Assembly (NCBI RefSeq): GCF_945956965.1
Contig: NZ_CAMFJS010000018.1
Coordinates: forward strand, 1-64,000
Direction of reading: 5' to 3'
DNA length: 64,000 nt
Source of the DNA: an uncultured Roseateles sp.
Lineage (GTDB): Bacteria; Pseudomonadota; Gammaproteobacteria; Burkholderiales; Burkholderiaceae_C
Part shown: positions 1-64,000 of the stretch, piece by piece
Position numbering within the stretch: the stretch's first letter is position 1
Layout of the letters: each line of letters begins with the position of its first letter
The notes under the pieces: generated by a model
The model's input: the letters and a program-made list of their open reading frames with translations, nothing else
The model's database searches: none
Told to the model about the DNA's origin: nothing
Position numbers and translations under genes: made by a program

Positions 1-11
1 CCTAGCGGGTC

Positions 12-455
12 TTACTGGCTGATGGCTTGCGCCGCCTCCACCTGGGTTTCGAAATAGCGCTGGGCGCTGAAGGCGATGGTGCTCATCAGGCAGGTGCCGC
101 CGATCAGCAGGCACAGCACCACGCCGATGATGGCGGCCCAGCCGCTGGCGGGGGAAGCCTTGCCGGCGTTGTGTTGGCTGTCCCATTTCTCGTCGGGGGT
201 GAGGCCGTAGATGATGCCGCTGATCATGGCAATCACCAGCATCACGCCCAGCACAGGCATCAAGAACCAGGACAAGCGATCGTCCTGGCCCAGCTCGCCC
301 ATGCGGCGCACGCCGTACAGGCCGATCAGCGTAGGCAGGGGGAATGCCCAAGCCAGCTTGTCGCCAAGGCCGTAGAGGTAGAGGCGGTGCAGACCCAGGC
401 TGCCTAGCAGCAGGGAGAGCCAGGTGGCGACGGTCTTGGACTTGGCGCCGTTCAT
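12..455 (-). CDS. TM2 domain membrane protein
   Basis: This 147-residue protein opens with a TM2-type hairpin: a first hydrophobic segment around residues 9-20 followed by the short LGLHRLYLYG turn, and a second segment around 35-47. Two more membrane segments follow at about 62-82 and 104-125, which is longer than a minimal TM2 protein. The family role is unclear. The start codon overlaps the stop of the upstream acetyltransferase gene in an ATGA junction, so the two are probably translated together. The stop lies close to the left window edge, so the downstream neighbour is not visible. Confidence 0.75.
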   Translation of the reverse strand: MNGAKSKTVATWLSLLLGSLGLHRLYLYGLGDKLAWAFPLPTLIGLYGVRRMGELGQDDRLSWFLMPVLGVMLVIAMISGIIYGLTPDEKWDSQHNAGKASPASGWAAIIGVVLCLLIGGTCLMSTIAFSAQRYFETQVEAAQAISQ

Positions 456-1012
456 GCTCGCTCCTCCGGCTCGCTTTGATCGCCCAGACCCAGTTGGCGC
501 TGCATCATCACCACATCCAGCCAGCGGCCGAACTTCCAGCCCGCGCTTTCCAGCACGCCTTTGGGGCTGAAGCCCAGTGCTTTGTGCAGGCCGACCGATC
601 CGGCATTGGCAGAGTCGCCAATCACCGCCAGCATCTGCCTGGCCCCGGCTTGTTCGCAGCGCGCGATCAGCTCGGCCAGCAGAAGCCGGCCCAGGCCTTT
701 GCCTTGTGCGGAAGGTGCCAGATAGATGGAATCCTCCACGCAAAAGCGATAGGCCAGGCGAGGGCGGAAGTAGTTGGCATAGGCATAGCCTTGCACCTCG
801 CCGCCCACCTCGGCCACCAGCCAGGGCAGCTGGCGCGACAGCACTTCGGCGCGGCGGCGCTGCATTTCGGTCAGGTCGGGCACTTCGGTCTCAAAAGTGC
901 CGGTGCCGTGGAGCACGGCAGTGGCGTAAATGGCCTGGATGGCGGCGAGATCGGCCTCGGTGCTGGGCCGGATCGTGATGTTGCTGAGGATAATTGGGTT
1001 TTCTGTGCTCAT
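452..1012 (-). CDS. GNAT N-acetyltransferase, phosphinothricin acetyltransferase-like
   Basis: The 186-residue protein is a single GNAT domain that transfers acetyl from acetyl-CoA to an amine. The N-terminal ITIRPSTEADLAAIQAIY segment is the usual GNAT beta1-alpha1, and the acetyl-CoA loop is QGKGLGRLL at about residues 112-120. The HGTGTFETEVP and GWKFGRWLDVVMMQ stretches resemble the Pat/Bar and MnaT (YncA) subfamily, which acetylates phosphinothricin, methionine sulfoximine or similar amino acids. The actual substrate cannot be read from sequence. The gene is transcribed divergently from rpsP; its ATG lies only a few bases from the rpsP -35 element. Confidence 0.85.
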   Translation of the reverse strand: MSTENPIILSNITIRPSTEADLAAIQAIYATAVLHGTGTFETEVPDLTEMQRRRAEVLSRQLPWLVAEVGGEVQGYAYANYFRPRLAYRFCVEDSIYLAPSAQGKGLGRLLLAELIARCEQAGARQMLAVIGDSANAGSVGLHKALGFSPKGVLESAGWKFGRWLDVVMMQRQLGLGDQSEPEERA

Positions 1013-1017
1013 ATTCT

Positions 1018-1045
1018 TTGTCTGCCGCTCAGTCGAGTTTATAAT
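1018..1045 (+). promoter_or_regulatory. Sigma-70 type promoter of the rpsP operon
   Basis: A TTGTCT -35 hexamer and a perfect TATAAT -10 hexamer are separated by 16 bases. They face rpsP and are the only strong promoter-like pair seen before it. Transcription would start near position 1052, leaving a leader of about 250 nt. Confidence 0.7.
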
Positions 1046-1299
1046 GCTGGGTTTTGGCGCTGGTCGGATTGACTTCGAGATTTTCGAGTTTGTTCGGCGT
1101 ATCTACAGGGCCAACAACGGTGTTTCGGAAGGAAAAGCTTGCCGCCAGATGCGGCCGCTGAGTGAGAAGTTCGATTCAAGTCGAGCGCCGCTCAGAGGCA
1201 TTGTCAGGCACAAGACTCGTCCGAAACGCTACCCCGATCTGCTCGCCCTGAGTGTCTCCTGGTGCGGTGGACAACAAAATTCATCATTAAGGAAACATC
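1046..1299 (+). other. Long 5' leader of rpsP, no gene seen
   Basis: About 250 bases separate the predicted promoter from the rpsP start codon. I find no convincing coding region. An AAGGAAA Shine-Dalgarno sits just before the rpsP ATG. The length leaves room for a regulatory RNA structure, but none was proven by reading. Confidence 0.45.
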
Positions 1300-1557
1300 A
1301 TGGTTGTTATTCGTCTGGCTCGTGGCGGTTCTAAAAAGCGTCCTTTCTACAACATCGTCGTTGCAAACAGCCAGCAGCGTCGTGACGGCCGCTTCATCGA
1401 GAAGGTTGGCTTCTACAACCCCGTGGCTTCCGGCGCTGCCGAGCCGCTGCGCGTTGCCGTTGACCGCGTGAACTACTGGGTTGGCGTTGGCGCCCAGCTG
1501 TCGCCTACCGTCGAGCGTCTGGTGACCCAGGCCAAGAAGGCCGTTGTTGCTGCCTGA
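1300..1557 (+). CDS. rpsP: 30S ribosomal protein S16
   Basis: This 85-residue basic protein begins [20 protein letters not shown], the diagnostic start of bacterial S16, and has the family's full length. S16 binds 16S rRNA and is needed for 30S assembly. The ATG has a clear AAGGAAA ribosome binding site. It is the first gene of rpsP-rimM-trmD, with rimM 11 bases downstream, an order conserved in proteobacteria that links ribosome assembly to tRNA modification. Codon choice is more biased towards GTT/GCT-type codons than in neighbouring genes, as expected of a highly expressed gene. Confidence 0.98.
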
Positions 1558-1568
1558 TTGACTGAGAA

Positions 1569-2204
1569 ATGACAAGATCACCCGCCGCTACCCGCTCGCC
1601 TTCGCCCGCTGCCGATGAGGTGGCTTGGCCCGAGGATGCGATTGAGGTCGGGTGTATTCTTGATGCCTGGGGCGTCAAGGGCTGGTTCAAGGTGCAAGCC
1701 TATTCCAGCGACGCCCAGGCACTTTTTTCCTCGCGCCGCTGGTTTCTCAAGCGGCCCGAGGTCGCTGGCCAAGCTGGCCCGGCGATAGCAGCTGTGGCGG
1801 GCGCGAAAGCGCTGCCGCGACTGCTGAAAATTCTTTCGATCCGCGAGCATGGCGAGGGCCTGGTGGCCAACGCCCAAGAGTGCGCGGATCGCAACGCGGC
1901 GGAGAGCTTGCGCGGCGCGCGCATCTTCATCTCGCGTTCGGCTTTTCCGGCTGCAGACCCGGATGAGTATTACTGGGTCGATCTGATTGGTTTGGCCGTG
2001 GTCAACCGCCAGGGTGAAACCTTGGGTCAGGTCGAAGGCCTCATTGATGCCGGCCCGCACAGCGTTCTGCGCATCATCCCGCCGGGATTGGTGGCGCCGG
2101 TCAAGCCTGACCAAGAACGACTGGTGCCTTTTGTGGCCAAGTTTGTCGACGATGTCGACCTTGAACAGCGCGTGATCACCGTGGATTGGGGTCTGGACTT
2201 CTAA
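1569..2204 (+). CDS. rimM: 16S rRNA processing protein RimM
   Basis: RimM is a 30S maturation factor that binds S19 and helps form the 16S 3' head domain. The 211-residue protein has the N-terminal barrel motif IEVGCILDAWGVKGWFKVQ near residue 26 and the C-terminal PRC-barrel with DEYYWVDLIGL and LVPFVAKFVDDVDL. It carries a roughly 25-residue N-terminal extension compared with E. coli RimM, as many betaproteobacterial forms do. It lies between rpsP and trmD in the same operon, 21 bases before trmD. Confidence 0.97.
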   Translation: MTRSPAATRSPSPAADEVAWPEDAIEVGCILDAWGVKGWFKVQAYSSDAQALFSSRRWFLKRPEVAGQAGPAIAAVAGAKALPRLLKILSIREHGEGLVANAQECADRNAAESLRGARIFISRSAFPAADPDEYYWVDLIGLAVVNRQGETLGQVEGLIDAGPHSVLRIIPPGLVAPVKPDQERLVPFVAKFVDDVDLEQRVITVDWGLDF

Positions 2205-2225
2205 GTTCAGGGCCGGCGCTCAGCC

Positions 2226-3005
2226 ATGCGCTTCGACATCATCACTTTGTTCCCCGAATTGTTCGGGCCGCATCTCAGCCAGGGCGTGACTCGCCGTGCC
2301 TTCGAGAGTGGTCAAGTCGACGCACGCCTGTGGCAGTTGCGCGACTTCGCTGATGACAACTACCGCCGTGTCGATGATCGCCCCTACGGCGGCGGCCCTG
2401 GCATGGTGATGTTGGTGGAGCCGCTGGAGCGCGCCATTGCTGCCGTCAAGGCCCAGCGCCTGGAGGCGGGTGCGGATGTTGGCCAACCGCCCGCGGTGAT
2501 TCATTTCAGCCCCACCGGCCGGCGCATCGATCAGGCCTTGGTGCAGGAATTGGCGCAAGGGCAGGGCGGCGTGCTGCTGTGCGGGCGCTACGAAGGCATG
2601 GATCAGCGCTTTCTGGATCGCCATGTCACCCTGGAGCTGAGTCTGGGTGACTTTGTGCTGTCGGGCGGCGAGTTGCCGGCCTTGGCCTTGCTGGATGCCA
2701 TTGCCCGCCTGCAAGACGGTGTACTCAATGATGCACAAAGCCATCAGCAAGACAGCTTTTCTGATGGCCTGCTGGATTGCCCGCATTACAGCCGGCCGGA
2801 GGTATTGACTGGCTTGCCGGGACAAGACGAGGCCTTGCCGGTGCCGGCAGTCTTGATGTCGGGTCATCACGCGCATATCGCCCGCTGGCGGCGCGAGCGC
2901 TCGCTGGAAATCACCTGGCGCCGGCGCCCCGATTTGATTCTGGCGGCCCGTGCGGCAGGCCGTTTGAGCAAGCTCGACGAGCGATTTCTCGCCCAACTTG
3001 CCTAG
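2226..3005 (+). CDS. trmD: tRNA (guanine(37)-N1)-methyltransferase
   Basis: TrmD methylates G37 next to the anticodon and prevents +1 frameshifting. The 259-residue protein shows [13 protein letters not shown] at the start, the [13 protein letters not shown] segment near residue 50, and the trefoil-knot SAM site [12 protein letters not shown] followed by [20 protein letters not shown]. Length and all motifs match active SPOUT-family TrmD enzymes. It is the third gene of the rpsP operon. The next gene, rplS, is 178 bases further on and appears to have its own promoter. Confidence 0.98.
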
Positions 3006-3027
3006 ATCCCCTAAGGCGCGCTATACT
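2998..3027 (+). promoter_or_regulatory. Probable sigma-70 promoter of rplS
   Basis: TTGCCT and TATACT hexamers lie 18 bases apart, straddling the end of trmD. The start point would be near 3034, giving rplS a leader of about 150 nt. Read-through from the rpsP promoter is equally possible, so this may be a secondary promoter. Confidence 0.55.
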
Positions 3028-3183
3028 AGTAGGCTGTTCGATCCTCTGGTGGGCCGAATCGGTTGAGGTTTTAAGCGGGGTTGTTTACCCAGCCGCGCGG
3101 GCCGCAGCCAAATTTTTTAGTCACTTTGGCCGTCTTCTGATGAGTTCAAAGGTCGGCGCCGCCATGATCACTAGGAGAACTCC

Positions 3184-3537
3184 ATGGACTTGATCCAAAC
3201 CCTTGAGCAAGAAGAAATTGCTCGTCTGAACAAGACCTTCCCGGTCTACTGCCCTGGCGACACGGTCATCGTGAGCGTCAACGTCGTTGAAGGCACACGC
3301 AAGCGCGTGCAGGCTTTCGAAGGCGTGGTCATTGCCAAGCGCAATCGCGGTCTGAATTCGAGCTTCATCGTTCGTAAGATTTCGAACGGCGAAGGCGTTG
3401 AGCGTACGTTCCAGCTGTACAGCCCTTTGATCGCTTCGATCGAAGTCAAGCGCCGCGGTGATGTCCGTCGCGCCAAGCTGTACTACCTGCGCGACCGTTC
3501 GGGCAAGTCGGCTCGTATCAAGGAAAAATTGGGCTGA
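3184..3537 (+). CDS. rplS: 50S ribosomal protein L19
   Basis: L19 sits at the 30S-50S interface. The 117-residue protein has the family signature [19 protein letters not shown], then [20 protein letters not shown] and the C-terminal [20 protein letters not shown]. An AGGAG ribosome binding site stands eight bases before the ATG. It follows trmD as in most proteobacteria, and a strong intrinsic terminator follows directly, ending the cluster. Confidence 0.98.
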
Positions 3538-3571
3538 ATCGCGGATCTTTGATCCCGAGTCAAACCAGGGG

Positions 3572-3605
3572 AAAACCGCCCGAAGCTTGCTTCCGGCGGT
3601 TTTTT
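3572..3605 (+). terminator. Intrinsic terminator after rplS
   Basis: An A-rich left arm AAAACCGCC and right arm GGCGGTTTTTT form a stem of nine GC/AT pairs plus one C-C mismatch around a CTTG loop, followed by six T residues. Confidence 0.88.
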
Positions 3606-3624
3606 CTTTGCCTGAGGTTCTTGC

Positions 3625-4320
3625 ATGTCCCGACCCCCTTTGCTGAATCCGCAAGCCGTGCCTGCGCTGGGCTTTGACAGCCATTTGCCGGCCGTTGAAG
3701 CGGCTCGCCTGCGCCCCGAAGCCTTGCGCGCGCGGCTGGCTGCGCCGCCGCTCTGGCAGCCTGAATTCAAGGGCGATGGTGGCAGCTTTGACGCTCGTCC
3801 TCCGGCCAATGCCGCAGTCTTGATTCCCTTGGTGATGCGAGAGCAGGGCGTCCAGGTGTTGCTGACGCGCCGCACTGAGCATCTGCGTTCGCATGCCGGT
3901 CAGATCAGCTTTCCGGGTGGGCGCATGGAAGCCACAGATGCCTCGCCCGAGGCCGCGGCCTTGCGCGAAACCAAGGAAGAAATTGGCTTGGATGCTGAGT
4001 ACATCGAAGTCATCGGCCAGTTGCCCATCTACGCCACGGTGACCTCCTTCCAGGTTCATCCCGTTGTGGCCCTGGTGCGGCCGGGTTTCGAGCTGCATTT
4101 GGATGCTTATGAAGTCGCCGAGGCCTTCGAGGTGCCTCTGAGCTTTTTGATGACGCCCGCCCAGCATCAGCGCCACCGCTTTGTGTATGACGGCGGCGAG
4201 CGCCACTTCTACTCGATGCCTTGGTCACCTGCCGGCAGTCAAATCCAGCCCTCGCCTTACTTTATTTGGGGCGCCACCGCGGCGATCTTGCGCAACTTCT
4301 ACCGCTTGCTTTCGGCATGA
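3625..4320 (+). CDS. CoA pyrophosphatase, NUDIX family
   Basis: This 231-residue protein is a NUDIX hydrolase of the NudL/PCD1 type, which splits CoA and its derivatives to 3'-phospho-ADP and phosphopantetheine. The NUDIX box runs GGRMEATDASPEAAALRETK then EEIGL at about residues 96-120, preceded by the CoA-hydrolase hallmark LLTRRTEHLRSHAGQISFPG. The last third (FYSMPW and the PYFIWGATAAILRNFY tail) also fits this subfamily. It starts after the rplS terminator and is followed 28 bases later by the CobD-like gene. Confidence 0.92.
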   Translation: MSRPPLLNPQAVPALGFDSHLPAVEAARLRPEALRARLAAPPLWQPEFKGDGGSFDARPPANAAVLIPLVMREQGVQVLLTRRTEHLRSHAGQISFPGGRMEATDASPEAAALRETKEEIGLDAEYIEVIGQLPIYATVTSFQVHPVVALVRPGFELHLDAYEVAEAFEVPLSFLMTPAQHQRHRFVYDGGERHFYSMPWSPAGSQIQPSPYFIWGATAAILRNFYRLLSA

Positions 4321-4348
4321 AGCGAAGCGCCCGCTATCATCTCCGGCC

Positions 4349-5338
4349 ATGAACTTCTTCGCGGTCCTTTTGGCTTTGCTGTGTGAACAGCTCAAACCCC
4401 TTCGCCATGGCAATGGCATTCACCGCGCCGTGATTGGCTGGGTCCGCTGGACCGGTCGGAACTTCGATGCCGGGCGCGAACATCACTCCACCATCGTCTG
4501 GGCCATCACGGTGCTGGGCCCGGCTTTGGCCGTGGCCATCGCGTACCTGGCCGTACGCCATTTCAGCCTGCTACTGGCTTTGGCTTTGGATGTGGCGGTC
4601 TTGTATCTGACCCTGGGCTTTCGCCAGTTCAGCCACTACTTCACCGATATCCGCGATGCGCTGGAGCGCGCTGACGACAACGAGGCGCGCCGCCTGTTGT
4701 CGGAATGGCGCCACCTTGATGCCAGCGAGCTGCCCCGGACCGAGCTCGTTCGCCATGCCATTGAGCATTCGCTGCTGGCCGCGCACCGCCATGTGTTCGG
4801 CGTGTTCTTCTGCTTCATCTTGTTCTCGACCCTGGGGCTCGGACCGGCCGGGGCGGTGCTGTACCGCATGGCCGAGTTTGCCGGCCGTTACTGGGCATTT
4901 AAGAGTCGCACGCTGGATGCGCCCACCAATGAACGCTTGATGCTGCTCTCGCGCCGTTTGTTTGGTTTGATCGACTATATGCCGGCCCGTTTTACCGCCG
5001 CGGGCTTCACCATTGTGGGCAATTTCGAAGAAGCGGTGAACGGCTGGCGGCGGGATGCCCGGCTGTGGCTGCACCCGAACGAGGGCATCATCTTGGCCTC
5101 GGCCGCCGGTGCGCTGGGCTTGCAGCTCGGCGGCGTAGCCGCCCCAGGCGTGACGCCAGACCGCAGCAAGACCTTCAGCTCCGGCGTGGATGCTGATGCC
5201 ACCGGAGCTGACGGCTCCACCCCTGGCCAGATTCCGCAGCTGGGGCATTTGCAGAGCGTGGTCGGCCTGATCTGGCGCTCTGTCGTGCTGTGGATGCTTT
5301 TGCTGGCCTTGCTGACGCTGGCGAATTTGTTGGGTTGA
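4349..5338 (+). CDS. CobD/CbiB family membrane protein
   Basis: The 329-residue protein belongs to the CobD/CbiB family. Classical members attach aminopropanol to cobyric acid in cobalamin synthesis; AmpE, a beta-lactamase-induction sensor, is a relative. I chose the ATG giving MNFFAVLLALLCEQLKPL, a hydrophobic first helix with the family's conserved Glu. Further membrane segments occur near residues 48-66, 70-88, 145-165 and 305-325. No other cobalamin gene is in the window, and betaproteobacteria usually keep this gene next to the NUDIX gene outside cob clusters, so a direct cobalamin role is uncertain. Confidence 0.82.
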   Translation: MNFFAVLLALLCEQLKPLRHGNGIHRAVIGWVRWTGRNFDAGREHHSTIVWAITVLGPALAVAIAYLAVRHFSLLLALALDVAVLYLTLGFRQFSHYFTDIRDALERADDNEARRLLSEWRHLDASELPRTELVRHAIEHSLLAAHRHVFGVFFCFILFSTLGLGPAGAVLYRMAEFAGRYWAFKSRTLDAPTNERLMLLSRRLFGLIDYMPARFTAAGFTIVGNFEEAVNGWRRDARLWLHPNEGIILASAAGALGLQLGGVAAPGVTPDRSKTFSSGVDADATGADGSTPGQIPQLGHLQSVVGLIWRSVVLWMLLLALLTLANLLG

Positions 5339-5426
5339 GGTCGCCGTCAAGTCCCAAAACGGCCTTGATGTTTGGGATTGACGGGCAAGCGAGGCACAAT
5401 GGCGAGGTCGGCTGACTCAGTGCGAC

Positions 5427-5453
5427 TAAAGTTTTCTGTGGTCCGGCCGAAAA
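5427..5453 (+). promoter_or_regulatory. Flagellar sigma-28 (FliA) promoter
   Basis: The -35 box TAAAGTTT matches the FliA consensus at all eight positions, the spacer is exactly 11 bases, and the -10 box GCCGAAAA matches GCCGATAA at seven of eight. It points at the EF-hand gene whose ATG is 93 bases beyond the -10 box. Confidence 0.82.
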
Positions 5454-5545
5454 CTGAGCGAGAACCATCTTTTTTCGATCGCTTCTCTTGTCTAGAGCGC
5501 TCAATTCTGGGTGGCTTCGTCAAGTCTTCCTCGCGGAGGTTTGCC

Positions 5546-6076
5546 ATGATTGCATCAATATCGAATTCATCCGATCCCGTCGGATTGGCCCTGAGGCCAA
5601 CACTTGAAGATCTCAGCAAGCGGCGAGAGCTGCAGTCGTCCCTGCCTGCCCAGCCTACAAACGCCGCTAGCGCCACTGACACCGGATCTGCCGTGGTGGC
5701 TATTTCCAGCGAAGGCGCGCGCCGCGCTGCCCAGGCCGACGCTCAGCCTGCTGCGAAGCCGAGCAAGCCGCCACCAGAGCCAGCATTCAGCGAGACCCCT
5801 GTGTCAACCGCCGTCGCCAATGCCATCAATGCAGCTCCTGCCCCCGCACCCAGCACCGTCGACAGCACCAACACCACCGGCTCGGTAAAGCGTTTCAAGG
5901 ATGCCGACTCCAACCAAGATGGCCGCGTCAGCGTTCTGGAGGCCCGGGCTTACGATTTCAAGCATCCCAGCATTCCAGCCCCGCAACTTGATGGCGATGT
6001 GGCCGTGAACCGTTCGGCCAGCGCCGACGTCAAGGCCTACGAGGCGGTAGCCCGCTCGGGCAAGAGCAACGCCTGA
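5546..6076 (+). CDS. EF-hand domain protein, FliA-dependent
   Basis: A 176-residue Ala/Pro/Ser-rich protein without recognisable enzyme domains. One canonical calcium-binding EF-hand loop, DADSNQDGRVSVLE, lies around residues 119-132 with acidic or oxygen ligands at positions 1, 3, 5 and 12. A second, degenerate loop may follow at QLDGDVAVNRSAS. There is no clear signal peptide or membrane helix. The start was set at the ATG preceded by GCGGAGGT; the reading frame stays open further upstream, but that part lies within the predicted promoter. The sigma-28 promoter suggests expression with late flagellar genes, so a motility or chemotaxis accessory role is inferred, not shown. Confidence 0.72.
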   Translation: MIASISNSSDPVGLALRPTLEDLSKRRELQSSLPAQPTNAASATDTGSAVVAISSEGARRAAQADAQPAAKPSKPPPEPAFSETPVSTAVANAINAAPAPAPSTVDSTNTTGSVKRFKDADSNQDGRVSVLEARAYDFKHPSIPAPQLDGDVAVNRSASADVKAYEAVARSGKSNA

Positions 6077-6123
6077 TCTGCAGTTGCATGCCTCTGCGGC
6101 CCTTGCAGTCGCTGCAGCCAATA

Positions 6124-6149
6124 AAAAAGCCCGCGACTGCGGGCTTTTT
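6124..6149. terminator. Bidirectional intrinsic terminator
   Basis: GCCCGC and GCGGGC pair around a GACT loop, flanked by an A-tract on the left and a T-tract on the right. It separates the convergent EF-hand and Tim44-domain genes and can serve both. Confidence 0.88.
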
Positions 6150-6177
6150 GTTGTCCGTGTTGAACGGTGGCAGCCGA

Positions 6178-7143
6178 TCAGGCGCGGGCTTGAATCCCGG
6201 CGATGGCCCATTCACGGCTTTCGTCTAGTGGGCGAACCAGGTGCCAGACTTCGTCGAAGTTTTCGGCGGCGGCCTCGCTTTGTTCGCGGATCAGGCCCCA
6301 GAAGCGCACGCTGACGATTTGCTGGCCATCCTCTTGGGCGCGCTCGACCACTTGGGCGTCGAGTTGCAGCACATCGGTGCGTTGGGCGGCACCCTTGCGG
6401 TCCAGCAAGTCCTGTTGCACCACACCGAACATCTCGGGTGTGGTGAAGCGGCGCAGATCGGCTTGATCGCCGCTGTCATTGGCGGCCTGCAGGCGGATGA
6501 AAACGCGTTTGGCCAATTGCTCGAAACCGGCGGTGTCAAACCCGTCATTCAGCGCAGCTGCAGGTGCCACGGCCGCCGCGGCCGGGGCATTGGCAGCCCC
6601 TGTAAAGGCGGCTGGGCTGGGCTGTACCGGGGCAGCAGGCACCGGCATTGGCTGCGAGGCAGCTGGCTGCATGGGGTTTGCTGGCGAAGGCTGGAAAGGC
6701 GCGCCGGCACCCGCGAACTGCATGCCCTGGGCGTCAGGCTTCGGCGTTGCGAATTTGCGCATCAGGAAGCGGATCAGGAAGAAGGCCGCGCCGGCCAGCA
6801 GCAACATGGTCATCATATTGGCGAGCGCACCGCCCATGCCGAAGTGGCTGGCCAAAGCGGCAATACCCAGGCCCGCGGCCAGGCCGGCGAGCGGACCCAT
6901 CCAGCTGCTCTTGGGCTTGGCAGCAGCCGCTGCCGGGGCTGCGGGCGCAGCCGGCGCGGCTTGCTGTGGGGCCGGTGAGGCTTGTTGGGCCGGAGCGCCC
7001 TTGCTGGCGTCGTGAGGCTGGGTCGGGGTCGCGCGTTTCATGCCCGAAGAGCCGCCGCCGCCCAGGCGCTTGGCATGGGCGTCAAACGAGGCCACGCCCA
7101 GGGCGCAAACCGCAATCAGTGCAGACAGAACAACACGTTTCAC
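6178..7143 (-). CDS. Tim44 domain protein, membrane-anchored
   Basis: The 321-residue protein has a signal-like N-terminus ending DAHA near residue 24, a Gly/Ser patch, a long Ala/Pro/Gln-rich linker (about 45-80), two hydrophobic segments near 82-102 and 106-124, a second Pro/Ala linker, and a C-terminal Tim44-like domain from about residue 205 (FDTAGFEQLAKRVFIRLQAA). In bacteria such proteins are inner-membrane anchored with the Tim44 fold outside or below the membrane; their function is not established. It is followed by the shared terminator. Confidence 0.82.
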   Translation of the reverse strand: MKRVVLSALIAVCALGVASFDAHAKRLGGGGSSGMKRATPTQPHDASKGAPAQQASPAPQQAAPAAPAAPAAAAAKPKSSWMGPLAGLAAGLGIAALASHFGMGGALANMMTMLLLAGAAFFLIRFLMRKFATPKPDAQGMQFAGAGAPFQPSPANPMQPAASQPMPVPAAPVQPSPAAFTGAANAPAAAAVAPAAALNDGFDTAGFEQLAKRVFIRLQAANDSGDQADLRRFTTPEMFGVVQQDLLDRKGAAQRTDVLQLDAQVVERAQEDGQQIVSVRFWGLIREQSEAAAENFDEVWHLVRPLDESREWAIAGIQARA

Positions 7144-7323
7144 AAAATCTCCTCAAAGCCTTCTGGGGCTGAATATGGGCTGAAGTGGGCTGGATGCCGG
7201 CTGGCGAAGGCCGCGCCGGCTCAGGTCAAAAACGCCCGCTGACACAAGGTGGGGCCGAGGGTAGCGTTCTTCAAGCCAGCTTTGTTCGATGCGCGCCCTT
7301 TGTGTAAAAAAATGCAAAGCGCT

Positions 7324-8094
7324 TCACGCTTCTCGCACATCCGCCAATACCTGGCTGCCGAAATCGTCGCGTTGCAGCATGGTTAGCACTTTGCTCGCGG
7401 CCTGCTCGGGGCTCATCAATTGACCGCTGGCCTTGAAGTTGGCGAACACCGCAACGTCGGGGAACTTGGCCGGGTCGCCACTGCGCAAGGCCACTTGCAT
7501 ATCGGTGTCGATGATGCCCGGCGCCAGCGAGACGATGCGGGCGCCATCCGGCTTGGCGGCTTCATCCAGGGCCATGGCGCGCGACAAATTGTCCATGCCA
7601 GCCTTGGCGGCGCAGTACGCGGCCGAGCCGGCCATGGCTCGCCGCCCGAGACCCGAGGAAATATTGAGAATGCGCCGCGCCGAGCCCAGGCTGGCGGTGG
7701 CGCGCAGAAAGGCGCTGCTCAGCAGCAGGCAAGCTTCCAGGCCCACGCGCAAGGCGTTTGAAAGCTCCTCCAAGCTGGCCTCGTCCACCGGGCCCGGCGT
7801 GGCCACCACACCGGCGTTATTGATCAGGGTGGCTTCGGAGAAGCGGCCCGGCTCTTGCGCTTGCAGCCAGGCTTGCAAATGCTGGGCGGCGGCCAGGGGC
7901 TGATTCAGGTCAAGCTCCCATTGCTCCAGCGCCAGACCTTGCGCCTGGGCGTGGGCATGCAGGGCCGCGCTGCGTTTGCGGGCAATGCCGATCACCAGAT
8001 GGCCGGGAGCCAGTAGTTGGCGGGCAATGGCTTCACCCATGCCGCGAGAACTGCCGGTGACGATGTAGAGCGCGGTTTTTTGCTGGGTACTCAT
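7324..8094 (-). CDS. SDR family oxidoreductase
   Basis: A 256-residue classical short-chain dehydrogenase. The NAD(P)-binding motif TGSSRGMGEAIA is at residues 13-24, the structural NNAG at about 91-94, and the catalytic Ser with YCAAK (Tyr-x-x-x-Lys) around 160-165. The basic residue after the glycine motif favours NADP. The pattern resembles sepiapterin-reductase or benzil-reductase-like SDRs, but the substrate is not deducible. Its start overlaps the stop of the DUF938 gene by four bases. Confidence 0.88.
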   Translation of the reverse strand: MSTQQKTALYIVTGSSRGMGEAIARQLLAPGHLVIGIARKRSAALHAHAQAQGLALEQWELDLNQPLAAAQHLQAWLQAQEPGRFSEATLINNAGVVATPGPVDEASLEELSNALRVGLEACLLLSSAFLRATASLGSARRILNISSGLGRRAMAGSAAYCAAKAGMDNLSRAMALDEAAKPDGARIVSLAPGIIDTDMQVALRSGDPAKFPDVAVFANFKASGQLMSPEQAASKVLTMLQRDDFGSQVLADVREA

Positions 8095-8735
8095 GCTTGG
8101 GCTTTCTTGGGGGTGGTGGGCTGATGGGCAAACACCAGCAGCAGATTATTGGCCGGCATGGCCTGGATCTCGCGCAACTTAAGCCTGGCTGCCAGCGCTT
8201 CGGCCTTGACCGCATCGAGTTGTCGCAGGCCCCAGCGAGCATCGCGTGCACGCAGATCGGCGTCGAAGGCCAGATTGCTGGGCGCGGTGTCTTGATCACT
8301 GCGGATGAAGGGGCCGTAGATCACCAGCAAGCCGCCCGGTTTCAAGTGGCGGCCAGCGCCTTGCATCAAGCCTTGGCAACTGGCCCAAGGCGAGATGTGC
8401 AGCATATTGGCGCAGTACAGCAAGTCCAGGCTTTGGTGGCTGGCGGGCAGCGCCCAATCGGGCTGGCAGACATCCAGCTGCAGCGGCGGTAAAGCAGTGG
8501 GATTCCAGGCGGCGATGGAGGCCAAGGCTTGGGCGTCGGGGTCGGAAGCCTGCCAGTGCCAGCCCGGCAGCAAGGCACTGAAGTGGGCCGCATGTTGGCC
8601 GCTGCCGCTGGCGATTTCCAGCGCCAGACCGGTGGGCGGCAGCAGGCGCAGCAGCGCTTGGCCAATCGGCATTTGATTGCGCTCGGCGGCCGGGGAATGG
8701 CGGGCCGCGGGGTGCGCAGGGATGGGCAGGGTCAT
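8091..8735 (-). CDS. DUF938 family SAM-dependent methyltransferase
   Basis: The 214-residue protein is of the DUF938 type: motif I is LEIASGSGQHAAHFS (about 38-52), followed by WQASDPDAQALASI, and the later ANMLHISPW segment diagnostic of the family. A Rossmann-fold methyltransferase is expected; the substrate is unknown. Three bases separate it from the pseudouridine synthase gene upstream and it overlaps the SDR gene downstream, so the three form one translational unit. Confidence 0.88.
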   Translation of the reverse strand: MTLPIPAHPAARHSPAAERNQMPIGQALLRLLPPTGLALEIASGSGQHAAHFSALLPGWHWQASDPDAQALASIAAWNPTALPPLQLDVCQPDWALPASHQSLDLLYCANMLHISPWASCQGLMQGAGRHLKPGGLLVIYGPFIRSDQDTAPSNLAFDADLRARDARWGLRQLDAVKAEALAARLKLREIQAMPANNLLLVFAHQPTTPKKAQA

Positions 8736-8738
8736 GAT

Positions 8739-9338
8739 TCAGAACTCCGGTGGGCAGTCAAAGTGCAGGCCCAGTTCGGGCAGGCTCAGTGAGCAGGCAT
8801 GTAAACACATCGCGCCGCCTGTGGCTTGGCCATACAGGCTGTCGCCGAGGATGGGGTGGCCCAGGGCCAGCATATGTACTCGTAACTGATGGGTGCGACC
8901 GGTGACGGGCTCGAGCTCGACCCGGCTGTGCGTGTCGCTGGCACTCAGCACCCGGTAGCGGGTCAGCGATGGCTTGCCGATCTCGAAATCGATCTTCTGG
9001 CGCGGGCGGTTGGGCCAGTCGGTCAGCAAGGGCAGATTGACCTCCCGCCAGTCGGGCGCAGGGTCCAGGCGGCCCGTGACCAGGGCGATGTAGCGTTTGT
9101 GCACCTTGCGGGCGGCGAAGTCCATGCTCAGGCGGCGCTGCATCTCGGTGCCGCGTGCCATCAGCAAGAGGCCTGAAGTGGCCATGTCCAGCCGGTGCAC
9201 GATCAAGGCATCGGCGAACTGTGCCTGTGCGCGGTGGATGGCGCAGTCCTGCTTGTCCTCACCCCGGCCGGGCACCGACAGCAGGCCGCTGGGTTTGTTG
9301 ACCAGCAGCAGTTGTTCGTTGACGAAAAGAATCTGCAA
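8739..9338 (-). CDS. rluA: RluA family pseudouridine synthase
   Basis: The enzyme isomerises uridine in RNA; RluA itself modifies 23S U746 and tRNA U32. The 199-residue protein has LLLVNKPSGLLSVPGRG at the start, the catalytic HRLDMATSGLL motif with Asp at about residue 51, and the GRTHQLRVHMLALGHPILGD block. There is no S4 domain, which fits RluA rather than RluC/RluD. The apparent start is TTG with no better ATG nearby. The exact target site is inferred from length and architecture. Confidence 0.85.
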   Translation of the reverse strand: MQILFVNEQLLLVNKPSGLLSVPGRGEDKQDCAIHRAQAQFADALIVHRLDMATSGLLLMARGTEMQRRLSMDFAARKVHKRYIALVTGRLDPAPDWREVNLPLLTDWPNRPRQKIDFEIGKPSLTRYRVLSASDTHSRVELEPVTGRTHQLRVHMLALGHPILGDSLYGQATGGAMCLHACSLSLPELGLHFDCPPEF

Positions 9339-9369
9339 TTGAGAGCTGCTCAGAACCGCTTAGAGCTGT

Positions 9370-9852
9370 TTAGAACCGGTCTATCCAACCGGACTGCAGC
9401 GCCGACTGCGGGTTGGAACCCGCCGCGCGAACCGCTGCCAGCGCCTGATCCGTACTGAGGCCCAGATGCTTGAGCGTGCACGCGGCCACCGTGCCGGTGC
9501 GGCCCATGCCGGCCGCGCAATGCAGCAAGACCTGCTCGCCCAGGCGCAGGCTGTGGGCGATTTGCTCCACACCTTGGGTGAATGCGGCCGGGTCGGCGCC
9601 CAGGCCGAAATCGCGCATCGGCAGGTGTTGCCAGCGAAAGGGCAGGCGGCCCTCAGCAATGGCCTTGTGATAGCTGGGCGAAAGCTGCGCCACTTCTTCC
9701 AAGGGATTCAGGCAGACCACCAGATTGAGCTGGCGCAGCCGGGCCTCATCCAGAAAAGCCCCCCAGGACTCCAGCCGACCGGGCATGGACTGCAACCAGA
9801 GTTGTCCGCTCACGGTCAGGGCGGGGGCAAGGGCGACGCTGCGAAATGGCAT
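9370..9852 (-). CDS. Dual-specificity/tyrosine protein phosphatase
   Basis: The 160-residue protein carries the Cys-based phosphatase loop HCAAGMGRTGT, with catalytic Cys112 and phosphate-binding Arg118. The likely general acid is Asp81 in MRDFGLGAD. The size fits small dual-specificity phosphatases of the PTEN/PTPMT1-like set, which in bacteria may act on proteins or on phosphoinositide-like lipids. It lies 81 bases after a VTT membrane protein and downstream of a phospholipase and an NRPS, so a lipid-related substrate is possible but unproven. Confidence 0.82.
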   Translation of the reverse strand: MPFRSVALAPALTVSGQLWLQSMPGRLESWGAFLDEARLRQLNLVVCLNPLEEVAQLSPSYHKAIAEGRLPFRWQHLPMRDFGLGADPAAFTQGVEQIAHSLRLGEQVLLHCAAGMGRTGTVAACTLKHLGLSTDQALAAVRAAGSNPQSALQSGWIDRF

Positions 9853-9933
9853 GGCAATGAATCTGAGGCGAGGCGGGTCAAAGGGTGGATCAGAGAATCA
9901 AGCGCCGCATTGTGCCTGCGGCTCATGCCTTGC

Positions 9934-10632
9934 TTAACGCGGCTCTTGGCTTTGGCGCTTCATCCAGCGCCGCACCAGCGTCATGGCCCCGCCCAGCAGC
10001 AACAAGGCCCCGGCCAGCAAGGCCCAGGTCAGCGGGCCAGGGTGTTGGATGGCCTGCAGAATGGTGTCCAGAAAGAAGGCCATCACCAGGGTAGAAGGCA
10101 GGATGCCGATCAAGGTGCCTAGCAGCATGTCGCTCAGGCGGATATGGGTGGCGCCGGCCACCATATTCACCACCGCGAAGGGCGCCACGGGCAGCAAGCG
10201 CAAGGTGATGACGGCCAGCAAGCCGCGCTCGCCCAGGCTTTGGCTGAGTTGCTGCACGCGTGGCCCGGCCAAGCGGCACAGCGCCTCATGGCCCAGCAGG
10301 CTGCCGGCGCCGTGGCTCAGCGCCGCCCCGATCAAGGCGCCGGCCACACTGGCCAGAGCGCCTTGCAGCGGTCCCAGCGCGGCAATCATCAGCAAGGTCA
10401 GCAAGCTCAGCGGCACGGCCAAGCTCACGGCCAGCGAAAAGAAGGCAATCGTCAGCAGCGGGCCCATGGATTGACCGCGTGCTTGCAACTGAGCCAGCAG
10501 CTTGGCCGGATCGAGGGCTTCGCGTAGCGGCGTGCTGCTCCAGGCCAGTGCCAGGCCCAGCAAGGCCAGCAGGCACAGGCCGAGCAGAATCAGCCGGCGC
10601 TGCAAGCGCCGTTTGTGCATCAAGGGGCTCAT
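9934..10632 (-). CDS. TVP38/TMEM64 (VTT) family membrane protein
   Basis: The 232-residue protein has an N-terminal helix after a basic cluster (HKRRLQRRLILLG) and a VTT core: hydrophobic segments near residues 58-80, 85-110, 140-165 and 195-220, with the Gly-rich GPLQGALASVAGALIGAAL stretch. VTT proteins (DedA relatives) are linked to lipid scramblase or transporter activity. Its ATG overlaps the NRPS stop by four bases, indicating coupled synthesis with the NRPS. Confidence 0.85.
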   Translation of the reverse strand: MSPLMHKRRLQRRLILLGLCLLALLGLALAWSSTPLREALDPAKLLAQLQARGQSMGPLLTIAFFSLAVSLAVPLSLLTLLMIAALGPLQGALASVAGALIGAALSHGAGSLLGHEALCRLAGPRVQQLSQSLGERGLLAVITLRLLPVAPFAVVNMVAGATHIRLSDMLLGTLIGILPSTLVMAFFLDTILQAIQHPGPLTWALLAGALLLLGGAMTLVRRWMKRQSQEPR

Positions 10633-13600
10633 GCGGGCAGGCCTGAGGGGAGGGTGGGGTTGCTGGCATCGTTCATCAGACCCACATTGTTGGCCTCGTC
10701 GGCTTTGTCGTCGCTGCCCTCCAGCGCTTCGCAGGCCTGCAGAAAGTCTCGCAACTCATGCGCCAGTTGGTCCACATGCTGGGGCTCGAAAATGGAGCCG
10801 TGCAAGCCGCTGACTTCACGCGTCACCATGCTCTTGGGCATGAGGCGTTGCCAAGGCTTGAAGAGCAGGCGGTTCCAGCTGGCGAGGCCGGTGGACTTGA
10901 TCAGCAACACGGGCCCGTCGAAGGCGGCGCAGCGGTAGCCGCGCAGGGCCAGCACCTGGCTGATCAGGCCGGGGTCGCTGAACATGGCGCCCAAGCGGCG
11001 GCCGTTCATGCTGAGATCCTGGACATGCAGTTTTTGCACCAGCCAGCCCAGCGTGCGCCAGGAGCCGGCGCCGCCAAACATGGCGTCGGGGTGGATGGAG
11101 TCGAGCAGGATCAGGCCACGCACCGCATGGCCGCGCCGAGCCAGCTCATTGGCGGTTTCGATGGCGGTGATGCCGCCCACCGAGAAGCCGGCCAACCAGC
11201 CGGGCGGGTTGTTCTGGGCCAGGATGCTGTCGGCATAGAGGCTGGCGAACTCCGCCATGGTGGCCGGCGCCGGGTCCAGCGGCGCTTGCAGCATGAAGAG
11301 ATTGACCTCGCCCTTGAGGGCCGTGGCCAGGTTTTGCAAACGCATCACATCACCGTGGCCGGAGGAGGCTAGATAGAGCGGGGCGGCACCGGGGCTGTAG
11401 TTCATGGCGCGCAGGATACCGGGCCGAGCTTGCGGTTTTGTGAGCGTTTGGGCCAGTTGGGCGATGGTGGGGTTGTCGGTGATCAACTGCAGCGGCAATC
11501 GGCGGCCTAAGTACTGCTCCATCGCATCCAGAATGCTCAGGGCGGCGAGGGAGTCGCCGCCCAGGTCGAAGAAGTTGTCATGCAGGCCGACCAGCGGCAG
11601 GACGCCTTCGGCTGCCTCTGCGGCGGAGGCCAGGGGCTTGGTAGACGGCGTGCGCAGGGCCATCGTCCATTGCTTTTGCAGCTCACGCTCCAGCTCGCTA
11701 TTGGCTTCGCGATGTTCGGGTTTGCCGCCGGCCAGCTGTGGCGAGGGCAAGGCTTTGTGATCGATCTTGCCATTGCTGCTCAGCGGCAACTCCGCCATCA
11801 AGGTGAAGCTGCTCGGGCGCATGTAGTCGGGCAGTCGGGCGCGCAGGCCGGCTTGGACTTCTGGCAGGCTCAGCGGCAATTCCAGGGCCAGCCAGGCGTG
11901 TAGCAAGGCCTTGCCTTCATGGTCAATTTTCTGCACCACTGCTTGCTTGACGCCGGGCACGGCGCAGCAGGCGGCCTCCACATCACCGAGTTCAATGCGG
12001 TAGCCGCGCAGCTTGATCTGGCGGTCATTGCGGCCGCTGAAGTGCAGATTGCCCAGGGTGTCCAGCCAGCCGCGGTCGCCGCTGCGGTACATGCGTGGCG
12101 CTGGCTCGCTGGCTTCCACAAAAGGGTCGGGCAAAAAAGCTTGTGCGTTCAGGTCGGGGCGGCCCAGGTAGCCGCGCGCCACCGCTTTGCCGCCAATGAA
12201 AATATCGCCCGGCACGCCGAAGGGCTGGGGCGCCAGATTGGCGTCGAGCACGTAGATGCGGGTGTCGTCGATGGGGCGGCCGATCGGGATATCGCTGCTG
12301 GGCGCCAGTGTTGGCGCGCCAGGCGGGGTGTTGAGATCGGCATTCGCCTCCTGGCTGCCCTGACACAGCCAGGCGGTGGCGAAGATGGCGGTTTCGGTGG
12401 GGCCGTAGACGTTGTAGAGCTGCACACCGGTTTCATCGACAAAGCGCTGCGCCAACTCGGGCGCCAGCACCTCGCCGCCGCTGCAGGCCACGCGCAGCTT
12501 GAGCGGCTTGCTCTTGCTGCGCCAGCCGGCCAGCAGGCCATTCAGCGTGGTCGGTACAAAGGCACTGAAAGTGGCCTCATGCTTGAGGATAAAGGCCGCC
12601 AGCTTTTGCGGGTGCAGCCGGCCCGGGGGCGGCAGGGCAATGCTGGCACCCTGGGTCAGCGGCAGCAGGAGTTCGATCAGCGCCGGGTCAAAGCCCAGCT
12701 GCGTGCCCTGAGCCGAGCGGTCGCTGGCATTGATGGCCCAGGCGCGCGACAACCAAGCCAAGCGGCGCGACAAGGTGTCGTGCTCAATCATCACTCCCTT
12801 GGGCCTGCCGGTGGAGCCGGAGGTGAAGAGCACATAGGCCAGATCCTCCGGCCTGGCCTTGGCCCAGGTCCACAAAGATTCGGCGTGCACGGCCTCGGCT
12901 GGCTCGGGCGCGGGGATGGGCTCGCTCAGCTTGGGGATGCGCAGGCAGCGTGAATGCAGGGGCGGCAACTCGGCCGATAAGTGGCTGTCCACCAACAAGG
13001 CCACGGCCTCGCTGTCGAGCAAGATGCTGGCCAAGCGGGCGTGCGGCAACTGTGGGTCTAGCGGCAAAAAGGCCGCGCCGGCCCGGCCTATGGCCAGCAA
13101 GGCCACCACCATTTCGGGGGAGCGCTCGGCCGCCAGGGCCACCACCTTGTTGCGGGTGGCGCCGAGCTGGCGCAGTTGCCCGGCCAAGGACTCGACCCGG
13201 CGCGCCAGCGCGGAATAGCTCAGCTGGCAGGTAGTTCCTTCCTGGCCCTCGCTTTGCTCCCAGATCAGCGCGCAGGCCTCGGGGCGCAGGGCGGCCTGGT
13301 GCTCGAACAGGTCGATATAGGGCTGCGGCGCATCGAGCTGGGCCAGGTCCTTGTGCAAGCCTTCCAGCAGCGCCCAGCGCTCTTCGGCCGGCACGATCTC
13401 AAACTGGCTCAGGCGGTCGCGCGGCTCTTGCACCAAGGCTTGCGCCAAGTGCCAGATGCGCCGGCCCAGCATGGCGGTCTCGGCGGCACTGAAGGCCAGG
13501 CTGCTGCTCTCCAACACCATCTCGGTGTCGGCCGTGCCGGCGAATTCACACACCGTCACGGCCAGCGGGTAACGCGCCAGGCCGGCGAAGAGTTGGCGCG

Positions 13601-14888
13601 AGTCCTGCAGCTCCGCCGCGCCGAACTCAAGGGCATAGTCTTGCCGCTCGAAGGACAAGAGCACGTCCAGCAAGCTGTCGCGTCCCTCCCGCATCAGCTG
13701 CAGTTGGTGGCTTAAATCACTCAGCGGATAGCGCGGATGGCGCAGCGCGCCTTGCACTTGCTGGGCCACATGGGCGAGCAACTCGGCGGCGCTGCTGTGT
13801 GGATCAAGCTGGATCTTGATGGCCAGAATGCCCACAAACATGCCCGGCGTCTGGCGAAAGCGCCGGCCCGAGCGGTTCAGGCTGGGCACACCGATGAGCA
13901 CCGACTGACGCTCCTGAATGCGCGCGAAGTACAGCGCCAGGGCGGCCAGAAAACAGGTGAAGGGTGTCGCCCCCAGGGCCAGCGCGGCATTGTTCAGCGC
14001 CGCATAGTCGGCCTGCTCCAACTGCTGGGTCACGATATGGGCGGGAGGGAGTGACTTTGCTGTGCTGATGGGCGCGGGCCCGCCATCAGGCTCGGCGGCC
14101 AGGCGCCGGCGTGGCTCGATCAGCGGCTTGGGTAACTCCTGCAGTTGCTGGCGCCAGTAGTTGGCGTCACGCTCGAAGAGGGCGGAGGCTTGGTATTGGG
14201 TGGACTCTTCGATGAAGTCGAGGTAGCTGGCCTTGCTTGCAGGTGATGCCGATGGGGCGGCTGGGCCGGCGGTTTGGGCTTGGGCTTGAATTTGGCCCTG
14301 GTCGGCGGCCTCGTGCTGCTGCAGCAGTTGATGCAGCTCGGTGAAGGAATCGCCGGGCCCGGGGTTCTGGCCCAAGGCCTGGTAGATCTCGGCCCACTCG
14401 CGCATCACTTGCGTGGTGCCCCAGCCGTCCATCACCAGATGGTGGAATTGAATTGTCAGGCCGTGCAACTCATCACCGGCGCGCAGCAGGGCAAAGCGCC
14501 AGGGTGGCTGGCCGCCCAGCACAAAGGGCTCGCGGATGCGGGCATGCCACCAATCGCGCATGGCATTCTTGGCGGCGCCTGAGTCCATCGTCTGGCCGTG
14601 GGTGATGTCCACCACTTCCAGCCGGGGCTCGAAAAAGGGCAGCAACTGCTGCGATCCGTCGGCCAGTGGGGCCAGGCGCAGGGCATCGCAGCGGTTCACC
14701 AGCAGGCGCAGGGCCTGCTCAAAGCGCGGCAGATCCAAGTGGCCGACCAGGAATGCGCCCCCGCCGATATTGAGGTGGGCGCTGCCCGGCCAGGCCCGTT
14801 GATCCAGCCAGACCTCGCGCTGGCTCAGCGAGAGCGGCAGGGTCAGGGGCTGGGGGGCGTTCAGTGGCCGGTCTGGTGATGATCCCAT
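10629..14888 (-). CDS. Single-module non-ribosomal peptide synthetase (C-A-T-TE)
   Basis: This 1419-residue protein holds one complete terminal NRPS module. The condensation domain begins at LPLSLSQREVW and has the catalytic HHLVMDG at residues 149-155. The adenylation domain shows FTSGSTGRPKG (about 685), NVYGPTETAIF, YRSGDRGWL, RNDRQIKLRGYRIELGD and the A10 lysine in SSNGKIDHKAL. The carrier domain has the phosphopantetheine Ser in FFDLGGDSLAAL (about 1112) and the thioesterase has AGFSVGGITA (about 1235). Hand-mapped specificity residues read D-P-I-A-C-G-V-I-F-K, which I do not recognise. The ATG overlaps the patatin gene by 28 bases. An acylated or capped single amino acid product is inferred. 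It needs a phosphopantetheinyl transferase encoded elsewhere. Confidence 0.93.
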   Translation of the reverse strand: MGSSPDRPLNAPQPLTLPLSLSQREVWLDQRAWPGSAHLNIGGGAFLVGHLDLPRFEQALRLLVNRCDALRLAPLADGSQQLLPFFEPRLEVVDITHGQTMDSGAAKNAMRDWWHARIREPFVLGGQPPWRFALLRAGDELHGLTIQFHHLVMDGWGTTQVMREWAEIYQALGQNPGPGDSFTELHQLLQQHEAADQGQIQAQAQTAGPAAPSASPASKASYLDFIEESTQYQASALFERDANYWRQQLQELPKPLIEPRRRLAAEPDGGPAPISTAKSLPPAHIVTQQLEQADYAALNNAALALGATPFTCFLAALALYFARIQERQSVLIGVPSLNRSGRRFRQTPGMFVGILAIKIQLDPHSSAAELLAHVAQQVQGALRHPRYPLSDLSHQLQLMREGRDSLLDVLLSFERQDYALEFGAAELQDSRQLFAGLARYPLAVTVCEFAGTADTEMVLESSSLAFSAAETAMLGRRIWHLAQALVQEPRDRLSQFEIVPAEERWALLEGLHKDLAQLDAPQPYIDLFEHQAALRPEACALIWEQSEGQEGTTCQLSYSALARRVESLAGQLRQLGATRNKVVALAAERSPEMVVALLAIGRAGAAFLPLDPQLPHARLASILLDSEAVALLVDSHLSAELPPLHSRCLRIPKLSEPIPAPEPAEAVHAESLWTWAKARPEDLAYVLFTSGSTGRPKGVMIEHDTLSRRLAWLSRAWAINASDRSAQGTQLGFDPALIELLLPLTQGASIALPPPGRLHPQKLAAFILKHEATFSAFVPTTLNGLLAGWRSKSKPLKLRVACSGGEVLAPELAQRFVDETGVQLYNVYGPTETAIFATAWLCQGSQEANADLNTPPGAPTLAPSSDIPIGRPIDDTRIYVLDANLAPQPFGVPGDIFIGGKAVARGYLGRPDLNAQAFLPDPFVEASEPAPRMYRSGDRGWLDTLGNLHFSGRNDRQIKLRGYRIELGDVEAACCAVPGVKQAVVQKIDHEGKALLHAWLALELPLSLPEVQAGLRARLPDYMRPSSFTLMAELPLSSNGKIDHKALPSPQLAGGKPEHREANSELERELQKQWTMALRTPSTKPLASAAEAAEGVLPLVGLHDNFFDLGGDSLAALSILDAMEQYLGRRLPLQLITDNPTIAQLAQTLTKPQARPGILRAMNYSPGAAPLYLASSGHGDVMRLQNLATALKGEVNLFMLQAPLDPAPATMAEFASLYADSILAQNNPPGWLAGFSVGGITAIETANELARRGHAVRGLILLDSIHPDAMFGGAGSWRTLGWLVQKLHVQDLSMNGRRLGAMFSDPGLISQVLALRGYRCAAFDGPVLLIKSTGLASWNRLLFKPWQRLMPKSMVTREVSGLHGSIFEPQHVDQLAHELRDFLQACEALEGSDDKADEANNVGLMNDASNPTLPSGLPA

Positions 14889-16678
14889 TGACTGATTTTT
14901 TCCATGGCGTAGCGATAGCCAACTTCGGCAATATCGGCTCCCTTGGCATAGGCCATGAGGGAAAAATCGGCCACCGGTGGTTCCAGATAGTGGTCGGCCT
15001 GGGCGATGGTGCGAAAGCGCTGATTCAGGCCGCCGACATGGCCGGCGCTGTAGAGGATGTCGGCAATGCTGGGTGACAACGGCGCCTTGGCGGAGAGCAT
15101 GCGCTTGAGGGTGCTTCTCACCGTCAGGCGCTGCAAGCCGGGGTCGGCGCTGAGGTTCTCGCGCACATCCACATCGATGGCGATGATGCGGCCATTGCCA
15201 CGCCGCCGCTCCAGCGGCGTGCCCAGGCGCATGCGCATGGCTTGCACCGGCACATTTTCCAGAATCGCACCGTCCACCAGCAGCTGACCGTCCAGCAGCA
15301 CCGGCGGGAACAGGCCGGCGGGCGAATTGCTGGCCAGCACCGCGCGCCACAGCGGGCCCTGGTCTTGCACGGTGGTATTGCCCAGGGTGAGGTTGCAGGC
15401 GGCGGCGAAGTAGGGCCGCCACAGGCCTTCGATCAAGCGCTCGCCAAACATGCGCTTGAGGTCGCGCTCGACCCGGCGGCCGCCGACGATGGAGATCAAG
15501 GGCAGGGTGGGGCGCTCACCGCCGGCCGCGAATTTTTGGGTGTTGCGCAGGATCTCGGGGAGGCTCAAGTCGCAAGCCACCTGGGCCCCGATCAGTGCAC
15601 CCATGCTGTTGCCACCAATCAGGTCGACCGGAATATGGCATTCCTGCAAGGCCCGCAGCACGCCCAGGTGGGCAAAGCCCCGCGCGCCGCCGCCGCCCAG
15701 CACCAGGCCGACGGCGCGGCCGGTGAGAAAACGGGCCAGGCGTTCGGAGTCATCGCGCCGATCACGCCGCAGCGGGTAGATGCGCTCCAGGTCGCGGCCC
15801 TGGTGCCAAGGGGCGGGCGGCACCGGTTCTGCCTGATCGGCGGGGTGCAGCAGCACCAGATGGTGGCGTTTGAAGGCGTAGCCGGTCTCGCCCATCAGGC
15901 TTTGTTCCACCGCGGTCAGGGCGGGGGATTGATGGGCGGCGGAAACGTAGATCAGCTGGTCGGCCTGGCGCAGGGCGAAGCGGCTCCAGTCGCAATCGCG
16001 ATCCGGGGTTTCGTAGACGATGAACTCATGCTCATCTTCGAGCCGCGCCCAATCCTGGCCGGTGAACAGCTCGCCGTTGAGCAGCAGCTGCTGGCCATCC
16101 GAGCTTTGGCAGAGATGGGCGGTGCGGCCGAGCTTAGAAAGCGCCAGGCTCAGCTCCTGCGCCAGCGGCCCCACGCCGGGGTCGGCATGCAAGGGCACCA
16201 GGGCGAAGGTTTGCGCCAAGCCTTGAACGGCGACCGTGTCCGTGGCATTGCGCATGCGGTCGTAGACGGCCTTGAGGAAGACCTGGCTGAGTTCGAGCGG
16301 AAAACGCTGCAAGAGCTGCTCGTAAGCCTGCCGACTCAGCAGCGCCAGACGCGAGTCGCGTAGCGCCGTCACATGCTGGGCGCGTGGCTGCTGGAGAATC
16401 ATGCCCAGCTCGCCCACGCTCTGGCCGGGTTGAACCTGGTTGTAGAGCAGCACGCGACCGTCCCGGTCGCGGCGCCAAACCCGCAGGCCGCCACTGATGA
16501 CGAAGAGAATGCTGTCGGATTCGGCGCCTTCGCGGATCAGCTCTTCACCGCCATGCACCCGCAACTCGTCCATCACGCCCACCAGGGCTTGCAGCACGAT
16601 TTCGCTCAGCGAGCCAAAGACGGCGCTGGCACGCAGCACCTCAGCGACCCGAACGCGAAAACTCAGCGGATGCTCCAT
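14861..16678 (-). CDS. Cyclic-nucleotide-binding patatin-like phospholipase
   Basis: A 605-residue protein of the neuropathy-target-esterase type. Residues 15-135 form a cNMP-binding-like domain (GGEELIREGAESDSILFVISGG; VGELGMILQQPRAQHVTA). A middle region of about 150 residues is Rossmann-like. The patatin domain from about 325 has the oxyanion GLVLGGGGARGFAHLGVL, the nucleophile Ser in GGNSMGALIG and the dyad Asp in LLVDGAILENVP. It should hydrolyse phospholipid or lysophospholipid acyl esters. It is first in the patatin-NRPS-VTT unit; a stem-loop terminator precedes it. Confidence 0.92.
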   Translation of the reverse strand: MEHPLSFRVRVAEVLRASAVFGSLSEIVLQALVGVMDELRVHGGEELIREGAESDSILFVISGGLRVWRRDRDGRVLLYNQVQPGQSVGELGMILQQPRAQHVTALRDSRLALLSRQAYEQLLQRFPLELSQVFLKAVYDRMRNATDTVAVQGLAQTFALVPLHADPGVGPLAQELSLALSKLGRTAHLCQSSDGQQLLLNGELFTGQDWARLEDEHEFIVYETPDRDCDWSRFALRQADQLIYVSAAHQSPALTAVEQSLMGETGYAFKRHHLVLLHPADQAEPVPPAPWHQGRDLERIYPLRRDRRDDSERLARFLTGRAVGLVLGGGGARGFAHLGVLRALQECHIPVDLIGGNSMGALIGAQVACDLSLPEILRNTQKFAAGGERPTLPLISIVGGRRVERDLKRMFGERLIEGLWRPYFAAACNLTLGNTTVQDQGPLWRAVLASNSPAGLFPPVLLDGQLLVDGAILENVPVQAMRMRLGTPLERRRGNGRIIAIDVDVRENLSADPGLQRLTVRSTLKRMLSAKAPLSPSIADILYSAGHVGGLNQRFRTIAQADHYLEPPVADFSLMAYAKGADIAEVGYRYAMEKISQWDHHQTGH

Positions 16679-16710
16679 GCGCTGAGTCTAGGTCGGCAGC
16701 CTAGGCGGCG

Positions 16711-16765
16711 GCCAAATTAAATGGCGCCGAAAAGCAAGCCATTCAAGGCTTGCGAGTTCGGCGCC
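16711..16765 (-). terminator. Long stem-loop terminator
   Basis: An outer 9-bp perfect stem (GGCGCCGAA with TTCGGCGCC) encloses an inner 7-bp perfect stem (GCAAGCC with GGCTTGC) and a six-base loop. On the minus strand it is followed by ATTTAATTT. It lies just after the secreted 140-residue protein gene and before the patatin gene. Confidence 0.65.
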
Positions 16766-16781
16766 GTGCTCATGGGTGCTT

Positions 16782-17204
16782 TCAGTCGTGCAGCAAGGCG
16801 GTGCGCACCGCGTCCATGCTGTCGCTCAGCTTGGCTTTGGCCAGGGCCTTGCACTGCTCCAGCGTGGCATTGGCCTGCATGCCAAAGGTGGTGGCCGACT
16901 TGGCGGGCTTCAGCACCAAGCTATCGCCCTTGACGCCGCGGGGCAGCATGGTGGTGCGGGCGGTGACGATGCAGTTCTTGTCGGCATCAAAGCCGCCTTC
17001 CACGTCCGTGGCAAAAGCCCACTTCTTGACCGGGTAGAACTTGTAGAACTTGGCCGGGCCCTTGCTGGCCCAGATTTCTTGGGCGGCGGCCTTGTCCATC
17101 AAGATCGCGTTGGAGTTATCGACCAGCAGATAGCTTGGGTCTGCAGCAAAGGCTTGGGTGGCGCTCGTCAACAGCAGGGCGGCGAGCAGTCGAGAAACTT
17201 GCAT
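16782..17204 (-). CDS. Secreted hypothetical protein
   Basis: A 140-residue protein, family not recognised. The start giving MQVSRLLAALLLTSATQAFA places a clean signal peptide with cleavage before ADPS; a longer reading 14 codons upstream would bury the signal. The mature part has two cysteines (in KNCIVTAR and LEQCKALAK), which could form a disulfide, and is otherwise a mixed alpha/beta sequence. It stands alone between feoB and the patatin operon, with a strong stem-loop behind it. Confidence 0.68.
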   Translation of the reverse strand: MQVSRLLAALLLTSATQAFAADPSYLLVDNSNAILMDKAAAQEIWASKGPAKFYKFYPVKKWAFATDVEGGFDADKNCIVTARTTMLPRGVKGDSLVLKPAKSATTFGMQANATLEQCKALAKAKLSDSMDAVRTALLHD

Positions 17205-17341
17205 GGTGGTCTTTCCAAGAAACACGAAACGGGTTGATCGGGTCAAGATTTAGCTGGGCATTGTATGGACAGCTGTGCGCCGCTCAAGCCCTTGCTTGAG
17301 GCCTGTGGCCTCAGCGTATACACCTAGTTCCGCGCCCGGCG

Positions 17342-19219
17342 TCAGCCCAGCAATAGGTTGCTGAGCCGGAAGGTGATGAAGGCCGCGGCATAGGCCAGAC
17401 CGAAGAGATAAGCCGCCATCACCAGCGGCCATTTCAGGCTGCCGGTCTCGCGCCGCGTGGCGGCCAGCGTCGCCATGCACTGCGGGGCAAACACAAACCA
17501 GGCCAGTAGGGACAAGGCCGTGGGCAAAGACCAGCTCTTGCCGATCAGCGGTGCCAGGGCTTGTGCCGCATCGCTGCCGCTGGCCGACAGGGCGTAGACC
17601 GTGCCTAGCGCGCTGATCACCACCTCGCGGGCGGCAAGACCTGGCACCAGGGCCAGGCTGATCTGCCAGTTGAAGCCCAGGGGCTCGAACAGCACGGCCA
17701 AGCCGCGGCCCAGATAGCCGGCGAAGCTGTACTCGATGGCACTACCGGTGGCGCCGGGTGGTGGCGCGGGGAAGCTGGCCAGGGCCCAGAGAATGATGGT
17801 CAGGCTTAGGATGATGCCGCCCACTCGTTTGATGAAGATTTGCGCGCGCTGCCGCAGGCCGATCAGCACATTGCGCGGGCTGGGCCAGTGATAGCTGGGC
17901 AGCTCCATCATCAAAGGCCGCACCTGGGCGCGGCTGGTGAATTGCTTGAGCACCCAGGCCACTGCCATGGCGCCGACGATGCCCGCCAGGTAGAGGCCGA
18001 ACAGCACCAGGCCCTGCAATTCCAGCCCGCCCCAGATCTGCTCTTGCGGAATGAAGGCACCGATCAGCAAGGCATAAACCGGCAGCCGGGCCGAGCAGGT
18101 CATCAGCGGCGCAATCATGATGGTGACCAGGCGGTCGCGCGGATTGGCGATGCTGCGCGTGGCCATGATGCCGGGAATGGCGCAGGCAAAGCTCGACAAC
18201 AGCGGAATGAAACTGCGGCCCGACAGGCCAACGCTGCCCATCAAACGGTCCAGCAAAAAGGCGGCGCGCGGCAGATAGCCCGATTCTTCGAGCACCAGAA
18301 TGAAGAAGAACAGGATCAGGATCTGCGGCAAAAAGGCCAGCACACTGCCTGCGCCTGCCAGCACGCCGTCCACCAGCAGGCTTTGCAAATAGCCGGCCGG
18401 CATGGCTTGCGTCAGCTGCGCTCCGAGCCAGGCGATGCTGCCTTCGATCCAATCCTTGGGCGCCTCGGCCCAGGAGAACACTGCCTGGAACAGCAGGAAG
18501 AGCACGGCGCCCAGAATCAGCAGGCCCGCCACCGGGTGCAGCAAGACCCGGTCGGCCTTGTCGCTGAGCAGGTCGGGCAGTTGCACGTCCAGGCCCAGGT
18601 CCTGCAGGATTTGGCGCACCACCGCATGGTCGGCTTCGGCGCTGAGCTCGGCTTGGGCGCCGGGCGGCGGGCCTTGCCAGACCTGGGTTTGATCGAGCAG
18701 GGCCTTGAGTTCCTCAATGCCTTCGCCATGGGTGGCCACGGTACTGATCACCGGCACGCCCAGGGCTTGGGACAAAGCCTTGGCATCGATGTGCAAGCCG
18801 CGCTTGGCGGCCAGATCGCTCATATTCAGCACTGCCACGCAGGGCAGGCCCAGGCGCTTGACGGCCAGCAGCAGGCGCAGATTGCGGCGCAGATTGGTCG
18901 CGTCGAGCACGCAGATGACCAGGTCGGGGCGCTTTTCACCTTGGGCTCGGCCGCTCAGCACATCGCAGGTGACGCGTTCATCGGGCGAGCGTGCATGCAA
19001 GCTGTAGGTGCCCGGCAGGTCCAGCAGGCGCAGGCTGCGGCCGGCGGCGCTGAGCAGGCGGCCTTCCTTGCGCTCCACCGTCACGCCGGCGTAGTTGGCC
19101 ACTTTTTGGTGGCTGCCGGTCAGGCGGTTGAAGAGGGCGGTTTTGCCGCAATTCGGATTGCCCACCAGAGCCAGCAAGGGGCCGCCGCGATGGACGTGGA
19201 TGACGGATTCAAGGGACAT
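17342..19219 (-). CDS. feoB: Ferrous iron transport protein B
   Basis: FeoB is the inner-membrane Fe(II) transporter with a fused G domain. At 625 residues it is a short form (E. coli FeoB is 773). G1 is GNPNCGKT at 20-27, the switch/G2 Thr is in YAGVTVERKEG, G3 is DLPG near 67-70 and G4 NMSD near 127-130. The membrane part has both gate motifs, SFACAIPGIMATR and a later CMATLAATRRETGS. The start MSLESVIHV overlaps feoA by 11 bases; an upstream in-frame start would run through feoA and is rejected. No feoC is seen. Confidence 0.96.
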   Translation of the reverse strand: MSLESVIHVHRGGPLLALVGNPNCGKTALFNRLTGSHQKVANYAGVTVERKEGRLLSAAGRSLRLLDLPGTYSLHARSPDERVTCDVLSGRAQGEKRPDLVICVLDATNLRRNLRLLLAVKRLGLPCVAVLNMSDLAAKRGLHIDAKALSQALGVPVISTVATHGEGIEELKALLDQTQVWQGPPPGAQAELSAEADHAVVRQILQDLGLDVQLPDLLSDKADRVLLHPVAGLLILGAVLFLLFQAVFSWAEAPKDWIEGSIAWLGAQLTQAMPAGYLQSLLVDGVLAGAGSVLAFLPQILILFFFILVLEESGYLPRAAFLLDRLMGSVGLSGRSFIPLLSSFACAIPGIMATRSIANPRDRLVTIMIAPLMTCSARLPVYALLIGAFIPQEQIWGGLELQGLVLFGLYLAGIVGAMAVAWVLKQFTSRAQVRPLMMELPSYHWPSPRNVLIGLRQRAQIFIKRVGGIILSLTIILWALASFPAPPPGATGSAIEYSFAGYLGRGLAVLFEPLGFNWQISLALVPGLAAREVVISALGTVYALSASGSDAAQALAPLIGKSWSLPTALSLLAWFVFAPQCMATLAATRRETGSLKWPLVMAAYLFGLAYAAAFITFRLSNLLLG

Positions 19220-19496
19220 GGGTGGCGACTTTGGCGGAATTCGTGGGGCGGCTGACCAGCACGCATTCGGCTTCGGCGCGGCGCAGGGCAAAGGTGGAAG
19301 TGCCGATGCGCACCACCAGCGGGTCGGCGCCGGGCAGGCCGCGTGCCATCACCCGGACCGCCTCACCCGGCAGAAAGCCGATTTCTTCCAACCATTGCGC
19401 CCACTCGGGGGCGTGGGTGGGTGCGCTGACATGCTGAACCAGCAAAGGCTCACCAATGGAAGCCAGCGCAAGGTTGGCAGGCGGTGCTTGAGTCAT
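19209..19496 (-). CDS. feoA: Ferrous iron transport protein A
   Basis: A 95-residue SH3-like FeoA protein, with the family's EEIGFLPGEAVRVMARGLPGAD core followed by VRIGTSTFALRRAEAECV. FeoA is a cytoplasmic partner that supports FeoB. It has about 10-15 more N-terminal residues than E. coli FeoA. It is the first gene of feoAB and has a Fur-box-like site about 65 bases upstream. Confidence 0.92.
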   Translation of the reverse strand: MTQAPPANLALASIGEPLLVQHVSAPTHAPEWAQWLEEIGFLPGEAVRVMARGLPGADPLVVRIGTSTFALRRAEAECVLVSRPTNSAKVATHVP

Positions 19497-19876
19497 GGGA
19501 CATCCTGGCTGTGCGGTGCCGACGCAACAGCGTGAGTGCTGCGAAAATACATCGAATCGCGAATGATTCTTATTGTAGGCGGTTGCGAGCGGCTGGCGTT
19601 TTGATCCTGCTCAAGCCCTAAGGCCTGATGGCAAGGGCCTGGCACGGGCTTCGCTGCTCAAATCACGGCCAATTTGGCGCCCCAAAACGGCTGCCATGCA
19701 ATCCGCGACAAGCCTTTGTTGATGCGGGCGCAAACGTTTTAGTGTTTCTACTCCGCTGTCGATACACTGGCGCTTCTTACAATGTGCCGCGCGTGAAAGT
19801 GAGGCGGGTGTTTTTGCCTGCCTGACAACCACGCTTCTTGCCCTTTACTTCATCTCAGCCAGCTCTTGCCACCGCC
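19497..19876. other. Divergent intergenic region between feoA and the nucleoside operon
   Basis: About 380 bases with no gene I can support. It holds the Fur-box-like site near the feoA side. On the other side is a TGGCACG element with TCGCT four bases later (19640-19655), a weak sigma-54-like match. No convincing sigma-70 promoter for the transporter operon was found by eye. Confidence 0.5.
19561..19575. promoter_or_regulatory. Fur-box-like operator upstream of feoAB
   Basis: The AT-rich element GAATGATTCTTATTG (AATAAGAATCATTC on the other strand) matches most positions of the Fur inverted-repeat consensus (AATGAT/ATCATT halves). It stands out in a GC-rich background just before feoA, where iron repression is expected. 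Confidence 0.62.
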
Positions 19877-20872
19877 ATGATTGCACCCCATCCGCTTTTT
19901 CGCGCCGCTGTGACTCTCACGCTGATGGCTGCGGCCGGCCTCTGCCAGGCCCAAGCCCAGACCCAACCCGCCGTCATCTTTGATATGGGCGGCAAGTTCG
20001 ACAAGAGTTTCAACGAGTCGGCCTACCGGGGCATCGAGCGTTGGAAGAAGGAAACCGGCAAGACATACCTCGAATTCGAGATCAGCAACGACACCCAGCG
20101 TGCCCAGGCCATCCGCCGCATGGCCGAGCGCGGCGCCAGCCCCATCATCAGCGTGGGCTTTGCCCAGGCCTCGGCCCTGGAGCAGGTGGCCAAGGATTTC
20201 CCCAAGACCCAGTTCGCCATCATCGATGCGCGGGTCAATCGCCCCAATGTGCAGTCCCTGCTCTTCAAGGAGCATGAAGGCAGCTATCTGGTTGGCGCCA
20301 TGGCCGTGCTGGCCAGCAAGACCGGCAAGGTCGGCTTTGTTGGCGGCATGGACATCCCCCTGATCCGCAAATTCCAGTGCGGCTACGAGCAGGGCGCCAA
20401 AGCCACCAACCCCAAGGCCGAGGTGTTCTCCAATATGACCGGCACCACCTCCACCGCCTGGAATGACCCCACGCGGGGTGGTGAATTGGCCAAGGCCCAA
20501 TTCGCCAAGGGTTCGGACGTGGTGTTCGCCGCGGCTGGCGGCACCGGCACCGGTGTCTACCAGGCCGCCAAGGACGCCGGCAAGCTGGCCATCGGCGTGG
20601 ACAGCAATCAGAACCATCTGCAGCCCGGCACCATGCTGACTTCCATGGTCAAGCGGGTGGATGTGGCGGTTTACAACGTGCTTAAGGGCTGGCAGCCCGG
20701 CGTCAGCGATCTGGGCCTGAAGGAAGGCGGCGTGGACTACGCGCTGGACGAGCACAACGCCAAGCTGATCACGCCCGCGCTGAAGACCCGTGTGGAAGCC
20801 ATCAAGGCCGACATCATTGCCGGCAAGATCCAGGTCGTTGACTTCATGGCCACCGGCGGCTGCAAATACTGA
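19877..20872 (+). CDS. BMP family ABC transporter substrate-binding protein (nucleosides)
   Basis: The 331-residue periplasmic protein has a signal peptide (MIAPHPLFRAAVTLTLMAAA, ending near QAQA). The mature part shows the BMP/PnrA hallmarks VIFDMGGKFDKSFNESAYRG, FKEHEGSYLVGAMA, GFVGGMDIPLIRKFQCGYEQG and AIGVDSNQNHLQPG. BMP proteins bind purine or other nucleosides. I preferred the ATG over a TTG 13 codons upstream because it starts directly at the signal peptide. It leads an operon whose later genes break nucleosides down. Confidence 0.9.
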   Translation: MIAPHPLFRAAVTLTLMAAAGLCQAQAQTQPAVIFDMGGKFDKSFNESAYRGIERWKKETGKTYLEFEISNDTQRAQAIRRMAERGASPIISVGFAQASALEQVAKDFPKTQFAIIDARVNRPNVQSLLFKEHEGSYLVGAMAVLASKTGKVGFVGGMDIPLIRKFQCGYEQGAKATNPKAEVFSNMTGTTSTAWNDPTRGGELAKAQFAKGSDVVFAAAGGTGTGVYQAAKDAGKLAIGVDSNQNHLQPGTMLTSMVKRVDVAVYNVLKGWQPGVSDLGLKEGGVDYALDEHNAKLITPALKTRVEAIKADIIAGKIQVVDFMATGGCKY

Positions 20873-22467
20873 TGACTTCCTTGGAGCGGGGCGTGGCCCC
20901 TGGGGCTGCGATGCCCGCCGTGCCTGCACAGGCTGCCGTGCGTTTGCATCAAATCAGCAAACGCTTTGGCGCGGTGCAGGCCAATCGAGCCGTCAGCTTG
21001 GACATTGCCCCGGCCAGCGTGCATGGTTTGGTGGGCGAGAACGGCGCCGGCAAAAGCACTTTGATGGCGATTCTGTACGGCTACTACCAGGCCGACTCGG
21101 GTCATATCGAGGTCAACGGTCAGGCGGTGCAGATCGCCAACTCGCATCAGGCGATCGAGTTGGGCTTAGGCATGGTGCATCAGCATTTCATGCTGGTGGA
21201 CACGCTGACTTGCCTGGACAACATCATGCTGGGCGCCGAGCCCGGCTTCTTCCTGCAGCGCGGTAAGCGCAGCGTGCGCCAGCGCCTGGAAGCCCTGATG
21301 GCCGAGACCGGCCTGCATGTGCATCTGGACGCCCTGGTGGGCGACTTGCCGGTGGGCGAGTTGCAGCGCCTGGAGATCCTGAAAGCCCTGTACCGTGGCG
21401 CCAAGGTTTTGATCCTGGACGAGCCCACCGCGGTGCTGACCCCGCAAGAAACGACGCAGCTGTTTGAGACGCTGCGCCGGCTGCGGGACAAGAGCGGCAC
21501 CACCATCATCTTGATCACCCACAAGCTCAAGGAAGTGATGGCCTTGTGCGACACGGTCACCGTGATGCGTGCCGGCCAGGTGATTCAGACCCGCGCCATT
21601 GCCGACACCTCCGAGGCCGATCTGGCCGAGGCCATGGTCGGGCGCAAGGTCAATCTGGGCCGGGTGGCCGGCCTCAAGCCCAGTGGCGAGGCCCTGCGCT
21701 TGCAGGCCCAAGGCTTGAGCGTGCGTGCCGCCAACGGCGTGCATGCGCTCAGCGAGGTCAGCCTCAGCCTGCATGCGGGTGAAATCGTTGGCGTGGCCGG
21801 CGTGTCGGGCAATGGCCAGAGTGAGTTGCTGGAAGTGCTGTCCGGCATGCTGGCGCCGCAAGCCGGCCGCATCCAAGTGGGCGAGCGTGCCTTTGACGCT
21901 GCGACTGGCGAGTGGCTCACCCCTGGCCTGGCGCGCGAACTCAAGCTGGCCCATGTGCCGGAAGACCGCCTGGCCTGCGCCATGGTGCTGAACTTCCCGG
22001 CCTGGGAAACGGCGGCACTGGGTTATCAGCATCGCCCCGAGTATCAGCAAGGCTTGGGCTTGAACCACGGCGCCATGCGCGCCGCCACGCAAGCCATGCA
22101 GGAGCGCTTTGATGTGCGGCCGCGCGATGTGAACCTGGGTTCCTCCAAGTTCTCCGGCGGCAATCAGCAAAAGCTGGTGCTGGCGCGCGAGATCGGCCAG
22201 GCGCCCACGGTCTTGCTGGTGGGTCAGCCCACTCGCGGGGTTGATATCGGCGCCATCGAGTTCATCCACAAGCAGCTGCGTGCTCTGCGTGACGCGGGCT
22301 GCGCGGTGCTGCTGGTCAGCAGCGAGTTGGACGAAATCCTGGCCCTGGCGGATCGGGTGCTGGTGATGAACAGTGGTCGCATCACCGGTGAGTTGGCGAT
22401 TGAAGACTGTGATGAAAAACGATTGGGCTTGCTGATGGCGGCACAACACCAGGAGGTGGCCGCGTGA
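20872..22467 (+). CDS. Nucleoside ABC transporter ATP-binding protein (tandem ATPase)
   Basis: A 531-residue protein with two fused ABC domains, as in RbsA-like and nucleoside importers. Domain 1: Walker A GENGAGKST near 55, signature LPVGELQRLEILKAL and Walker B LILDEPTAV. Domain 2: the degenerate Walker A-like GVSGNGQSE near 307, FSGGNQQKLVLARE and LLVGQPTRGVDI. Its ATG overlaps the stop of the binding-protein gene by one base (TGATG), and the next gene starts inside its stop, so the transporter is translated as a block. Confidence 0.94.
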   Translation: MTSLERGVAPGAAMPAVPAQAAVRLHQISKRFGAVQANRAVSLDIAPASVHGLVGENGAGKSTLMAILYGYYQADSGHIEVNGQAVQIANSHQAIELGLGMVHQHFMLVDTLTCLDNIMLGAEPGFFLQRGKRSVRQRLEALMAETGLHVHLDALVGDLPVGELQRLEILKALYRGAKVLILDEPTAVLTPQETTQLFETLRRLRDKSGTTIILITHKLKEVMALCDTVTVMRAGQVIQTRAIADTSEADLAEAMVGRKVNLGRVAGLKPSGEALRLQAQGLSVRAANGVHALSEVSLSLHAGEIVGVAGVSGNGQSELLEVLSGMLAPQAGRIQVGERAFDAATGEWLTPGLARELKLAHVPEDRLACAMVLNFPAWETAALGYQHRPEYQQGLGLNHGAMRAATQAMQERFDVRPRDVNLGSSKFSGGNQQKLVLAREIGQAPTVLLVGQPTRGVDIGAIEFIHKQLRALRDAGCAVLLVSSELDEILALADRVLVMNSGRITGELAIEDCDEKRLGLLMAAQHQEVAA

Positions 22468-23588
22468 GCCAGTCCCTCAAACCTTTGCCGCGCTGGATCG
22501 ATGTCGGTCTGCTGCCGCTGTGGAATTTGGCCGTGGCCTTGGGCGTTGCCGGCCTGGTGCTGCTGCTGATCGGCCAAAGCCCTGCGCAAGCGCTCGGTGT
22601 CTTGCTCAACGGTGCCTTGGGCAGTGCTCGCGGCATTGGCTACACCCTGTACTACACCACCACCTTCATCTTCACCGGACTGGCCGTGGCGGTGGCTTTT
22701 CACGCCGGCTTGTTCAATATCGGCGGTGAGGGCCAAGCGACTTTTGGTGGCCTGGGGTTGGCGCTGCTGGCCTTGCTGCTGGGGCCGCATTTGCCGGCGC
22801 TGGTGCTGCTGCCACTGCTGGTGCTGGCGGCCGCGCTGTTCGGCATGGCTTGGGCGGCGGTGCCGGGCTATTTGCAGGCCTGGCGCGGCAGCCACATCGT
22901 CATCACCACCATCATGTTCAACTTTCTGGCCAGCAGCCTGAATGTCTATTTGCTGGTCAACTGGCTGCGGCCCAGCGACAGCATGGCGGTGGAAAGCCAG
23001 GCTTTTGCCGACAGCGCGCGCATGCCCAGCTTGCACAGCTTGGCGGAAATGGTGGGTTGGGAGCTGCCGTCCTCGCCACTGAATCTGAGCCTGCTGCTGG
23101 CGCTGCTGGCCTGCGTGTTCGTGCAATGGTTTTTGTGGAAGAGCGGCCCGGGCTACGCCTTGCGCGCGGTCGGCTCCTCGCCGCGCGCCGCGCATTACGC
23201 CGGCATTGCGCCTAAGCGCCAAGTCTTGTTGGCCATGGGCTTGTCGGGCGCTTTGGCGGGCCTGGTGGCGGTGAATGAAATCTCCGGCGTGCAGGGCAAG
23301 CTGACGCTGGACTTTGTGGCCGGCGCCGGCTTCACCGGCATCGCGGTGGCGCTGATGGGGCGTAACCACCCGGTGGGCATCGTGCTGGCCTCTTTGCTGT
23401 TTGGCATGCTTTATCAAGGCGGGGTGGAGTTGAGCTTCGAGATTCCCGGTTTCAGCCGCGATATGGTGGTGACGGCCCAAGGCCTGATCGTGCTGTTCGC
23501 CGGCGCCATGGCCACCGTGAGCGTGCCGCTGTTTGGCCGCGTGTTGGCCGCATTCGAGAAGAAAGAGAAGGAGCCGGCTCATGGATGA
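22464..23588 (+). CDS. Nucleoside ABC transporter permease 1
   Basis: A 374-residue polytopic membrane protein of the BPD_transp_2 family. It starts at GTG overlapping the ATPase stop, with an AGGAGGTGG ribosome binding site. About ten hydrophobic segments are visible. Family features include FHAGLFNIGGEGQATFGGLG, and FVAGAGFTGIAVALMGRNHP in the second half. It should pair with the next permease to form the membrane channel. Confidence 0.93.
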   Translation: MSQSLKPLPRWIDVGLLPLWNLAVALGVAGLVLLLIGQSPAQALGVLLNGALGSARGIGYTLYYTTTFIFTGLAVAVAFHAGLFNIGGEGQATFGGLGLALLALLLGPHLPALVLLPLLVLAAALFGMAWAAVPGYLQAWRGSHIVITTIMFNFLASSLNVYLLVNWLRPSDSMAVESQAFADSARMPSLHSLAEMVGWELPSSPLNLSLLLALLACVFVQWFLWKSGPGYALRAVGSSPRAAHYAGIAPKRQVLLAMGLSGALAGLVAVNEISGVQGKLTLDFVAGAGFTGIAVALMGRNHPVGIVLASLLFGMLYQGGVELSFEIPGFSRDMVVTAQGLIVLFAGAMATVSVPLFGRVLAAFEKKEKEPAHG

Positions 23589-24561
23589 GTTGATGCTGGG
23601 CTCGCTGCTGGCCTCGACCTTGCGGCTGTCGGTACCGCTGCTGTTGTGCGCCTTGGCCGGTTTGATCTGTGAGCGCTCCGGCGTGGTGGACATCGGCCTG
23701 GAAGGCAAGATGTTGTTCGCCGCCTTTGCCGCCGCGGCCGTGGGCACGGTGACGCATTCGACGGGGCTGGCGCTGCTGGCCGCCATCGCCGTGGCCAGCG
23801 TCATGTCCATGATTCATGGCTTTGCCTGTGTCAGCCATAGGGGCGACCAAGTGGTGTCGGGCGTGGCGCTGAATATGGTGGCGGCGGGCTTGACGGCAGT
23901 GCTGGGCATTGCCTGGTTCGCCCAAGGCGGCCAGACCCCGCCCATCGACCCCAGCGTGCGCTTGACCGGCTTGGTGCCGGCCTGGAGCGAGCCCAGCGGT
24001 GCGCAAGCCGACTTGGGCAACTGGTTGGGCGCTATCGTCGGCCACGGCTTGCTGAGCCATAACGTGCTGGTCTATCTGGCTTTTGCCCTGGTTGCTGGCG
24101 TGTGGTTCTTCATGGAACGCACCCGGCCGGGCCTGCGCTTGCGTGCGGTGGGTGAGAACCCCGCCATGGTTGATGCGGCCGGGGTGTCCGTGGCCAAACT
24201 GCGTTATGCCGCGCTGCTGATCAACGGCGTTCTGTGCGGCCTGGCAGGCAGCTATCTGACGCTGGCGCAGAATGCTTCCTTCTCGCCCAATATGACGGCC
24301 GGGCGCGGTTTCATCGCCCTGGCGGCGCTGATTTTCGGCAAATGGAAGCCGGTGCCTACGCTCTTCGCCTGCCTGCTGTTCGGCTTTCTGGACGCCTTGG
24401 CGATCCGCATGCAGGGCGTGGCCATTCCCGGCGTGGGTGAGGTGCCGGTGCAGCTGATTCAAGCGCTGCCGTATTTGTTGACCGTCATTTTGCTGGCCGG
24501 CTTCATTGGCCAGGCCCTGGCGCCCAAGGCCCTGGGCACACCGTATGTGAAGGAGCGTTGA
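23581..24561 (+). CDS. Nucleoside ABC transporter permease 2
   Basis: A 326-residue second permease, with the start MDELMLGSLLAS overlapping the first permease gene by eight bases; an earlier in-frame start would lie inside permease 1. Motifs include ERSGVVDIGLEGKML near residue 34, RAVGENPAMVDAAGVSV and TAGRGFIALAALIFGKW. About eight to nine membrane segments are seen. Confidence 0.93.
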   Translation: MDELMLGSLLASTLRLSVPLLLCALAGLICERSGVVDIGLEGKMLFAAFAAAAVGTVTHSTGLALLAAIAVASVMSMIHGFACVSHRGDQVVSGVALNMVAAGLTAVLGIAWFAQGGQTPPIDPSVRLTGLVPAWSEPSGAQADLGNWLGAIVGHGLLSHNVLVYLAFALVAGVWFFMERTRPGLRLRAVGENPAMVDAAGVSVAKLRYAALLINGVLCGLAGSYLTLAQNASFSPNMTAGRGFIALAALIFGKWKPVPTLFACLLFGFLDALAIRMQGVAIPGVGEVPVQLIQALPYLLTVILLAGFIGQALAPKALGTPYVKER

Positions 24562-24563
24562 GC

Positions 24564-24980
24564 ATGGTTGAACTCACGCCCGAATTGAAAGAGCGCCTGT
24601 TGGCTGCCTCCCTGGCCGCACGCGCGCATTCGCATTCGCCTTATTCGCGCTACCAGGTGGGGGCGGCGATTCTGGACGAGCAAGGCCGCATCCATGTGGG
24701 CGCGAATATTGAAAACGCCGCCTACCCGCAGGGCTGGTGCGCCGAAGCCACGGCACTCGGCGCGATGGTGATGGCGGGTGGCCGCGAAGCCAAGGCGGTC
24801 TTGGTCAGTGGCCCCGGGCCAAACGTGATCACACCCTGCGGTGGCTGCCGGCAAAAGCTGCGCGAGTTCGCGGCAGCAGAACTGCTCATCCTCGCGGCCG
24901 ACCCCGGCGGCATCCGCCAGCAATGGACTCTGGACGAACTGCTGCCGCACAGCTTCGGCCCCGACCATCTCAAATTTTGA
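24564..24980 (+). CDS. cdd: Cytidine deaminase
   Basis: The 138-residue enzyme deaminates cytidine and deoxycytidine to (deoxy)uridine. The zinc and catalytic residues are in GWCAEATAL (Cys-Ala-Glu, near residue 56) and PCGGCRQKL (Pro-Cys-x-x-Cys, near 91). The N-terminal AHSPYSRYQVGAAIL-like stretch is typical of the short tetrameric class. I chose the ATG two codons inside a possible TTG start; AAGGAGCG lies just upstream. It is two bases after the permease stop. Confidence 0.93.
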   Translation: MVELTPELKERLLAASLAARAHSHSPYSRYQVGAAILDEQGRIHVGANIENAAYPQGWCAEATALGAMVMAGGREAKAVLVSGPGPNVITPCGGCRQKLREFAAAELLILAADPGGIRQQWTLDELLPHSFGPDHLKF

Positions 24981-24995
24981 AAGCAGTAGACCATC

Positions 24996-25838
24996 ATGAT
25001 TGATAACAAAACACTGGACCTCCAGATCGCCGACTCCGTCGCCAAGCTCAACAGCCTGTTCGGCGCAGCCCCGGCCGTGGCCGTGGTGCTGGGCTCGGGC
25101 TGGTCGGGGGCCGTGAGCCTGGTGGAAGACGCCAAGCATTTGAGCTATGCCGAGCTGGCCGCCTTCCCGCAGCCCAAGGTGGAAGGCCATGTCAACGAAA
25201 TCGTGGTTGGCCGCATCGGCGCACAACGTGTGGTGATGCTGCGCGGCCGCGCCCACACTTATGAGAGCGGCAACTGCACCGGCATGGCCGGCGCGCTGCG
25301 CACGCTCAAGCGCTGGGGCGTCAAGGCGGTCTTGCAGACCAATGCCTCGGGCTCGCTGCGCAGCGATCTGCCGCCCGACAGCCTGATGCTGATCACCGAC
25401 CACATCAACGCCCCGCAGCGCTCCCCCTTGGTGGGCGAGCCCGGCAGCGAGCGCTTTGTCGACATGAGCACCGCCTACGACGCCGAGCTGCGCGCCAATG
25501 CCCTGGCCGTGGCCAAGGCACAAGGCCAGGCCTTGGGTGAGGGCGTTTACATCTGGGCCCTGGGCCCACAGTTTGAAACCCCGGCCGAGATCCGCATGTT
25601 TGCCGCCTGGGGCGCTTCGGCCGTTGGCATGAGCACCGTGCCCGAGACCATTCTGGCCCGCCATTGCGGCCTGCGTGTGATGGGCCTGGCCTTGATGACG
25701 AATATGGCCGCCGGCCTGTCCGACGAGGCGCTGACGCATGCGCTGACCCTGCAGCAAGCGCAGTCTTCCGCCGAAGTGGCCGCCAAGTATCTGGCCGCCG
25801 TGGTGGCCAGCTTGGCCGAACTGCCCTCGATGCAATGA
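24996..25838 (+). CDS. Purine nucleoside phosphorylase (PNP/MTAP family)
   Basis: A 280-residue trimeric-type phosphorylase that converts purine (deoxy)nucleosides and phosphate to base and (deoxy)ribose-1-phosphate. Visible motifs are the phosphate loop LGSGWSGAV near residue 31, GRAHTYESG, the base-site QTNASGSLR, QFETPAEIRM, VGMSTVPE and MTNMAAGLS. This is the PNP/MTAP superfamily, unlike the hexameric E. coli DeoD. It sits between cdd and deoC and overlaps deoC by four bases. Confidence 0.92.
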   Translation: MIDNKTLDLQIADSVAKLNSLFGAAPAVAVVLGSGWSGAVSLVEDAKHLSYAELAAFPQPKVEGHVNEIVVGRIGAQRVVMLRGRAHTYESGNCTGMAGALRTLKRWGVKAVLQTNASGSLRSDLPPDSLMLITDHINAPQRSPLVGEPGSERFVDMSTAYDAELRANALAVAKAQGQALGEGVYIWALGPQFETPAEIRMFAAWGASAVGMSTVPETILARHCGLRVMGLALMTNMAAGLSDEALTHALTLQQAQSSAEVAAKYLAAVVASLAELPSMQ

Positions 25839-26587
25839 GCACGTTCGCGGCTGCTGATGCCGCCCGCCTGGCTCTGCAATGCCTGGACCTGACCAGCCTG
25901 AACGAGGCCGATAGCGCCGCCGACATCGCGGCCTTGTGCCAACGCGCCCAAACGCCTTTCGGCCCCGTGGCTGCCGTGTGCGTGTGGCCGCGCTTTGTCG
26001 CCCAGGCCCGCGCGGCCTTGCCTGCGGCGATAAAGGTGGCGGCGGTGGCCAACTTCCCCGCCGGTGACTTGAACCTTCCCCTGGCCTTGGCTGATGTGGC
26101 CGCCATTCGCGCGGCTGGTGGCGATGAGGTGGATGTGGTCTTGCCTTATCGCCAACTGGATCAGGCGCCTGAGTTTCTGGCAGCCGTGCGCGCGGCCTGC
26201 GGTCCGCTGACCTTGAAGGTCATCATCGAAAGCGGAGAGTTGCAAACGCCCGAGCTGATCGCACGCGCGACCCAGCTGGCGATTGCCGCCGGCGCTGACT
26301 TCGTCAAGACCAGCACCGGCAAGACGCCGGTGTCGGCCACGCCGCAGGCCGCCCAGGTGATGTTGGCTGAGATTGCGGCCCATCCCGGTGTGGGCTTCAA
26401 GGCCTCCGGCGGCATTCGCACGGTGGCGGAGGCGCAAGGCTATCTCGCGCTGGCGCAGGCCGCCCTGGGCGAGCAGGCGCTGAACGCCCGGCGCTTGCGC
26501 TTCGGTGCCAGCGGCTTGCTGAACGACATCCTGGCGGTCCTGGGCGGCCAAGGCGCTGCAGCAGCAGGTGCACCGGCTGGCTACTGA
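25835..26587 (+). CDS. deoC: Deoxyribose-phosphate aldolase
   Basis: DeoC splits 2-deoxyribose-5-phosphate to glyceraldehyde-3-phosphate and acetaldehyde. The 250-residue protein has [14 protein letters not shown] at the start, [10 protein letters not shown], the proton-relay Asp in DEVDVVLPY, the Schiff-base Lys in DFVKTSTGK near residue 160, and FKASGGIRT with the second Lys. ATGA overlap with the phosphorylase gene fixes the start. I see no deoB phosphopentomutase in the window to convert the 1-phosphate to the 5-phosphate. Confidence 0.95.
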
Positions 26588-26610
26588 GGCCCTAAACTTC
26601 AGCCCCATTC

Positions 26611-26659
26611 CTTCGCGTTCCTTCGCATCTCTTCGCATCTCTTCGCATCTAGCGCGAAG
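26611..26659. repeat. Tandem 10-bp repeat inside a hairpin
   Basis: Three perfect copies of CTTCGCATCT occupy 26621-26650, preceded by one degenerate copy. The array is enclosed by a 7-bp inverted repeat (CTTCGCG at 26611, CGCGAAG at 26653). It lies between deoC and trmB. Confidence 0.85.
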
Positions 26660-26684
26660 CCCGCCTCATTTTTCGAGCAGTAGC

Positions 26685-27431
26685 ATGTCCGTCACCCCAG
26701 AATTGCCCGAGCAGCCCCAGTCCCCCGACGTCGCGGCTGCCGCCACTGATGCCAAGGCCGAGCATCGCCCCATCAAGAGCTTTGTGGTGCGTGCCGGCCG
26801 CATGGGTTCGGGCCAGGTCAAGGCTTTGGCCGAGTTGGGGCCGCGCTTTGTGCTGCCCTTCACACCGGGCCAGACCTTCAACCCTGCGGCCGTGTTTGGC
26901 CGCGAGGCGCCGGTGGTGTTCGAGATCGGCTTTGGCATGGGTGACGCCACCGCCAAGATCGCCCAGACCTTGGCCGACCATGACTTCATCGGCTGCGAAG
27001 TGCATGAGCCCGGCGTGGGCGCCTTGCTCAAGCACATCGATGAGCGCCAGCTCAGCAATATCCGCATCTTCCAGCACGACGCGGTGGAAGTGCTGGAGCA
27101 GATGATTGCCCCCGCCTCGCTGGCCGGCGTGCACATCTTCTTCCCCGACCCCTGGCACAAAAAGCGCCACAACAAGCGCCGCCTGATCCAGCCCGAGTTC
27201 GTGGCCAAGTTGGTCAAGCACATTCGCCCCGGCGGCTATCTGCACTGCGCCACCGACTGGGAGCCCTATGCCCAGCAGATGCTGGAAGTGCTCAGCGCCG
27301 AGCCAACGCTGGAGAACACGGCCGAGGCCTATGCGCCCACGCCGGCCTACCGCCCCCTGACCAAGTTCGAGAACCGGGGCATCAAGCTGGGCCACGGCGT
27401 TTGGGATTTGGTGTTCCGTCGCAAAGCCTAA
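26685..27431 (+). CDS. trmB: tRNA (guanine(46)-N7)-methyltransferase
   Basis: TrmB makes m7G46 in tRNA variable loops. In this 248-residue protein the SAM motif is [14 protein letters not shown] near residue 85, the conserved [11 protein letters not shown] follows, and the catalytic [16 protein letters not shown] block is near 150. The tail motif [17 protein letters not shown] is typical. A roughly 35-residue Ala/Pro-rich N-terminal extension precedes the fold. The start was placed after the repeat array; the Shine-Dalgarno is weak. The gene overlaps the opposing DUF1275 gene tail-to-tail by four bases. Confidence 0.94.
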
Positions 27432-28174
27432 CTGTCGGCGCCGTCTGACTGCCAACCGCGCAGCAAGCTGGCCAAGGCCAGCACCAGCAGCGCGGCGGCC
27501 AAGGGCAGGGTGGCGATGAAGCCGGCGTGCTTGAAGCCCAAGGCGCCGGACAGGCCGCCCACAAAAAAGGCCAGCACCAGCGTGGCGTGAATGCGCAGGC
27601 GGCGCCGGTCAGCGCGCACCTGTTCCAACTGCGGCCCGAGGTTCCAGTACAGCAAACGCCCCAGCTCCAGGCCCAGATCGGTCAGCAAGCCGGTGACGTG
27701 GGTGGTGCGAATCTCGGCCTTGGAGATCTTGGTGATGAGGGCGTTTTGCAAGCCCATCACAAAGCACAGCAGCAAGGTGGTCAGCGAGACCCGCTCGATC
27801 TGCTGCGGCAGCATCGCGCTGCCGATCAGGCCAAATGCCAGCAGCAGCGCGGCCTCCAGCAAAAGCGTGGGCACATAGGTCCAGGCCGGGAAGTTGCGGC
27901 GGCTGAAGTTCACCATCATGGCCGTGCTGACCGCCCCCATCACAAAAGCCGCCACCGCCACCAGCGCGCTGATCGCCAGGCCAATATGGCCGAGCGCGAA
28001 TTCATCTGCAGCGCCCGACACCAGGCCGGTCATGTGTGAGGTGTATTGGCCCACCGCCAGAAAGCCGCCCGCGTTCAGCGCCCCGGCCACAAAGGCCAGG
28101 CCGGCGCCCAGATGCAAATTGGCGCGCGGGCTGCGCACCGGGGCGGTGAGCTCAGCAAGATAGTTGACGGGCAT
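27428..28174 (-). CDS. YoaK/DUF1275 family membrane protein
   Basis: A 248-residue polytopic protein with about six hydrophobic segments. DUF1275 features are [20 protein letters not shown] near residue 25, [30 protein letters not shown] and [19 protein letters not shown]. The family is widespread and its role is not established. The reading frame runs much further upstream antisense to coaBC, but conserved sequence begins at MPVNYLAEL. Confidence 0.88.
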
Positions 28175-28279
28175 GGCCTGAGCATACGGGATGAGCCATG
28201 CGCCAACTGTCACTTGCTGTCTGCTGCCAGCCGCACCGCATGCCCGCTGCGGCGCGGTCAGCCTGCTAGAGTGCTGCCC

Positions 28280-29512
28280 ATGTCTGAAACCTCTTCTCTT
28301 CAACTGGCTGGCAAACATGTCTTGCTGGGCCTCTCGGGCGGCATTGCCTGCTACAAAACTGCCGAGCTGATCCGGCTGCTGACGAAAGCCGGCGCATCGG
28401 TGCAGGTCATGATGACCGAGGCGGCCGAGCAGTTCATCACCGCCGTGACCCTGCAAGCCCTGTCGGGCCGGCCTGTGCTCAGCAGCCAATGGGACGCGCG
28501 CGAGCCCAACAATATGGCCCACATCAATCTGAGCCGCGAGGCCGATCTGATGCTGATCGCCCCGGCCAGCGCGGACTTCATCGCCAAGCTGGCGCAAGGC
28601 CGTGCCGATGAGTTGCTGAGCTTGACGGCGCTGGCCAGGCCCATGGGCACCTGCCCCCTGGCCGTGGCGCCGGCCATGAACCGCGAGATGTGGGCGCACC
28701 CGGCCACGCAGCGCAATGTGGCGCAGTTGATCGCCGACGGCACACAAATCCTCGGCCCCGGCGCCGGTGAGCAAGCCTGCGGCGAAGTTGGCGACGGCCG
28801 CATGCTCGAAGCCGCCGAGTTGTTCGAGGACATCTGCGCCTTGTTGGCGCCCAAGCGCTTGGCCGGCAAAAAGCTGTTGATCACCGCCGGCCCCACCTTC
28901 GAGCCCATCGACCCGGTGCGCGGCATTACTAATCATTCGAGCGGCAAGATGGGTTTCGCCATCGCCCGCGCGGCCCGTGAAGCCGGTGCCGAGGTGACCC
29001 TGGTGGCCGGCCCGGTGCACCTGGCCACGCCGCGTGGCGTGCGCCGCATCGATGTGCAAAGCGCGCAGCAGATGTTTGACGCGGTGCTGCCGCTGGCCCC
29101 GCAGAACGAGGTGTTCATCGCCACCGCCGCGGTGGCCGACTGGCGGCCCGCCAGCCATGCCCAGCAAAAAATTAAGAAAGACGGCAGCGGCGCCTCGCCC
29201 ATGATTGCCATGTGCGAAAACCCCGACATCCTGGCCAGCGTCGCGGCGCTGAACCCGCCGCCTTTCTGCGTCGGCTTTGCGGCTGAGAGCGAAAAGCTGC
29301 TGGAACACGCCCGCGCCAAGCGCTTGCGCAAGAATGTGCCCTTGCTGGTCGGCAATATTGGCCCGGCCACTTTTGGCCAAGACCACAACGCTTTGCTGCT
29401 GGTTGATGCCAGCGGCGAGCGCGAAATTCCTCACAACGACAAAGCGAGCCTGGCTCGTCAGCTGGTGCAAGACATTGCCCAGCGTCTGCATCAAACCGAC
29501 CCAAAAGCATGA
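28280..29512 (+). CDS. coaBC: Bifunctional phosphopantothenoylcysteine decarboxylase/synthetase
   Basis: CoaBC joins cysteine to 4'-phosphopantothenate and decarboxylates the product, two steps of CoA synthesis. In this 410-residue protein the flavin-dependent CoaC half (1-190) has [16 protein letters not shown], and the catalytic PAMNREMW near 131. The CoaB half begins at [16 protein letters not shown] and has [12 protein letters not shown] and the conserved KIKKDGSG lysines. It overlaps dut by four bases, a common proteobacterial pair. Confidence 0.96.
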
Positions 29513-29967
29513 CCCAAACCACGGTAGACCTCAAAGTGCTCGACGCCCGCATGGCCGAGCAAATCCCCAGTTATGCCACCCCCGGCAGCGCCGGCCTGGA
29601 CCTGCGCGCCTGCCTGGATGCGCCCGTCACGCTGGAGCCCGGCCAAACTTTTTTGGTACCCACCGGGCTGGCCATTCATATCAATGATCCGGGCCTCGCG
29701 GCCATCATCCTGCCGCGGTCCGGCCTGGGCCATAAGCATGGCATCGTGCTCGGCAATCTGGTCGGCTTGATCGATTCCGACTACCAAGGCCAGTTGATGG
29801 TCAGCTGCTGGAACCGTGGCCAAACGGCTTTTGTGATCCAGCCCATGGAGCGCATTGCCCAGTTGGTGTTGGTGCCCGTGGTGCAAGCCGCGTTCCGCCG
29901 CGTTGATGATTTCGCCGATGCCTCGCAGCGGGGTGAGGGCGGTTTCGGCTCGACCGGAAAAAGCTAA
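29509..29967 (+). CDS. dut: Deoxyuridine 5'-triphosphate nucleotidohydrolase
   Basis: A 152-residue trimeric dUTPase that converts dUTP to dUMP and pyrophosphate. All five motifs are present: the N-terminal [42 protein letters not shown] and the C-terminal P-loop-like [10 protein letters not shown]. The start is fixed by ATGA overlap with coaBC. Inverted repeats begin at the stop codon. Confidence 0.96.
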
Positions 29968-30018
29968 AGCGGCGCATGCCAAGCAGCGCCCTGCGGCAGC
30001 TTTAGCCGAAGGCGCTGC
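29963..30018 (+). other. Interleaved inverted repeats (pseudoknot-like)
   Basis: GCTAAAGC (29963-29970) pairs perfectly with GCTTTAGC (29999-30006). GCAGCGCC (29983-29990) pairs perfectly with GGCGCTGC (30011-30018). The left arm of the second lies in the loop of the first, giving either a pseudoknot or two alternative hairpins. Confidence 0.6.
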
Positions 30019-30278
30019 GACGTGCTGGCGTTCCTCGAATTCTCTGCAGCGCGCTTGTCGCCGGTTTTTTGCGCTTGTTGCTAGACAGGCTGTGAAGCCT
30101 GCGGCTATTCTCTAACTGCCCAGTGGTGACGGCGCCTTGAGCGTCCACCATCTGCTCGAAGCGCAGTTTTTTTGAGGCCCGGTCTTCAACGCTTTTTGAA
30201 GGCTTTTATGCGACTCACAGCGCTTTGCTGTCTGGCCTAGGGGGCTGCGCATCACTCTCTTTCAATCAGGAGTATTCG
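29968..30278. other. Intergenic region after dut
   Basis: About 310 bases with no supportable gene. It contains interleaved inverted repeats at its left end, a run of seven T residues near 30167 after a weak 4-bp stem, and an AGGAG ribosome binding site at the right end serving the next gene. Confidence 0.5.
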
Positions 30279-30659
30279 ATGAATCAGCGTTTGCGTTTGG
30301 CTGGCATGGCCGCCCTGATGTGCGTGGCATGCGTCGCGTCCCCTTTGGCCGTGGCCGCGCCTTCGGCCGCACCCGCAGATGCGGAGGAGCAAATTGACGA
30401 GGGGCTCAAGGGCTTTGGTTATGTGGCAGGCCTTGCCTTGGGCTGCGTTGCGAAAGAGCAGCGCAAGGCCATGGAGCGGGAGGTGATGGATCTGAATGCG
30501 GAGATCAGTCGCCTGCTTGGTATTGACCGGGCCTTCCTCTTTACTGCCGGCTTCGGGCATGGCACCAGTGTCGAACTGACGATCGAGGACTGCAAGACCG
30601 TGCTGGGCCGCTACGAAGGCCGAGTCATGAAGTTCCGCCAAGGCAAGGGAGGCAAGTGA
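30279..30659 (+). CDS. Secreted hypothetical protein
   Basis: A 126-residue protein with signal peptide MNQRLRLAGMAALMCVACVA and cleavage likely after AVAAP. The mature chain contains two cysteines (LALGCVAKEQ and IEDCKTVLG) and an amphipathic helix (KEQRKAMEREVMDLNAEISR). No known domain was recognised. AGGAG lies seven bases before the ATG. Its stop overlaps the ATG of the next gene in TGATG, so the two are probably co-translated. Confidence 0.62.
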   Translation: MNQRLRLAGMAALMCVACVASPLAVAAPSAAPADAEEQIDEGLKGFGYVAGLALGCVAKEQRKAMEREVMDLNAEISRLLGIDRAFLFTAGFGHGTSVELTIEDCKTVLGRYEGRVMKFRQGKGGK

Positions 30660-31111
30660 TGAAGGCGCTCATCCTGGCTGCGGTGGCAGCGCTTGGCCTG
30701 AGCGGTCTGCTGCATTCGACACAAGCCTTGGCACAAAGTTGGGAGGTCAGACGCGAGATGCGTGAGGGCGCCCGCGAAGTCGCACGCGAGAAGCGTGAAG
30801 CCGCCCGCGAACTCAGCCGATGCACCACCAAAGAATGTGCACGCCGTGAGATTCGCGAGGGCTATCGCGAGGTCAACCGGGAGCGGCGGGAGGCTCGGCG
30901 GGAAATTCGGCGCGAAGTCCGTGAGGATGTCCGCGACCAGTACTGGCGCGATGGGCGCTACTACCGCGATGGCCGCTACTGGAATCGCGACGACTACATG
31001 CGGCGCTATTACGGCAATCAAGACGATGGCGGTAATTTGGTTAAAGGCCTCATCGTTGGTGCTGCGGTGGTGGGCGTGACGGCGGCCATCATCAATGCGC
31101 AAGACGATTGA
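30659..31111 (+). CDS. Arg/Glu-rich secreted coiled-coil protein
   Basis: The 150-residue protein has a signal peptide ending TQALAQS near residue 25. From about 26 to 100 it is dominated by alternating Arg and Glu, with repeats such as REMREGAREVAREKREAARE and a pair of cysteines in RCTTKECARR. Then comes a Tyr/Trp/Asp-rich stretch (YWRDGRYYRDGRYW, reminiscent of RcnB-like proteins) and a C-terminal small-residue hydrophobic segment (LIVGAAVVGVTAAII). A GTG one codon upstream is also possible. Function unknown. Confidence 0.65.
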   Translation: MKALILAAVAALGLSGLLHSTQALAQSWEVRREMREGAREVAREKREAARELSRCTTKECARREIREGYREVNRERREARREIRREVREDVRDQYWRDGRYYRDGRYWNRDDYMRRYYGNQDDGGNLVKGLIVGAAVVGVTAAIINAQDD

Positions 31112-31270
31112 GTAGCAAGCCAGACCAGCGAATGGCCTGACACATGGGACGGGTAGACTCGATGTCAGTGGCTTCGCCGTGGCGGGTCCAGCTTGCTGGC
31201 GTGCCGCTGACACGCTGTATTTCTTAAGATCTTTGCTTGCGAACAGAGTCTAAGACTCAGGAAGGTTCAC

Positions 31271-31462
31271 ATGAAAATCAAGTTGGCATTGCTGGGCTGT
31301 GCCCTGTTGTTTGGCTGCAGCAGCAGCCAGGTGCTGCATGCGCCAGTAGAGGTGACGGTCGGTCAACAATTGCTCGACTTGAAGTCAGCTCAGCAAAAGG
31401 GCGTCCTTACCGAAGGCGAATATCAGCAACAAAAACGCAAGTTGATCGAGGCTGTGAAATGA
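31271..31462 (+). CDS. Small SHOCT-like lipoprotein A
   Basis: A 63-residue lipoprotein: the signal ends in a lipobox-like LLFGC at residue 16, followed by a Ser-rich linker. The C-terminal half, GQQLLDLKSAQQKGVLTEGE then YQQQKRKLIEA, matches the SHOCT pattern (Leu-rich helix, Gly-hydrophobic turn, acidic-Tyr/Phe-x-x-x-Lys-x-x-hydrophobic). SHOCT motifs mediate oligomerisation or interaction. Its stop overlaps the start of a second, similar gene. Confidence 0.68.
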   Translation: MKIKLALLGCALLFGCSSSQVLHAPVEVTVGQQLLDLKSAQQKGVLTEGEYQQQKRKLIEAVK

Positions 31463-31686
31463 GACATATCCATCGAGCCCAAGCCCTGACCCTTTTGCTG
31501 GCCGCAGGGCTTCTTGCGGCCGGGCTTACCGGCTGCGGCACCAGCCAATCGACTGTCACTGTTCAGGACTCAACCAAAATCACAAAGGGTCAAGAACTGG
31601 TGGATCTGCAGCGTGCGCTCGATCAGGGCGCGGTCACGCAACGTGAATTCGAGGAACTGCGGCAGATCATTCTGCGGCGGCCTTGA
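31459..31686 (+). CDS. Small SHOCT-like lipoprotein B
   Basis: A 75-residue lipoprotein with signal region ALTLLLAAGLLAAGLTGC and lipid-modified Cys near residue 26. Its C-terminus GQELVDLQRALDQGAVTQRE then FEELRQIIL aligns by eye with the SHOCT segment of the preceding gene. ATGA overlap couples the two. They look like a diverged duplication. Confidence 0.68.
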   Translation: MRHIHRAQALTLLLAAGLLAAGLTGCGTSQSTVTVQDSTKITKGQELVDLQRALDQGAVTQREFEELRQIILRRP

Positions 31687-31773
31687 TGAGCTTGTGCCCG
31701 GCAAACCTTGCTCGGGAATCCCGCCTCGGTGATGTCGGGCGACGTCACCTTCTCCATTTCTCTGCACATTTGC

Positions 31774-32550
31774 ATGAACAAAAATCAATTCAAGCGTTCC
31801 TTCCGGGCTAAGCCTGCGGGTTTGCATCTTCAGCCTTGGCATGTCTTGTCGGTTGCGGCCTTGGCCTTTGGCTCCCATGCCCAGGCACAGCAATCTCGGG
31901 GCGTTAATCCGGCGGAAATCGATAGCCGCTTCGATCTGATCGCCAAACAAGTCAATCTTGAACCCAGCGGCAATGTGCGCAGTGCCACCCTCAAGTACGA
32001 CTACAAACTCAATGAACGTTGGGGGCTGAATTTCGAGTTACCGGTCTATACCAAGCTGTCCCAGCCTGGATTTGAGAGCAGAGGCAATGGCGACCTGTTT
32101 GCTCGTGCGCGGTGGATCGTTCCGGCTGGCGCCTGGACCTACGGCGCATCAATGGAGACCGTGTTGCCGGTGGCCAGCAAGGATGCGCTCGGCACCGGCC
32201 GATATCAGCTCAATGTGGGTGCATTGGCGGTGCGCGCCTTTTCGGCCAGCTTTCTGGCTGCTGGCGTGCTGAAGCAGATCACTTCGGTCGGTGGTGACGG
32301 CGCCCGCGAATCGATGCGCAATACAGAGATTCGTGTCGTTCCCGTTTTCATCTTGCCCGACGGTTGGGCGGTGACCGGCGAGTTGCGACAGACCTGGGAG
32401 CATGTCAGTGACTTCAGCTGGCAACGCGCCGAGGCCACGCTGAACAAGCAGTTTGACCTCCATTGGGCAGGTTCGGTTTCGCTTGGGCGGGACTTTGGCG
32501 ACCGCAAGGACCGGGGCGCTTTGTCGCTGGCCGTGAAATACTTTTTCTGA
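31774..32550 (+). CDS. Outer-membrane beta-barrel-like protein
   Basis: A 258-residue protein with an N-terminal signal (basic MNKNQFKRSFRAK, hydrophobic VLSVAALAFGSHAQA). The rest alternates polar and hydrophobic residues in strands typical of a small barrel (LKYDYKLNERWGLNFELPVY, LFARARWIVPAGAWTYGASM) and ends in aromatic VKYFF, the usual C-terminal BAM signal. Resembles uncharacterised transporter-like barrels; no substrate can be given. It is convergent with batD. Confidence 0.62.
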   Translation: MNKNQFKRSFRAKPAGLHLQPWHVLSVAALAFGSHAQAQQSRGVNPAEIDSRFDLIAKQVNLEPSGNVRSATLKYDYKLNERWGLNFELPVYTKLSQPGFESRGNGDLFARARWIVPAGAWTYGASMETVLPVASKDALGTGRYQLNVGALAVRAFSASFLAAGVLKQITSVGGDGARESMRNTEIRVVPVFILPDGWAVTGELRQTWEHVSDFSWQRAEATLNKQFDLHWAGSVSLGRDFGDRKDRGALSLAVKYFF

Positions 32551-32671
32551 TTGATCAGAGGCGGGTCGCGGCGCAACGCCGCGATGCGTTGGCTCATGCG
32601 CCTGAACGGATGGCGCCTTGATGTCAATGCGGAGGCTGCCGAGACGCCTCGTGGCGTTTGCCTTGAGAGCG

Positions 32672-34087
32672 TCAGGGGGACAGCGCTGGCAATTGCGCCG
32701 GCTTGGCCGTTCGCCTATGTTCGCGGCGCAGCTTGCTCAGGGCTCGCCAAAGCCTGTCACCCTGCCAGCGGGCACCGCCGCTTTCAGCTGGCGCGCTGGC
32801 GCCAAAGCGGCGCTGGGCCAATTCATTCATGGCCGCTTGCAACTCGCGGTCCCTGAGCCAATGCTGACGAAGCCCGGTGTCCTGCGTGGCCATCACGATC
32901 GCCAGCGCTTGGTCCGCTGCCCCGGCATCACCGCGACTGCAGGCGCGCCGCAGGCGGCGCCAAGCTTGCCCTTGGGCCTGCTGCTCTGATGGACGGGAAC
33001 GCCTTTGCCGACGCAGCGCCACAGCCGCGCCAAGGCCGCCTGCGGCGAGCAAGGCAATGATCAGCAGCTTTGACCTCCAACTGGCTTGCCAAATGCCGCT
33101 GTCCTTGGGCTTGGCAGGTAAGGCTTCGGCAGGCGTTTCGATGGCGAAAGGGTCTCGCGCCTGGGCTGCGGCCTGCACCTGCAGCGTCAATCCCTCGAGG
33201 CGGCTGACGCGCCGACGGCGCGCCCGCAAATCCCACCAGACCAGCTCCAAGGCGGGGAACTCCACCACGCCGGCTTGGCGCAAGGTGTAGGTCGCTTGCT
33301 GGCGGCGGGTTTGCACCGGCGTGGTGGCGGCGTTGATGCGCCGCTCTTCAAGCTCGGGGGCGTGGAGATGGACGCCGACCTCGCTCGCCTCGCCCGACAA
33401 GCCGAGATCGGGCAAGGGCAGCAAGGGTGAACTGCTGTCGGTGATCAAGACGATCTCGCGGCGGATCAAATCTCCGACGCGGGGCACGGCGGCATTGCCT
33501 GCTGCATCGCTTGCCGAATTGGCGGGGGCCTCAGGCCACCAGCGCTGGCTCAACTCGAGCCTGCGTGCCGCAACAAAGGGCTGAATGTCTTCTGCCCCCT
33601 TGGGCAGCTTCACATTCATGCGCAGCGCTGGCGGAGGCTTGAGTTGCATGGGATTGCCAGCGCCGGGGTGCACGGCCAGTGCGCTGCTCAGAGCAATCAC
33701 CACCTCACCCGGTTGCACCGGCGCGACCCGGTACTGGCGAATCAGACCGGTCCAGCGCTGCCCGGCAATTTCTTCAAAGCTCGACTCGGGTGAGCCGCCT
33801 ACCATCTCGACCAGCGCGCCTTCGGCCGACAGGGTGGCGGGGAAGTCCACGGCGCTTTGGAACCAGGTGCTGACCCAGACTTCCAGGCGCACGGTGATCA
33901 CATCCCCGACTTCAAGCCCGCGCGGGCCCGGCAGGGCCCGCAGGCGCAGGCGCGCAGCGGGAGAGGCAGCGGTCTGGGCGGACAGCGGGCGCAAGGCCAG
34001 CGGCAAGGTAAGCGTCAAGGCCAGGCCCGACGCCATGCGCAGAGTTCGGCGTCGTTGGTCTCGCAAATTGCTGCGTGCTCCTGTCAT
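32672..34087 (-). CDS. batD: BatD-like membrane protein
   Basis: A 471-residue protein with an N-terminal signal or anchor (residues 16-37), extracytoplasmic beta-rich BatD-type domains, one transmembrane helix near 343-362 (SKLLIIALLAAGGLGAAVAL) and a basic cytoplasmic tail of about 110 residues. BatD proteins accompany MoxR/BatA/BatB systems and are thought to be periplasm-facing partners. It is the last gene of the operon and overlaps the preceding gene by four bases. Confidence 0.83.
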   Translation of the reverse strand: MTGARSNLRDQRRRTLRMASGLALTLTLPLALRPLSAQTAASPAARLRLRALPGPRGLEVGDVITVRLEVWVSTWFQSAVDFPATLSAEGALVEMVGGSPESSFEEIAGQRWTGLIRQYRVAPVQPGEVVIALSSALAVHPGAGNPMQLKPPPALRMNVKLPKGAEDIQPFVAARRLELSQRWWPEAPANSASDAAGNAAVPRVGDLIRREIVLITDSSSPLLPLPDLGLSGEASEVGVHLHAPELEERRINAATTPVQTRRQQATYTLRQAGVVEFPALELVWWDLRARRRRVSRLEGLTLQVQAAAQARDPFAIETPAEALPAKPKDSGIWQASWRSKLLIIALLAAGGLGAAVALRRQRRSRPSEQQAQGQAWRRLRRACSRGDAGAADQALAIVMATQDTGLRQHWLRDRELQAAMNELAQRRFGASAPAESGGARWQGDRLWRALSKLRREHRRTAKPAQLPALSP

Positions 34088-35811
34088 GGCTCAGTCACCC
34101 CTTGGCTGGTGGGGTTTGCGGCCTTGGGCGGTGAGCTCGTCTGCAGCTGGAGTTCGAATTTGCGGGCCAAAAAACCTGCCGGGCTCGTGTCAAGCCGCTT
34201 CAGCCACAAGCTGTTGACTTCGGCTTCGGTGAGGCGCCGAGGCGGCCCTGGCTTGCGCTTTTGTTTTTGCCCGGGTTCGCTGCCTTCGCGCTCACCAGGC
34301 TGGGCCTCGCTACCGTCCTCGTCTTCCTTCGCTGCGTCGGGTGGGATCAAGCCTTTCACCCGCTCACGATCGGCCAGAGCCTGGGGCCAGCCGGGCTGCC
34401 GGATCAGGGCTTGATCGTAGGCAGCCAGGGCGTCCGGGTATCTGCCCAGCCGGGCCAGCATCTGGGCCTGATTGAACCAGGCAGCGGCTGAATCCACACG
34501 CGCGAAAGCATCCGCGGCTTCTTGCCATGCTCCGGCGCGGGCGTGGGCCAAACCGCGCCAGAACGGGTCCTTGAAGTGCTGGGCGGCGCGGGCGGGCTGA
34601 CCATGCTCCAACCACCAACGGCCTTGTTGATCCGGCGTCAGCCACCAATCCACAAAGCCTTGGGGCAGGGCGGCCATGCTGCGGGTTTGGAACTGCAGCT
34701 GTTGGGCTAGTTTTTCTGTCTGTTGTGCAGCTGCCGGGCTTGGCGTGGCCATCATCGGCAGCCCCGCTGCCAACACCGTCAACACCGCCCATACGAATGA
34801 CGCTGCCTGCCCATGCAGCACCCAGCCGCGCCTGAAGGATGCCAGCAAGGCCAACAAGCCGGCCCAGATGAATATCGGGCCCTGGTCTCGCCAGCGCCGT
34901 GTGGGGTCTTGCTCCGCAGCGGCGGCATGCTGGCTTTTGATCAAGGCTTGCACGCGGGCGATGTCTTGGTCGTCGGCCGTCACAACAAGCACCGCCGCAC
35001 CTGTGCGATCCCGCAGGGTTTGAAGGCCGGCCACATCCAGGTGGGCGCTGCGGGCGCGGCCCTGGGCATCGGTGCGCAAGCGGCCTGCGCCGTCGCGCAG
35101 CGGGCCACCTTCGGCGGTGCCCAAGGCCCAAACGATCAGTTTGTGCGGGCTGTCCTTCAAAAGGGATTCCGTGCGGGCCAACTCGGCCGCCGGCCAGTCA
35201 GCGGTCAAGGCCAGCACCGTGCCTGCGCTGGGTGAGCGCGCCGCCCAGTCCAGTGCCACCGCCAAGGCCTCGGCCGATGCATTCCCCGGGGTGGGCATCA
35301 GGGGCGTTGAGAGGGCATCGAGATAGGTGTTCAGCACCGCGCGATCTTGGGTCGGTGGCAAGACCAAATGAGCGCTGCCGGCATAAACGATGAGCCCGGT
35401 GGGCGCATCGCCTCTTTGCTCGATCAAGCGGCGCAATTTGTCGCGCGCGCGGTCGAGCCGGCTGGGCGGCAGATCAGTGGCATCCATCGCATCCGACAAG
35501 TCCAGCGCGATCATCAGCGGAGCCTCTTCGATGGCAAAAGGCGCCGCCTCCCGCTGCCAGGCCGGGCCAGCCAGAGCCAGGCTGAAGCAGGCCAGGGCAA
35601 GGCTCAAGGTGTCGGCCGGGCGCAGCCAGCCGGGGCGGCCACTGCGCACCAGCAGATGGGGCAGCAGATGGGCGTCGATCACCCCTGCGGGCACGGCGCG
35701 CCCCTGCGGGCGGCGCCCCCAGATCAACAGGACAGGCGCGGCCAGCAAGAGCCAGAGCGCCCAGGGGCGCAGCCAATGCAGGGGCAGCAGGGCGTGCAAG
35801 GCCTCAAACAT
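34084..35811 (-). CDS. batB: VWA-TPR membrane protein (BatB/BatC fusion)
   Basis: The 575-residue protein has N-terminal membrane segments (WALWLLLAAPVLLIW, then near 60-78), a VWA domain from about 90 with MIALDLSDAMDATDLPPSR, a further membrane helix near 310-330 and 340-360, and a C-terminal TPR region (WFNQAQMLARLGRYPDALAA) before a charged tail. The MIDAS motif reads D-x-S-x-A rather than D-x-S-x-S, so metal binding may be weakened. The start overlaps batA by eight bases; an upstream start would run deeper into batA. Confidence 0.87.
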   Translation of the reverse strand: MFEALHALLPLHWLRPWALWLLLAAPVLLIWGRRPQGRAVPAGVIDAHLLPHLLVRSGRPGWLRPADTLSLALACFSLALAGPAWQREAAPFAIEEAPLMIALDLSDAMDATDLPPSRLDRARDKLRRLIEQRGDAPTGLIVYAGSAHLVLPPTQDRAVLNTYLDALSTPLMPTPGNASAEALAVALDWAARSPSAGTVLALTADWPAAELARTESLLKDSPHKLIVWALGTAEGGPLRDGAGRLRTDAQGRARSAHLDVAGLQTLRDRTGAAVLVVTADDQDIARVQALIKSQHAAAAEQDPTRRWRDQGPIFIWAGLLALLASFRRGWVLHGQAASFVWAVLTVLAAGLPMMATPSPAAAQQTEKLAQQLQFQTRSMAALPQGFVDWWLTPDQQGRWWLEHGQPARAAQHFKDPFWRGLAHARAGAWQEAADAFARVDSAAAWFNQAQMLARLGRYPDALAAYDQALIRQPGWPQALADRERVKGLIPPDAAKEDEDGSEAQPGEREGSEPGQKQKRKPGPPRRLTEAEVNSLWLKRLDTSPAGFLARKFELQLQTSSPPKAANPTSQGVTEP

Positions 35812-36865
35812 GGCTTGCCTCCCGTGCGCTTCGGCGTGAATGCCATGCAGCGAGAAGGGCCGCCCAGAGCAGATAAAGCCCCAGAAACGCCAGCGCGGCG
35901 CCAATGGGCCAGTGGAAGAGCGGCAGGCGCTGCTGGGCTGACAGGGATTCGTGCGATTGCGTCTCTATCGCGTCCAACTCTTGGTAGATCGCCTGCAAGC
36001 CCACTCGGTCGGTGGCCAGGAAGGCGCGGCCTCCGGTGGCCTGGGCCCAGCTGCGCAGGCCGCCTAAGTCTGCCTCTTCACCGGCGCGCGCGTTCTTGGC
36101 GCCAATGGCGACCGTGTGCATGCGCACGCCATGCTGCGCGGCGATCTCGGCGGCTTTGGCCGGTGGCACGCGGCTACCGGTATCGCGGCCATCGGTCAGC
36201 AAGACCAGGGTGCGCTGAGGAGCTTTGGACTCGTCGAACACGCGCACGGCCAGGCCGATCGCGTCGCCGATCATGGTGCGTGTGCCGGCCATGCCGATGC
36301 GGGCCTCAGCCAAGAGCGTGCGCACGGCCGCATGGTCAAGAGTGAACGGCACTTGCACAAAAGGCTGTTGGCCGAAGACCAGCAGGCCAATGCGGTCGGC
36401 TTTGCGGCGCTCGAAAAACTCTTCGGTGACCTCGCGCACCACGCTCAGGCGGTCTTGGGGGCGGCCGTCTTGGTCTCGGAAATCGCTTGTCTTCATCGAG
36501 GGCGAGAGATCGACGGCGAGCAGCCAGTCGCGGCTGGGCTTGACCCGTGTGATGGGTGGCTCAAGCCACTGCGGTTGCATGGCGGCCAGCACCGCCGCCG
36601 TCCAAGCCAGGCCCAGCAATAGCCAGGCAAGCACACCGTGCGGCAGCACGACAGCGCCTGGCCGCGGCCGCTCGCCACTGCCCTGCACGGCCAGTGCGAA
36701 AAAGGGCACGCGCAAGGCCGTCAGATGGCTGCGGTACGGAGGCAGCAAGGGCACCAGCAAGAGCAAGGGCCACAGCCATGCCGCCCAGGGCAGGGCCCAT
36801 TCGACCTGGGCCAACAAACCCACCAGTTCAGACCAAGATGGCAGCTGCTGAAGGTCTAGCTTCAC
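35804..36865 (-). CDS. batA: VWA domain membrane protein BatA
   Basis: A 353-residue protein with membrane segments near residues 24-42 and 76-95, a VWA domain and a C-terminal helix near 325-345. The MIDAS is intact: DLSPS at 119-123, the later Thr in GMAGTRTMIGDAI and TDGRDTGS. VWA proteins bind partner proteins through the metal. With MoxR and DUF58 proteins it probably acts as an AAA+-dependent complex for folding or metal insertion into an envelope or secreted client. Confidence 0.88.
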   Translation of the reverse strand: MKLDLQQLPSWSELVGLLAQVEWALPWAAWLWPLLLLVPLLPPYRSHLTALRVPFFALAVQGSGERPRPGAVVLPHGVLAWLLLGLAWTAAVLAAMQPQWLEPPITRVKPSRDWLLAVDLSPSMKTSDFRDQDGRPQDRLSVVREVTEEFFERRKADRIGLLVFGQQPFVQVPFTLDHAAVRTLLAEARIGMAGTRTMIGDAIGLAVRVFDESKAPQRTLVLLTDGRDTGSRVPPAKAAEIAAQHGVRMHTVAIGAKNARAGEEADLGGLRSWAQATGGRAFLATDRVGLQAIYQELDAIETQSHESLSAQQRLPLFHWPIGAALAFLGLYLLWAALLAAWHSRRSAREASHV

Positions 36866-37437
36866 GGCTCAGCCTTTGGCACCCGGTGCTGCCGAATCCA
36901 GCGCTCGAGCAAGCTCAGCAAGGCCTCAAGCTCTTGCCAGTGCAGATCGGTGGCGGGCCGATAGGCCCAGTCCACCAGGCTGCGCCCGGCCCCTAGGCTG
37001 AAGGCCCGGGCTTCGCTGGGCAGGCTGCGGTCAAGCCAGTTCGCCCATGCCTCCCCCTGCAAAGACGCCACCGTCTCGCGCGGCGCATGCGCCAGGGCCA
37101 AGCGGCGCACCAACTCAGGCAGGCGCGCGGCGGCGGCGATTTGGGCGGCACTGGGGGCGGCACCGGGGGCGGCGCCTGTGCTCAGCAAGCCGCGCTTCAG
37201 TTCAGCCAATTCCGCCAATGCCAGGCGGCGATAGCGTCCGGCCCACCAGCGCTGCCCCGCGCGCCAGGCCAGCCACAGCAGCAGGGCGGCGAAAAGCGCA
37301 GCCACAACGGCCCAGCCCGGGGTTTGTGGCGACCAGGCCGGCGCAGTGGGTTCCAGCAAAGGGTGCAACTGGTCCAGCACGGCTTGTGCTTGGGCATCGG
37401 GCTGGCTGGCTGGGGACATGGGCGCTGCGGCGGGCAT
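36862..37437 (-). CDS. DUF4381 family membrane protein
   Basis: The 191-residue protein has a single transmembrane helix near residues 43-58 (VVAALFAALLLWLAW) followed by a basic RRLALAELAELKR helix, the usual DUF4381 arrangement, and a helical cytoplasmic domain with Trp-rich SLQGEAWANWLDRSLP. DUF4381 genes occur almost only in MoxR/Bat operons. Its stop overlaps the batA start. Confidence 0.82.
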   Translation of the reverse strand: MPAAAPMSPASQPDAQAQAVLDQLHPLLEPTAPAWSPQTPGWAVVAALFAALLLWLAWRAGQRWWAGRYRRLALAELAELKRGLLSTGAAPGAAPSAAQIAAAARLPELVRRLALAHAPRETVASLQGEAWANWLDRSLPSEARAFSLGAGRSLVDWAYRPATDLHWQELEALLSLLERWIRQHRVPKAEP

Positions 37438-37452
37438 GGGCGAGCAAGACCT

Positions 37453-38454
37453 TCAGCGACGGCGCCGCGTGCGCGGCGCACTGTCGAGCCCACGCGCCAG
37501 TTGCAGCAGCGCTGCTTGGCTAGAGAACAGGGGCAGTACCGCGCAACCCAACTCGGCGCGCAGTGCCATCAGGCTTTGCATGCGCGCGGCCGCAATGCTT
37601 GACAAGCGAGCCACCACATCCCGATCGGCATGGTCAATCGGCAACTGCCACCGGCCATCGCTGATAACGATGCGCGCGCCGGGCGTGGTGCTGTCAGGTT
37701 CATCCCAGATGGGCAGCAAGACCAAATCGTTATGCCGAGACAAGGCCAGCAAGCGCTTGCGCGTGGCCTCGCCCAGGCCGTCGAAGTCCGAGAACACGGC
37801 CACAACAGCCTCGCGCGGGGCGTAATGGGCCAGGCGCTCCAGCGCCGCATCCAACTGCTCGGGTTTGGCGGGCTCCGCCTTATCGGCTCGCAGGGCGCGG
37901 TTGCGCGCCGTCAGGCGCTCAAGCAGATGCAGCATGGCGCGGCGCCCACGCGCCGGTGGCATTTCGTCAAAGCCATCGTCCCCGATCAGCAGGCCGCCCA
38001 CGCGGTCACCACCTGAGAGAGAGCGCCAACCCCAAATCGCCGCGGCCTCTGCCGCCAGCACCGAGTGCATGGCGCCACGGCGGGCAAAAAACATGGAGAT
38101 GCGCTGGTCCACCACCAACCAGGTGGGGCGGTCGCGCTCTTCGGCGTAGACCCGCACCTGCGGGCGGCCCGTGCGGGCGCTGGCCCGCCAATCGATGGAG
38201 CGGGTGTCGTCACCGGGCTGATAGTTGCGCAACTCGATGAAGTCCAGCCCGCGCCCGCGCACCCGCGAACGGTGGCGCCCGGCCAGCAAGCTACGCGCAG
38301 AGGCCGTTTGCGGCGGCCAGCGCAGGCTGCGCGCCGCAAACTCCAGGCCGAGCAGTTGGCGCCACTCGACGTAAACGCCGGCTTCCGGTTCAGCAGGCTG
38401 AGCGGCCGCCGCGGCCTTGCTTGACCAGGGCCAAGACCAGGCTGCGGCAGTCAT
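37453..38454 (-). CDS. DUF58 domain protein
   Basis: A 333-residue DUF58 protein with the hallmark RGLDFIELRNYQPGDDTRSI then DWRASARTGRPQVRVYAEER, and a degenerate VWA-like core (TWLVVDQRISMFF; VVAVFSDFDGLGEA). Unlike many members it lacks obvious N-terminal membrane helices. DUF58 proteins are the standard partners of MoxR ATPases. It overlaps the moxR stop by four bases. Confidence 0.88.
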   Translation of the reverse strand: MTAAAWSWPWSSKAAAAAQPAEPEAGVYVEWRQLLGLEFAARSLRWPPQTASARSLLAGRHRSRVRGRGLDFIELRNYQPGDDTRSIDWRASARTGRPQVRVYAEERDRPTWLVVDQRISMFFARRGAMHSVLAAEAAAIWGWRSLSGGDRVGGLLIGDDGFDEMPPARGRRAMLHLLERLTARNRALRADKAEPAKPEQLDAALERLAHYAPREAVVAVFSDFDGLGEATRKRLLALSRHNDLVLLPIWDEPDSTTPGARIVISDGRWQLPIDHADRDVVARLSSIAAARMQSLMALRAELGCAVLPLFSSQAALLQLARGLDSAPRTRRRR

Positions 38455-39470
38455 GGCGCGGCGACAAGGGCTTCAATGCGGTCGATCACCTGATCGGCGC
38501 TGATGCCTGCGGCAAGGGCCTCATGGCTGAGCATCAGGCGATGGCGCAAGCAGGCGTGCAGCACGGCCCGCACATTGTCCGGCCCGACAAAATCACGCCC
38601 TTGCAACCAGGCATGGGCGCGTGCGCAGCGGTCCAGGGCGATGCTGCCGCGGGGGCTGGCGCCGACCTCAATCCAGCGGGCCAAGTCTTCACCGGCGGCC
38701 TCAGGTTCGCGAGTGGCTTGCACCAAATCGACGATGTACTGCTCCACCGCAGGCGCGATGTGCATGGCGTGCACGGCGCGGCGCGCATCGCCCAAGCCGA
38801 GAAGCACCTCGCTGGGCGCGGCGGTATCGGTGGGGCTCGCTTCCTTGGGCTTCGATGCTTGGCTTGGGCTTTCGAGCGCTGCGCCTTCTTCGCGCCGCAC
38901 CAGCCGCAGAATGTCCAGTTCGGCCTCGCGCCCCGCATAGCCGATCACCACCTTCATCAGGAAGCGGTCGGTTTGCGCCTCGGGCAGCGGGTAGGTGCCT
39001 TCCTGCTCGATCGGGTTTTGCGTGGCCATGACCAGGAAGGGCTTGGGCAAGGCTCGGGTTTGGCCGGCGACGGTCACCTGCCTTTCCTCCATCGCCTCCA
39101 GTAGCGCCGACTGCACCTTGGCTGGCGCGCGGTTGATTTCATCGGCCAGCACCAGGGGCGCGAAGATCGGCCCGGGCTGGAAGACGAAACGCCCGCCCTC
39201 GGGCCCGTCTTGGTGGTAGATCTCCGCACCGATCAAATCGGACGGCAGCAGGTCGGGCGTGAACTGGACGCGCGCCAGGCGCGCATTGAGTTCGCGCCCG
39301 AGCGCCTTGATCGCTCGCGTCTTAGCCAGGCCCGGCAAACCTTCGAGCAGCACATGCCCATCGGCCAGTAGCGCGATGAGCAAGGCCTCGATGACGGCCG
39401 GCTGACCGATGACAGCTTCGCCCAGTCGCTCGCGCAGCTGGGCGAAGGCCGCCTTGGCGTCCTGGCTCAA
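38451..39470 (-). CDS. MoxR family AAA+ ATPase
   Basis: The 339-residue AAA+ ATPase has Walker A GLPGLAKT at 44-51, Walker B LVLADEINRAPAKVQSALLE, a sensor 1 MATQNPIEQEGTYPLPEAQ and arginine-finger region DRFLMKVVIGY. The Asp-x-Glu of Walker B is complete, so ATP hydrolysis is expected. MoxR ATPases act as chaperones for metalloenzyme or complex maturation. Its ATG overlaps the stop of the sulfatase gene by four bases, tying the Bat system to the sulfatase. Confidence 0.93.
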   Translation of the reverse strand: MSQDAKAAFAQLRERLGEAVIGQPAVIEALLIALLADGHVLLEGLPGLAKTRAIKALGRELNARLARVQFTPDLLPSDLIGAEIYHQDGPEGGRFVFQPGPIFAPLVLADEINRAPAKVQSALLEAMEERQVTVAGQTRALPKPFLVMATQNPIEQEGTYPLPEAQTDRFLMKVVIGYAGREAELDILRLVRREEGAALESPSQASKPKEASPTDTAAPSEVLLGLGDARRAVHAMHIAPAVEQYIVDLVQATREPEAAGEDLARWIEVGASPRGSIALDRCARAHAWLQGRDFVGPDNVRAVLHACLRHRLMLSHEALAAGISADQVIDRIEALVAAP

Positions 39471-41020
39471 TCCAGACCTCGCACATCACCCATGCGCAGC
39501 GAACCGCTCTTCTGGCGCGGCTTGCATTCCTGGAAGGTCGCCATATGCGCGTTCACCACGTCCTGGATCTGGCCGCCCAGCGCCACGCCCATCTTGTTGG
39601 CCAGGTCATTGCTCTTCTGGCCGCCATGGCGCTCGAAGGGGTCCATGCGCAGATTGAAGACCAGGGAGCTGGGCTTGTGGTAGTCGAAGAAGCCCTCGCG
39701 GGTCTGGAAGTGCGACTTCCAGGGGCCCACGCGCACCGCGGTCATATTGGCTTCGTCGTAGTAGATGACGGAGTTGCGGGCCGAGGGGGCCTCCGAGGTC
39801 CAGTGGGCGAGGTTGTCCACGCCGTCGATGCAGACCTTGTCGCGGGCCTTGAGCTTGCCGCGCACATCGCCGTAGCCGGCCGCGGCGGCCAGGGTGGTGA
39901 ACATGTCCTCATGGGTCTGGATGCCGTTGGACACCTTGCCCTTGGGAATCTTGGCCGGCCAGCGCACCAGCATGGGCACGCGCACGCCGCCCTCCCAGGT
40001 GCTGGCCTTCTCGCCGCGGAAAGGCGTGGAGCCCGCATCCGGCCACCAGGACACCATGGCGCCGTTGTCGGTGGTGTAGACCACGATGGTGTTCTCGGCG
40101 ATCTTCAGATCGTCCAGATGCTTGAGCAACTGGCCGACATGACCGTCATGCTCCATCAGGCCGTTGCCGTAGATGTCGAATTCGCTGGAGATATCGCTGG
40201 CCAGATTGCGCGAACCGGGCTTCAGATGGGTGTAGAGGTGCATGCGGCTGGGGTTGAACCAAGCCAGGAAGGGCTGCTTGGCCTGGTTCGCATTGCTGAT
40301 GAACTTCTTGGTGCGATCCAGGAACTCCTCGTCCACCGTCTCCATGCGCTGCGTGGTCAGCGGGCCGGTGTCCTTGACCTTTTGCTTGCCGACCTTGCCG
40401 AAGCGTGGATCGACGGTGGCATCGTCTTCCTGTGTGGCCACGGAATCGAGCACGCCGCGCGGACGATAGCGTTGGTTGAAACCGGGGTCCTTGCTCCACA
40501 TGCGCAGCTCGGGCTCTTCCTCGGCATTCAGGTGGTAGAGGTTGCCGTAGAACTCATCGAAACCATTGACGGTGGGCAGGTGATTGTTGCGGTCGCCCAG
40601 GTGGTTCTTGCCGAACTGACCAGTGCGATAGCCCAGTTCCTTCAGCACCTTGCCCAGGGTGGGGTCACGCTGGTCAATGCCCACGGGCGAGCCCGGCAGG
40701 CCCACCGTGGTCAAGCCGGTGCGAATCGGCATTTGGCCGGTGATGAAGGCCGCGCGGCCGGCGGTGGAACTCGGGTGGGCATAGTGGTCGGTGAAGAGGA
40801 TGCCCTCGCGCGCGATGCGGTCGATATTGGGTGTGGGGACCATCATGCCGTGGCTGTAGGCGCCCACGTTCCAGTAGCCCACGTCGTCGGCCATGATGAC
40901 CAGAATATTCGGACGTTGCGCAGTCTGTGCCTGGGCAGGCAGGGCGGCAATGCCAACCATGGCGGCGGCGACGGACGCGGTCAGCGTCGTGCGGCGCCAT
41001 TGGAAACGATTCGAGTTCAT
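39467..41020 (-). CDS. Ser-type arylsulfatase, secreted
   Basis: A 517-residue sulfatase exported by the signal MNSNRFQWRRTTLTASVAAA (cleavage near PAQAQ, residue 32). Metal ligands are in IMADDVGYWN (Asp45, Asp46). The formylglycine site is HPSSTAGRAAFITG: Ser85-x-Ala-x-Arg89, a Ser-type motif that is oxidised by an anaerobic-type radical-SAM maturase. FDIYGNGLMEHDGHVGQLL and TTDNGAM supply further active-site residues. The N-terminal RR pair could support Tat export. The maturase gene lies 49 bases upstream. The sulfate ester substrate is unknown. Confidence 0.92.
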   Translation of the reverse strand: MNSNRFQWRRTTLTASVAAAMVGIAALPAQAQTAQRPNILVIMADDVGYWNVGAYSHGMMVPTPNIDRIAREGILFTDHYAHPSSTAGRAAFITGQMPIRTGLTTVGLPGSPVGIDQRDPTLGKVLKELGYRTGQFGKNHLGDRNNHLPTVNGFDEFYGNLYHLNAEEEPELRMWSKDPGFNQRYRPRGVLDSVATQEDDATVDPRFGKVGKQKVKDTGPLTTQRMETVDEEFLDRTKKFISNANQAKQPFLAWFNPSRMHLYTHLKPGSRNLASDISSEFDIYGNGLMEHDGHVGQLLKHLDDLKIAENTIVVYTTDNGAMVSWWPDAGSTPFRGEKASTWEGGVRVPMLVRWPAKIPKGKVSNGIQTHEDMFTTLAAAAGYGDVRGKLKARDKVCIDGVDNLAHWTSEAPSARNSVIYYDEANMTAVRVGPWKSHFQTREGFFDYHKPSSLVFNLRMDPFERHGGQKSNDLANKMGVALGGQIQDVVNAHMATFQECKPRQKSGSLRMGDVRGLD

Positions 41021-41069
41021 GCCGAAATCTCCTTAGTGTGGTTGAGTGAGTGGTGAGGGGCTAAACGCC

Positions 41070-42314
41070 TCAGCGACCGAGGCGCTGGCGGATGAGGGGC
41101 ATGTCTTGCTGAACCTGCGCATAAAAGCGCTGCAAGCCTTCGCAAAGATAGTTCAGCCCAGCGTCGCCCGCGGGCGTGCGGAGCAATCGGTTCTTGGGGC
41201 ATTCACCCCAGCACAAGGGCAGTTGTGGGCAGCTGCGGCAGTGGGCCGGCAGGCTGTCGCGTTTGGCCAGCCCGAAAGCAATCTGCTGCTTTGAAAACGC
41301 CAGATCACCTTCGTGCGTGTCGCGGATATTGCCGAGCTTGTATTCGGGGTAGACAAAGTGGTCGCAGCTGTAGAGGCTGCCGTCATGCTCCAAGGCCATG
41401 GCCTTGCCGCAGATGGGCCCGGAGGTGCACATTTGCGCGGGATAGCCGAGCGACTGCGCCACCGCGCTTTCGAACACATTGACATGCACCCGTCCGAAAT
41501 CGTGGGCCAACCAGTGGGCCCAAAGCGTGCACAAGAATTCGCCGTAATCGCGTGCATCAACTGACCAGTCCGTGACGATGGACAGCGGGTGATCCGGCCG
41601 GCTGCGCGGGTGGCCGAGCACCGGTGCCGTGGCTGCATCTAAGTCGGGCCCTTGCTGCTTGAAGGTGCGCGGCTCCACGCAAGGGGTGAACTGCACGCGG
41701 TAGCTGCCCTTCACGCTGGTCAACACACGCCAGACTTCCAGCGGCTGCTTCGCCACCTCACGGTTGACCACGCACAGCAGCGCAAAAGGCACCTCATGCT
41801 GCGCCAGCAAGGCCGCGGCTTGAATCACTTTGTCAAAGGTGGGGGTGCCGCCCTTGGTGGGGCGGAATTTGTCGTGCAAGTCACGCGGCCCGTCCAGGCT
41901 CAGGCCAACATGGAAGCCATGCTGTTTCAGGAAGCGCGCCCACTCCTCATTCAGCAGCACGCCATTGGTCTGCAAGTCGTTTTCGATGCGCTGACCGGGT
42001 TTGCGATGCTTGGCTTGCAGCGACACGATTTTCTCGAAGAATGCCAGGCCCACGACTGTGGGCTCGCCACCCTGCCACGAAAAAACAACCTCATCCCCCG
42101 TCTGCGCTTCGATGTACTGCTGAATATGCAGTTCAAGCAAATCCGCCGCCATGCGCGCATTGGCCTCATGGCCCAGCAACTCCGTCTTGTGCAGGTAGAA
42201 GCAGTAGGGGCAGTCCAGATTGCACAGCGCACCGGCCGGCTTGATCATCGTATGGAAGCGGTAGGCCCGACCGGCAGGCAGGGGCGGGAGCTGGCACTGC
42301 GGGCCTGCCTTCAT
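41070..42314 (-). CDS. Anaerobic sulfatase-maturating enzyme (radical SAM)
   Basis: The 414-residue enzyme converts the active-site Ser or Cys of sulfatases to formylglycine. The radical-SAM cluster motif CNLDCPYC is at residues 31-38, the substrate-specific WQGGEPTVVGL near 85, and the SPASM cysteines are in CTSGPICGKA, LYSCDHFVYPEY and CRSCPQLPLCWGECPKNR. These bind the two auxiliary clusters. The start at MKAGPQCQL was preferred because further upstream the frame overlaps the preceding gene. It sits beside the Ser-type sulfatase, its likely substrate. Confidence 0.94.
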   Translation of the reverse strand: MKAGPQCQLPPLPAGRAYRFHTMIKPAGALCNLDCPYCFYLHKTELLGHEANARMAADLLELHIQQYIEAQTGDEVVFSWQGGEPTVVGLAFFEKIVSLQAKHRKPGQRIENDLQTNGVLLNEEWARFLKQHGFHVGLSLDGPRDLHDKFRPTKGGTPTFDKVIQAAALLAQHEVPFALLCVVNREVAKQPLEVWRVLTSVKGSYRVQFTPCVEPRTFKQQGPDLDAATAPVLGHPRSRPDHPLSIVTDWSVDARDYGEFLCTLWAHWLAHDFGRVHVNVFESAVAQSLGYPAQMCTSGPICGKAMALEHDGSLYSCDHFVYPEYKLGNIRDTHEGDLAFSKQQIAFGLAKRDSLPAHCRSCPQLPLCWGECPKNRLLRTPAGDAGLNYLCEGLQRFYAQVQQDMPLIRQRLGR

Positions 42315-42330
42315 GGTGGAATGCTCGAGA

Positions 42331-42885
42331 TCAGCCACGGGCCCACACCTGCACATTGGCGCGTTCGCGAGCGCCGATCGGCGTCTTGTGCCAGAACACG
42401 ATGCGGTCGATGAAACGCTTTTCACCGGGCAGGTCAATGATGCGGGTTGCGCCGCCGCGTTCGATGTACTGCCTCACCTCGATGTCGCGCCATTGGCCGT
42501 TGCGGAACTGGATGCGCAGGCGCAGCATCTCCACCCGCGCATTGAACACGCGCAGGCGAATCGCCGAGAAAGCGCGATCGGCACGGACGCGAATTTCATC
42601 CCGGTCCACCGAGCGCCTGGCCTGCACTTGGCCAATCATGCGCCAGCCGCGGCCGGGCTTGCCGCCGATGCGGAAACCATCCTCGTCCGGGTCGGCGTGC
42701 GAGGTGATTGGGGCCGCGCCAAGCACTGTGCCCATCGCGCCCGCGATCAGCCATGCCCCCATACGGCGGCGCGTTTCATCAGCGCTAGCGACCGCTGCAG
42801 CGGCGCCAATCTGGCCAATGGCGACTGGCCCGGTCACTCGCTGCGTGGATGCCAAGGTGGGCGAGGCACTTCTGATTGGGGTCAT
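42331..42885 (-). CDS. Secreted hypothetical protein, DUF2541-like
   Basis: The protein of up to 184 residues has a late hydrophobic signal (MGAWLIAGAMGTVLGAAPIT) preceded by TRRR, which may be a Tat signal; the true start could be the internal ATG at about residue 42. The mature domain of about 115 residues (AIRLRVFNARVEMLRLRIQF; RIIDLPGEKRFIDRIVFWHK) is beta-rich and resembles DUF2541-type proteins; this assignment is by eye. It ends 16 bases before the sulfatase maturase gene. Confidence 0.6.
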   Translation of the reverse strand: MTPIRSASPTLASTQRVTGPVAIGQIGAAAAVASADETRRRMGAWLIAGAMGTVLGAAPITSHADPDEDGFRIGGKPGRGWRMIGQVQARRSVDRDEIRVRADRAFSAIRLRVFNARVEMLRLRIQFRNGQWRDIEVRQYIERGGATRIIDLPGEKRFIDRIVFWHKTPIGARERANVQVWARG

Positions 42886-43070
42886 GGTGTTTGGGTCCTT
42901 TGCTAAGTTGGCTCAATCAACTCAGCAAGTGCAGGCAAGGCCGACTTTTGCAATCAATGTTATGTGTTTGATCTGTTGCAGCATGAACCGATGGCTCAGC
43001 AAGACTTGGGCCGTGTAAATATCAAGTGAGCTGAGTCTTGGGGCGCTGCAACCGTGACCATGAACCTGGA

Positions 43071-44513
43071 TCAGAAGTTGGCCGTGAGACCGACGCCGAA
43101 GGTGGTCCACGCCTGCGTGCCCTGCGGTGCCGTTGCTTTGAGGCCGGCGCCGGGCGTGTTGCGGGCGAGGAATGTGCTTGCAATCAATTTCGGGTTGAAC
43201 ACGTGGACATACTGCAGATACAGCTCAGTCGAGAGCTTGGCCTCGGGGACGCCGACAAGCAGGCCGTTCTCGCTGAAGCGCACGCCTTGGCCGAACTGAA
43301 CCGGGCTGTTGAGTTGATCAACGGATGCGCTGACGCGCTGGAATTGAATGATGTCGCTGGGCGAGAGGTAGGCGTCGATGATGAAGCGCTGCGCTCGCAG
43401 ATTGGCGTTCAGCCAAGAGTAGGCACCGTTAGCGCCGAACCACCAGTTCTCCAGCCCGTTGCCCCAGAACATGGGGTCGAAACGCTCGTAGGTCGAGGTG
43501 CCCGGCTTGTCGCCAGAAAAACGCGCCACGTGGTAGCTGAACTTGGGTGCAAAGGGCAAGGTCTGTCCCCACCAACTCGCGCCTACCAGCCAGGCATTGG
43601 CTTTCATCGGGTCGCGCTGACCGTTGGCCCGCGTGATGTCATTGCGCTGCTGCGCAAACTCCCCGCGCACGCCAAAAGTTGGCAGCCCGGGCACGAAGCC
43701 GGTGAAATCGGCCCAGCCGTGCCAGGTGGCAAGGCCCTCGCGGCCTTTCTCAATGAAAACCAGCGGCGCCAAGTTGCCTGGGTAGATGGCTTGCGAGCGC
43801 GGCACATTGAACCAAGACAGGCCCGCTTTACCGACTTGTGGGCGTGCCCATTCCAGTGCGAGGCCTCGTACTCGGGTGTCCGTCCGGGCCTCGGGGACTT
43901 CATCGGGTTCCAGCAAGAAAGCCGTGCCGGTGAATTCGCTCGCACTGGCACGTGCAATCACGCTGCGCGCCCAAGTCTTGCGTTGGGTTGAAGCACCGCC
44001 GCCCCATGAGTAGCCGTTGCCGGAGCCGGCGGTCAGCAGCATGCCGGTGCCCAGCGTGAAGGGTTGGCGGCCTAGCGACAGGTCATAGCCCCAATCGCCA
44101 GACTTGCCCCGCAGACCGATCATGGTCGCGTCGAAGCGAACCGTGCCCTGATTTTTGTAGTCAAAGGCATCCGCGCCCAGGGTTTTCGTGCCACCCACCG
44201 ACACTGTGCCGTAGGCCTCAACACCCCCGCCGAGCTTGAATGCGCCATTGAGCTTGGGACGGACCCAGAGCTCGGCAAAACTGCGGTCCTTGTCGAATGT
44301 GGGCGCAGAAGTGCTGGAAAGATTCCACCAAGTGCCTTGCATCGAGTAGTAGGCGCTGTAGGTGTCCATGCCTGCGTCCAGGGAAAGGTCGCCGGATTGC
44401 CAGGACCATGCGGCTTGCGGCTTGTCCTGCGCGCACACAGTTCCAAAGGCGACCGTAGTTGCGATCATGCACAGAGTTTTGGCAAGGGGGCTGGGTGAGG
44501 GCAAGGTCTGCAT
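43071..44513 (-). CDS. Outer-membrane porin-like beta-barrel protein
   Basis: The 480-residue protein has a signal peptide ending GTVCAQD near residue 29 and an alternating strand pattern throughout (AELWVRPKLNGAFKLGGGVE; WGYDLSLGRQPFTLGTG), ending FGVGLTANF with a terminal Phe, as expected of a barrel inserted by BAM. The fold resembles alginate-export or carbohydrate porin families. Placed upstream of the sulfatase genes, it may pass the sulfated substrate; that is inference. 185 bases separate it from the next gene. Confidence 0.68.
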   Translation of the reverse strand: MQTLPSPSPLAKTLCMIATTVAFGTVCAQDKPQAAWSWQSGDLSLDAGMDTYSAYYSMQGTWWNLSSTSAPTFDKDRSFAELWVRPKLNGAFKLGGGVEAYGTVSVGGTKTLGADAFDYKNQGTVRFDATMIGLRGKSGDWGYDLSLGRQPFTLGTGMLLTAGSGNGYSWGGGASTQRKTWARSVIARASASEFTGTAFLLEPDEVPEARTDTRVRGLALEWARPQVGKAGLSWFNVPRSQAIYPGNLAPLVFIEKGREGLATWHGWADFTGFVPGLPTFGVRGEFAQQRNDITRANGQRDPMKANAWLVGASWWGQTLPFAPKFSYHVARFSGDKPGTSTYERFDPMFWGNGLENWWFGANGAYSWLNANLRAQRFIIDAYLSPSDIIQFQRVSASVDQLNSPVQFGQGVRFSENGLLVGVPEAKLSTELYLQYVHVFNPKLIASTFLARNTPGAGLKATAPQGTQAWTTFGVGLTANF

Positions 44514-45204
44514 GGTGTGGCGGTAAAAAGTTGTCGAGAGATTCTCGAAAGTTGCTGCCGCCTCGCTTTGTTGACAGCGCTGCAGCGCCTACCAGTCTAC
44601 CCATGAAAAATGGCAGTGCCGACCTTGTTTGTCCGTCGTGCGCAACTGGCCTGAAGCGTTGAGCGCAGCCAATTTTTTATGCTTGGATTTGGCTAGCGCG
44701 CTGCGCTTGTGGTGCGTGGCAAACGCCGCATGGCCCCAGTTCATCGCAACGCGCTGTGCCTCATGGCCGCTGCGGCGGCAGTTCCTCGAGGGCGGGGTGC
44801 TGACCGTTTTGACGCTGTACTTGGCAAGCGTGTTTGCCAGAGTGAGGATGAATTTGTCCCCTGAATAGGTGACAAAACTTGTGAGATTTTTGCGCCTCTT
44901 TGGTGCGCCAACTCGAATGGTGCTAATCGCAAGTTGGTGGCAAATCGTGGGTGGCTCAGACCACTTGCATCGCTCTAGGCGCCACGCGTATGGCGATCGT
45001 GGACTGGTCAAGACCCAGTAAGGGTCGCGTGTGGGGCCAGTAAGGCCTGGCTTACTCGCCCTCGCATCGGTGACGGGACCGGAAGTCAAAACCCGAGTGG
45101 TAGGCCGAGTAAAGCGGCCCCTCGCGCAGCGTTTGTGGCGCGCTCACTTTGCGGCCGGAGCAAGGGGCCGTCTCGTGCAATCAGCGGCAAAAGAGCGAAA
45201 AGGC
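44514..45204. other. Gene-poor region with AGTAA-loop hairpins
   Basis: About 690 bases without a gene I can support; open frames here show no known motif or ribosome binding site. Three hairpins have AGTAA in the loop: GACCC-AGTAA-GGGTC (45012-45026), GGCC-AGTAA-GGCC (45035-45047) and GGCCG-AGTAAAG-CGGCC (45103-45119). Another inverted repeat (TTGTC/GACAA) spans 44853-44875. Base composition around 44840-44900 is more AT-rich than the surroundings. Confidence 0.5.
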
Positions 45205-45726
45205 TCAGTGCAAAGGCTGATCCGCCGGTGCGCCGCCAATCACGCTGAACACGGCTTCGCCCAGGGTGCCGGCTTCGATCTCGGCTTCCGTGGCATCACG
45301 CACATCCAGCACCTTCATATGCATGCGCAGGCCGAGGCCGGCCAGCGGGTGGTTGCCGTCCAGCACCACATGCTCGGGGTAGACATCGGTGATGGTGTAG
45401 AGCGCGTGCTGGGGCATATCGGGCGTGGCTGCGCCTTCGGGCAGGCCTTCAAGCTGCATGCCGGGCTCCACTTCGTCGGGGAAGAGGGTGCGTGACTCGA
45501 AGCACACCAGGCTGGAGTCGTAGTCACCAAAGGCTTCTTCGGGCTGCAGCGCCAGGCTCACTTCGTAGCCGGCGCCTTGGTCCAGCAAGGCTTCCTCGAC
45601 CTTGGCAAAAAGGTCGCTGCCGCCGTAGAAAAACTCCAGCGGCTCGGCCAATTCGTCGATCAACTGCCCTTGGGCATCTTCAAGTCGCCAGCTCAAGGCG
45701 ACAACACAGGGGGCGGAAATTTTCAT
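45205..45726 (-). CDS. slyD: FKBP-type peptidyl-prolyl isomerase, SlyD-like
   Basis: A 173-residue isomerase/chaperone: the FKBP half (LSWRLEDAQGQLIDELAEP; FFYGGSDLFAKVEEALLDQG) is interrupted by the IF insert and closes with VVLDGNHPLAGLGLRMHMKV, the SlyD signature. E. coli SlyD has a long His/Cys-rich metal-binding tail; here the tail after DVRDATEAEIEAG is short and contains only one His, so a nickel-storage role is unlikely. It is divergent from the oxygenase gene, 59 bases away. Confidence 0.88.
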   Translation of the reverse strand: MKISAPCVVALSWRLEDAQGQLIDELAEPLEFFYGGSDLFAKVEEALLDQGAGYEVSLALQPEEAFGDYDSSLVCFESRTLFPDEVEPGMQLEGLPEGAATPDMPQHALYTITDVYPEHVVLDGNHPLAGLGLRMHMKVLDVRDATEAEIEAGTLGEAVFSVIGGAPADQPLH

Positions 45727-45785
45727 GCCGCCATTGTTTCACATGCCTCGCCGGGCTGCATTCGGCGCGCGCGGCATCAAGCACA

Positions 45786-46907
45786 ATGTCGGCCATGGAT
45801 ATCACCGCAAACTTGGCTCTTTTGGGTGGCCTCACGCCCGAACAATTCATGCGCCAGTACTGGCAGAAGAAGCCCTTGGTGGTGCGCCAGGCCATGCCCG
45901 GCGTCAAGCCGCCGGCCTCGCGCAGCGAGTTAGCCGCCCTGGCCGCCAGCGAAGACACCGAGTCGCGCTTGGTGAGTGCTTTTGATGGCCGCTGGGCCAT
46001 GCGCAAGGGCCCGATTGCCAAGCTGCCGCCGTATTCGAAATCCGGTTGGACCTTGCTGGTGCAAGGCCTGGAGCAGCACTTGGATACGGCCTACAACATG
46101 CTGGAGCAGTTCCGCTTTGTGCCCGAGGCGCGGCTGGATGATTTGATGATCTCCTACGCCACCGATGGCGGCGGCGTGGGCCCGCATTTTGATTCCTACG
46201 ACGTCTTCCTGATTCAGGTGCATGGCCAGCGCCGCTGGCGCATCGGGCAGCAAAAGAATGCTCAGCTGCGCGACGATGTGCCGCTGAAGATCATTGCCAA
46301 CTTCGAGCCCGAGCAAGAGTATTTGATGGAGCCGGGCGACATGCTGTACCTGCCGCCTGGCTGGGCGCATGACGGCGTGGCCGTCGGTGAGTGCATGACC
46401 TGCTCGGTGGGCTTTCGCACGCCGTGGCGTGCCGAGCTGGCCAAGGATTTGCTGAGTCGCTTGATGGACGACGAAGATCAGCATTACGCCAACAAGATGT
46501 ATGCCGACCCCAAGCAGCCGGCCACTGCCACGCCAGGCCTGGTGCCGCAGCAATTGCTGGACTTTGCCCGCGACGCGGCCGAGCGCGCGCTGCGCGAGCC
46601 CTTGGCGCTGGAGCGGGCGTTGGGTGAGGCCTTGACCGAGCCCAAGCCTAAGGTCTGGTTCGAGGCTGGTGAGCCCTTGCCGGAAGGTGCGGACGCCGTG
46701 CTGGACCGTTGCAGCCGCATGCTGTACGACGCCGCCCATGTGTTCATCAATGGCGAGTCTTTCCGTGCGGCCGGCCGAGATGCGCGCTTGATGCGCGTCT
46801 TTGCCGATGAGCGCCGCCTGACGGCCAAGCAGTTGGCGCAGTTGTCTGAAGGCGCGCGCGAGTTGCTGGACCAGTGGGCGGAGGATGGCTGGGTCAGGGC
46901 TGCATAA
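45786..46907 (+). CDS. JmjC/cupin ribosomal protein oxygenase (RoxA/YcfD-like)
   Basis: A 373-residue Fe(II)/2-oxoglutarate oxygenase. The iron ligands are His and Asp in GPHFDSYDVFLIQVHGQRRW and the distal His in LPPGWAHDGVAVG. E. coli YcfD hydroxylates an Arg of ribosomal protein L16, and the same target is likely. The C-terminal third is the helical and winged-helix dimerisation region of this family. An ATG three codons further in is an alternative start. Confidence 0.88.
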   Translation: MSAMDITANLALLGGLTPEQFMRQYWQKKPLVVRQAMPGVKPPASRSELAALAASEDTESRLVSAFDGRWAMRKGPIAKLPPYSKSGWTLLVQGLEQHLDTAYNMLEQFRFVPEARLDDLMISYATDGGGVGPHFDSYDVFLIQVHGQRRWRIGQQKNAQLRDDVPLKIIANFEPEQEYLMEPGDMLYLPPGWAHDGVAVGECMTCSVGFRTPWRAELAKDLLSRLMDDEDQHYANKMYADPKQPATATPGLVPQQLLDFARDAAERALREPLALERALGEALTEPKPKVWFEAGEPLPEGADAVLDRCSRMLYDAAHVFINGESFRAAGRDARLMRVFADERRLTAKQLAQLSEGARELLDQWAEDGWVRAA

Positions 46908-46956
46908 GGTCTTGATGCGTCCTAACTGAACCTCGCCTGAGCGACCGGAGACCCAA

Positions 46957-47487
46957 ATGAACGTGCCCGCGAAGGAGCAATCCACACTCGTCCAAAGCGG
47001 CAACTTCGAGGGGCGTGTCGCCTTTTCAGCTGCGATTGCCAACGCCATTGCATGGGCGGCCGAGCAGGGCTGTAAAGAGATGTTCTGGCTGGACCGCAAC
47101 TTCGCGGATTGGCCCTTGTCGGATTCAGCCGTGCTGGGGCATTTGCGGCGCTGGGCCCAGCCGGGGAGGCGCTTGCATTTGCTGGCCGAGCAGTACGATG
47201 ACGTGGCGCGCCGGCATCCGCGCTTTGTGCAGTGGCGGGGGCGTTACGGTCACTGCGTTCATGCCCGCGCATGGGATGAGCCGGGGCTGCCGCCCGGCAG
47301 TCGCCATCAAGCCTTGTTGATCGTCAAAGGCACGGCCGGGCACGTGGGGCTGCGCTTATTCGACCACGGCCATTGGCGCGGTCATATTTCCCTGGACAAG
47401 GCTGAGGTGCAGGCATTAAGCGAAGAGTTTGATGCAAGCTTGCAACGGTCTTACGAATCATTTGCTGCCACAACCCTGGGCCTCTGA
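46957..47487 (+). CDS. Conserved hypothetical protein (DUF7931-like)
   Basis: A 176-residue soluble protein without signal peptide. The segment GCKEMFWLDRNFADWPLSDS followed by LRRWAQPGRRLHLLAEQYDD resembles a family of betaproteobacterial proteins (possibly DUF7931) that look like one half of a phospholipase-D-type fold but lack the HKD motif. The family call is by eye. It follows the oxygenase gene by 49 bases and is probably cotranscribed. Confidence 0.6.
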   Translation: MNVPAKEQSTLVQSGNFEGRVAFSAAIANAIAWAAEQGCKEMFWLDRNFADWPLSDSAVLGHLRRWAQPGRRLHLLAEQYDDVARRHPRFVQWRGRYGHCVHARAWDEPGLPPGSRHQALLIVKGTAGHVGLRLFDHGHWRGHISLDKAEVQALSEEFDASLQRSYESFAATTLGL

Positions 47488-47619
47488 GGCGTGACAAAAG
47501 TACCGGCTATACTTGTAGGCTAGGCGATGGAAGCGCTCGAGGTTTCCTCGTCTTGTGACGTCGAGGCACGCAATGGCTTGATTCTCTAGGGAATTGATGC
47601 AATCGCGATGCTTCAAAAA

Positions 47620-47633
47620 ATTACCGGTAATTG
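47620..47633. promoter_or_regulatory. 14-bp perfect palindrome upstream of lipoprotein gene
   Basis: AATTACCGGTAATT is a perfect palindrome 31 bases before the lipoprotein ATG, in an AT-rich stretch. It may be an operator. No matching regulator is in the window. Confidence 0.4.
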
Positions 47634-47664
47634 AATCGTCGTTTAACGAATTTTGAGGACAAGT

Positions 47665-47907
47665 ATGAACAAGTCGATCCTGTTGGCTACCCTGTTGGCT
47701 GCTGTTGCTCTGACCGCTTGCGGCAAGAAGGAAGAAGCCGCTGTTGTGGCTCCCGTCGCTGAAGCCGCTTCGGCTGCCGCCAGCGCTGTTGACACTGCTG
47801 CTTCCGCTGTTGCTGCTCCGGTTGCTGACGCTGCTTCGGCTGTTGCTGACGCTGCTTCGGCTGTTGGCGCCGCTGCTGCCAGCGCTGTTGACGCTGCCAA
47901 GAAGTAA
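47665..47907 (+). CDS. Alanine-rich small lipoprotein (heptad repeats)
   Basis: An 80-residue lipoprotein with signal MNKSILLATLLAAVALTAC, lipid-modified Cys19 and a Lys/Glu linker. The remainder is Ala/Ser/Val/Asp heptads (VADAASA repeated), suggesting an alanine-zipper helix bundle like a miniature Lpp but without the usual peptidoglycan-linking terminal Lys-Tyr-Arg; it ends in AAKK. Codons are strongly biased to GCT/GTT, suggesting high expression. A strong terminator follows. Confidence 0.8.
   Translation: MNKSILLATLLAAVALTACGKKEEAAVVAPVAEAASAAASAVDTAASAVAAPVADAASAVADAASAVGAAAASAVDAAKK
47821..47862 (+). repeat. Two tandem 21-bp repeats within the lipoprotein gene
   Basis: The unit GTTGCTGACGCTGCTTCGGCT occurs twice in a row without mismatch (the unit is 21 bases; the first 20 are GTTGCTGACGCTGCTTCGGC). 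It encodes two identical VADAASA heptads, so copy number may vary between strains. Confidence 0.85.
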
Positions 47908-47928
47908 TCGACTCCTGTCGGTTCTCTG

Positions 47929-47963
47929 AAAAAACCGCCCGGCGCGAGCCCGGCGGTTTTTTT
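47929..47963. terminator. Bidirectional intrinsic terminator
   Basis: ACCGCC pairs with GGCGGT, then a C-C mismatch and GGC/GCC around a GCGA loop, with A-rich left and seven-T right flanks. It lies between the lipoprotein gene and the convergent MBL-fold gene. Confidence 0.87.
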
Positions 47964-47976
47964 GCGTCTGGGCTTT

Positions 47977-48756
47977 TCAAGCGATGGTGAACCAGTCGCT
48001 GCCCAGCTTTTGATCGGCCACCGGGATTTCGTCTGCACTGCAACCCAGCACGGCAGCGAGCGCGGCGGCGGCCAATTCGGGGCGGTTGTTGCGCTCGCTC
48101 AAATGGGCGGCCAGCACGGTTTGCAGGCCTTGGTGCAGGCACTGTTGCAGAAGCGTGGCCGATTGCGCGTTCGACAGATGGCCGTGGCTGCCCAAGATGC
48201 GGCGCTTCAGGCTGGCGGGGTAGCTGGAGTTCTTCAGTAGCTCTTCGTCGTGATTGCACTCCAGCAGCAAGGCGTCCAGCCCTTGCAGGGCGGCGAGCAC
48301 CGAGCTGCTGGGGCAGCCCAAGTCGGTCAGCAGGCCCAGGTGTTTGGCGCCGTCGTTGCAGCGCAGGTGCAAGGGCTCGTTGGCGTCGTGCGGCACGGCC
48401 AGCGGCTGCAGTTGCAGATCGCCCAGCTCGATCAACTCGCCATCACGGGCAAAGTGCAGCAGGCTGGGCTCAAAGTCCGGGTTGCCGACGGCGCGCCAGG
48501 TGCCACGGCTGGTCCACAGGGGGATTCGGTATTGCTGGCAGAGCTTGAGCGCGCAGCCGATGTGGTCGCCATGCTCGTGGGTGATGAAGACGGCGGTCAG
48601 TGCCTCGGGCGCACTGCCGGCGCGCTGCAGGCGGCGGGTCAATTCGCGCAGGCTGAAGCCGCAATCCACCAGCAGCTGGGTGCTGGTGATGCCTTGGCTG
48701 GCTTCGATCAGGGTGGCGTTGCCGCCGCTGCCACTGCCTAGGCTGCAAAAACGCAT
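47977..48756 (-). CDS. MBL-fold metallo-hydrolase (YycJ/WalJ-like)
   Basis: The 259-residue protein starts MRFCSLGSGSGGNATLIEA, typical of the YycJ/WalJ branch, and has the metal-binding THEHGDHIG motif near residue 60 plus the later SHGHLSNAQSA and AAHLSERNN segments. Bacillus WalJ is a DNA exonuclease involved in replication-coupled repair; activity here is inferred. It follows bamC by about 97 bases on the same strand. Confidence 0.85.
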   Translation of the reverse strand: MRFCSLGSGSGGNATLIEASQGITSTQLLVDCGFSLRELTRRLQRAGSAPEALTAVFITHEHGDHIGCALKLCQQYRIPLWTSRGTWRAVGNPDFEPSLLHFARDGELIELGDLQLQPLAVPHDANEPLHLRCNDGAKHLGLLTDLGCPSSSVLAALQGLDALLLECNHDEELLKNSSYPASLKRRILGSHGHLSNAQSATLLQQCLHQGLQTVLAAHLSERNNRPELAAAALAAVLGCSADEIPVADQKLGSDWFTIA

Positions 48757-48853
48757 GCGAGGCCTCGTTGGAATGATGAGCTGATGGGTGGGGAATGAAA
48801 AACGCCACCAGCCCGAGGGTGGTGGCGTTGGCTGGCTCGCGCGGCGCTGCGGC

Positions 48854-50056
48854 TTAGCGCAGATCGTCCATCAGCAAATTGAGAATGCGTTTGGAGATCT
48901 CGCTGCTCTGCTTTTGGCCCTTGTCGTCCAGCACGGTGACGACGCTGCGCTCGCCCTCGGACTTGACCGAGACCCGGTAACGAACCTTGGCCGGGCCGTC
49001 GTCCTTGCTGAACAGGCGCTGGAAGAAGTTGGGCTCTTCCTTGCCGGCTTGGCTGGGGTCGGCGTAGCGCAGATAGAACAGGCCTTGCTTGCGGTCGCGG
49101 TCTTCGATGGTGAAGCCATGGCGATCCAGCGATTGACCAACGCGGCGCCAGGCGCGCTCGAAGCCGTCATTGACTTGCAACTCGTCCGGCACATCGGCCA
49201 GGCTGCGGTTTTGTGCGGTGACGGCGGCTGCGGTGGCCGTGCCCGCCACAGCGGCGGTGGCCGCAGGGGCTGGGGTGGCTGCGGCAGCGACGGCCGCCTT
49301 GGCGGCTTCGTCCTTGGCGCCCAGCTTGACCATCAGGCGGGACAGCATCTCGGCTTCCAGCTGCGGGTCATTCGGGCGGGGTTGCCAGGCTGTGGCTTCC
49401 TTTTGCTGATTGGTGTAGACCTCTTGCATGCCCTTATGGCTGATGAAGATGTCGGTGCCGCCCTTGGGCGAGCGCTCAACCCGGGTGCGGAACATATCGC
49501 GCTCACCTGTCGAGTAGAAGCTGTCGAACACCTTGCCGATGGTAGAACGGATCACGTCTTGCGGCAGCTTGGCGCGGTTCTCGTTCCAGTTGGTTTCCAG
49601 CAGGCCAATGTCGGCTTGATCCTTGGCCAGCTCAAAGCCGCGCTCAACCCAGAAGTCCTTCAGGGGTTGCCACAGTTGCTCGGGCGTTTGGTCCACATGC
49701 AGCCAGCGCTCGTTGCCAACGCGCTCCATCTGCACCTTGCCGGCGGCGTTCAGGGCCACAGTGTTGGCGGCGGCAGTGGCAGGTGCTGCCTTGGCGGCTG
49801 CATTGCCTTGCTGGAAGCTGGCGGCGCTGACGGCGGCGCCAGGCGCGCGCGTGTCGCGGGCCAGCTGGGTCAAGTCGGGCGGGATGTCCAGACCGGTGGT
49901 CTGCTTGGCGCCGCTGCGATAGTCCACTTTGTCGGTGGAAATCACGTTGTCAATCGACGAGCAGCCGGCGGCCAGCGAGCCCACCAGCATCAGCGTGGCC
50001 ATGCGCAGCGGGGTGCTTTGGGCGGTAAGGGGTGCAGAACGAGTCACGCTAGACAT
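48854..50056 (-). CDS. bamC: Outer membrane assembly lipoprotein BamC
   Basis: The protein of about 400 residues has a lipoprotein signal with lipobox LAAGC and the BamC N-terminal segment (VDYRSGAKQTTGLDIPPDLT) that binds BamD. Two helix-grip domains follow, the first with LHVDQTPEQLWQPLKDFWVE, the second with AWRRVGQSLDRHGFTIEDRD, joined by an Ala-rich linker. For the first ATG the GGAG is directly adjacent; a GTG three codons in has GGAG at a better distance and may be the true start. dapA-bamC order matches E. coli. Confidence 0.9.
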   Translation of the reverse strand: MSSVTRSAPLTAQSTPLRMATLMLVGSLAAGCSSIDNVISTDKVDYRSGAKQTTGLDIPPDLTQLARDTRAPGAAVSAASFQQGNAAAKAAPATAAANTVALNAAGKVQMERVGNERWLHVDQTPEQLWQPLKDFWVERGFELAKDQADIGLLETNWNENRAKLPQDVIRSTIGKVFDSFYSTGERDMFRTRVERSPKGGTDIFISHKGMQEVYTNQQKEATAWQPRPNDPQLEAEMLSRLMVKLGAKDEAAKAAVAAAATPAPAATAAVAGTATAAAVTAQNRSLADVPDELQVNDGFERAWRRVGQSLDRHGFTIEDRDRKQGLFYLRYADPSQAGKEEPNFFQRLFSKDDGPAKVRYRVSVKSEGERSVVTVLDDKGQKQSSEISKRILNLLMDDLR

Positions 50057-50175
50057 CTCCGGGAGTCAGGGTTGCAACTGCTGGGCCAGGCCAACAGCGG
50101 CGTCGAATTCAGTGGGGCGATTAGAGCAGAAGATGCTGCGGGGCCGCCTGAGTTGCCGCCCCGCATGCCCTGCCT

Positions 50176-51057
50176 TTACAGCAGGCCGCCCTCTTTCATG
50201 GCTTGCTCAACCAGGGCTTGGCCGGCTGGCGTCAGGCCGGTGATGGGCAAACGCAGATGCGGTTGAATGCGGCCCAGCTTGGCCAGCGCCCACTTGGTGG
50301 GGGCCGGGCTGGGTTCGCAGAACAGGTTCTTGTGCAGGCTCAAGAGCTGGAAGTGGATGCGGCGGGCGGTGGCGATGTCGCCGGCCAGCGCTGCCTTGCA
50401 CAGCTCGTGCATGGCTCGCGGTGCAACGTTGGCCGTCACGCTGACATTGCCGTGGCCGCCCAGCAGCATCAGGGCGATGGCGGTGCCGTCGTCGCCGGAA
50501 TAGATCGAGAAGCCCTTGGGGGCGTTCTTGATCAGCCAGGCGGCGCGTTCGATATTGCCGGTGGCTTCCTTGACGCCGAACACGCCGGGCAAGCTGGCGC
50601 AGCGCAAGGTGGTCTCGGGCTGCATATCGGCCACGGTGCGGCCGGGCACGTTGTAGAGCATCATGGGGATGTCTACGGCCTCGGCGATGGCCTTGTAATG
50701 CTGGTAGATGCCTTCTTGCGAGGGCTTGTTGTAGTAGGGCACGACGGACAAGGTGCAGTCGGCGCCGACTTCCTTGGCGTAGCGGCTCAGCTCAATGGCT
50801 TCCGAGGTGGAATTGGCACCGGTGCCGGCCATGATGGGCACGCGGCCCTTGGCATGCTCAACGGCGGCGCGAATGACTTCGCGGTTTTCTTCCATGCTGA
50901 CGGTGGGCGACTCACCGGTGGTGCCGACCACGCAGATGCAGTCGGTGCCTTCGGCGATATGCCAGTCAATCAGCTTGCGCAGGCTGGGGTAATCAACACT
51001 GCCATCTTCAAGCATCGGCGTGATGAGTGCGACGATGCTGCCAACTAGTCCGTTCAT
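50176..51057 (-). CDS. dapA: 4-hydroxy-tetrahydrodipicolinate synthase
   Basis: The 293-residue enzyme condenses pyruvate and aspartate semialdehyde in lysine and diaminopimelate synthesis. Motifs are [14 protein letters not shown] near 44, the Tyr in [17 protein letters not shown], the YNVPGRT block, and the Schiff-base Lys in [11 protein letters not shown] near 162, with GDDGTA following. Family length is normal. It lies between bamC and a methyltransferase gene. Confidence 0.96.
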
Positions 51058-51103
51058 TGAGCAATCCTTGTAATCAGTCGATTCTACTCAGCCGCAAACC
51101 CTT

Positions 51104-51676
51104 TTACGGGCGGGGCAGGGCATATCGCTGGAAAACCCCCTCGTCTTCAGACGCGGCGCGAACAGCCGCAACGCGCTGGACGAAGCGGCCGTTGACCGCC
51201 GCCGGGCCAATTTCATCGGGAGCAGACTCAAAACCATCTTCATAACCGACCACGCGCAAGTTCGCGCAGGCGCGCAGCAACTCGCCCGGCTGCAGCAGGA
51301 AGTCGGGCCGCGCCGGGCGGCCAATGCTTTGCTGGCCATGGGCGAAAGTTTCGTAAATCAGCCAACCGCCGGGCGCGACCGAGGCCATGATTTGCGGCAG
51401 CAGTGGGCGCCAGAGGTAGTTCGTCACCAGCACCAGATCGAATTGGCGCCCGGCCAGTGGCCAGGGGCCGGCTTCGATGTCGGCGGTGATGATTTCGGCC
51501 AGGGCTTGCAGCGGCGCGGTGGCCGCGCTATCGCGGTCGATGCCGGTGACGCGCAAGCCCTTTTCAGCCAGGTAGCGCAGATGGCGGCCGCTGCCGCAAG
51601 CCAGATCCAGCGCGGTGGCGCCGGCAGGGGCTGCTTCGGGCCAGCGCAGCAGCCAGGGGGAAACGTCAGAGGTCAA
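51104..51676 (-). CDS. SAM-dependent class I methyltransferase
   Basis: A 190-residue methyltransferase with motif I LDLACGSGRHLRYLAEKGLR near residue 24, then VTGIDRDSA, and motif IV FDLVLVTNYLWRPLL. I place the start at a TTG whose last bases overlap the stop of the small membrane-protein gene (TTGA); a longer reading upstream would pass antisense-free through that gene and the MFS stop and adds no conserved sequence. The substrate is unknown. Confidence 0.75.
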   Translation of the reverse strand: MTSDVSPWLLRWPEAAPAGATALDLACGSGRHLRYLAEKGLRVTGIDRDSAATAPLQALAEIITADIEAGPWPLAGRQFDLVLVTNYLWRPLLPQIMASVAPGGWLIYETFAHGQQSIGRPARPDFLLQPGELLRACANLRVVGYEDGFESAPDEIGPAAVNGRFVQRVAAVRAASEDEGVFQRYALPRP

Positions 51677-51807
51677 AAGCAAGCCCAAATTTGTTCGGAA
51701 AGATTGATCATCAATGCGGGCTGAATATAGGCCAGGAACACCAGGGCCAGCAGCACGGCGGCCAGCAGGCGCCACCACCAGGCTCGCAATCCTGGCTTCA
51801 TACTCAT
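51673..51807 (-). CDS. Small single-span membrane protein (44 aa)
   Basis: A 44-residue gene starting ATG in an ATGA overlap with the MFS transporter stop, and ending in a TTGA junction with the methyltransferase start. The protein begins MSMKPGLRAWWWR, has one hydrophobic helix (LLAAVLLALVFLAYI, residues 14-28) and a short polar tail ending IWACF. The overlapping junctions on both sides support translation. It could be an MFS-associated microprotein. No family recognised. Confidence 0.65.
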   Translation of the reverse strand: MSMKPGLRAWWWRLLAAVLLALVFLAYIQPALMINLSEQIWACF

Positions 51808-53048
51808 GCCGTCGCCATCCGCCGCTCAATCGCGGTTTCGCGCACCGGCAGATTCACCAAGGCCGCCATCACGCCCAGGCCCACCGCCAAGTACCAGACC
51901 ACGTCATAGCTGCCGCTCAGGTCATAGAGGCGCCCACCCAGCCACACGCCCAGGAAGCTGCCGATCTGGTGGCTCAGGAACACAAAGCCGCTGAGCATGG
52001 ACATGTGTTGAATGCCGAAGATTTGTGCCAACACCGCATTGGTCGGCGGCACGGTGGACAGCCACAAAAAGCCCATCACGCCCGAGAACAGATAGACCGA
52101 GCTGGGCGTCAGCGGCGCGCTCAAAAAGCAGACGATGGCGACGGCGCGCAAGGCGTAAATGGCCGAGAGGATGTAGCGCTTGGGGAAGCGCTGGCCCAGC
52201 GCGCCGGCCGCGTAAGTGCCAAACACATTGAAGAGGCCAATCAAGGCCAGCGAGAAGGTGGCCACCTGCGGGCTCAGGCCATGGTCTTTCAGGTAGCTGG
52301 GCATGTGCACGCCGATGAACACCACTTGAAAGCCGCAGACGAAATAGCCCAGCATCAGCAACTGGAAGCTGCGATAGCCAAAGGCCTCGCGCAAGGCCTG
52401 GGCGATGCTTTGTTGGTGACCTGGGGCGGCAACGGCGCCCTTGGGTTCACGCAGGCCCAGGGCCAGAGGAATGATGATCAGGGCCGCGCAGCCCAGCACA
52501 AACAAAGCGTTCTGCCAGCCGGTATAGCCGATCAGCCAGTTCTCCACCGGCACCATCAGGAACTGCCCGAAACTTCCCGCCGCTGCGGCCACACCCATGG
52601 CCCAGGAGCGCTTTTCTGGCGCCACATTGCGGCCGATAACGCCGTAGATCACGGCATAAGTTGTGCCTGACTGCGCAATGCCCAGCAAAAGCCCGGCGCT
52701 GCCGGTGAAAGCCAGACCCGAGGTGGACAGCGCCATCAGCACCAAGCCCAGGGCGTAAAGCAAGCCGCCAACCATCAGCACCCTGAAGGGGCCAAAGCGA
52801 TCCGCCAGCATGCCGGTGAAGGGCCCCGCCAGGCCCCAGGAGAGGTTTTGAATCGCCAGCGCGAAGGAGAAGGTCTCGCGTGTCCAGCCGCGATCCATGG
52901 TGATGGGTTGCAGCCACAGGCCAAAGCCGTGGCGTATGCCCATGGACAGGGTGACGATCATGGCGCCGCACAGCAGCACCTGAAACATCGAGAGCTTCGG
53001 GGGGCTTGGGTTTGCCGAGGGCAAGGGGGTGGCGTGTGCGGCTGTCAT
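51804..53048 (-). CDS. MFS transporter
   Basis: The 414-residue protein has twelve predicted membrane segments, with MFS motif A-like GMLADRFGPFRVLMVGGLLY near residue 78 and a second-half GALGQRFPKRYIL. It resembles oxalate/formate-antiporter or monocarboxylate-type MFS members (IRHGFGLWLQPITMDRGW at the first helix). The substrate is not deducible. It is first in the MFS-small protein-methyltransferase-dapA-bamC direction. Confidence 0.88.
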   Translation of the reverse strand: MTAAHATPLPSANPSPPKLSMFQVLLCGAMIVTLSMGIRHGFGLWLQPITMDRGWTRETFSFALAIQNLSWGLAGPFTGMLADRFGPFRVLMVGGLLYALGLVLMALSTSGLAFTGSAGLLLGIAQSGTTYAVIYGVIGRNVAPEKRSWAMGVAAAAGSFGQFLMVPVENWLIGYTGWQNALFVLGCAALIIIPLALGLREPKGAVAAPGHQQSIAQALREAFGYRSFQLLMLGYFVCGFQVVFIGVHMPSYLKDHGLSPQVATFSLALIGLFNVFGTYAAGALGQRFPKRYILSAIYALRAVAIVCFLSAPLTPSSVYLFSGVMGFLWLSTVPPTNAVLAQIFGIQHMSMLSGFVFLSHQIGSFLGVWLGGRLYDLSGSYDVVWYLAVGLGVMAALVNLPVRETAIERRMATA

Positions 53049-53118
53049 CCCAGCACTCTAGCCATAAATTGAAGTCCCGCTTGTCCCGCAGGTGAAGTCG
53101 TCTGCGGTGCGACCGAGC

Positions 53119-54411
53119 TTACTGGCTCAACAAACGACCCTGTTTGACCCGCAGCAGGATGCGGCCCAGGCTGTCCAGGTCGTTCAAAGGGTTGTTCTTC
53201 AGCAGCAAAAAGCTGGCCTCGCAGCCCTCGTCAAAACAGGCGATGCGGCGCTTGGGGAACAAGGCTCGCGGCGTGTCGATGGTGGCGATGCGCAAGAGCG
53301 TGGCACGATCCATTACGCCGAGGCTGTCGAGCTGGCGCAATTCAGCAAAGGCCGTGCCGTTGTAGAGGTCCGATCCCAGCAGCAGGCTGACTTTGGCGTC
53401 CAGCAAGCGGCGCAGGTTTTCGGCTTGCAGTTGGCGCAGGGCGGCCAGGCCGGTATCGCTGGGCTCGAAGAACCGGCTGCCCGAAATGGCGGTGATCACC
53501 GCCACATGGCGCTTGGCGGCTTCGCTGGCGGCCTCGGCGCTGATGCGGTAGCGCTCCGGCGTTGTGCCTTCAAAGAAATACAGGCCCGGTAGGCGCGCCA
53601 CCAGATCCACCCCGCTTTGCACCGCCACCGTGAAGTCGGCCGCTGTGTCGGCCTGGGCGACCACTTTGAGGCCATCTTGCTTGGCGCGCTTGACGATAGG
53701 GCCCACCAGCTCGGGCTTCAGCCCTAAGCGGCCGAACTGCTTGGCATCGGTGCGCAGCTCAGGGCTTTCGCTGCGGCTGAGCATGAGCTTGACCCAGTCG
53801 GTCTTGCGCGGCGCCACCAGCGGCCACTTGGCGCTGAGCTCGGCACTGCTGTCCATCACCAATACGGCTTTGTCGATGAAATCTTCGGCCTTGAGCTTGG
53901 GGTCGTCGCCGATCAGCTGGGCTAATGGCTGACCGTCCGGGGAGGTGATGCAGACGGAGGTGAACAAGACCTCGGGCGAAGCCGGCTGCGCCGCGATGGG
54001 CCGCATTTCCGCCACGGCCTTGGGCTCGCCGCATTGCATGGCGGCGTAAAACACACCGTCGCGCAGATAGCTGCTGGCATAGCGGGCAAAGCCCCACAGG
54101 GTCTGCAGATTGTGGTTGTGCGCCTCGGCCAGCGGCGGCAGCAGAAACTGGCCCTTCAGGTCCATCTGGCGCTGCGGCTTACCTTTGGGCTTTTTGCGGG
54201 TGAAGCGGCCTTCGCTCACGTACAAAGTGCCTTGCTGCACAAAACCCTTGCCGTCGAACCATTGGGCGTTCTTCAGCTCCATGCTCATTGGGGCGCTGGC
54301 CTTGAAATAGGGTGTTTCAGGCTCGGGCAGCGGGGCCGGGGCGCTATGTGCCTGTTGGCTGAGGCCCAAGCTGAGCGCGGCAAGAATGAGAGCGAGAGCA
54401 CTTTTCGTCAT
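53119..54411 (-). CDS. Amidohydrolase-like secreted protein with missing metal ligands
   Basis: The 430-residue protein has a signal peptide ending QQAHSAP near residue 24 and an amidohydrolase beta-sandwich/TIM-barrel layout. The first metal motif EAHNHN is present and so is the late Asp in LGSDLYNG. However, where active relatives have His in the V-x-x-H-x and V-x-x-I-x-H strands, this protein has VVAQADTAADF and VDLVARLPG, so two expected His ligands are Gln and Arg. It may be a binding protein or an enzyme with altered metal use. Confidence 0.78.
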   Translation of the reverse strand: MTKSALALILAALSLGLSQQAHSAPAPLPEPETPYFKASAPMSMELKNAQWFDGKGFVQQGTLYVSEGRFTRKKPKGKPQRQMDLKGQFLLPPLAEAHNHNLQTLWGFARYASSYLRDGVFYAAMQCGEPKAVAEMRPIAAQPASPEVLFTSVCITSPDGQPLAQLIGDDPKLKAEDFIDKAVLVMDSSAELSAKWPLVAPRKTDWVKLMLSRSESPELRTDAKQFGRLGLKPELVGPIVKRAKQDGLKVVAQADTAADFTVAVQSGVDLVARLPGLYFFEGTTPERYRISAEAASEAAKRHVAVITAISGSRFFEPSDTGLAALRQLQAENLRRLLDAKVSLLLGSDLYNGTAFAELRQLDSLGVMDRATLLRIATIDTPRALFPKRRIACFDEGCEASFLLLKNNPLNDLDSLGRILLRVKQGRLLSQ

Positions 54412-54749
54412 AGGGGCGCCATGCTAGCCCGGATATTTCACAAGGTCGGCCCCGGCAGACTTGAAACAGCGATGTCCAGCACGTTTTCTCAGCTCAACAC
54501 CCGATCCAATTTGGATGCAGGGGCCTACGCGGGCTTGCGCGGCGCAGGGCTTGCTGGCTGGCCCTCAACTCCTCGTCAATGCCGATGGGCATTGCCTGCG
54601 GCCGTCTCGAGCCATCCCGCTGCGCCCTGCACCGCGCAATTCCCGCGTCCCTTGTGAAACATCCGGGCTAGTGCAAACTGCGGGCATACCCATTTCAAAG
54701 GCGCTTGAGCTTGCGCCGAGATTTGCTTGCAGTTACCCGAGGACCCGTC
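54412..54749. other. Divergent intergenic region
   Basis: About 340 bases between the amidohydrolase-like gene and the HDAC-family gene. I see no supportable gene, only a GAGGA ribosome binding site at the right end. Confidence 0.45.
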
Positions 54750-55784
54750 TTGAAAACCATTTACAACGACAAGCATCCGGCGCACGCCGCCACGCATGAG
54801 TTCTACCGTGGCCGCCTGGTGCCGGCATTTGAGACGCCGGCGCGGGCTGATTTCATTCTGCAGGCGGTGCAGGGCGCCGATCTGGGGCCTGTTCTGGCGC
54901 CGGTTAATCACGGCTTGCAGGCCTTGGCGCGGGTTCACAGTTCGCGTTACTTGAACTTTCTGGCTGGCGCTTGGGAGGAGTGGCAGGCCTTGGGCGGCGA
55001 GGGCGATGCATTCCCCGCCGTCTGGCCGGTGCGCAGCTTGCGTGACGACATCGAGCCGCAGAGCTTTGCCGCTCGCATGGGGCTTTATTCCATGGACAGC
55101 GGCACGCCGCTGACCGCCGGTGCCTGGGACGCGGCCTATTGGGGCGCCCAAGCCGCACTGACCGGCCTGGACCTGCTGCTGGCCGGCGAACGCAGCGCCT
55201 ATGTGCTGACCCGCCCGCCCGGCCATCACGCCGGCAGCGACTTCTTCGGTGGCTATTGCTTCGTCAATAACGCGGCCGTGGCGGCGCAGGCTGCGCTGGA
55301 CCACGGCCTGAAGAAGATCGCCATCCTGGATGTGGACTACCACCACGGCAACGGCACCCAAGCGATCTTCTACGAGCGCGCCGATGTTTTTTTCGCCAGC
55401 ATTCATGGCGACCCGCAGACTGAATACCCCTTCTTCCTGGGCCATGCAGACGAAGCCGGCGCCGGCGCGGGCCTGGGCTTCAATGCCAATTTTCCGCTGC
55501 CGGCTGGCGCCACGAATGAGCAATGGTTTGAGCGCCTGGAGGCCGCGCTGGCCCGGCTGCAGGCCTATGCGCCCGATTTGCTGATCGTGTCCCTGGGCGT
55601 GGACACCTTTGCCGGTGACCCGATTTCGCATTTCCAGTTGGATCAGCCGGAATTTGCCCGCCTGGGCGAGCGCCTGGCTCGTTTTGGCTTGCCCACGCTG
55701 TTTTTGCAAGAGGGCGGCTATGCCACTGAGGCGATCGGGCTCAATGTGCTGGCGGTCTTGCAGGGCTTTGAACAGGGGGCTTAG
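54750..55784 (+). CDS. Acetylpolyamine amidohydrolase / histone deacetylase family protein
   Basis: The 344-residue zinc enzyme removes acetyl groups from polyamines or related amines. Motifs are VHSSRYLNFL near 73, RPPGHHAGSDFFGGYCFVNN near 153, zinc-ligating DVDYHHGNGTQ, and the later SLGVDTFAGDPI with the second Asp ligand, plus LFLQEGGYA. The loop length and total length fit bacterial acetylpolyamine amidohydrolases. Its start is TTG, with GAGGA six bases upstream and no suitable ATG. Confidence 0.88.
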   Translation: MKTIYNDKHPAHAATHEFYRGRLVPAFETPARADFILQAVQGADLGPVLAPVNHGLQALARVHSSRYLNFLAGAWEEWQALGGEGDAFPAVWPVRSLRDDIEPQSFAARMGLYSMDSGTPLTAGAWDAAYWGAQAALTGLDLLLAGERSAYVLTRPPGHHAGSDFFGGYCFVNNAAVAAQAALDHGLKKIAILDVDYHHGNGTQAIFYERADVFFASIHGDPQTEYPFFLGHADEAGAGAGLGFNANFPLPAGATNEQWFERLEAALARLQAYAPDLLIVSLGVDTFAGDPISHFQLDQPEFARLGERLARFGLPTLFLQEGGYATEAIGLNVLAVLQGFEQGA

Positions 55785-55813
55785 GCCTTCTTGGATCCGA
55801 AGGGGCCCTTTTT
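55784..55813 (+). terminator. Probable intrinsic terminator after HDAC-family gene
   Basis: GGCCTTC and GAAGGGGCC form a stem with a small bulge around an eight-base loop, followed by CTTTTT. It is 39 bases before parE and may partly insulate it. Confidence 0.55.
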
Positions 55814-55852
55814 CGGGGCGAGGGGGGAATCCTGCTCTCTACAATCGCCGCC

Positions 55853-57844
55853 ATGGCGACGACTAAAGGCACTACCAATTCCTCCCCCGCTTCCTATGGC
55901 GAAGCGTCCATTCGCGTGCTCAAGGGGCTTGAACCCGTCAAGCAACGCCCGGGCATGTACACCCGCACGGACAATCCGCTGCACACCATTCAGGAAGTGA
56001 TCGACAACGCGGCCGACGAGGCTCTGGCCGGTTTCGGCAAGCGCATTGATCTGACCCAGCACCTGGACGGCTCGGTGACCATCGCCGACGACGGCCGTGG
56101 CATCCCCTTCGGCCTGCACCCCGAAGAGGGCGTGCCGGTGGTGGAGATTGTGTTCACCCGGCTGCATGCCGGCGGCAAGTTCGACAAGGGCTCGGGCGGG
56201 GCTTACAGCTTCTCCGGCGGCCTGCACGGCGTGGGCGTCAGCGTGACCAATGCGCTGGCCAAGCGCCTGGAAGTGACGGTCTGGCGTGAGGGCCAGGTGG
56301 CCACGCTGGCCTTCGAGAATGGCGATGTGGTGGAGCCTGTGGTGGCCCGCCCCGCTGTGCGCGGCGACCGCAAGCAGGGCACCACCGTGCGCGTCTGGCC
56401 CGATGCCAAGTATTTCGAAAGCGCCGAGCTGCCCAAGCATGAGCTGGTGCACCTCTTGCGCAGCAAGGCCGTCTTGATGCCCGGCGTCATCGTCACGCTG
56501 ACGAACGAGAAGACGGGTGATGTGCAGACCTGGACCTACCAGGGCGGCCTCCGCGACTACCTGCTGCAGACCCTGACGGCCGAGCCGCTGATCCCGCTCT
56601 ACGAGGGCGAGCAATACGCCAGCAAGGCCGAAACCGAAAATTTCGCCGAAGGCGAGGGCGCGGGCTGGTGCGTGGCCTTCACCGAAGAAGGCGCGCCCAT
56701 GCGCGAGAGCTATGTCAATCTGATCCCCACAGTGGCCGGTGGCACCCACGAGTCGGGCCTGAAGGACGGCTTGTTCGGCGCCATCAAGGGCTTTATCGAG
56801 CTGCACAGCCTTTTGCCCAAGGGCGTCAAGCTGATGCCGGATGATGTGTTCTCACGCGCCTCTTTCGTGCTCTCGGCCAAGGTCTTGGATCCGCAGTTCC
56901 AGGGCCAGACCAAAGAACGGCTGAACAGCCGCGACGCCCTGCGCCTGGTGTCCACCTACGTCAAGCCCGGCCTGGAGCTGTGGCTGAACCAGCATGTGGA
57001 GCATGGCAAAAAGCTGGCCGAGCTGGTGATCAAGCAGGCGCAAACCCGCCAGCGCGCCAGCCAAAAAGTTGAAAAGCGCAAGGGCTCGGGCGTGGCCGTC
57101 TTGCCGGGCAAGCTGACCGACTGCGAAAGCCGCGATCTGCTGCACAACGAGGTCTTCCTGGTCGAGGGTGACTCGGCCGGTGGTAGCGCCAAGATGGGCC
57201 GTAACAAGGAAACGCAAGCCATCCTGCCCCTGCGCGGCAAGGTCTTGAACACCTGGGAGGTGGAGCGCGACCGCCTCTTCGCCAATAACGAAATCCACGA
57301 CATCGCCGTGGCCCTGGGCGTGGACCCGCATGGCAAGAACGATTCGCCCGACCTCAGCGGCCTGCGCTACGGCAAGGTCTGCATCCTCTCAGACGCTGAC
57401 GTGGACGGCTCCCACATCCAGGTGCTGTTGCTGACGCTGTTTTTCCGCCACTTCCCCAAGCTGGTCGAGGCGGGTCATGTCTATGTGGCGCGCCCGCCCT
57501 TGTACCGGGTGGATGCGCCGGCGCGCGGCAAGAAGCCGGCCGCCAAGATTTACGCGCTGGACGAGGGTGAACTCACCGCCACCCTGGACAAGCTGCGCAA
57601 GGAAGGCGCCCGCGAAGGCAGCTGGAGCATTAGCCGCTTCAAAGGCCTGGGCGAGATGAGTGCGACGCAGCTGTGGGACACCACCCTGAACCCCGAGACC
57701 CGCCGACTCTCGCCGATCAGCTATGGGCACTTGAGCCTGGGCGAGACCGAAGTTGCCATCAACAAGCTGATGGGCAAGGGCGAAGCGGCCTCGCGCCGTG
57801 AGCTGATGGAAATCAACGGCGACGCGATTGAAATCGACGTCTGA
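55853..57844 (+). CDS. parE: DNA topoisomerase IV subunit B
   Basis: The 663-residue ATPase subunit of topoisomerase IV. The GHKL ATPase has EVIDNAADEAL near 49, DDGRGIPF near 80 and SGGLHGVGVSVTNAL near 122. The toprim domain has LVEGDSAGGSAKMGRN and SDADVDGSHIQVLLL. The short ParE length without the GyrB insert, and the nearby parC, separate it from gyrB. It is followed seven bases later by a GNAT gene. Confidence 0.96.
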   Translation: MATTKGTTNSSPASYGEASIRVLKGLEPVKQRPGMYTRTDNPLHTIQEVIDNAADEALAGFGKRIDLTQHLDGSVTIADDGRGIPFGLHPEEGVPVVEIVFTRLHAGGKFDKGSGGAYSFSGGLHGVGVSVTNALAKRLEVTVWREGQVATLAFENGDVVEPVVARPAVRGDRKQGTTVRVWPDAKYFESAELPKHELVHLLRSKAVLMPGVIVTLTNEKTGDVQTWTYQGGLRDYLLQTLTAEPLIPLYEGEQYASKAETENFAEGEGAGWCVAFTEEGAPMRESYVNLIPTVAGGTHESGLKDGLFGAIKGFIELHSLLPKGVKLMPDDVFSRASFVLSAKVLDPQFQGQTKERLNSRDALRLVSTYVKPGLELWLNQHVEHGKKLAELVIKQAQTRQRASQKVEKRKGSGVAVLPGKLTDCESRDLLHNEVFLVEGDSAGGSAKMGRNKETQAILPLRGKVLNTWEVERDRLFANNEIHDIAVALGVDPHGKNDSPDLSGLRYGKVCILSDADVDGSHIQVLLLTLFFRHFPKLVEAGHVYVARPPLYRVDAPARGKKPAAKIYALDEGELTATLDKLRKEGAREGSWSISRFKGLGEMSATQLWDTTLNPETRRLSPISYGHLSLGETEVAINKLMGKGEAASRRELMEINGDAIEIDV

Positions 57845-57851
57845 TTGAGCC

Positions 57852-58397
57852 ATGAGCGCGCCCACGCCCCGCATCCATCTGCGCCCCACCATGCTGTCCG
57901 ATCTGGACTTCGTGGTGTCGGTGGAGCAGGACGCGGCCAATGTGCCCTTCATCACGCCTTGGGAGCGCACCCAGCATGAGGGCGCGCTGCGCTTCCCGGA
58001 TTCGCGCCATTTCATCGTCGAGATGGGGCCTGAGGCCAAGCGCGCAGGCTTCGTGATTTTTCAGGGCTGCCGCAATCCGCATCGCTCGGTGGAGCTCAAA
58101 CGCATCGTCTTGCTGCCCAAAGGCCAGGGCCAAGGCCTGGGCCGGGCAGCGATGCGCTTGCTCAAGAAAATGGCGTTCACGCAGCTGCATGCGCACCGCT
58201 TCTGGCTGGATGTGAAGGCGCTAAATCAGCGCGCGCTGCGCCTGTATGCCAGCGAGGGCTTTGTCGAGGAGGGGCGTTTGCGCGAGAGCGTCAAGCTCAG
58301 CGGCCAGGGCGCCGACGGCTATGACAGCCTGATCGTCATGTCCATGCTGGACCGTGAATACCAAGCGCGCGTGGCGCTGGGGCAGGAGGCGGGGTGA
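57852..58397 (+). CDS. GNAT N-acetyltransferase, RimJ-like
   Basis: A 181-residue GNAT protein with RPTMLSDLDFVVSVEQD at the start, the acetyl-CoA loop LPKGQGQGLGRAAMRLL near residue 85, and the later NQRALRLYASEGFVEEGRLR typical of RimJ/SpeG-like members. The substrate is unknown. It lies inside the parE-parC gene set and overlaps the next gene by four bases. Confidence 0.86.
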   Translation: MSAPTPRIHLRPTMLSDLDFVVSVEQDAANVPFITPWERTQHEGALRFPDSRHFIVEMGPEAKRAGFVIFQGCRNPHRSVELKRIVLLPKGQGQGLGRAAMRLLKKMAFTQLHAHRFWLDVKALNQRALRLYASEGFVEEGRLRESVKLSGQGADGYDSLIVMSMLDREYQARVALGQEAG

Positions 58398-59122
58398 AAG
58401 CGCGTTCGCTGCTTTGCTCAGGCCTCTTGCTGCTGCTCGGCGCTGCTGCGCCCGTGCGGGCCGAGCTGTGGGGCTTTGTCGACGGCAAGGGCGTGGCCCA
58501 TCTGGCCAGCAAGCCCTTGAACGGCAGCTATTCCCTGGTGTTGGCCGGGGCCGGCAAGCCCGCAGGGGCGGAGTCGGGCAATGGCCGCGTGCCGGGCAAA
58601 AGCGACGGCAGCCTGGGTCTGCTGACCTGGCTGGAAATTGCGCCGGAGGTGAAGTCGGTGCAGCCCTTTTTGCGGGAGGCCGCGGCGGCCCATGGCGTGG
58701 ACATGGAACTGCTCAAGGCCATCATCGCGGTGGAGTCGGGCTATAAGCGCGACGCGCTGTCGCCCCGCGGCGCTGTGGGCCTGATGCAGATCACCAGCAT
58801 CGCCGCCAGTCGTTACACCGGCAACGGGGCTTCGGCCGCTGCCTCAGTCCCACCCAATTTGCAGCAACTGCTGTTTGACCCGCGCACCAATGTCATGACC
58901 GGTGCGCGCATGTTGGCGGATTTGATCAAACGTTTTGGCCGCATCGATGCGGCCTTGGCGGCCTGGAATGCGGGCGAGGGCGCGGTGCGCCGCGCCGGCG
59001 GGCGCGTGCCGCCCATCGCTGAAACCCAGGCCCATGTCCATTTGGTGCTGGAGCTTTACTGGGCCCTGCTGCAAAGCCGGCTGCCGGCCCAGGCTCAGCA
59101 CTTGAAGATTCACTCATCCTGA
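58394..59122 (+). CDS. Lytic transglycosylase (SLT domain), secreted
   Basis: A 242-residue peptidoglycan lyase with signal peptide ([20 protein letters not shown]) and an N-terminal segment [19 protein letters not shown] of DUF4124 type. The SLT domain has the catalytic Glu in [20 protein letters not shown] then LMQI, and [15 protein letters not shown]. The start is GTG overlapping the GNAT stop (GTGA). It probably trims the glycan during growth; its position between parE and parC is unusual for function but common in this lineage (the latter is from memory). Confidence 0.9.
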
Positions 59123-59124
59123 CC

Positions 59125-61611
59125 ATGAACCAGACCCCTATTGATTTCGATTCGCCGGAACAAGTGCCGGATAACAAGCTCGAAAGCGCGCTTGAGCAGA
59201 CGCCCGAGCAAATGCTGAATGATGCGATTGCTCAATCGCCGGACTCGCACGCCGCCGCGCCTGCTGCGCCACCCGCACCCCCGGTGCCCCCGGATGCCGG
59301 CAGCGGCTCAGGCTCGGGCGATGAGCCCGGCGACGCCTTGACCTTGGGCCGCTACGCCGAGCGTGCCTATTTGGAATATGCGCTGAGCGTGGTCAAGGGC
59401 CGCGCCTTGCCCGATGTTTGCGATGGCCAAAAACCGGTGCAACGCCGCATCCTCTATTCCATGGACCGCATGGGCCTGAGCTTCAGCGGCACCACTGGCG
59501 CCAAGCCCGTCAAGGGCGCGCGCGTGGTGGGTGATGTGCTGGGCCGCTTTCACCCGCACGGCGACCAGTCGGTGTACGACGCCCTGGTGCGCATGGCGCA
59601 GGACTTCTCGCAACGCTACCCGCTGATCGACGGGCAAGGCAATTTCGGTAGCCGCGACGGCGATGGCGCTGCGGCCATGCGTTACACCGAAGCCCGTTTG
59701 GCACCCATCAGCCGCTTGTTGCTGGACGAGATCGACGAAGGCACGGTGGACTTCGTGCCCAATTACGACGGCTCCACCCAAGAGCCCAGCCAGCTGCCGG
59801 CGCGCCTGCCATTTGTGCTGCTCAATGGCGCCAGCGGCATTGCAGTGGGCATGGCGACCGAGGTGCCCAGCCACAATCTGCGCGAGGTGGCTTCGGCCGC
59901 CGTGGCCTTGCTGAAGAACGACAAGCTCTCGGATGATGAGCTCTACACCTTGCTGCCCGGGCCGGATTACCCGGGCGGCGGCCAGCTGATCAGCTCGGCC
60001 GACGATATCCGCTCGGCCTACCAGAGCGGCCGCGGCAGCATGAAGCTGCGCGCGCGCTGGAAGATCGAAGACCTGGCGCGTGGCCAATGGCAGCTGGTGG
60101 TGACCGAGCTGCCGCATGGCACCAGCTCGCAAAAAGTGCTGGAGGAGGTGGAAGAACTCTCCAACCCCAAGGTCAAGGCCGGCAAGAAGACGCTGAGCCA
60201 GGAGCAGTTGCAGCTCAAGGCCAGCTTGCTGGCCGTGCTGGACTGCGTGCGCGACGAGTCCAGCAAGGAATCCGCCGTGCGCCTGGTGTTCGAGCCCAAG
60301 AGCCGCACGGTGGAGCAGCAAGACCTGATCACCACGCTGCTGGCCCACACCAGCCTGGAGACCTCGGCCTCGATCAATCTGACCATGATTGGCGCCGATG
60401 GCCGTCCCACGCTGAAGAGCTTGCGCCAGATCCTGAGCGAATGGCTGGGCTACCGCCAGGTGACCGTGCAGCGCCGCACCCAGCATCGCCTGAACAAGGT
60501 GCTGGACCGCATCCATGTGCTGGAAGGCCGGCAACTGGTGCTGCTCAATATCGACGAGGTGATTCGCATCATCCGCAATGCCGATGAGCCCAAGCCGGCG
60601 CTGATCGAGCGCTTCCTCTTGAGTGAACGCCAGGCCGAGGACATTCTTGAAATCCGCCTGCGCCAGTTGGCGCGCCTGGAGGCGATCAAGATCGAGCAGG
60701 AATTGAGTGCGCTGCGCCTGGAGCAAGGCAAGCTGGAAGACATTCTGGGTAACCCCGGCAGCTTGAAGCGCACCGTGATCAAGGAGATCGAGGCCGATGC
60801 CAAACAGTACGGCGATGAGCGCCGCACTCTGATTCAGGAAGAAAAGCGCGCCACGGCCGAGGTGCGCATCGTGGATGAGCCGGTGACGGTGGTGGTCAGC
60901 CAAAAGGGTTGGGTGCGTGCGCTCAAGGGCCACGACGTGTCGCCAGCCGCCCTGGCCTTCAAGTCGGGCGACCAGCTCTACGGCACCTTCCCGTGCCGCA
61001 GCGTGGACCCCCTGATCGTATTCGGCAGCAATGGCCGGGTCTATTCGGTGCCGGTCTCGGTGTTGCCGGGCGGGCGCGGGGATGGCCAGCCCATCACCAC
61101 ATTGATCGAACTGGAATCTGGCACGCAGATTGCGCATTACCTGGCCGGCGCTGGCAGCCAGCGCCTGGTGCTGGCCGGCAGCGGCGGCTTTGGTTTGGTG
61201 GCTCAGCTGAGTGATCTGGTCGGCCGCCAAAAAGCCGGCAAGACCTTCCTCAGCCTGGAGGGCAATGAGAAGCCGCTGCCGCCGGCCTTGTTGCCCGCGG
61301 GCGAGGTGCTGGGCCTGCAGCTGGCGTGCTTGTCCGAGCAAGGCCGCTTGCTGACCTACGCCCTGGATGAATTGAAGCATCAGCCCAAGGGCGGCCGTGG
61401 CCTGACCTTGATGGACCTGGAAGCCAAGGATCAACTCTTGGGCGTGGCGGCATTCAGCCAAAGCCTGCTGGTGCAAGGCCTGGGCCGCGGCGCCAAGCCC
61501 AAGGAAGAGATTCTGAAGGGCGTGGGTTTGGCGAGTTATGCCGGCAAGCGGGCGCGCAAGGGCAAGGCCGTGGAAGCCTTCCAAAAAGTCTTGCGAGTGC
61601 TGGCGCCTTGA
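59125..61611 (+). CDS. parC: DNA topoisomerase IV subunit A
   Basis: The 828-residue cleavage subunit of topoisomerase IV. After an acidic, Ala/Pro-rich N-terminal extension of about 70 residues the breakage-reunion domain begins with [20 protein letters not shown]. The [12 protein letters not shown] segment, [20 protein letters not shown] (quinolone-determining region) and the catalytic Tyr in [10 protein letters not shown] near 187 follow. The C-terminal beta-pinwheel is present but shorter than in GyrA and lacks a clear GyrA box. E. coli ParC has 752 residues, so the extension is unusual. Confidence 0.95.
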
Positions 61612-62513
61612 AGGGCTCTTTGAGCGGCTCTTTGAGCGGCGCAGATCTTGCGCGGCGCGCTTTGCTGATCTCCGGCTTCGGGCTGGCCTCGGGCGTTCGG
61701 GCGGCCAATGCCGATGGCGAGTTGCAGGCCCGCATCGAAGCGCTGCAGCAGCGCAGCGGTGGCCGCATCGGCTTGTTTGCGCTGAACAGCGGCAGCCGGG
61801 CGCAGATTGCGTTTCAGGCCGATCAGCGTTTTGCGTTTTGCTCCACCTTCAAGCTGCTCTTGGCCGCAGCCGTGTTGGCGCGGGTGGATGCGGGACAGCT
61901 GAATCTGGACAAGCCCATCCGCTATGGCAGCCATGACATGCTGGACCATGCGCCCATCACCTCGGCGCGCTTGCTCAATGGCCGTGGCGTGATGAGCGTG
62001 GGCGAGTTGTGCGAGGCCGTCGTGACGGTCAGCGACAACCCGGCCGCCAATCTGCTCTTTCCCTTGGTGGGCGGCCCGCCAGGGCTGACGCGCTTCCTGC
62101 GCGAACTGGGTGACCCGCACACCCGCTCGGACCGCATCGAGCCGTCGCTCAACAGCAATCAAGCGGGCGACGAGCGCGACACCACGACGCCGGCCGCTTT
62201 TGTGAGCAGCATGGAGGCCTTGCTGCTGGGTAATCGCCTGAGCGAGGACGCCCTTCAGTTGCTGCTGAGTTGGATGGTGGGCAGCAGGACCGGTTTGCAG
62301 CGCCTGCGCGCCGGTTTGCCCGAAGGCTGGCGCGCCGGCGACAAGACCGGCACCGGGGCGGGCGGCGCCGTCAACGATGTGGCCATTGCCTGGAAGCCTG
62401 AACAGGCGCCGCTGCTGATGGCCGTTTTCATGAGCGGTTCATCGCAAAGCGTGGAGCAACTCAACGCCATTCATGCGGAATTGGCCGCCTTGGTGGTCAA
62501 GGCCATCGGCTAG
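61608..62513 (+). CDS. Class A beta-lactamase
   Basis: A 301-residue serine beta-lactamase with all class A motifs: CSTFK (Ser70-x-x-Lys73), VSDN (Ser130-Asp-Asn), EPSLN (Glu166-x-x-Leu-Asn) and GDKTGTG (Lys234-Thr-Gly). Cys69 is present, but position 238 is not Cys, so the disulfide of KPC-type carbapenemases is absent. The signal region [18 protein letters not shown] has an RR pair, possibly Tat. The start is a TTG overlapping the parC stop (TTGA); the first residues are a duplicated GSLS. No ampR/penR regulator is adjacent. Confidence 0.92.
61614..61637 (+). repeat. Tandem 12-bp duplication at start of beta-lactamase gene
   Basis: GGCTCTTTGAGC occurs twice without mismatch directly after the start codon region, encoding GSLSGSLS. 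It lengthens the n-region of the signal peptide. Confidence 0.9.
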
Positions 62514-62551
62514 CGCCTCGCCGAGCCTGCGCCGGCCATCGCCCTGCGCGC

Positions 62552-62581
62552 AAAGCGGGCTAACCATGTTTAGCCCGCTTT
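62552..62581. terminator. Bidirectional hairpin between convergent genes
   Basis: AAAGCGGGCTA and TAGCCCGCTTT form a perfect 11-bp stem around an eight-base loop. The T-tracts are short (three), so termination strength is uncertain, but the position between the beta-lactamase gene and the opposing peptidase gene fits. Confidence 0.65.
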
Positions 62582-62595
62582 CACACCATCTGGCC

Positions 62596-64000
62596 TCACC
62601 GCGCCGCCAGATGGCGCCCCAAAAAGCGCTCCACCCGGCCCCAGAAGTCCTTGTTGGTCTCAGGGCCACGCCAGCCGTGCCCTTCCTCGGGATAGAGCAC
62701 CCATTCCACTTGTTGGTTGCCGCTGGCTTGCAAGGCATCGCGCATCTTCACGCCATGCGCCATGGGCACGCGGCGGTCTATGGCGCCATAGGCCATCAGC
62801 AGAGGTTGTTTGAGTCGTGAGACTTGTTGCAAGGGCGAGTACTGCGTCAGCATCTCGGCATCTGCCTTGGGGTCGCCCACCATGATGGGCAGGTCGTAGC
62901 TCAGACCGAGAGCGCTTTGATCGCTATTGAGCGAGGTGTAAAGCAGCGAGAGGTCGGAAACGCCGACCCAGTTGATGCCGCACTTGAAGGTCTCGGGATA
63001 GCGGATCAAGGCCATCATGCTGGCGTAGCCGCCATAGCTGGCGCCGGCAATGCAGATGCGCGAGGCATCGGCATAGCCTTTGGCCACGGCCCAGCGGGTG
63101 GCGTCCACGATATCGTCCACCATGCCCGTGCCCCATTGCTTCCAGCCCGCGCGCTCGAACTTATCGCCATAGCCTTCGCTGCCGCGGAAGTCGGTTTCGA
63201 TCACCAGATAGCCGCGTGAGGCCAGGTACTGCGGGATGGCGCTCCATTCCCAGTGATTGCCACGCGCAAAGGGGCCGCCATGCACCAGAACGACGGTGGG
63301 CAAGGGCTGGCTGGAATTGGGGCGAGTCAAAAGAGTGGGCAGCATCAGGCCGTCGCGGGCCGGAATGCGCACGCTCTCGCGCGCCGCCATGGCGCCGGGC
63401 TTGATCCAGGGACGAGACAGCAGAATCGGTTTGAGGCTCTTGCTTTGCCGGTCGTAAATGCTGAAGGCCAGGGGCTGGCGGTCGGAGTGGGACTTCACCA
63501 CCACCAGATCTGCGTTCAAGCAGTCACGGCAGAGAATCTGGTTGACCGTGCTGCGCATGGCCTGGTCGACCTCGGCCTGCAGGGCTTTCATCGCGGGATC
63601 CAGCCAGACGCTGTCCTGGGTTTCGGCCTCGAAATGCGCGCCCAGCAGTCGGCCGGATTTTTCGTCCAGCACCAGCTCGCCCCGGAAGTCGTAGTCTTTG
63701 ATGCGCAAGAGCTCTTGCAGTTCTTGCTGGGGCTTCTTGGGGTCCAGGAGCAGCAGGGCTTCCCCGGCGCCCGGTGATTTGCCGGCACCCACCATATAGA
63801 TCTCGCCGGTGCTGGCAATGTCCAGCCAGCGGGGAATGCCTTCCTCCAGGCGAGGGGCGCGGCGCCACAGCTGCCAGCCAGTGCCTTCTTTGCGCGCCAG
63901 GTAGAGCGCGATCTTGTCTTTTTCGAGGGTGATGGCGCCAACGGCCTTGCCCGAGGTGTCTGTCAACCAGTGATGCACGTGAGCCGGTGCATCTTCCACC
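62596..64000 (-). CDS. S9 family prolyl oligopeptidase (partial, N-terminus outside window)
   Basis: The C-terminal 467 or so residues of an S9-type peptidase; the gene continues past the right edge. The beta-propeller end is visible, then the alpha/beta-hydrolase domain with LPTVVLVHGGPFARG, the nucleophile Ser in AGASYGGYASMMAL, the Asp in YGAIDRRVPMAHG and the His in EEGHGW. This is a dipeptidyl/acylaminoacyl-peptidase-like enzyme. Signal peptide and exact subfamily cannot be judged. Confidence 0.88.
   Translation of the reverse strand, partial: VEDAPAHVHHWLTDTSGKAVGAITLEKDKIALYLARKEGTGWQLWRRAPRLEEGIPRWLDIASTGEIYMVGAGKSPGAGEALLLLDPKKPQQELQELLRIKDYDFRGELVLDEKSGRLLGAHFEAETQDSVWLDPAMKALQAEVDQAMRSTVNQILCRDCLNADLVVVKSHSDRQPLAFSIYDRQSKSLKPILLSRPWIKPGAMAARESVRIPARDGLMLPTLLTRPNSSQPLPTVVLVHGGPFARGNHWEWSAIPQYLASRGYLVIETDFRGSEGYGDKFERAGWKQWGTGMVDDIVDATRWAVAKGYADASRICIAGASYGGYASMMALIRYPETFKCGINWVGVSDLSLLYTSLNSDQSALGLSYDLPIMVGDPKADAEMLTQYSPLQQVSRLKQPLLMAYGAIDRRVPMAHGVKMRDALQASGNQQVEWVLYPEEGHGWRGPETNKDFWGRVERFLGRHLAAR

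Follow-up and report, generated by a model that had tools for sequence, protein, structure and literature searches.

A conserved FliA-type promoter before a gene for a single-EF-loop protein in Roseateles and related genera

The gene and its product

The window, i.e., the whole analysed stretch of 64,000 nucleotides, carries on its forward strand a coding sequence of 176 codons (5546..6076) that begins with ATG at 5546, ends with TGA at 6074–6076, and is preceded by a leader and a FliA (sigma-28) box. The assignment of this Ala/Ser/Pro-rich protein gene (Ala 34, Ser 24, and Pro 17 of 176 residues) is based on the open reading frame, dN/dS, and alignment. Since dN/dS lies between 0.10 and 0.26 in five orthologue pairs, which indicates purifying selection, we regard 5546–6076 as a real gene.

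The upstream neighbour belongs to the CobD/CbiB family according to Pfam, and the downstream neighbour is convergent and Tim44-like by eye; profile scans near the gene covered the CobD-like neighbour and the 176-residue protein. A putative intrinsic two-way terminator, AAAAAGCCCGC-GACT-GCGGGCTTTTT (6124..6149, no strand assigned), was noted by eye between the gene and its convergent neighbour, and a terminator scan of 5300–6300 reported none, probably because of the T tract within the stem. Having its own box, leader, and terminator, and lying between CobD-like and convergent Tim44-like genes, the gene looks like a transcription unit of its own. The sequence-only reading had stated that no flagellar gene is nearby; indeed, none was recognised by eye among the predicted open reading frames of the window, and the canonical FliA of the same genome (NCBIfam, 275.5 bits) is encoded on another contig. 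Elsewhere in the window, an open reading frame of 1597 codons (10629–15422) resembles a non-ribosomal peptide synthetase by eye.

The conserved parts of the protein are the N-terminus, SAVVEISSEGARRA, the loop DxNxDGxVxxxE followed by AYDF.HP, and the terminal KAYEAVARSG. The alignment places the ISSEGARRA motif, which resembles ISPEGARKA of multi-EF-hand relatives, at residues 53–61 (5702..5728, forward strand) and the C-terminal motif DVKAYEAVARSG at residues 161–172 (6026..6061, forward strand); a low-confidence AlphaFold model has a C-terminal helix at 159–171. The orthologue of G015 (L014, G015:C100:3989-4492) has a TAG just past VA..G, slightly short of the usual C-terminus. In the alignment of 15 proteins, the linker is highly variable in both length and sequence, and the AlphaFold model obtained from 15 sequences (pLDDT 55.2, pTM 0.15) contains four short helices and is mostly without structure; the protein is probably largely disordered. 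No hydrophobic export signal was seen when the N-terminus was searched by eye, which is compatible with flagellar export and no more than compatible. Pfam and NCBIfam scans assigned no family to the protein, and a profile search of solved structures returned seq­uences at E ≤ 1, seven in all and 0.032 at best, that align with the region of the EF loop.

The single EF-hand loop, DSNQDGRVSVLE, occupies residues 121–132 (5906..5941, forward strand) and was located by alignment and by a sub-threshold Pfam match. A canonical EF loop has 12 residues, with ligands at positions 1, 3, 5, and 12 and a hydrophobic residue at position 8. DSNQDGRVSVLE fits this pattern: D121, N123, D125, and E132 are invariant in 15/15 aligned proteins, V128 is nearly invariant, and the glycine at loop position 6 is replaced by His or Tyr in two of the 15. 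A search for paired EF hands in the protein by Pfam and alignment gave one loop only, and its EF-hand_5 match (15.1 bits) falls below the cut-off of 25.9. The description of the product as a 176-residue protein with one textbook EF-hand loop is correct as regards the gene and the invariant ligands, although this lone loop does not reach the score that Pfam requires. The ligand pattern suggests that the loop binds calcium.

The FliA box in the genome and before orthologues

The box consists of a −35 element, TAAAGTTT (5427..5434), and a −10 element, GCCGAAAA (5446..5453), separated by the 11 bases TCTGTGGTCCG on the forward strand, with its first base at −119 from the ATG. Both elements were assigned by consensus match and orthologue comparison, and the −10 element also by its identity with that of E. 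coli tsr. Against the FliA consensus, which we take to be TAAAGTTT-N11-GCCGATAA, the box 5427–5453 agrees at 15/16 positions with an 11-base spacer, exactly as had been claimed from the sequence. It is the only match in the window when up to three mismatches are allowed (at least one match in 6/100 shuffles). In the genome (4.96 Mb, 64 contigs), a scan with spacer 11 and at most two mismatches gave five places versus one for the reversed-pattern control; the sole one-mismatch place was the box of the window, which therefore ranks as the best 11-spacer box of the genome.

A looser core, TAAAGT-N13-GYCGAWA, has two exact places in the genome. The other of these, TAAAGTTG-N11-GTCGATAG, starts some 100 bases upstream of a gene for a porin-like protein (Pfam Porin_4; L068:4802-6130, C19:54801). 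With at most one mismatch, the same core gave 16 places versus 30 in the reversed control, so that lone weak boxes carry no weight.

FlgM, FliS, FliD, flagellin, and CheD are all recognised by Pfam in the same genome. The boxes of such genes were calibrated on eight stretches besides the window, seven of them chosen for flagellar genes or earlier box matches, with a threshold of at least 13/16 on a relaxed score that permits T at base 2 and A at base 6 of the −10 element and was set after the orthologue and flagellar boxes had been seen. Boxes were found upstream of flgM (TAAAGGTT/GTCGATAC), fliS (TCAAGTTT/GTCGAAAA), fliD (TTTAGTTT/GCCGATAG), cheD (TAAAGACT/GCCGATAG), a cheY-like response-regulator gene (TCAAGTTC/CCCGATAA), and fliC (TAAAGTTT/GTCCGATA, 248 bases from the start, where a longer spacer may fit better). 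On the relaxed score the window box reaches 16, above all six flagellar and chemotaxis boxes (13 to 15). No box scoring at least 13 was found in the stretch with apparent flgK, flgL, and fliA (L062) or in the continuation of the window's contig (L067).

A single-EF-loop orthologue is present in 14/18 genomes of the genus, our own included; G002 and G014 gave no match for the protein, and G016 and G017 contain a multi-EF relative only. Four further single-loop orthologues come from four other genera (G024, G070, G156, and G326). The comparison thus covers 18 single-loop loci from five genera, 14 congeneric (the window's included) and four others, with Paucibacter sp. KBW04 and Roseateles oligotrophus counted once each among the congeners; several of the 18 loci come from close species and are not independent. 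Start codons of the orthologues were chosen by eye, that of G070 with its box known.

The sequence-only reading had named promoter conservation before orthologues as its refuting test, and it withstood this check: a FliA-like box lies at most 250 bases above the start codon in 18/18 single-loop loci. The box begins at −116 to −128 in 17 loci and at −51 in one; the spacer has 11 bases in 16 loci and 12 bases in G009 and G012. The −35 core is TAAAGT in 15 loci, TCAAGT in two, and TTCAGT in one, and the −10 core G[CT]CGA[AT] is found in all 18. Compared with 300 shuffles of each upstream stretch, the box has p = 0.003, the floor of the procedure, in 14 loci and p = 0.007–0.023 in the rest. For 15 loci the strict score was calculated as well; it lies between 10.5, a value that includes a spacer penalty, and 15 of 16. 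G005 and G006 each have a site within the coding sequence that equals the upstream box on this score.

In the upstream alignment, the two half-sites are conspicuous, as are the final ~30 bases ahead of the start codon, and the stretch above the box diverges while the distance of the box stays near-constant (17/18 loci). The CobD-like and Tim44-like neighbours are common to the 14 congeneric loci; in G024, G070, G156, and G326, neither neighbour was matched within the stretches at hand, and the box is still present.

Canonical FliA (>270 bits) was found in 17 of the 18 single-loop genomes and not in G015, an assembly 79% complete; since FliA is common in the family, this co-occurrence is weak evidence. 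A profile search of 299 family genomes gave 15 with a match at E 0.001, several via multi-EF or unrelated EF-hand proteins, and family-wide absences are soft because at most 11 candidates per genome were scored. The matches left out of the 18 as multi-EF or other EF-hand proteins (G005, second; G156, first; G076; G161; G085; G011, second; G123; G249; G289) have nearby best strict box scores of 9 to 10.5; the second match of G013, also left out as multi-EF, has a site scoring 12.

A chance match, with another sigma factor transcribing the gene, would be in keeping with the excess of one-mismatch core boxes in the reversed control and with the lower G+C content of the intergenic stretch 5339–5545 (0.546 vs 0.642 for the window), which favours AT-rich matches. 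However, a scan of 5300–6300 found no sigma-70-like promoter, and the box has kept its distance from the start codon in nearly all loci despite the divergence above it, so that we consider this explanation very improbable.

Overall, the top-ranking box, its presence in all 18 loci of five genera, and its likeness to the flgM, fliS, fliD, fliC, cheD, and cheY-like boxes strongly support the earlier proposal of an orphan member of the late regulon. To judge from these comparisons, the EF-loop gene very probably forms a late (class 3) flagellar transcription unit by itself, away from the flagellar clusters, and is transcribed by FliA from 5427–5453.

A FliA box also precedes a second orphan gene, at L069:5081-5389 (G000:C15, 85080–85388, minus strand), where TAAAGTTC-N11-GCCGAGAA lies 74 bases before the ATG. 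A Pfam scan of its 103-residue protein gave no match; several orthologues contain SANNIANTQTTDFRRQ and terminate in YAFVANLRVLQTQLDASGTMLDIHA, motifs that we take to resemble those of a small rod/hook axial protein. Among 16 places in 15 genomes, 12 loci were checked, that of our own genome among them, and a box of 13 or 14 of 16 (relaxed) precedes the gene in all 12. The EF-loop gene is also present in 14 of these 15 genomes, a nearly equal distribution.

The leader and the multi-EF-hand relatives

The 5′ leader, described by the comparison of sister species, has about 86 bases (5460..5545, forward strand) if its start is placed by the −10 element. The alignment shows a Shine–Dalgarno sequence, GGAGG (5535..5539, forward strand), in a conserved block ending in GGAGGTTTGCCATGAT, of which 18/38 columns are invariant among the 14 congeneric loci. 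In the closest pair, with G008, positions −92 to −1 (5454–5545) are identical at 92/92 bases, with the coding sequence at 85–90% and a dS of 0.52 for the gene. In 6/6 sister pairs the leader is better conserved than three other regions, namely the initial 100 bases of the coding sequence, its bases 100–500, and the intergenic DNA upstream of the box; in 5/6 it also surpasses the terminal part of the CobD-like gene. Gaps were counted as differences, two pairs have a common member, and all pairs come from one genus. The Shine–Dalgarno block accounts for the last 30 bases of the leader only.

This conservation above the level of the coding sequence is what could be expected if a genuine box served mainly to make the leader RNA, as a sigma-28 leader or small RNA, with the protein secondary; UTR-derived small RNAs dependent on sigma-28 are on record in PMC10578931. 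Across clades, however, the leader aligns poorly except for its last ~30 bases, and purifying selection on the protein is clear. Neither does the RNA look structured: an Rfam scan of 5380–5650 gave no match, the fold has a z-score of +0.91, i.e., no unusual stability, and none of the eight predicted pairs of the consensus hairpin has changes on both sides. On the fold and hairpin results we make no claim of a structured RNA, and a primary role of the leader RNA seems improbable to us. It should be noted that GTGGAGGTTTG occurs in the flgM leader (L066:6955-7359, minus strand) and in the leaders of several EF-loop orthologues; it is possibly a shared control site, or a chance coincidence.

In a profile comparison by hhalign, nearly the full length of the protein aligns with nine multi-EF-hand proteins from the genus and its kin (probability 98.7%, E = 1.8e-16). 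The likeness to these proteins, L088 for example, extends over the N-terminus, IS.EGAR, the last EF loop with AY..HP, and the Y..VA end. The difference is that most multi-EF relatives carry further loops, DSEGKGSVTASD and DADGNGQLSQSE for instance, at places where the window protein has none; Pfam EF hands at E 0.01 are found in 9/9 multi-EF-hand proteins versus 1/15 single-loop proteins. By this comparison of sequences the window protein is a reduced relative of the multi-EF-hand proteins, and it has probably lost all but the last calcium loop of that family, where we infer loss rather than gain.

With two of three calcium loops gone in comparison with most relatives and a linker so variable in length and sequence, the protein could represent the multi-EF-hand family in a state of decay, with its promoter retained and little function left. 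Against this speak the dN/dS values of the five pairs, the EF ligands invariant in 15 proteins, and the same location of the gene in 14/18 genomes of the genus, and we regard decay as quite improbable, somewhat more so than a primary leader RNA.

In the multi-EF genes themselves, the picture of the promoter is less clear. Those of G001, G003, G005, G006, G009, and G013 have possible CAAGTT-type boxes at −62 to −198, with four of these between −117 and −136. When compared with shuffles, all six are marginal (p = 0.027, 0.037, 0.037, 0.053, 0.070, and 0.159); the other three of the nine have no box (p = 0.14 to 0.53). In a wider look at 23 of 31 listed multi-EF places, the other 17 loci score 9 to 11, and the score of 11 in G009 is therefore not above background. 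With six of nine boxes marginal and three lacking, the idea that the multi-EF genes are likely FliA-driven was reduced to a suggestive one, and the link of the wider multi-EF family to FliA is at present suggestive on the strength of these upstream stretches.

Proposed function and comparison with known systems

In class 3 genes, export of FlgM sets FliA free. According to our proposed mechanism, FliA released on FlgM export after hook completion would transcribe the EF-loop gene from 5427–5453. The product would be soluble and, for the most part, probably disordered; its single EF loop at 121–132 may bind calcium, given the ligands, and its ISSEGARRA and KAYEAVARSG motifs probably bind a partner. 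The unfolded protein might leave via the flagellar export channel, or act there as an accessory factor. Calcium is plentiful outside the cell and scarce inside, and it would order the loop and so set where or when the partner is bound. Export or action at the flagellar channel together with calcium ordering of the loop is a tentative proposal, to which we give clearly less than even chances, and the earlier reading of the gene as a possible calcium-responsive motility factor is a guess.

The main rival concerns this mechanism and not membership in the regulon: the protein, made under FliA, may remain cytoplasmic and serve the flagellar or chemotaxis system as a chaperone or as a regulator that senses calcium. 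The N-terminus without a hydrophobic signal sequence by eye would suit such a protein, and FlgM, a small cytoplasmic regulator of the same genome, is also FliA-driven. However, a single EF loop is usually a weak binder, and cytoplasmic calcium, which is below micromolar, would hardly load it; the 176-residue protein also has no similarity to FlgM. We favour an exported or export-linked accessory factor, and a cytoplasmic role seems to us somewhat unlikely, though only slightly more doubtful than the channel mechanism.

In the broadest reading, Roseateles/Paucibacter and kin have a late flagellar component that has gone unrecognised, namely a FliA-controlled family of calcium-loop proteins that runs from multi-EF ancestors to the single-loop form. 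Its members would leave through the flagellar channel, be ordered by calcium outside the cell, and be tuned by the conserved leader RNA. Because the boxes of the multi-EF genes are marginal, we lowered our estimate for this reading and now hold it to be unlikely. If it were true, relatives named by similarity for a type III effector may partly be flagellar proteins.

Late flagellar orphan genes are a known kind; the product here is probably an unusual, undescribed member of the swimming gene set, as far as sequence comparison can indicate. In searches of the open full-text literature, we found no report of a FliA-controlled EF-hand protein. How calcium influences swimming in bacteria is not well explained, and a role is known for few of their EF-hand proteins. 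With a calcium-loop protein that a conserved promoter ties to flagellar expression, the relation between calcium and swimming would become directly accessible to genetics. Moreover, boxes conserved before orthologues can reveal late flagellar candidates outside the flagellar clusters, of which the second orphan gene is another example.

Among known systems, the XopAW family (NCBIfam NF041410), named for a calcium-binding effector of type III secretion, shows a weak similarity to residues 109–160 of the window protein (E 0.2); membership is ruled out by a score of 11.4 bits against a cut-off of 120. Multi-EF proteins of relatives do match NF041410, nearly all under its cut-off, and a search of our own genome (G000) with this model at E 1e-5 gave no match. 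FlgM (PF04316) and the 176-residue protein are alike in being small and encoded behind FliA boxes, but the latter has no PF04316 match and the genome has its own FlgM. The promoter of E. coli tsr is identical to the window box in all 16 half-site bases and in its 11-base spacer (PMC4183435), whereas the product of the window gene is not a chemoreceptor and its recognised domain is one weak EF loop only. In Table 2 of that source, the normalised expression of this FliA promoter is 630 in the wild type and 9 without fliA (PMC4183435).
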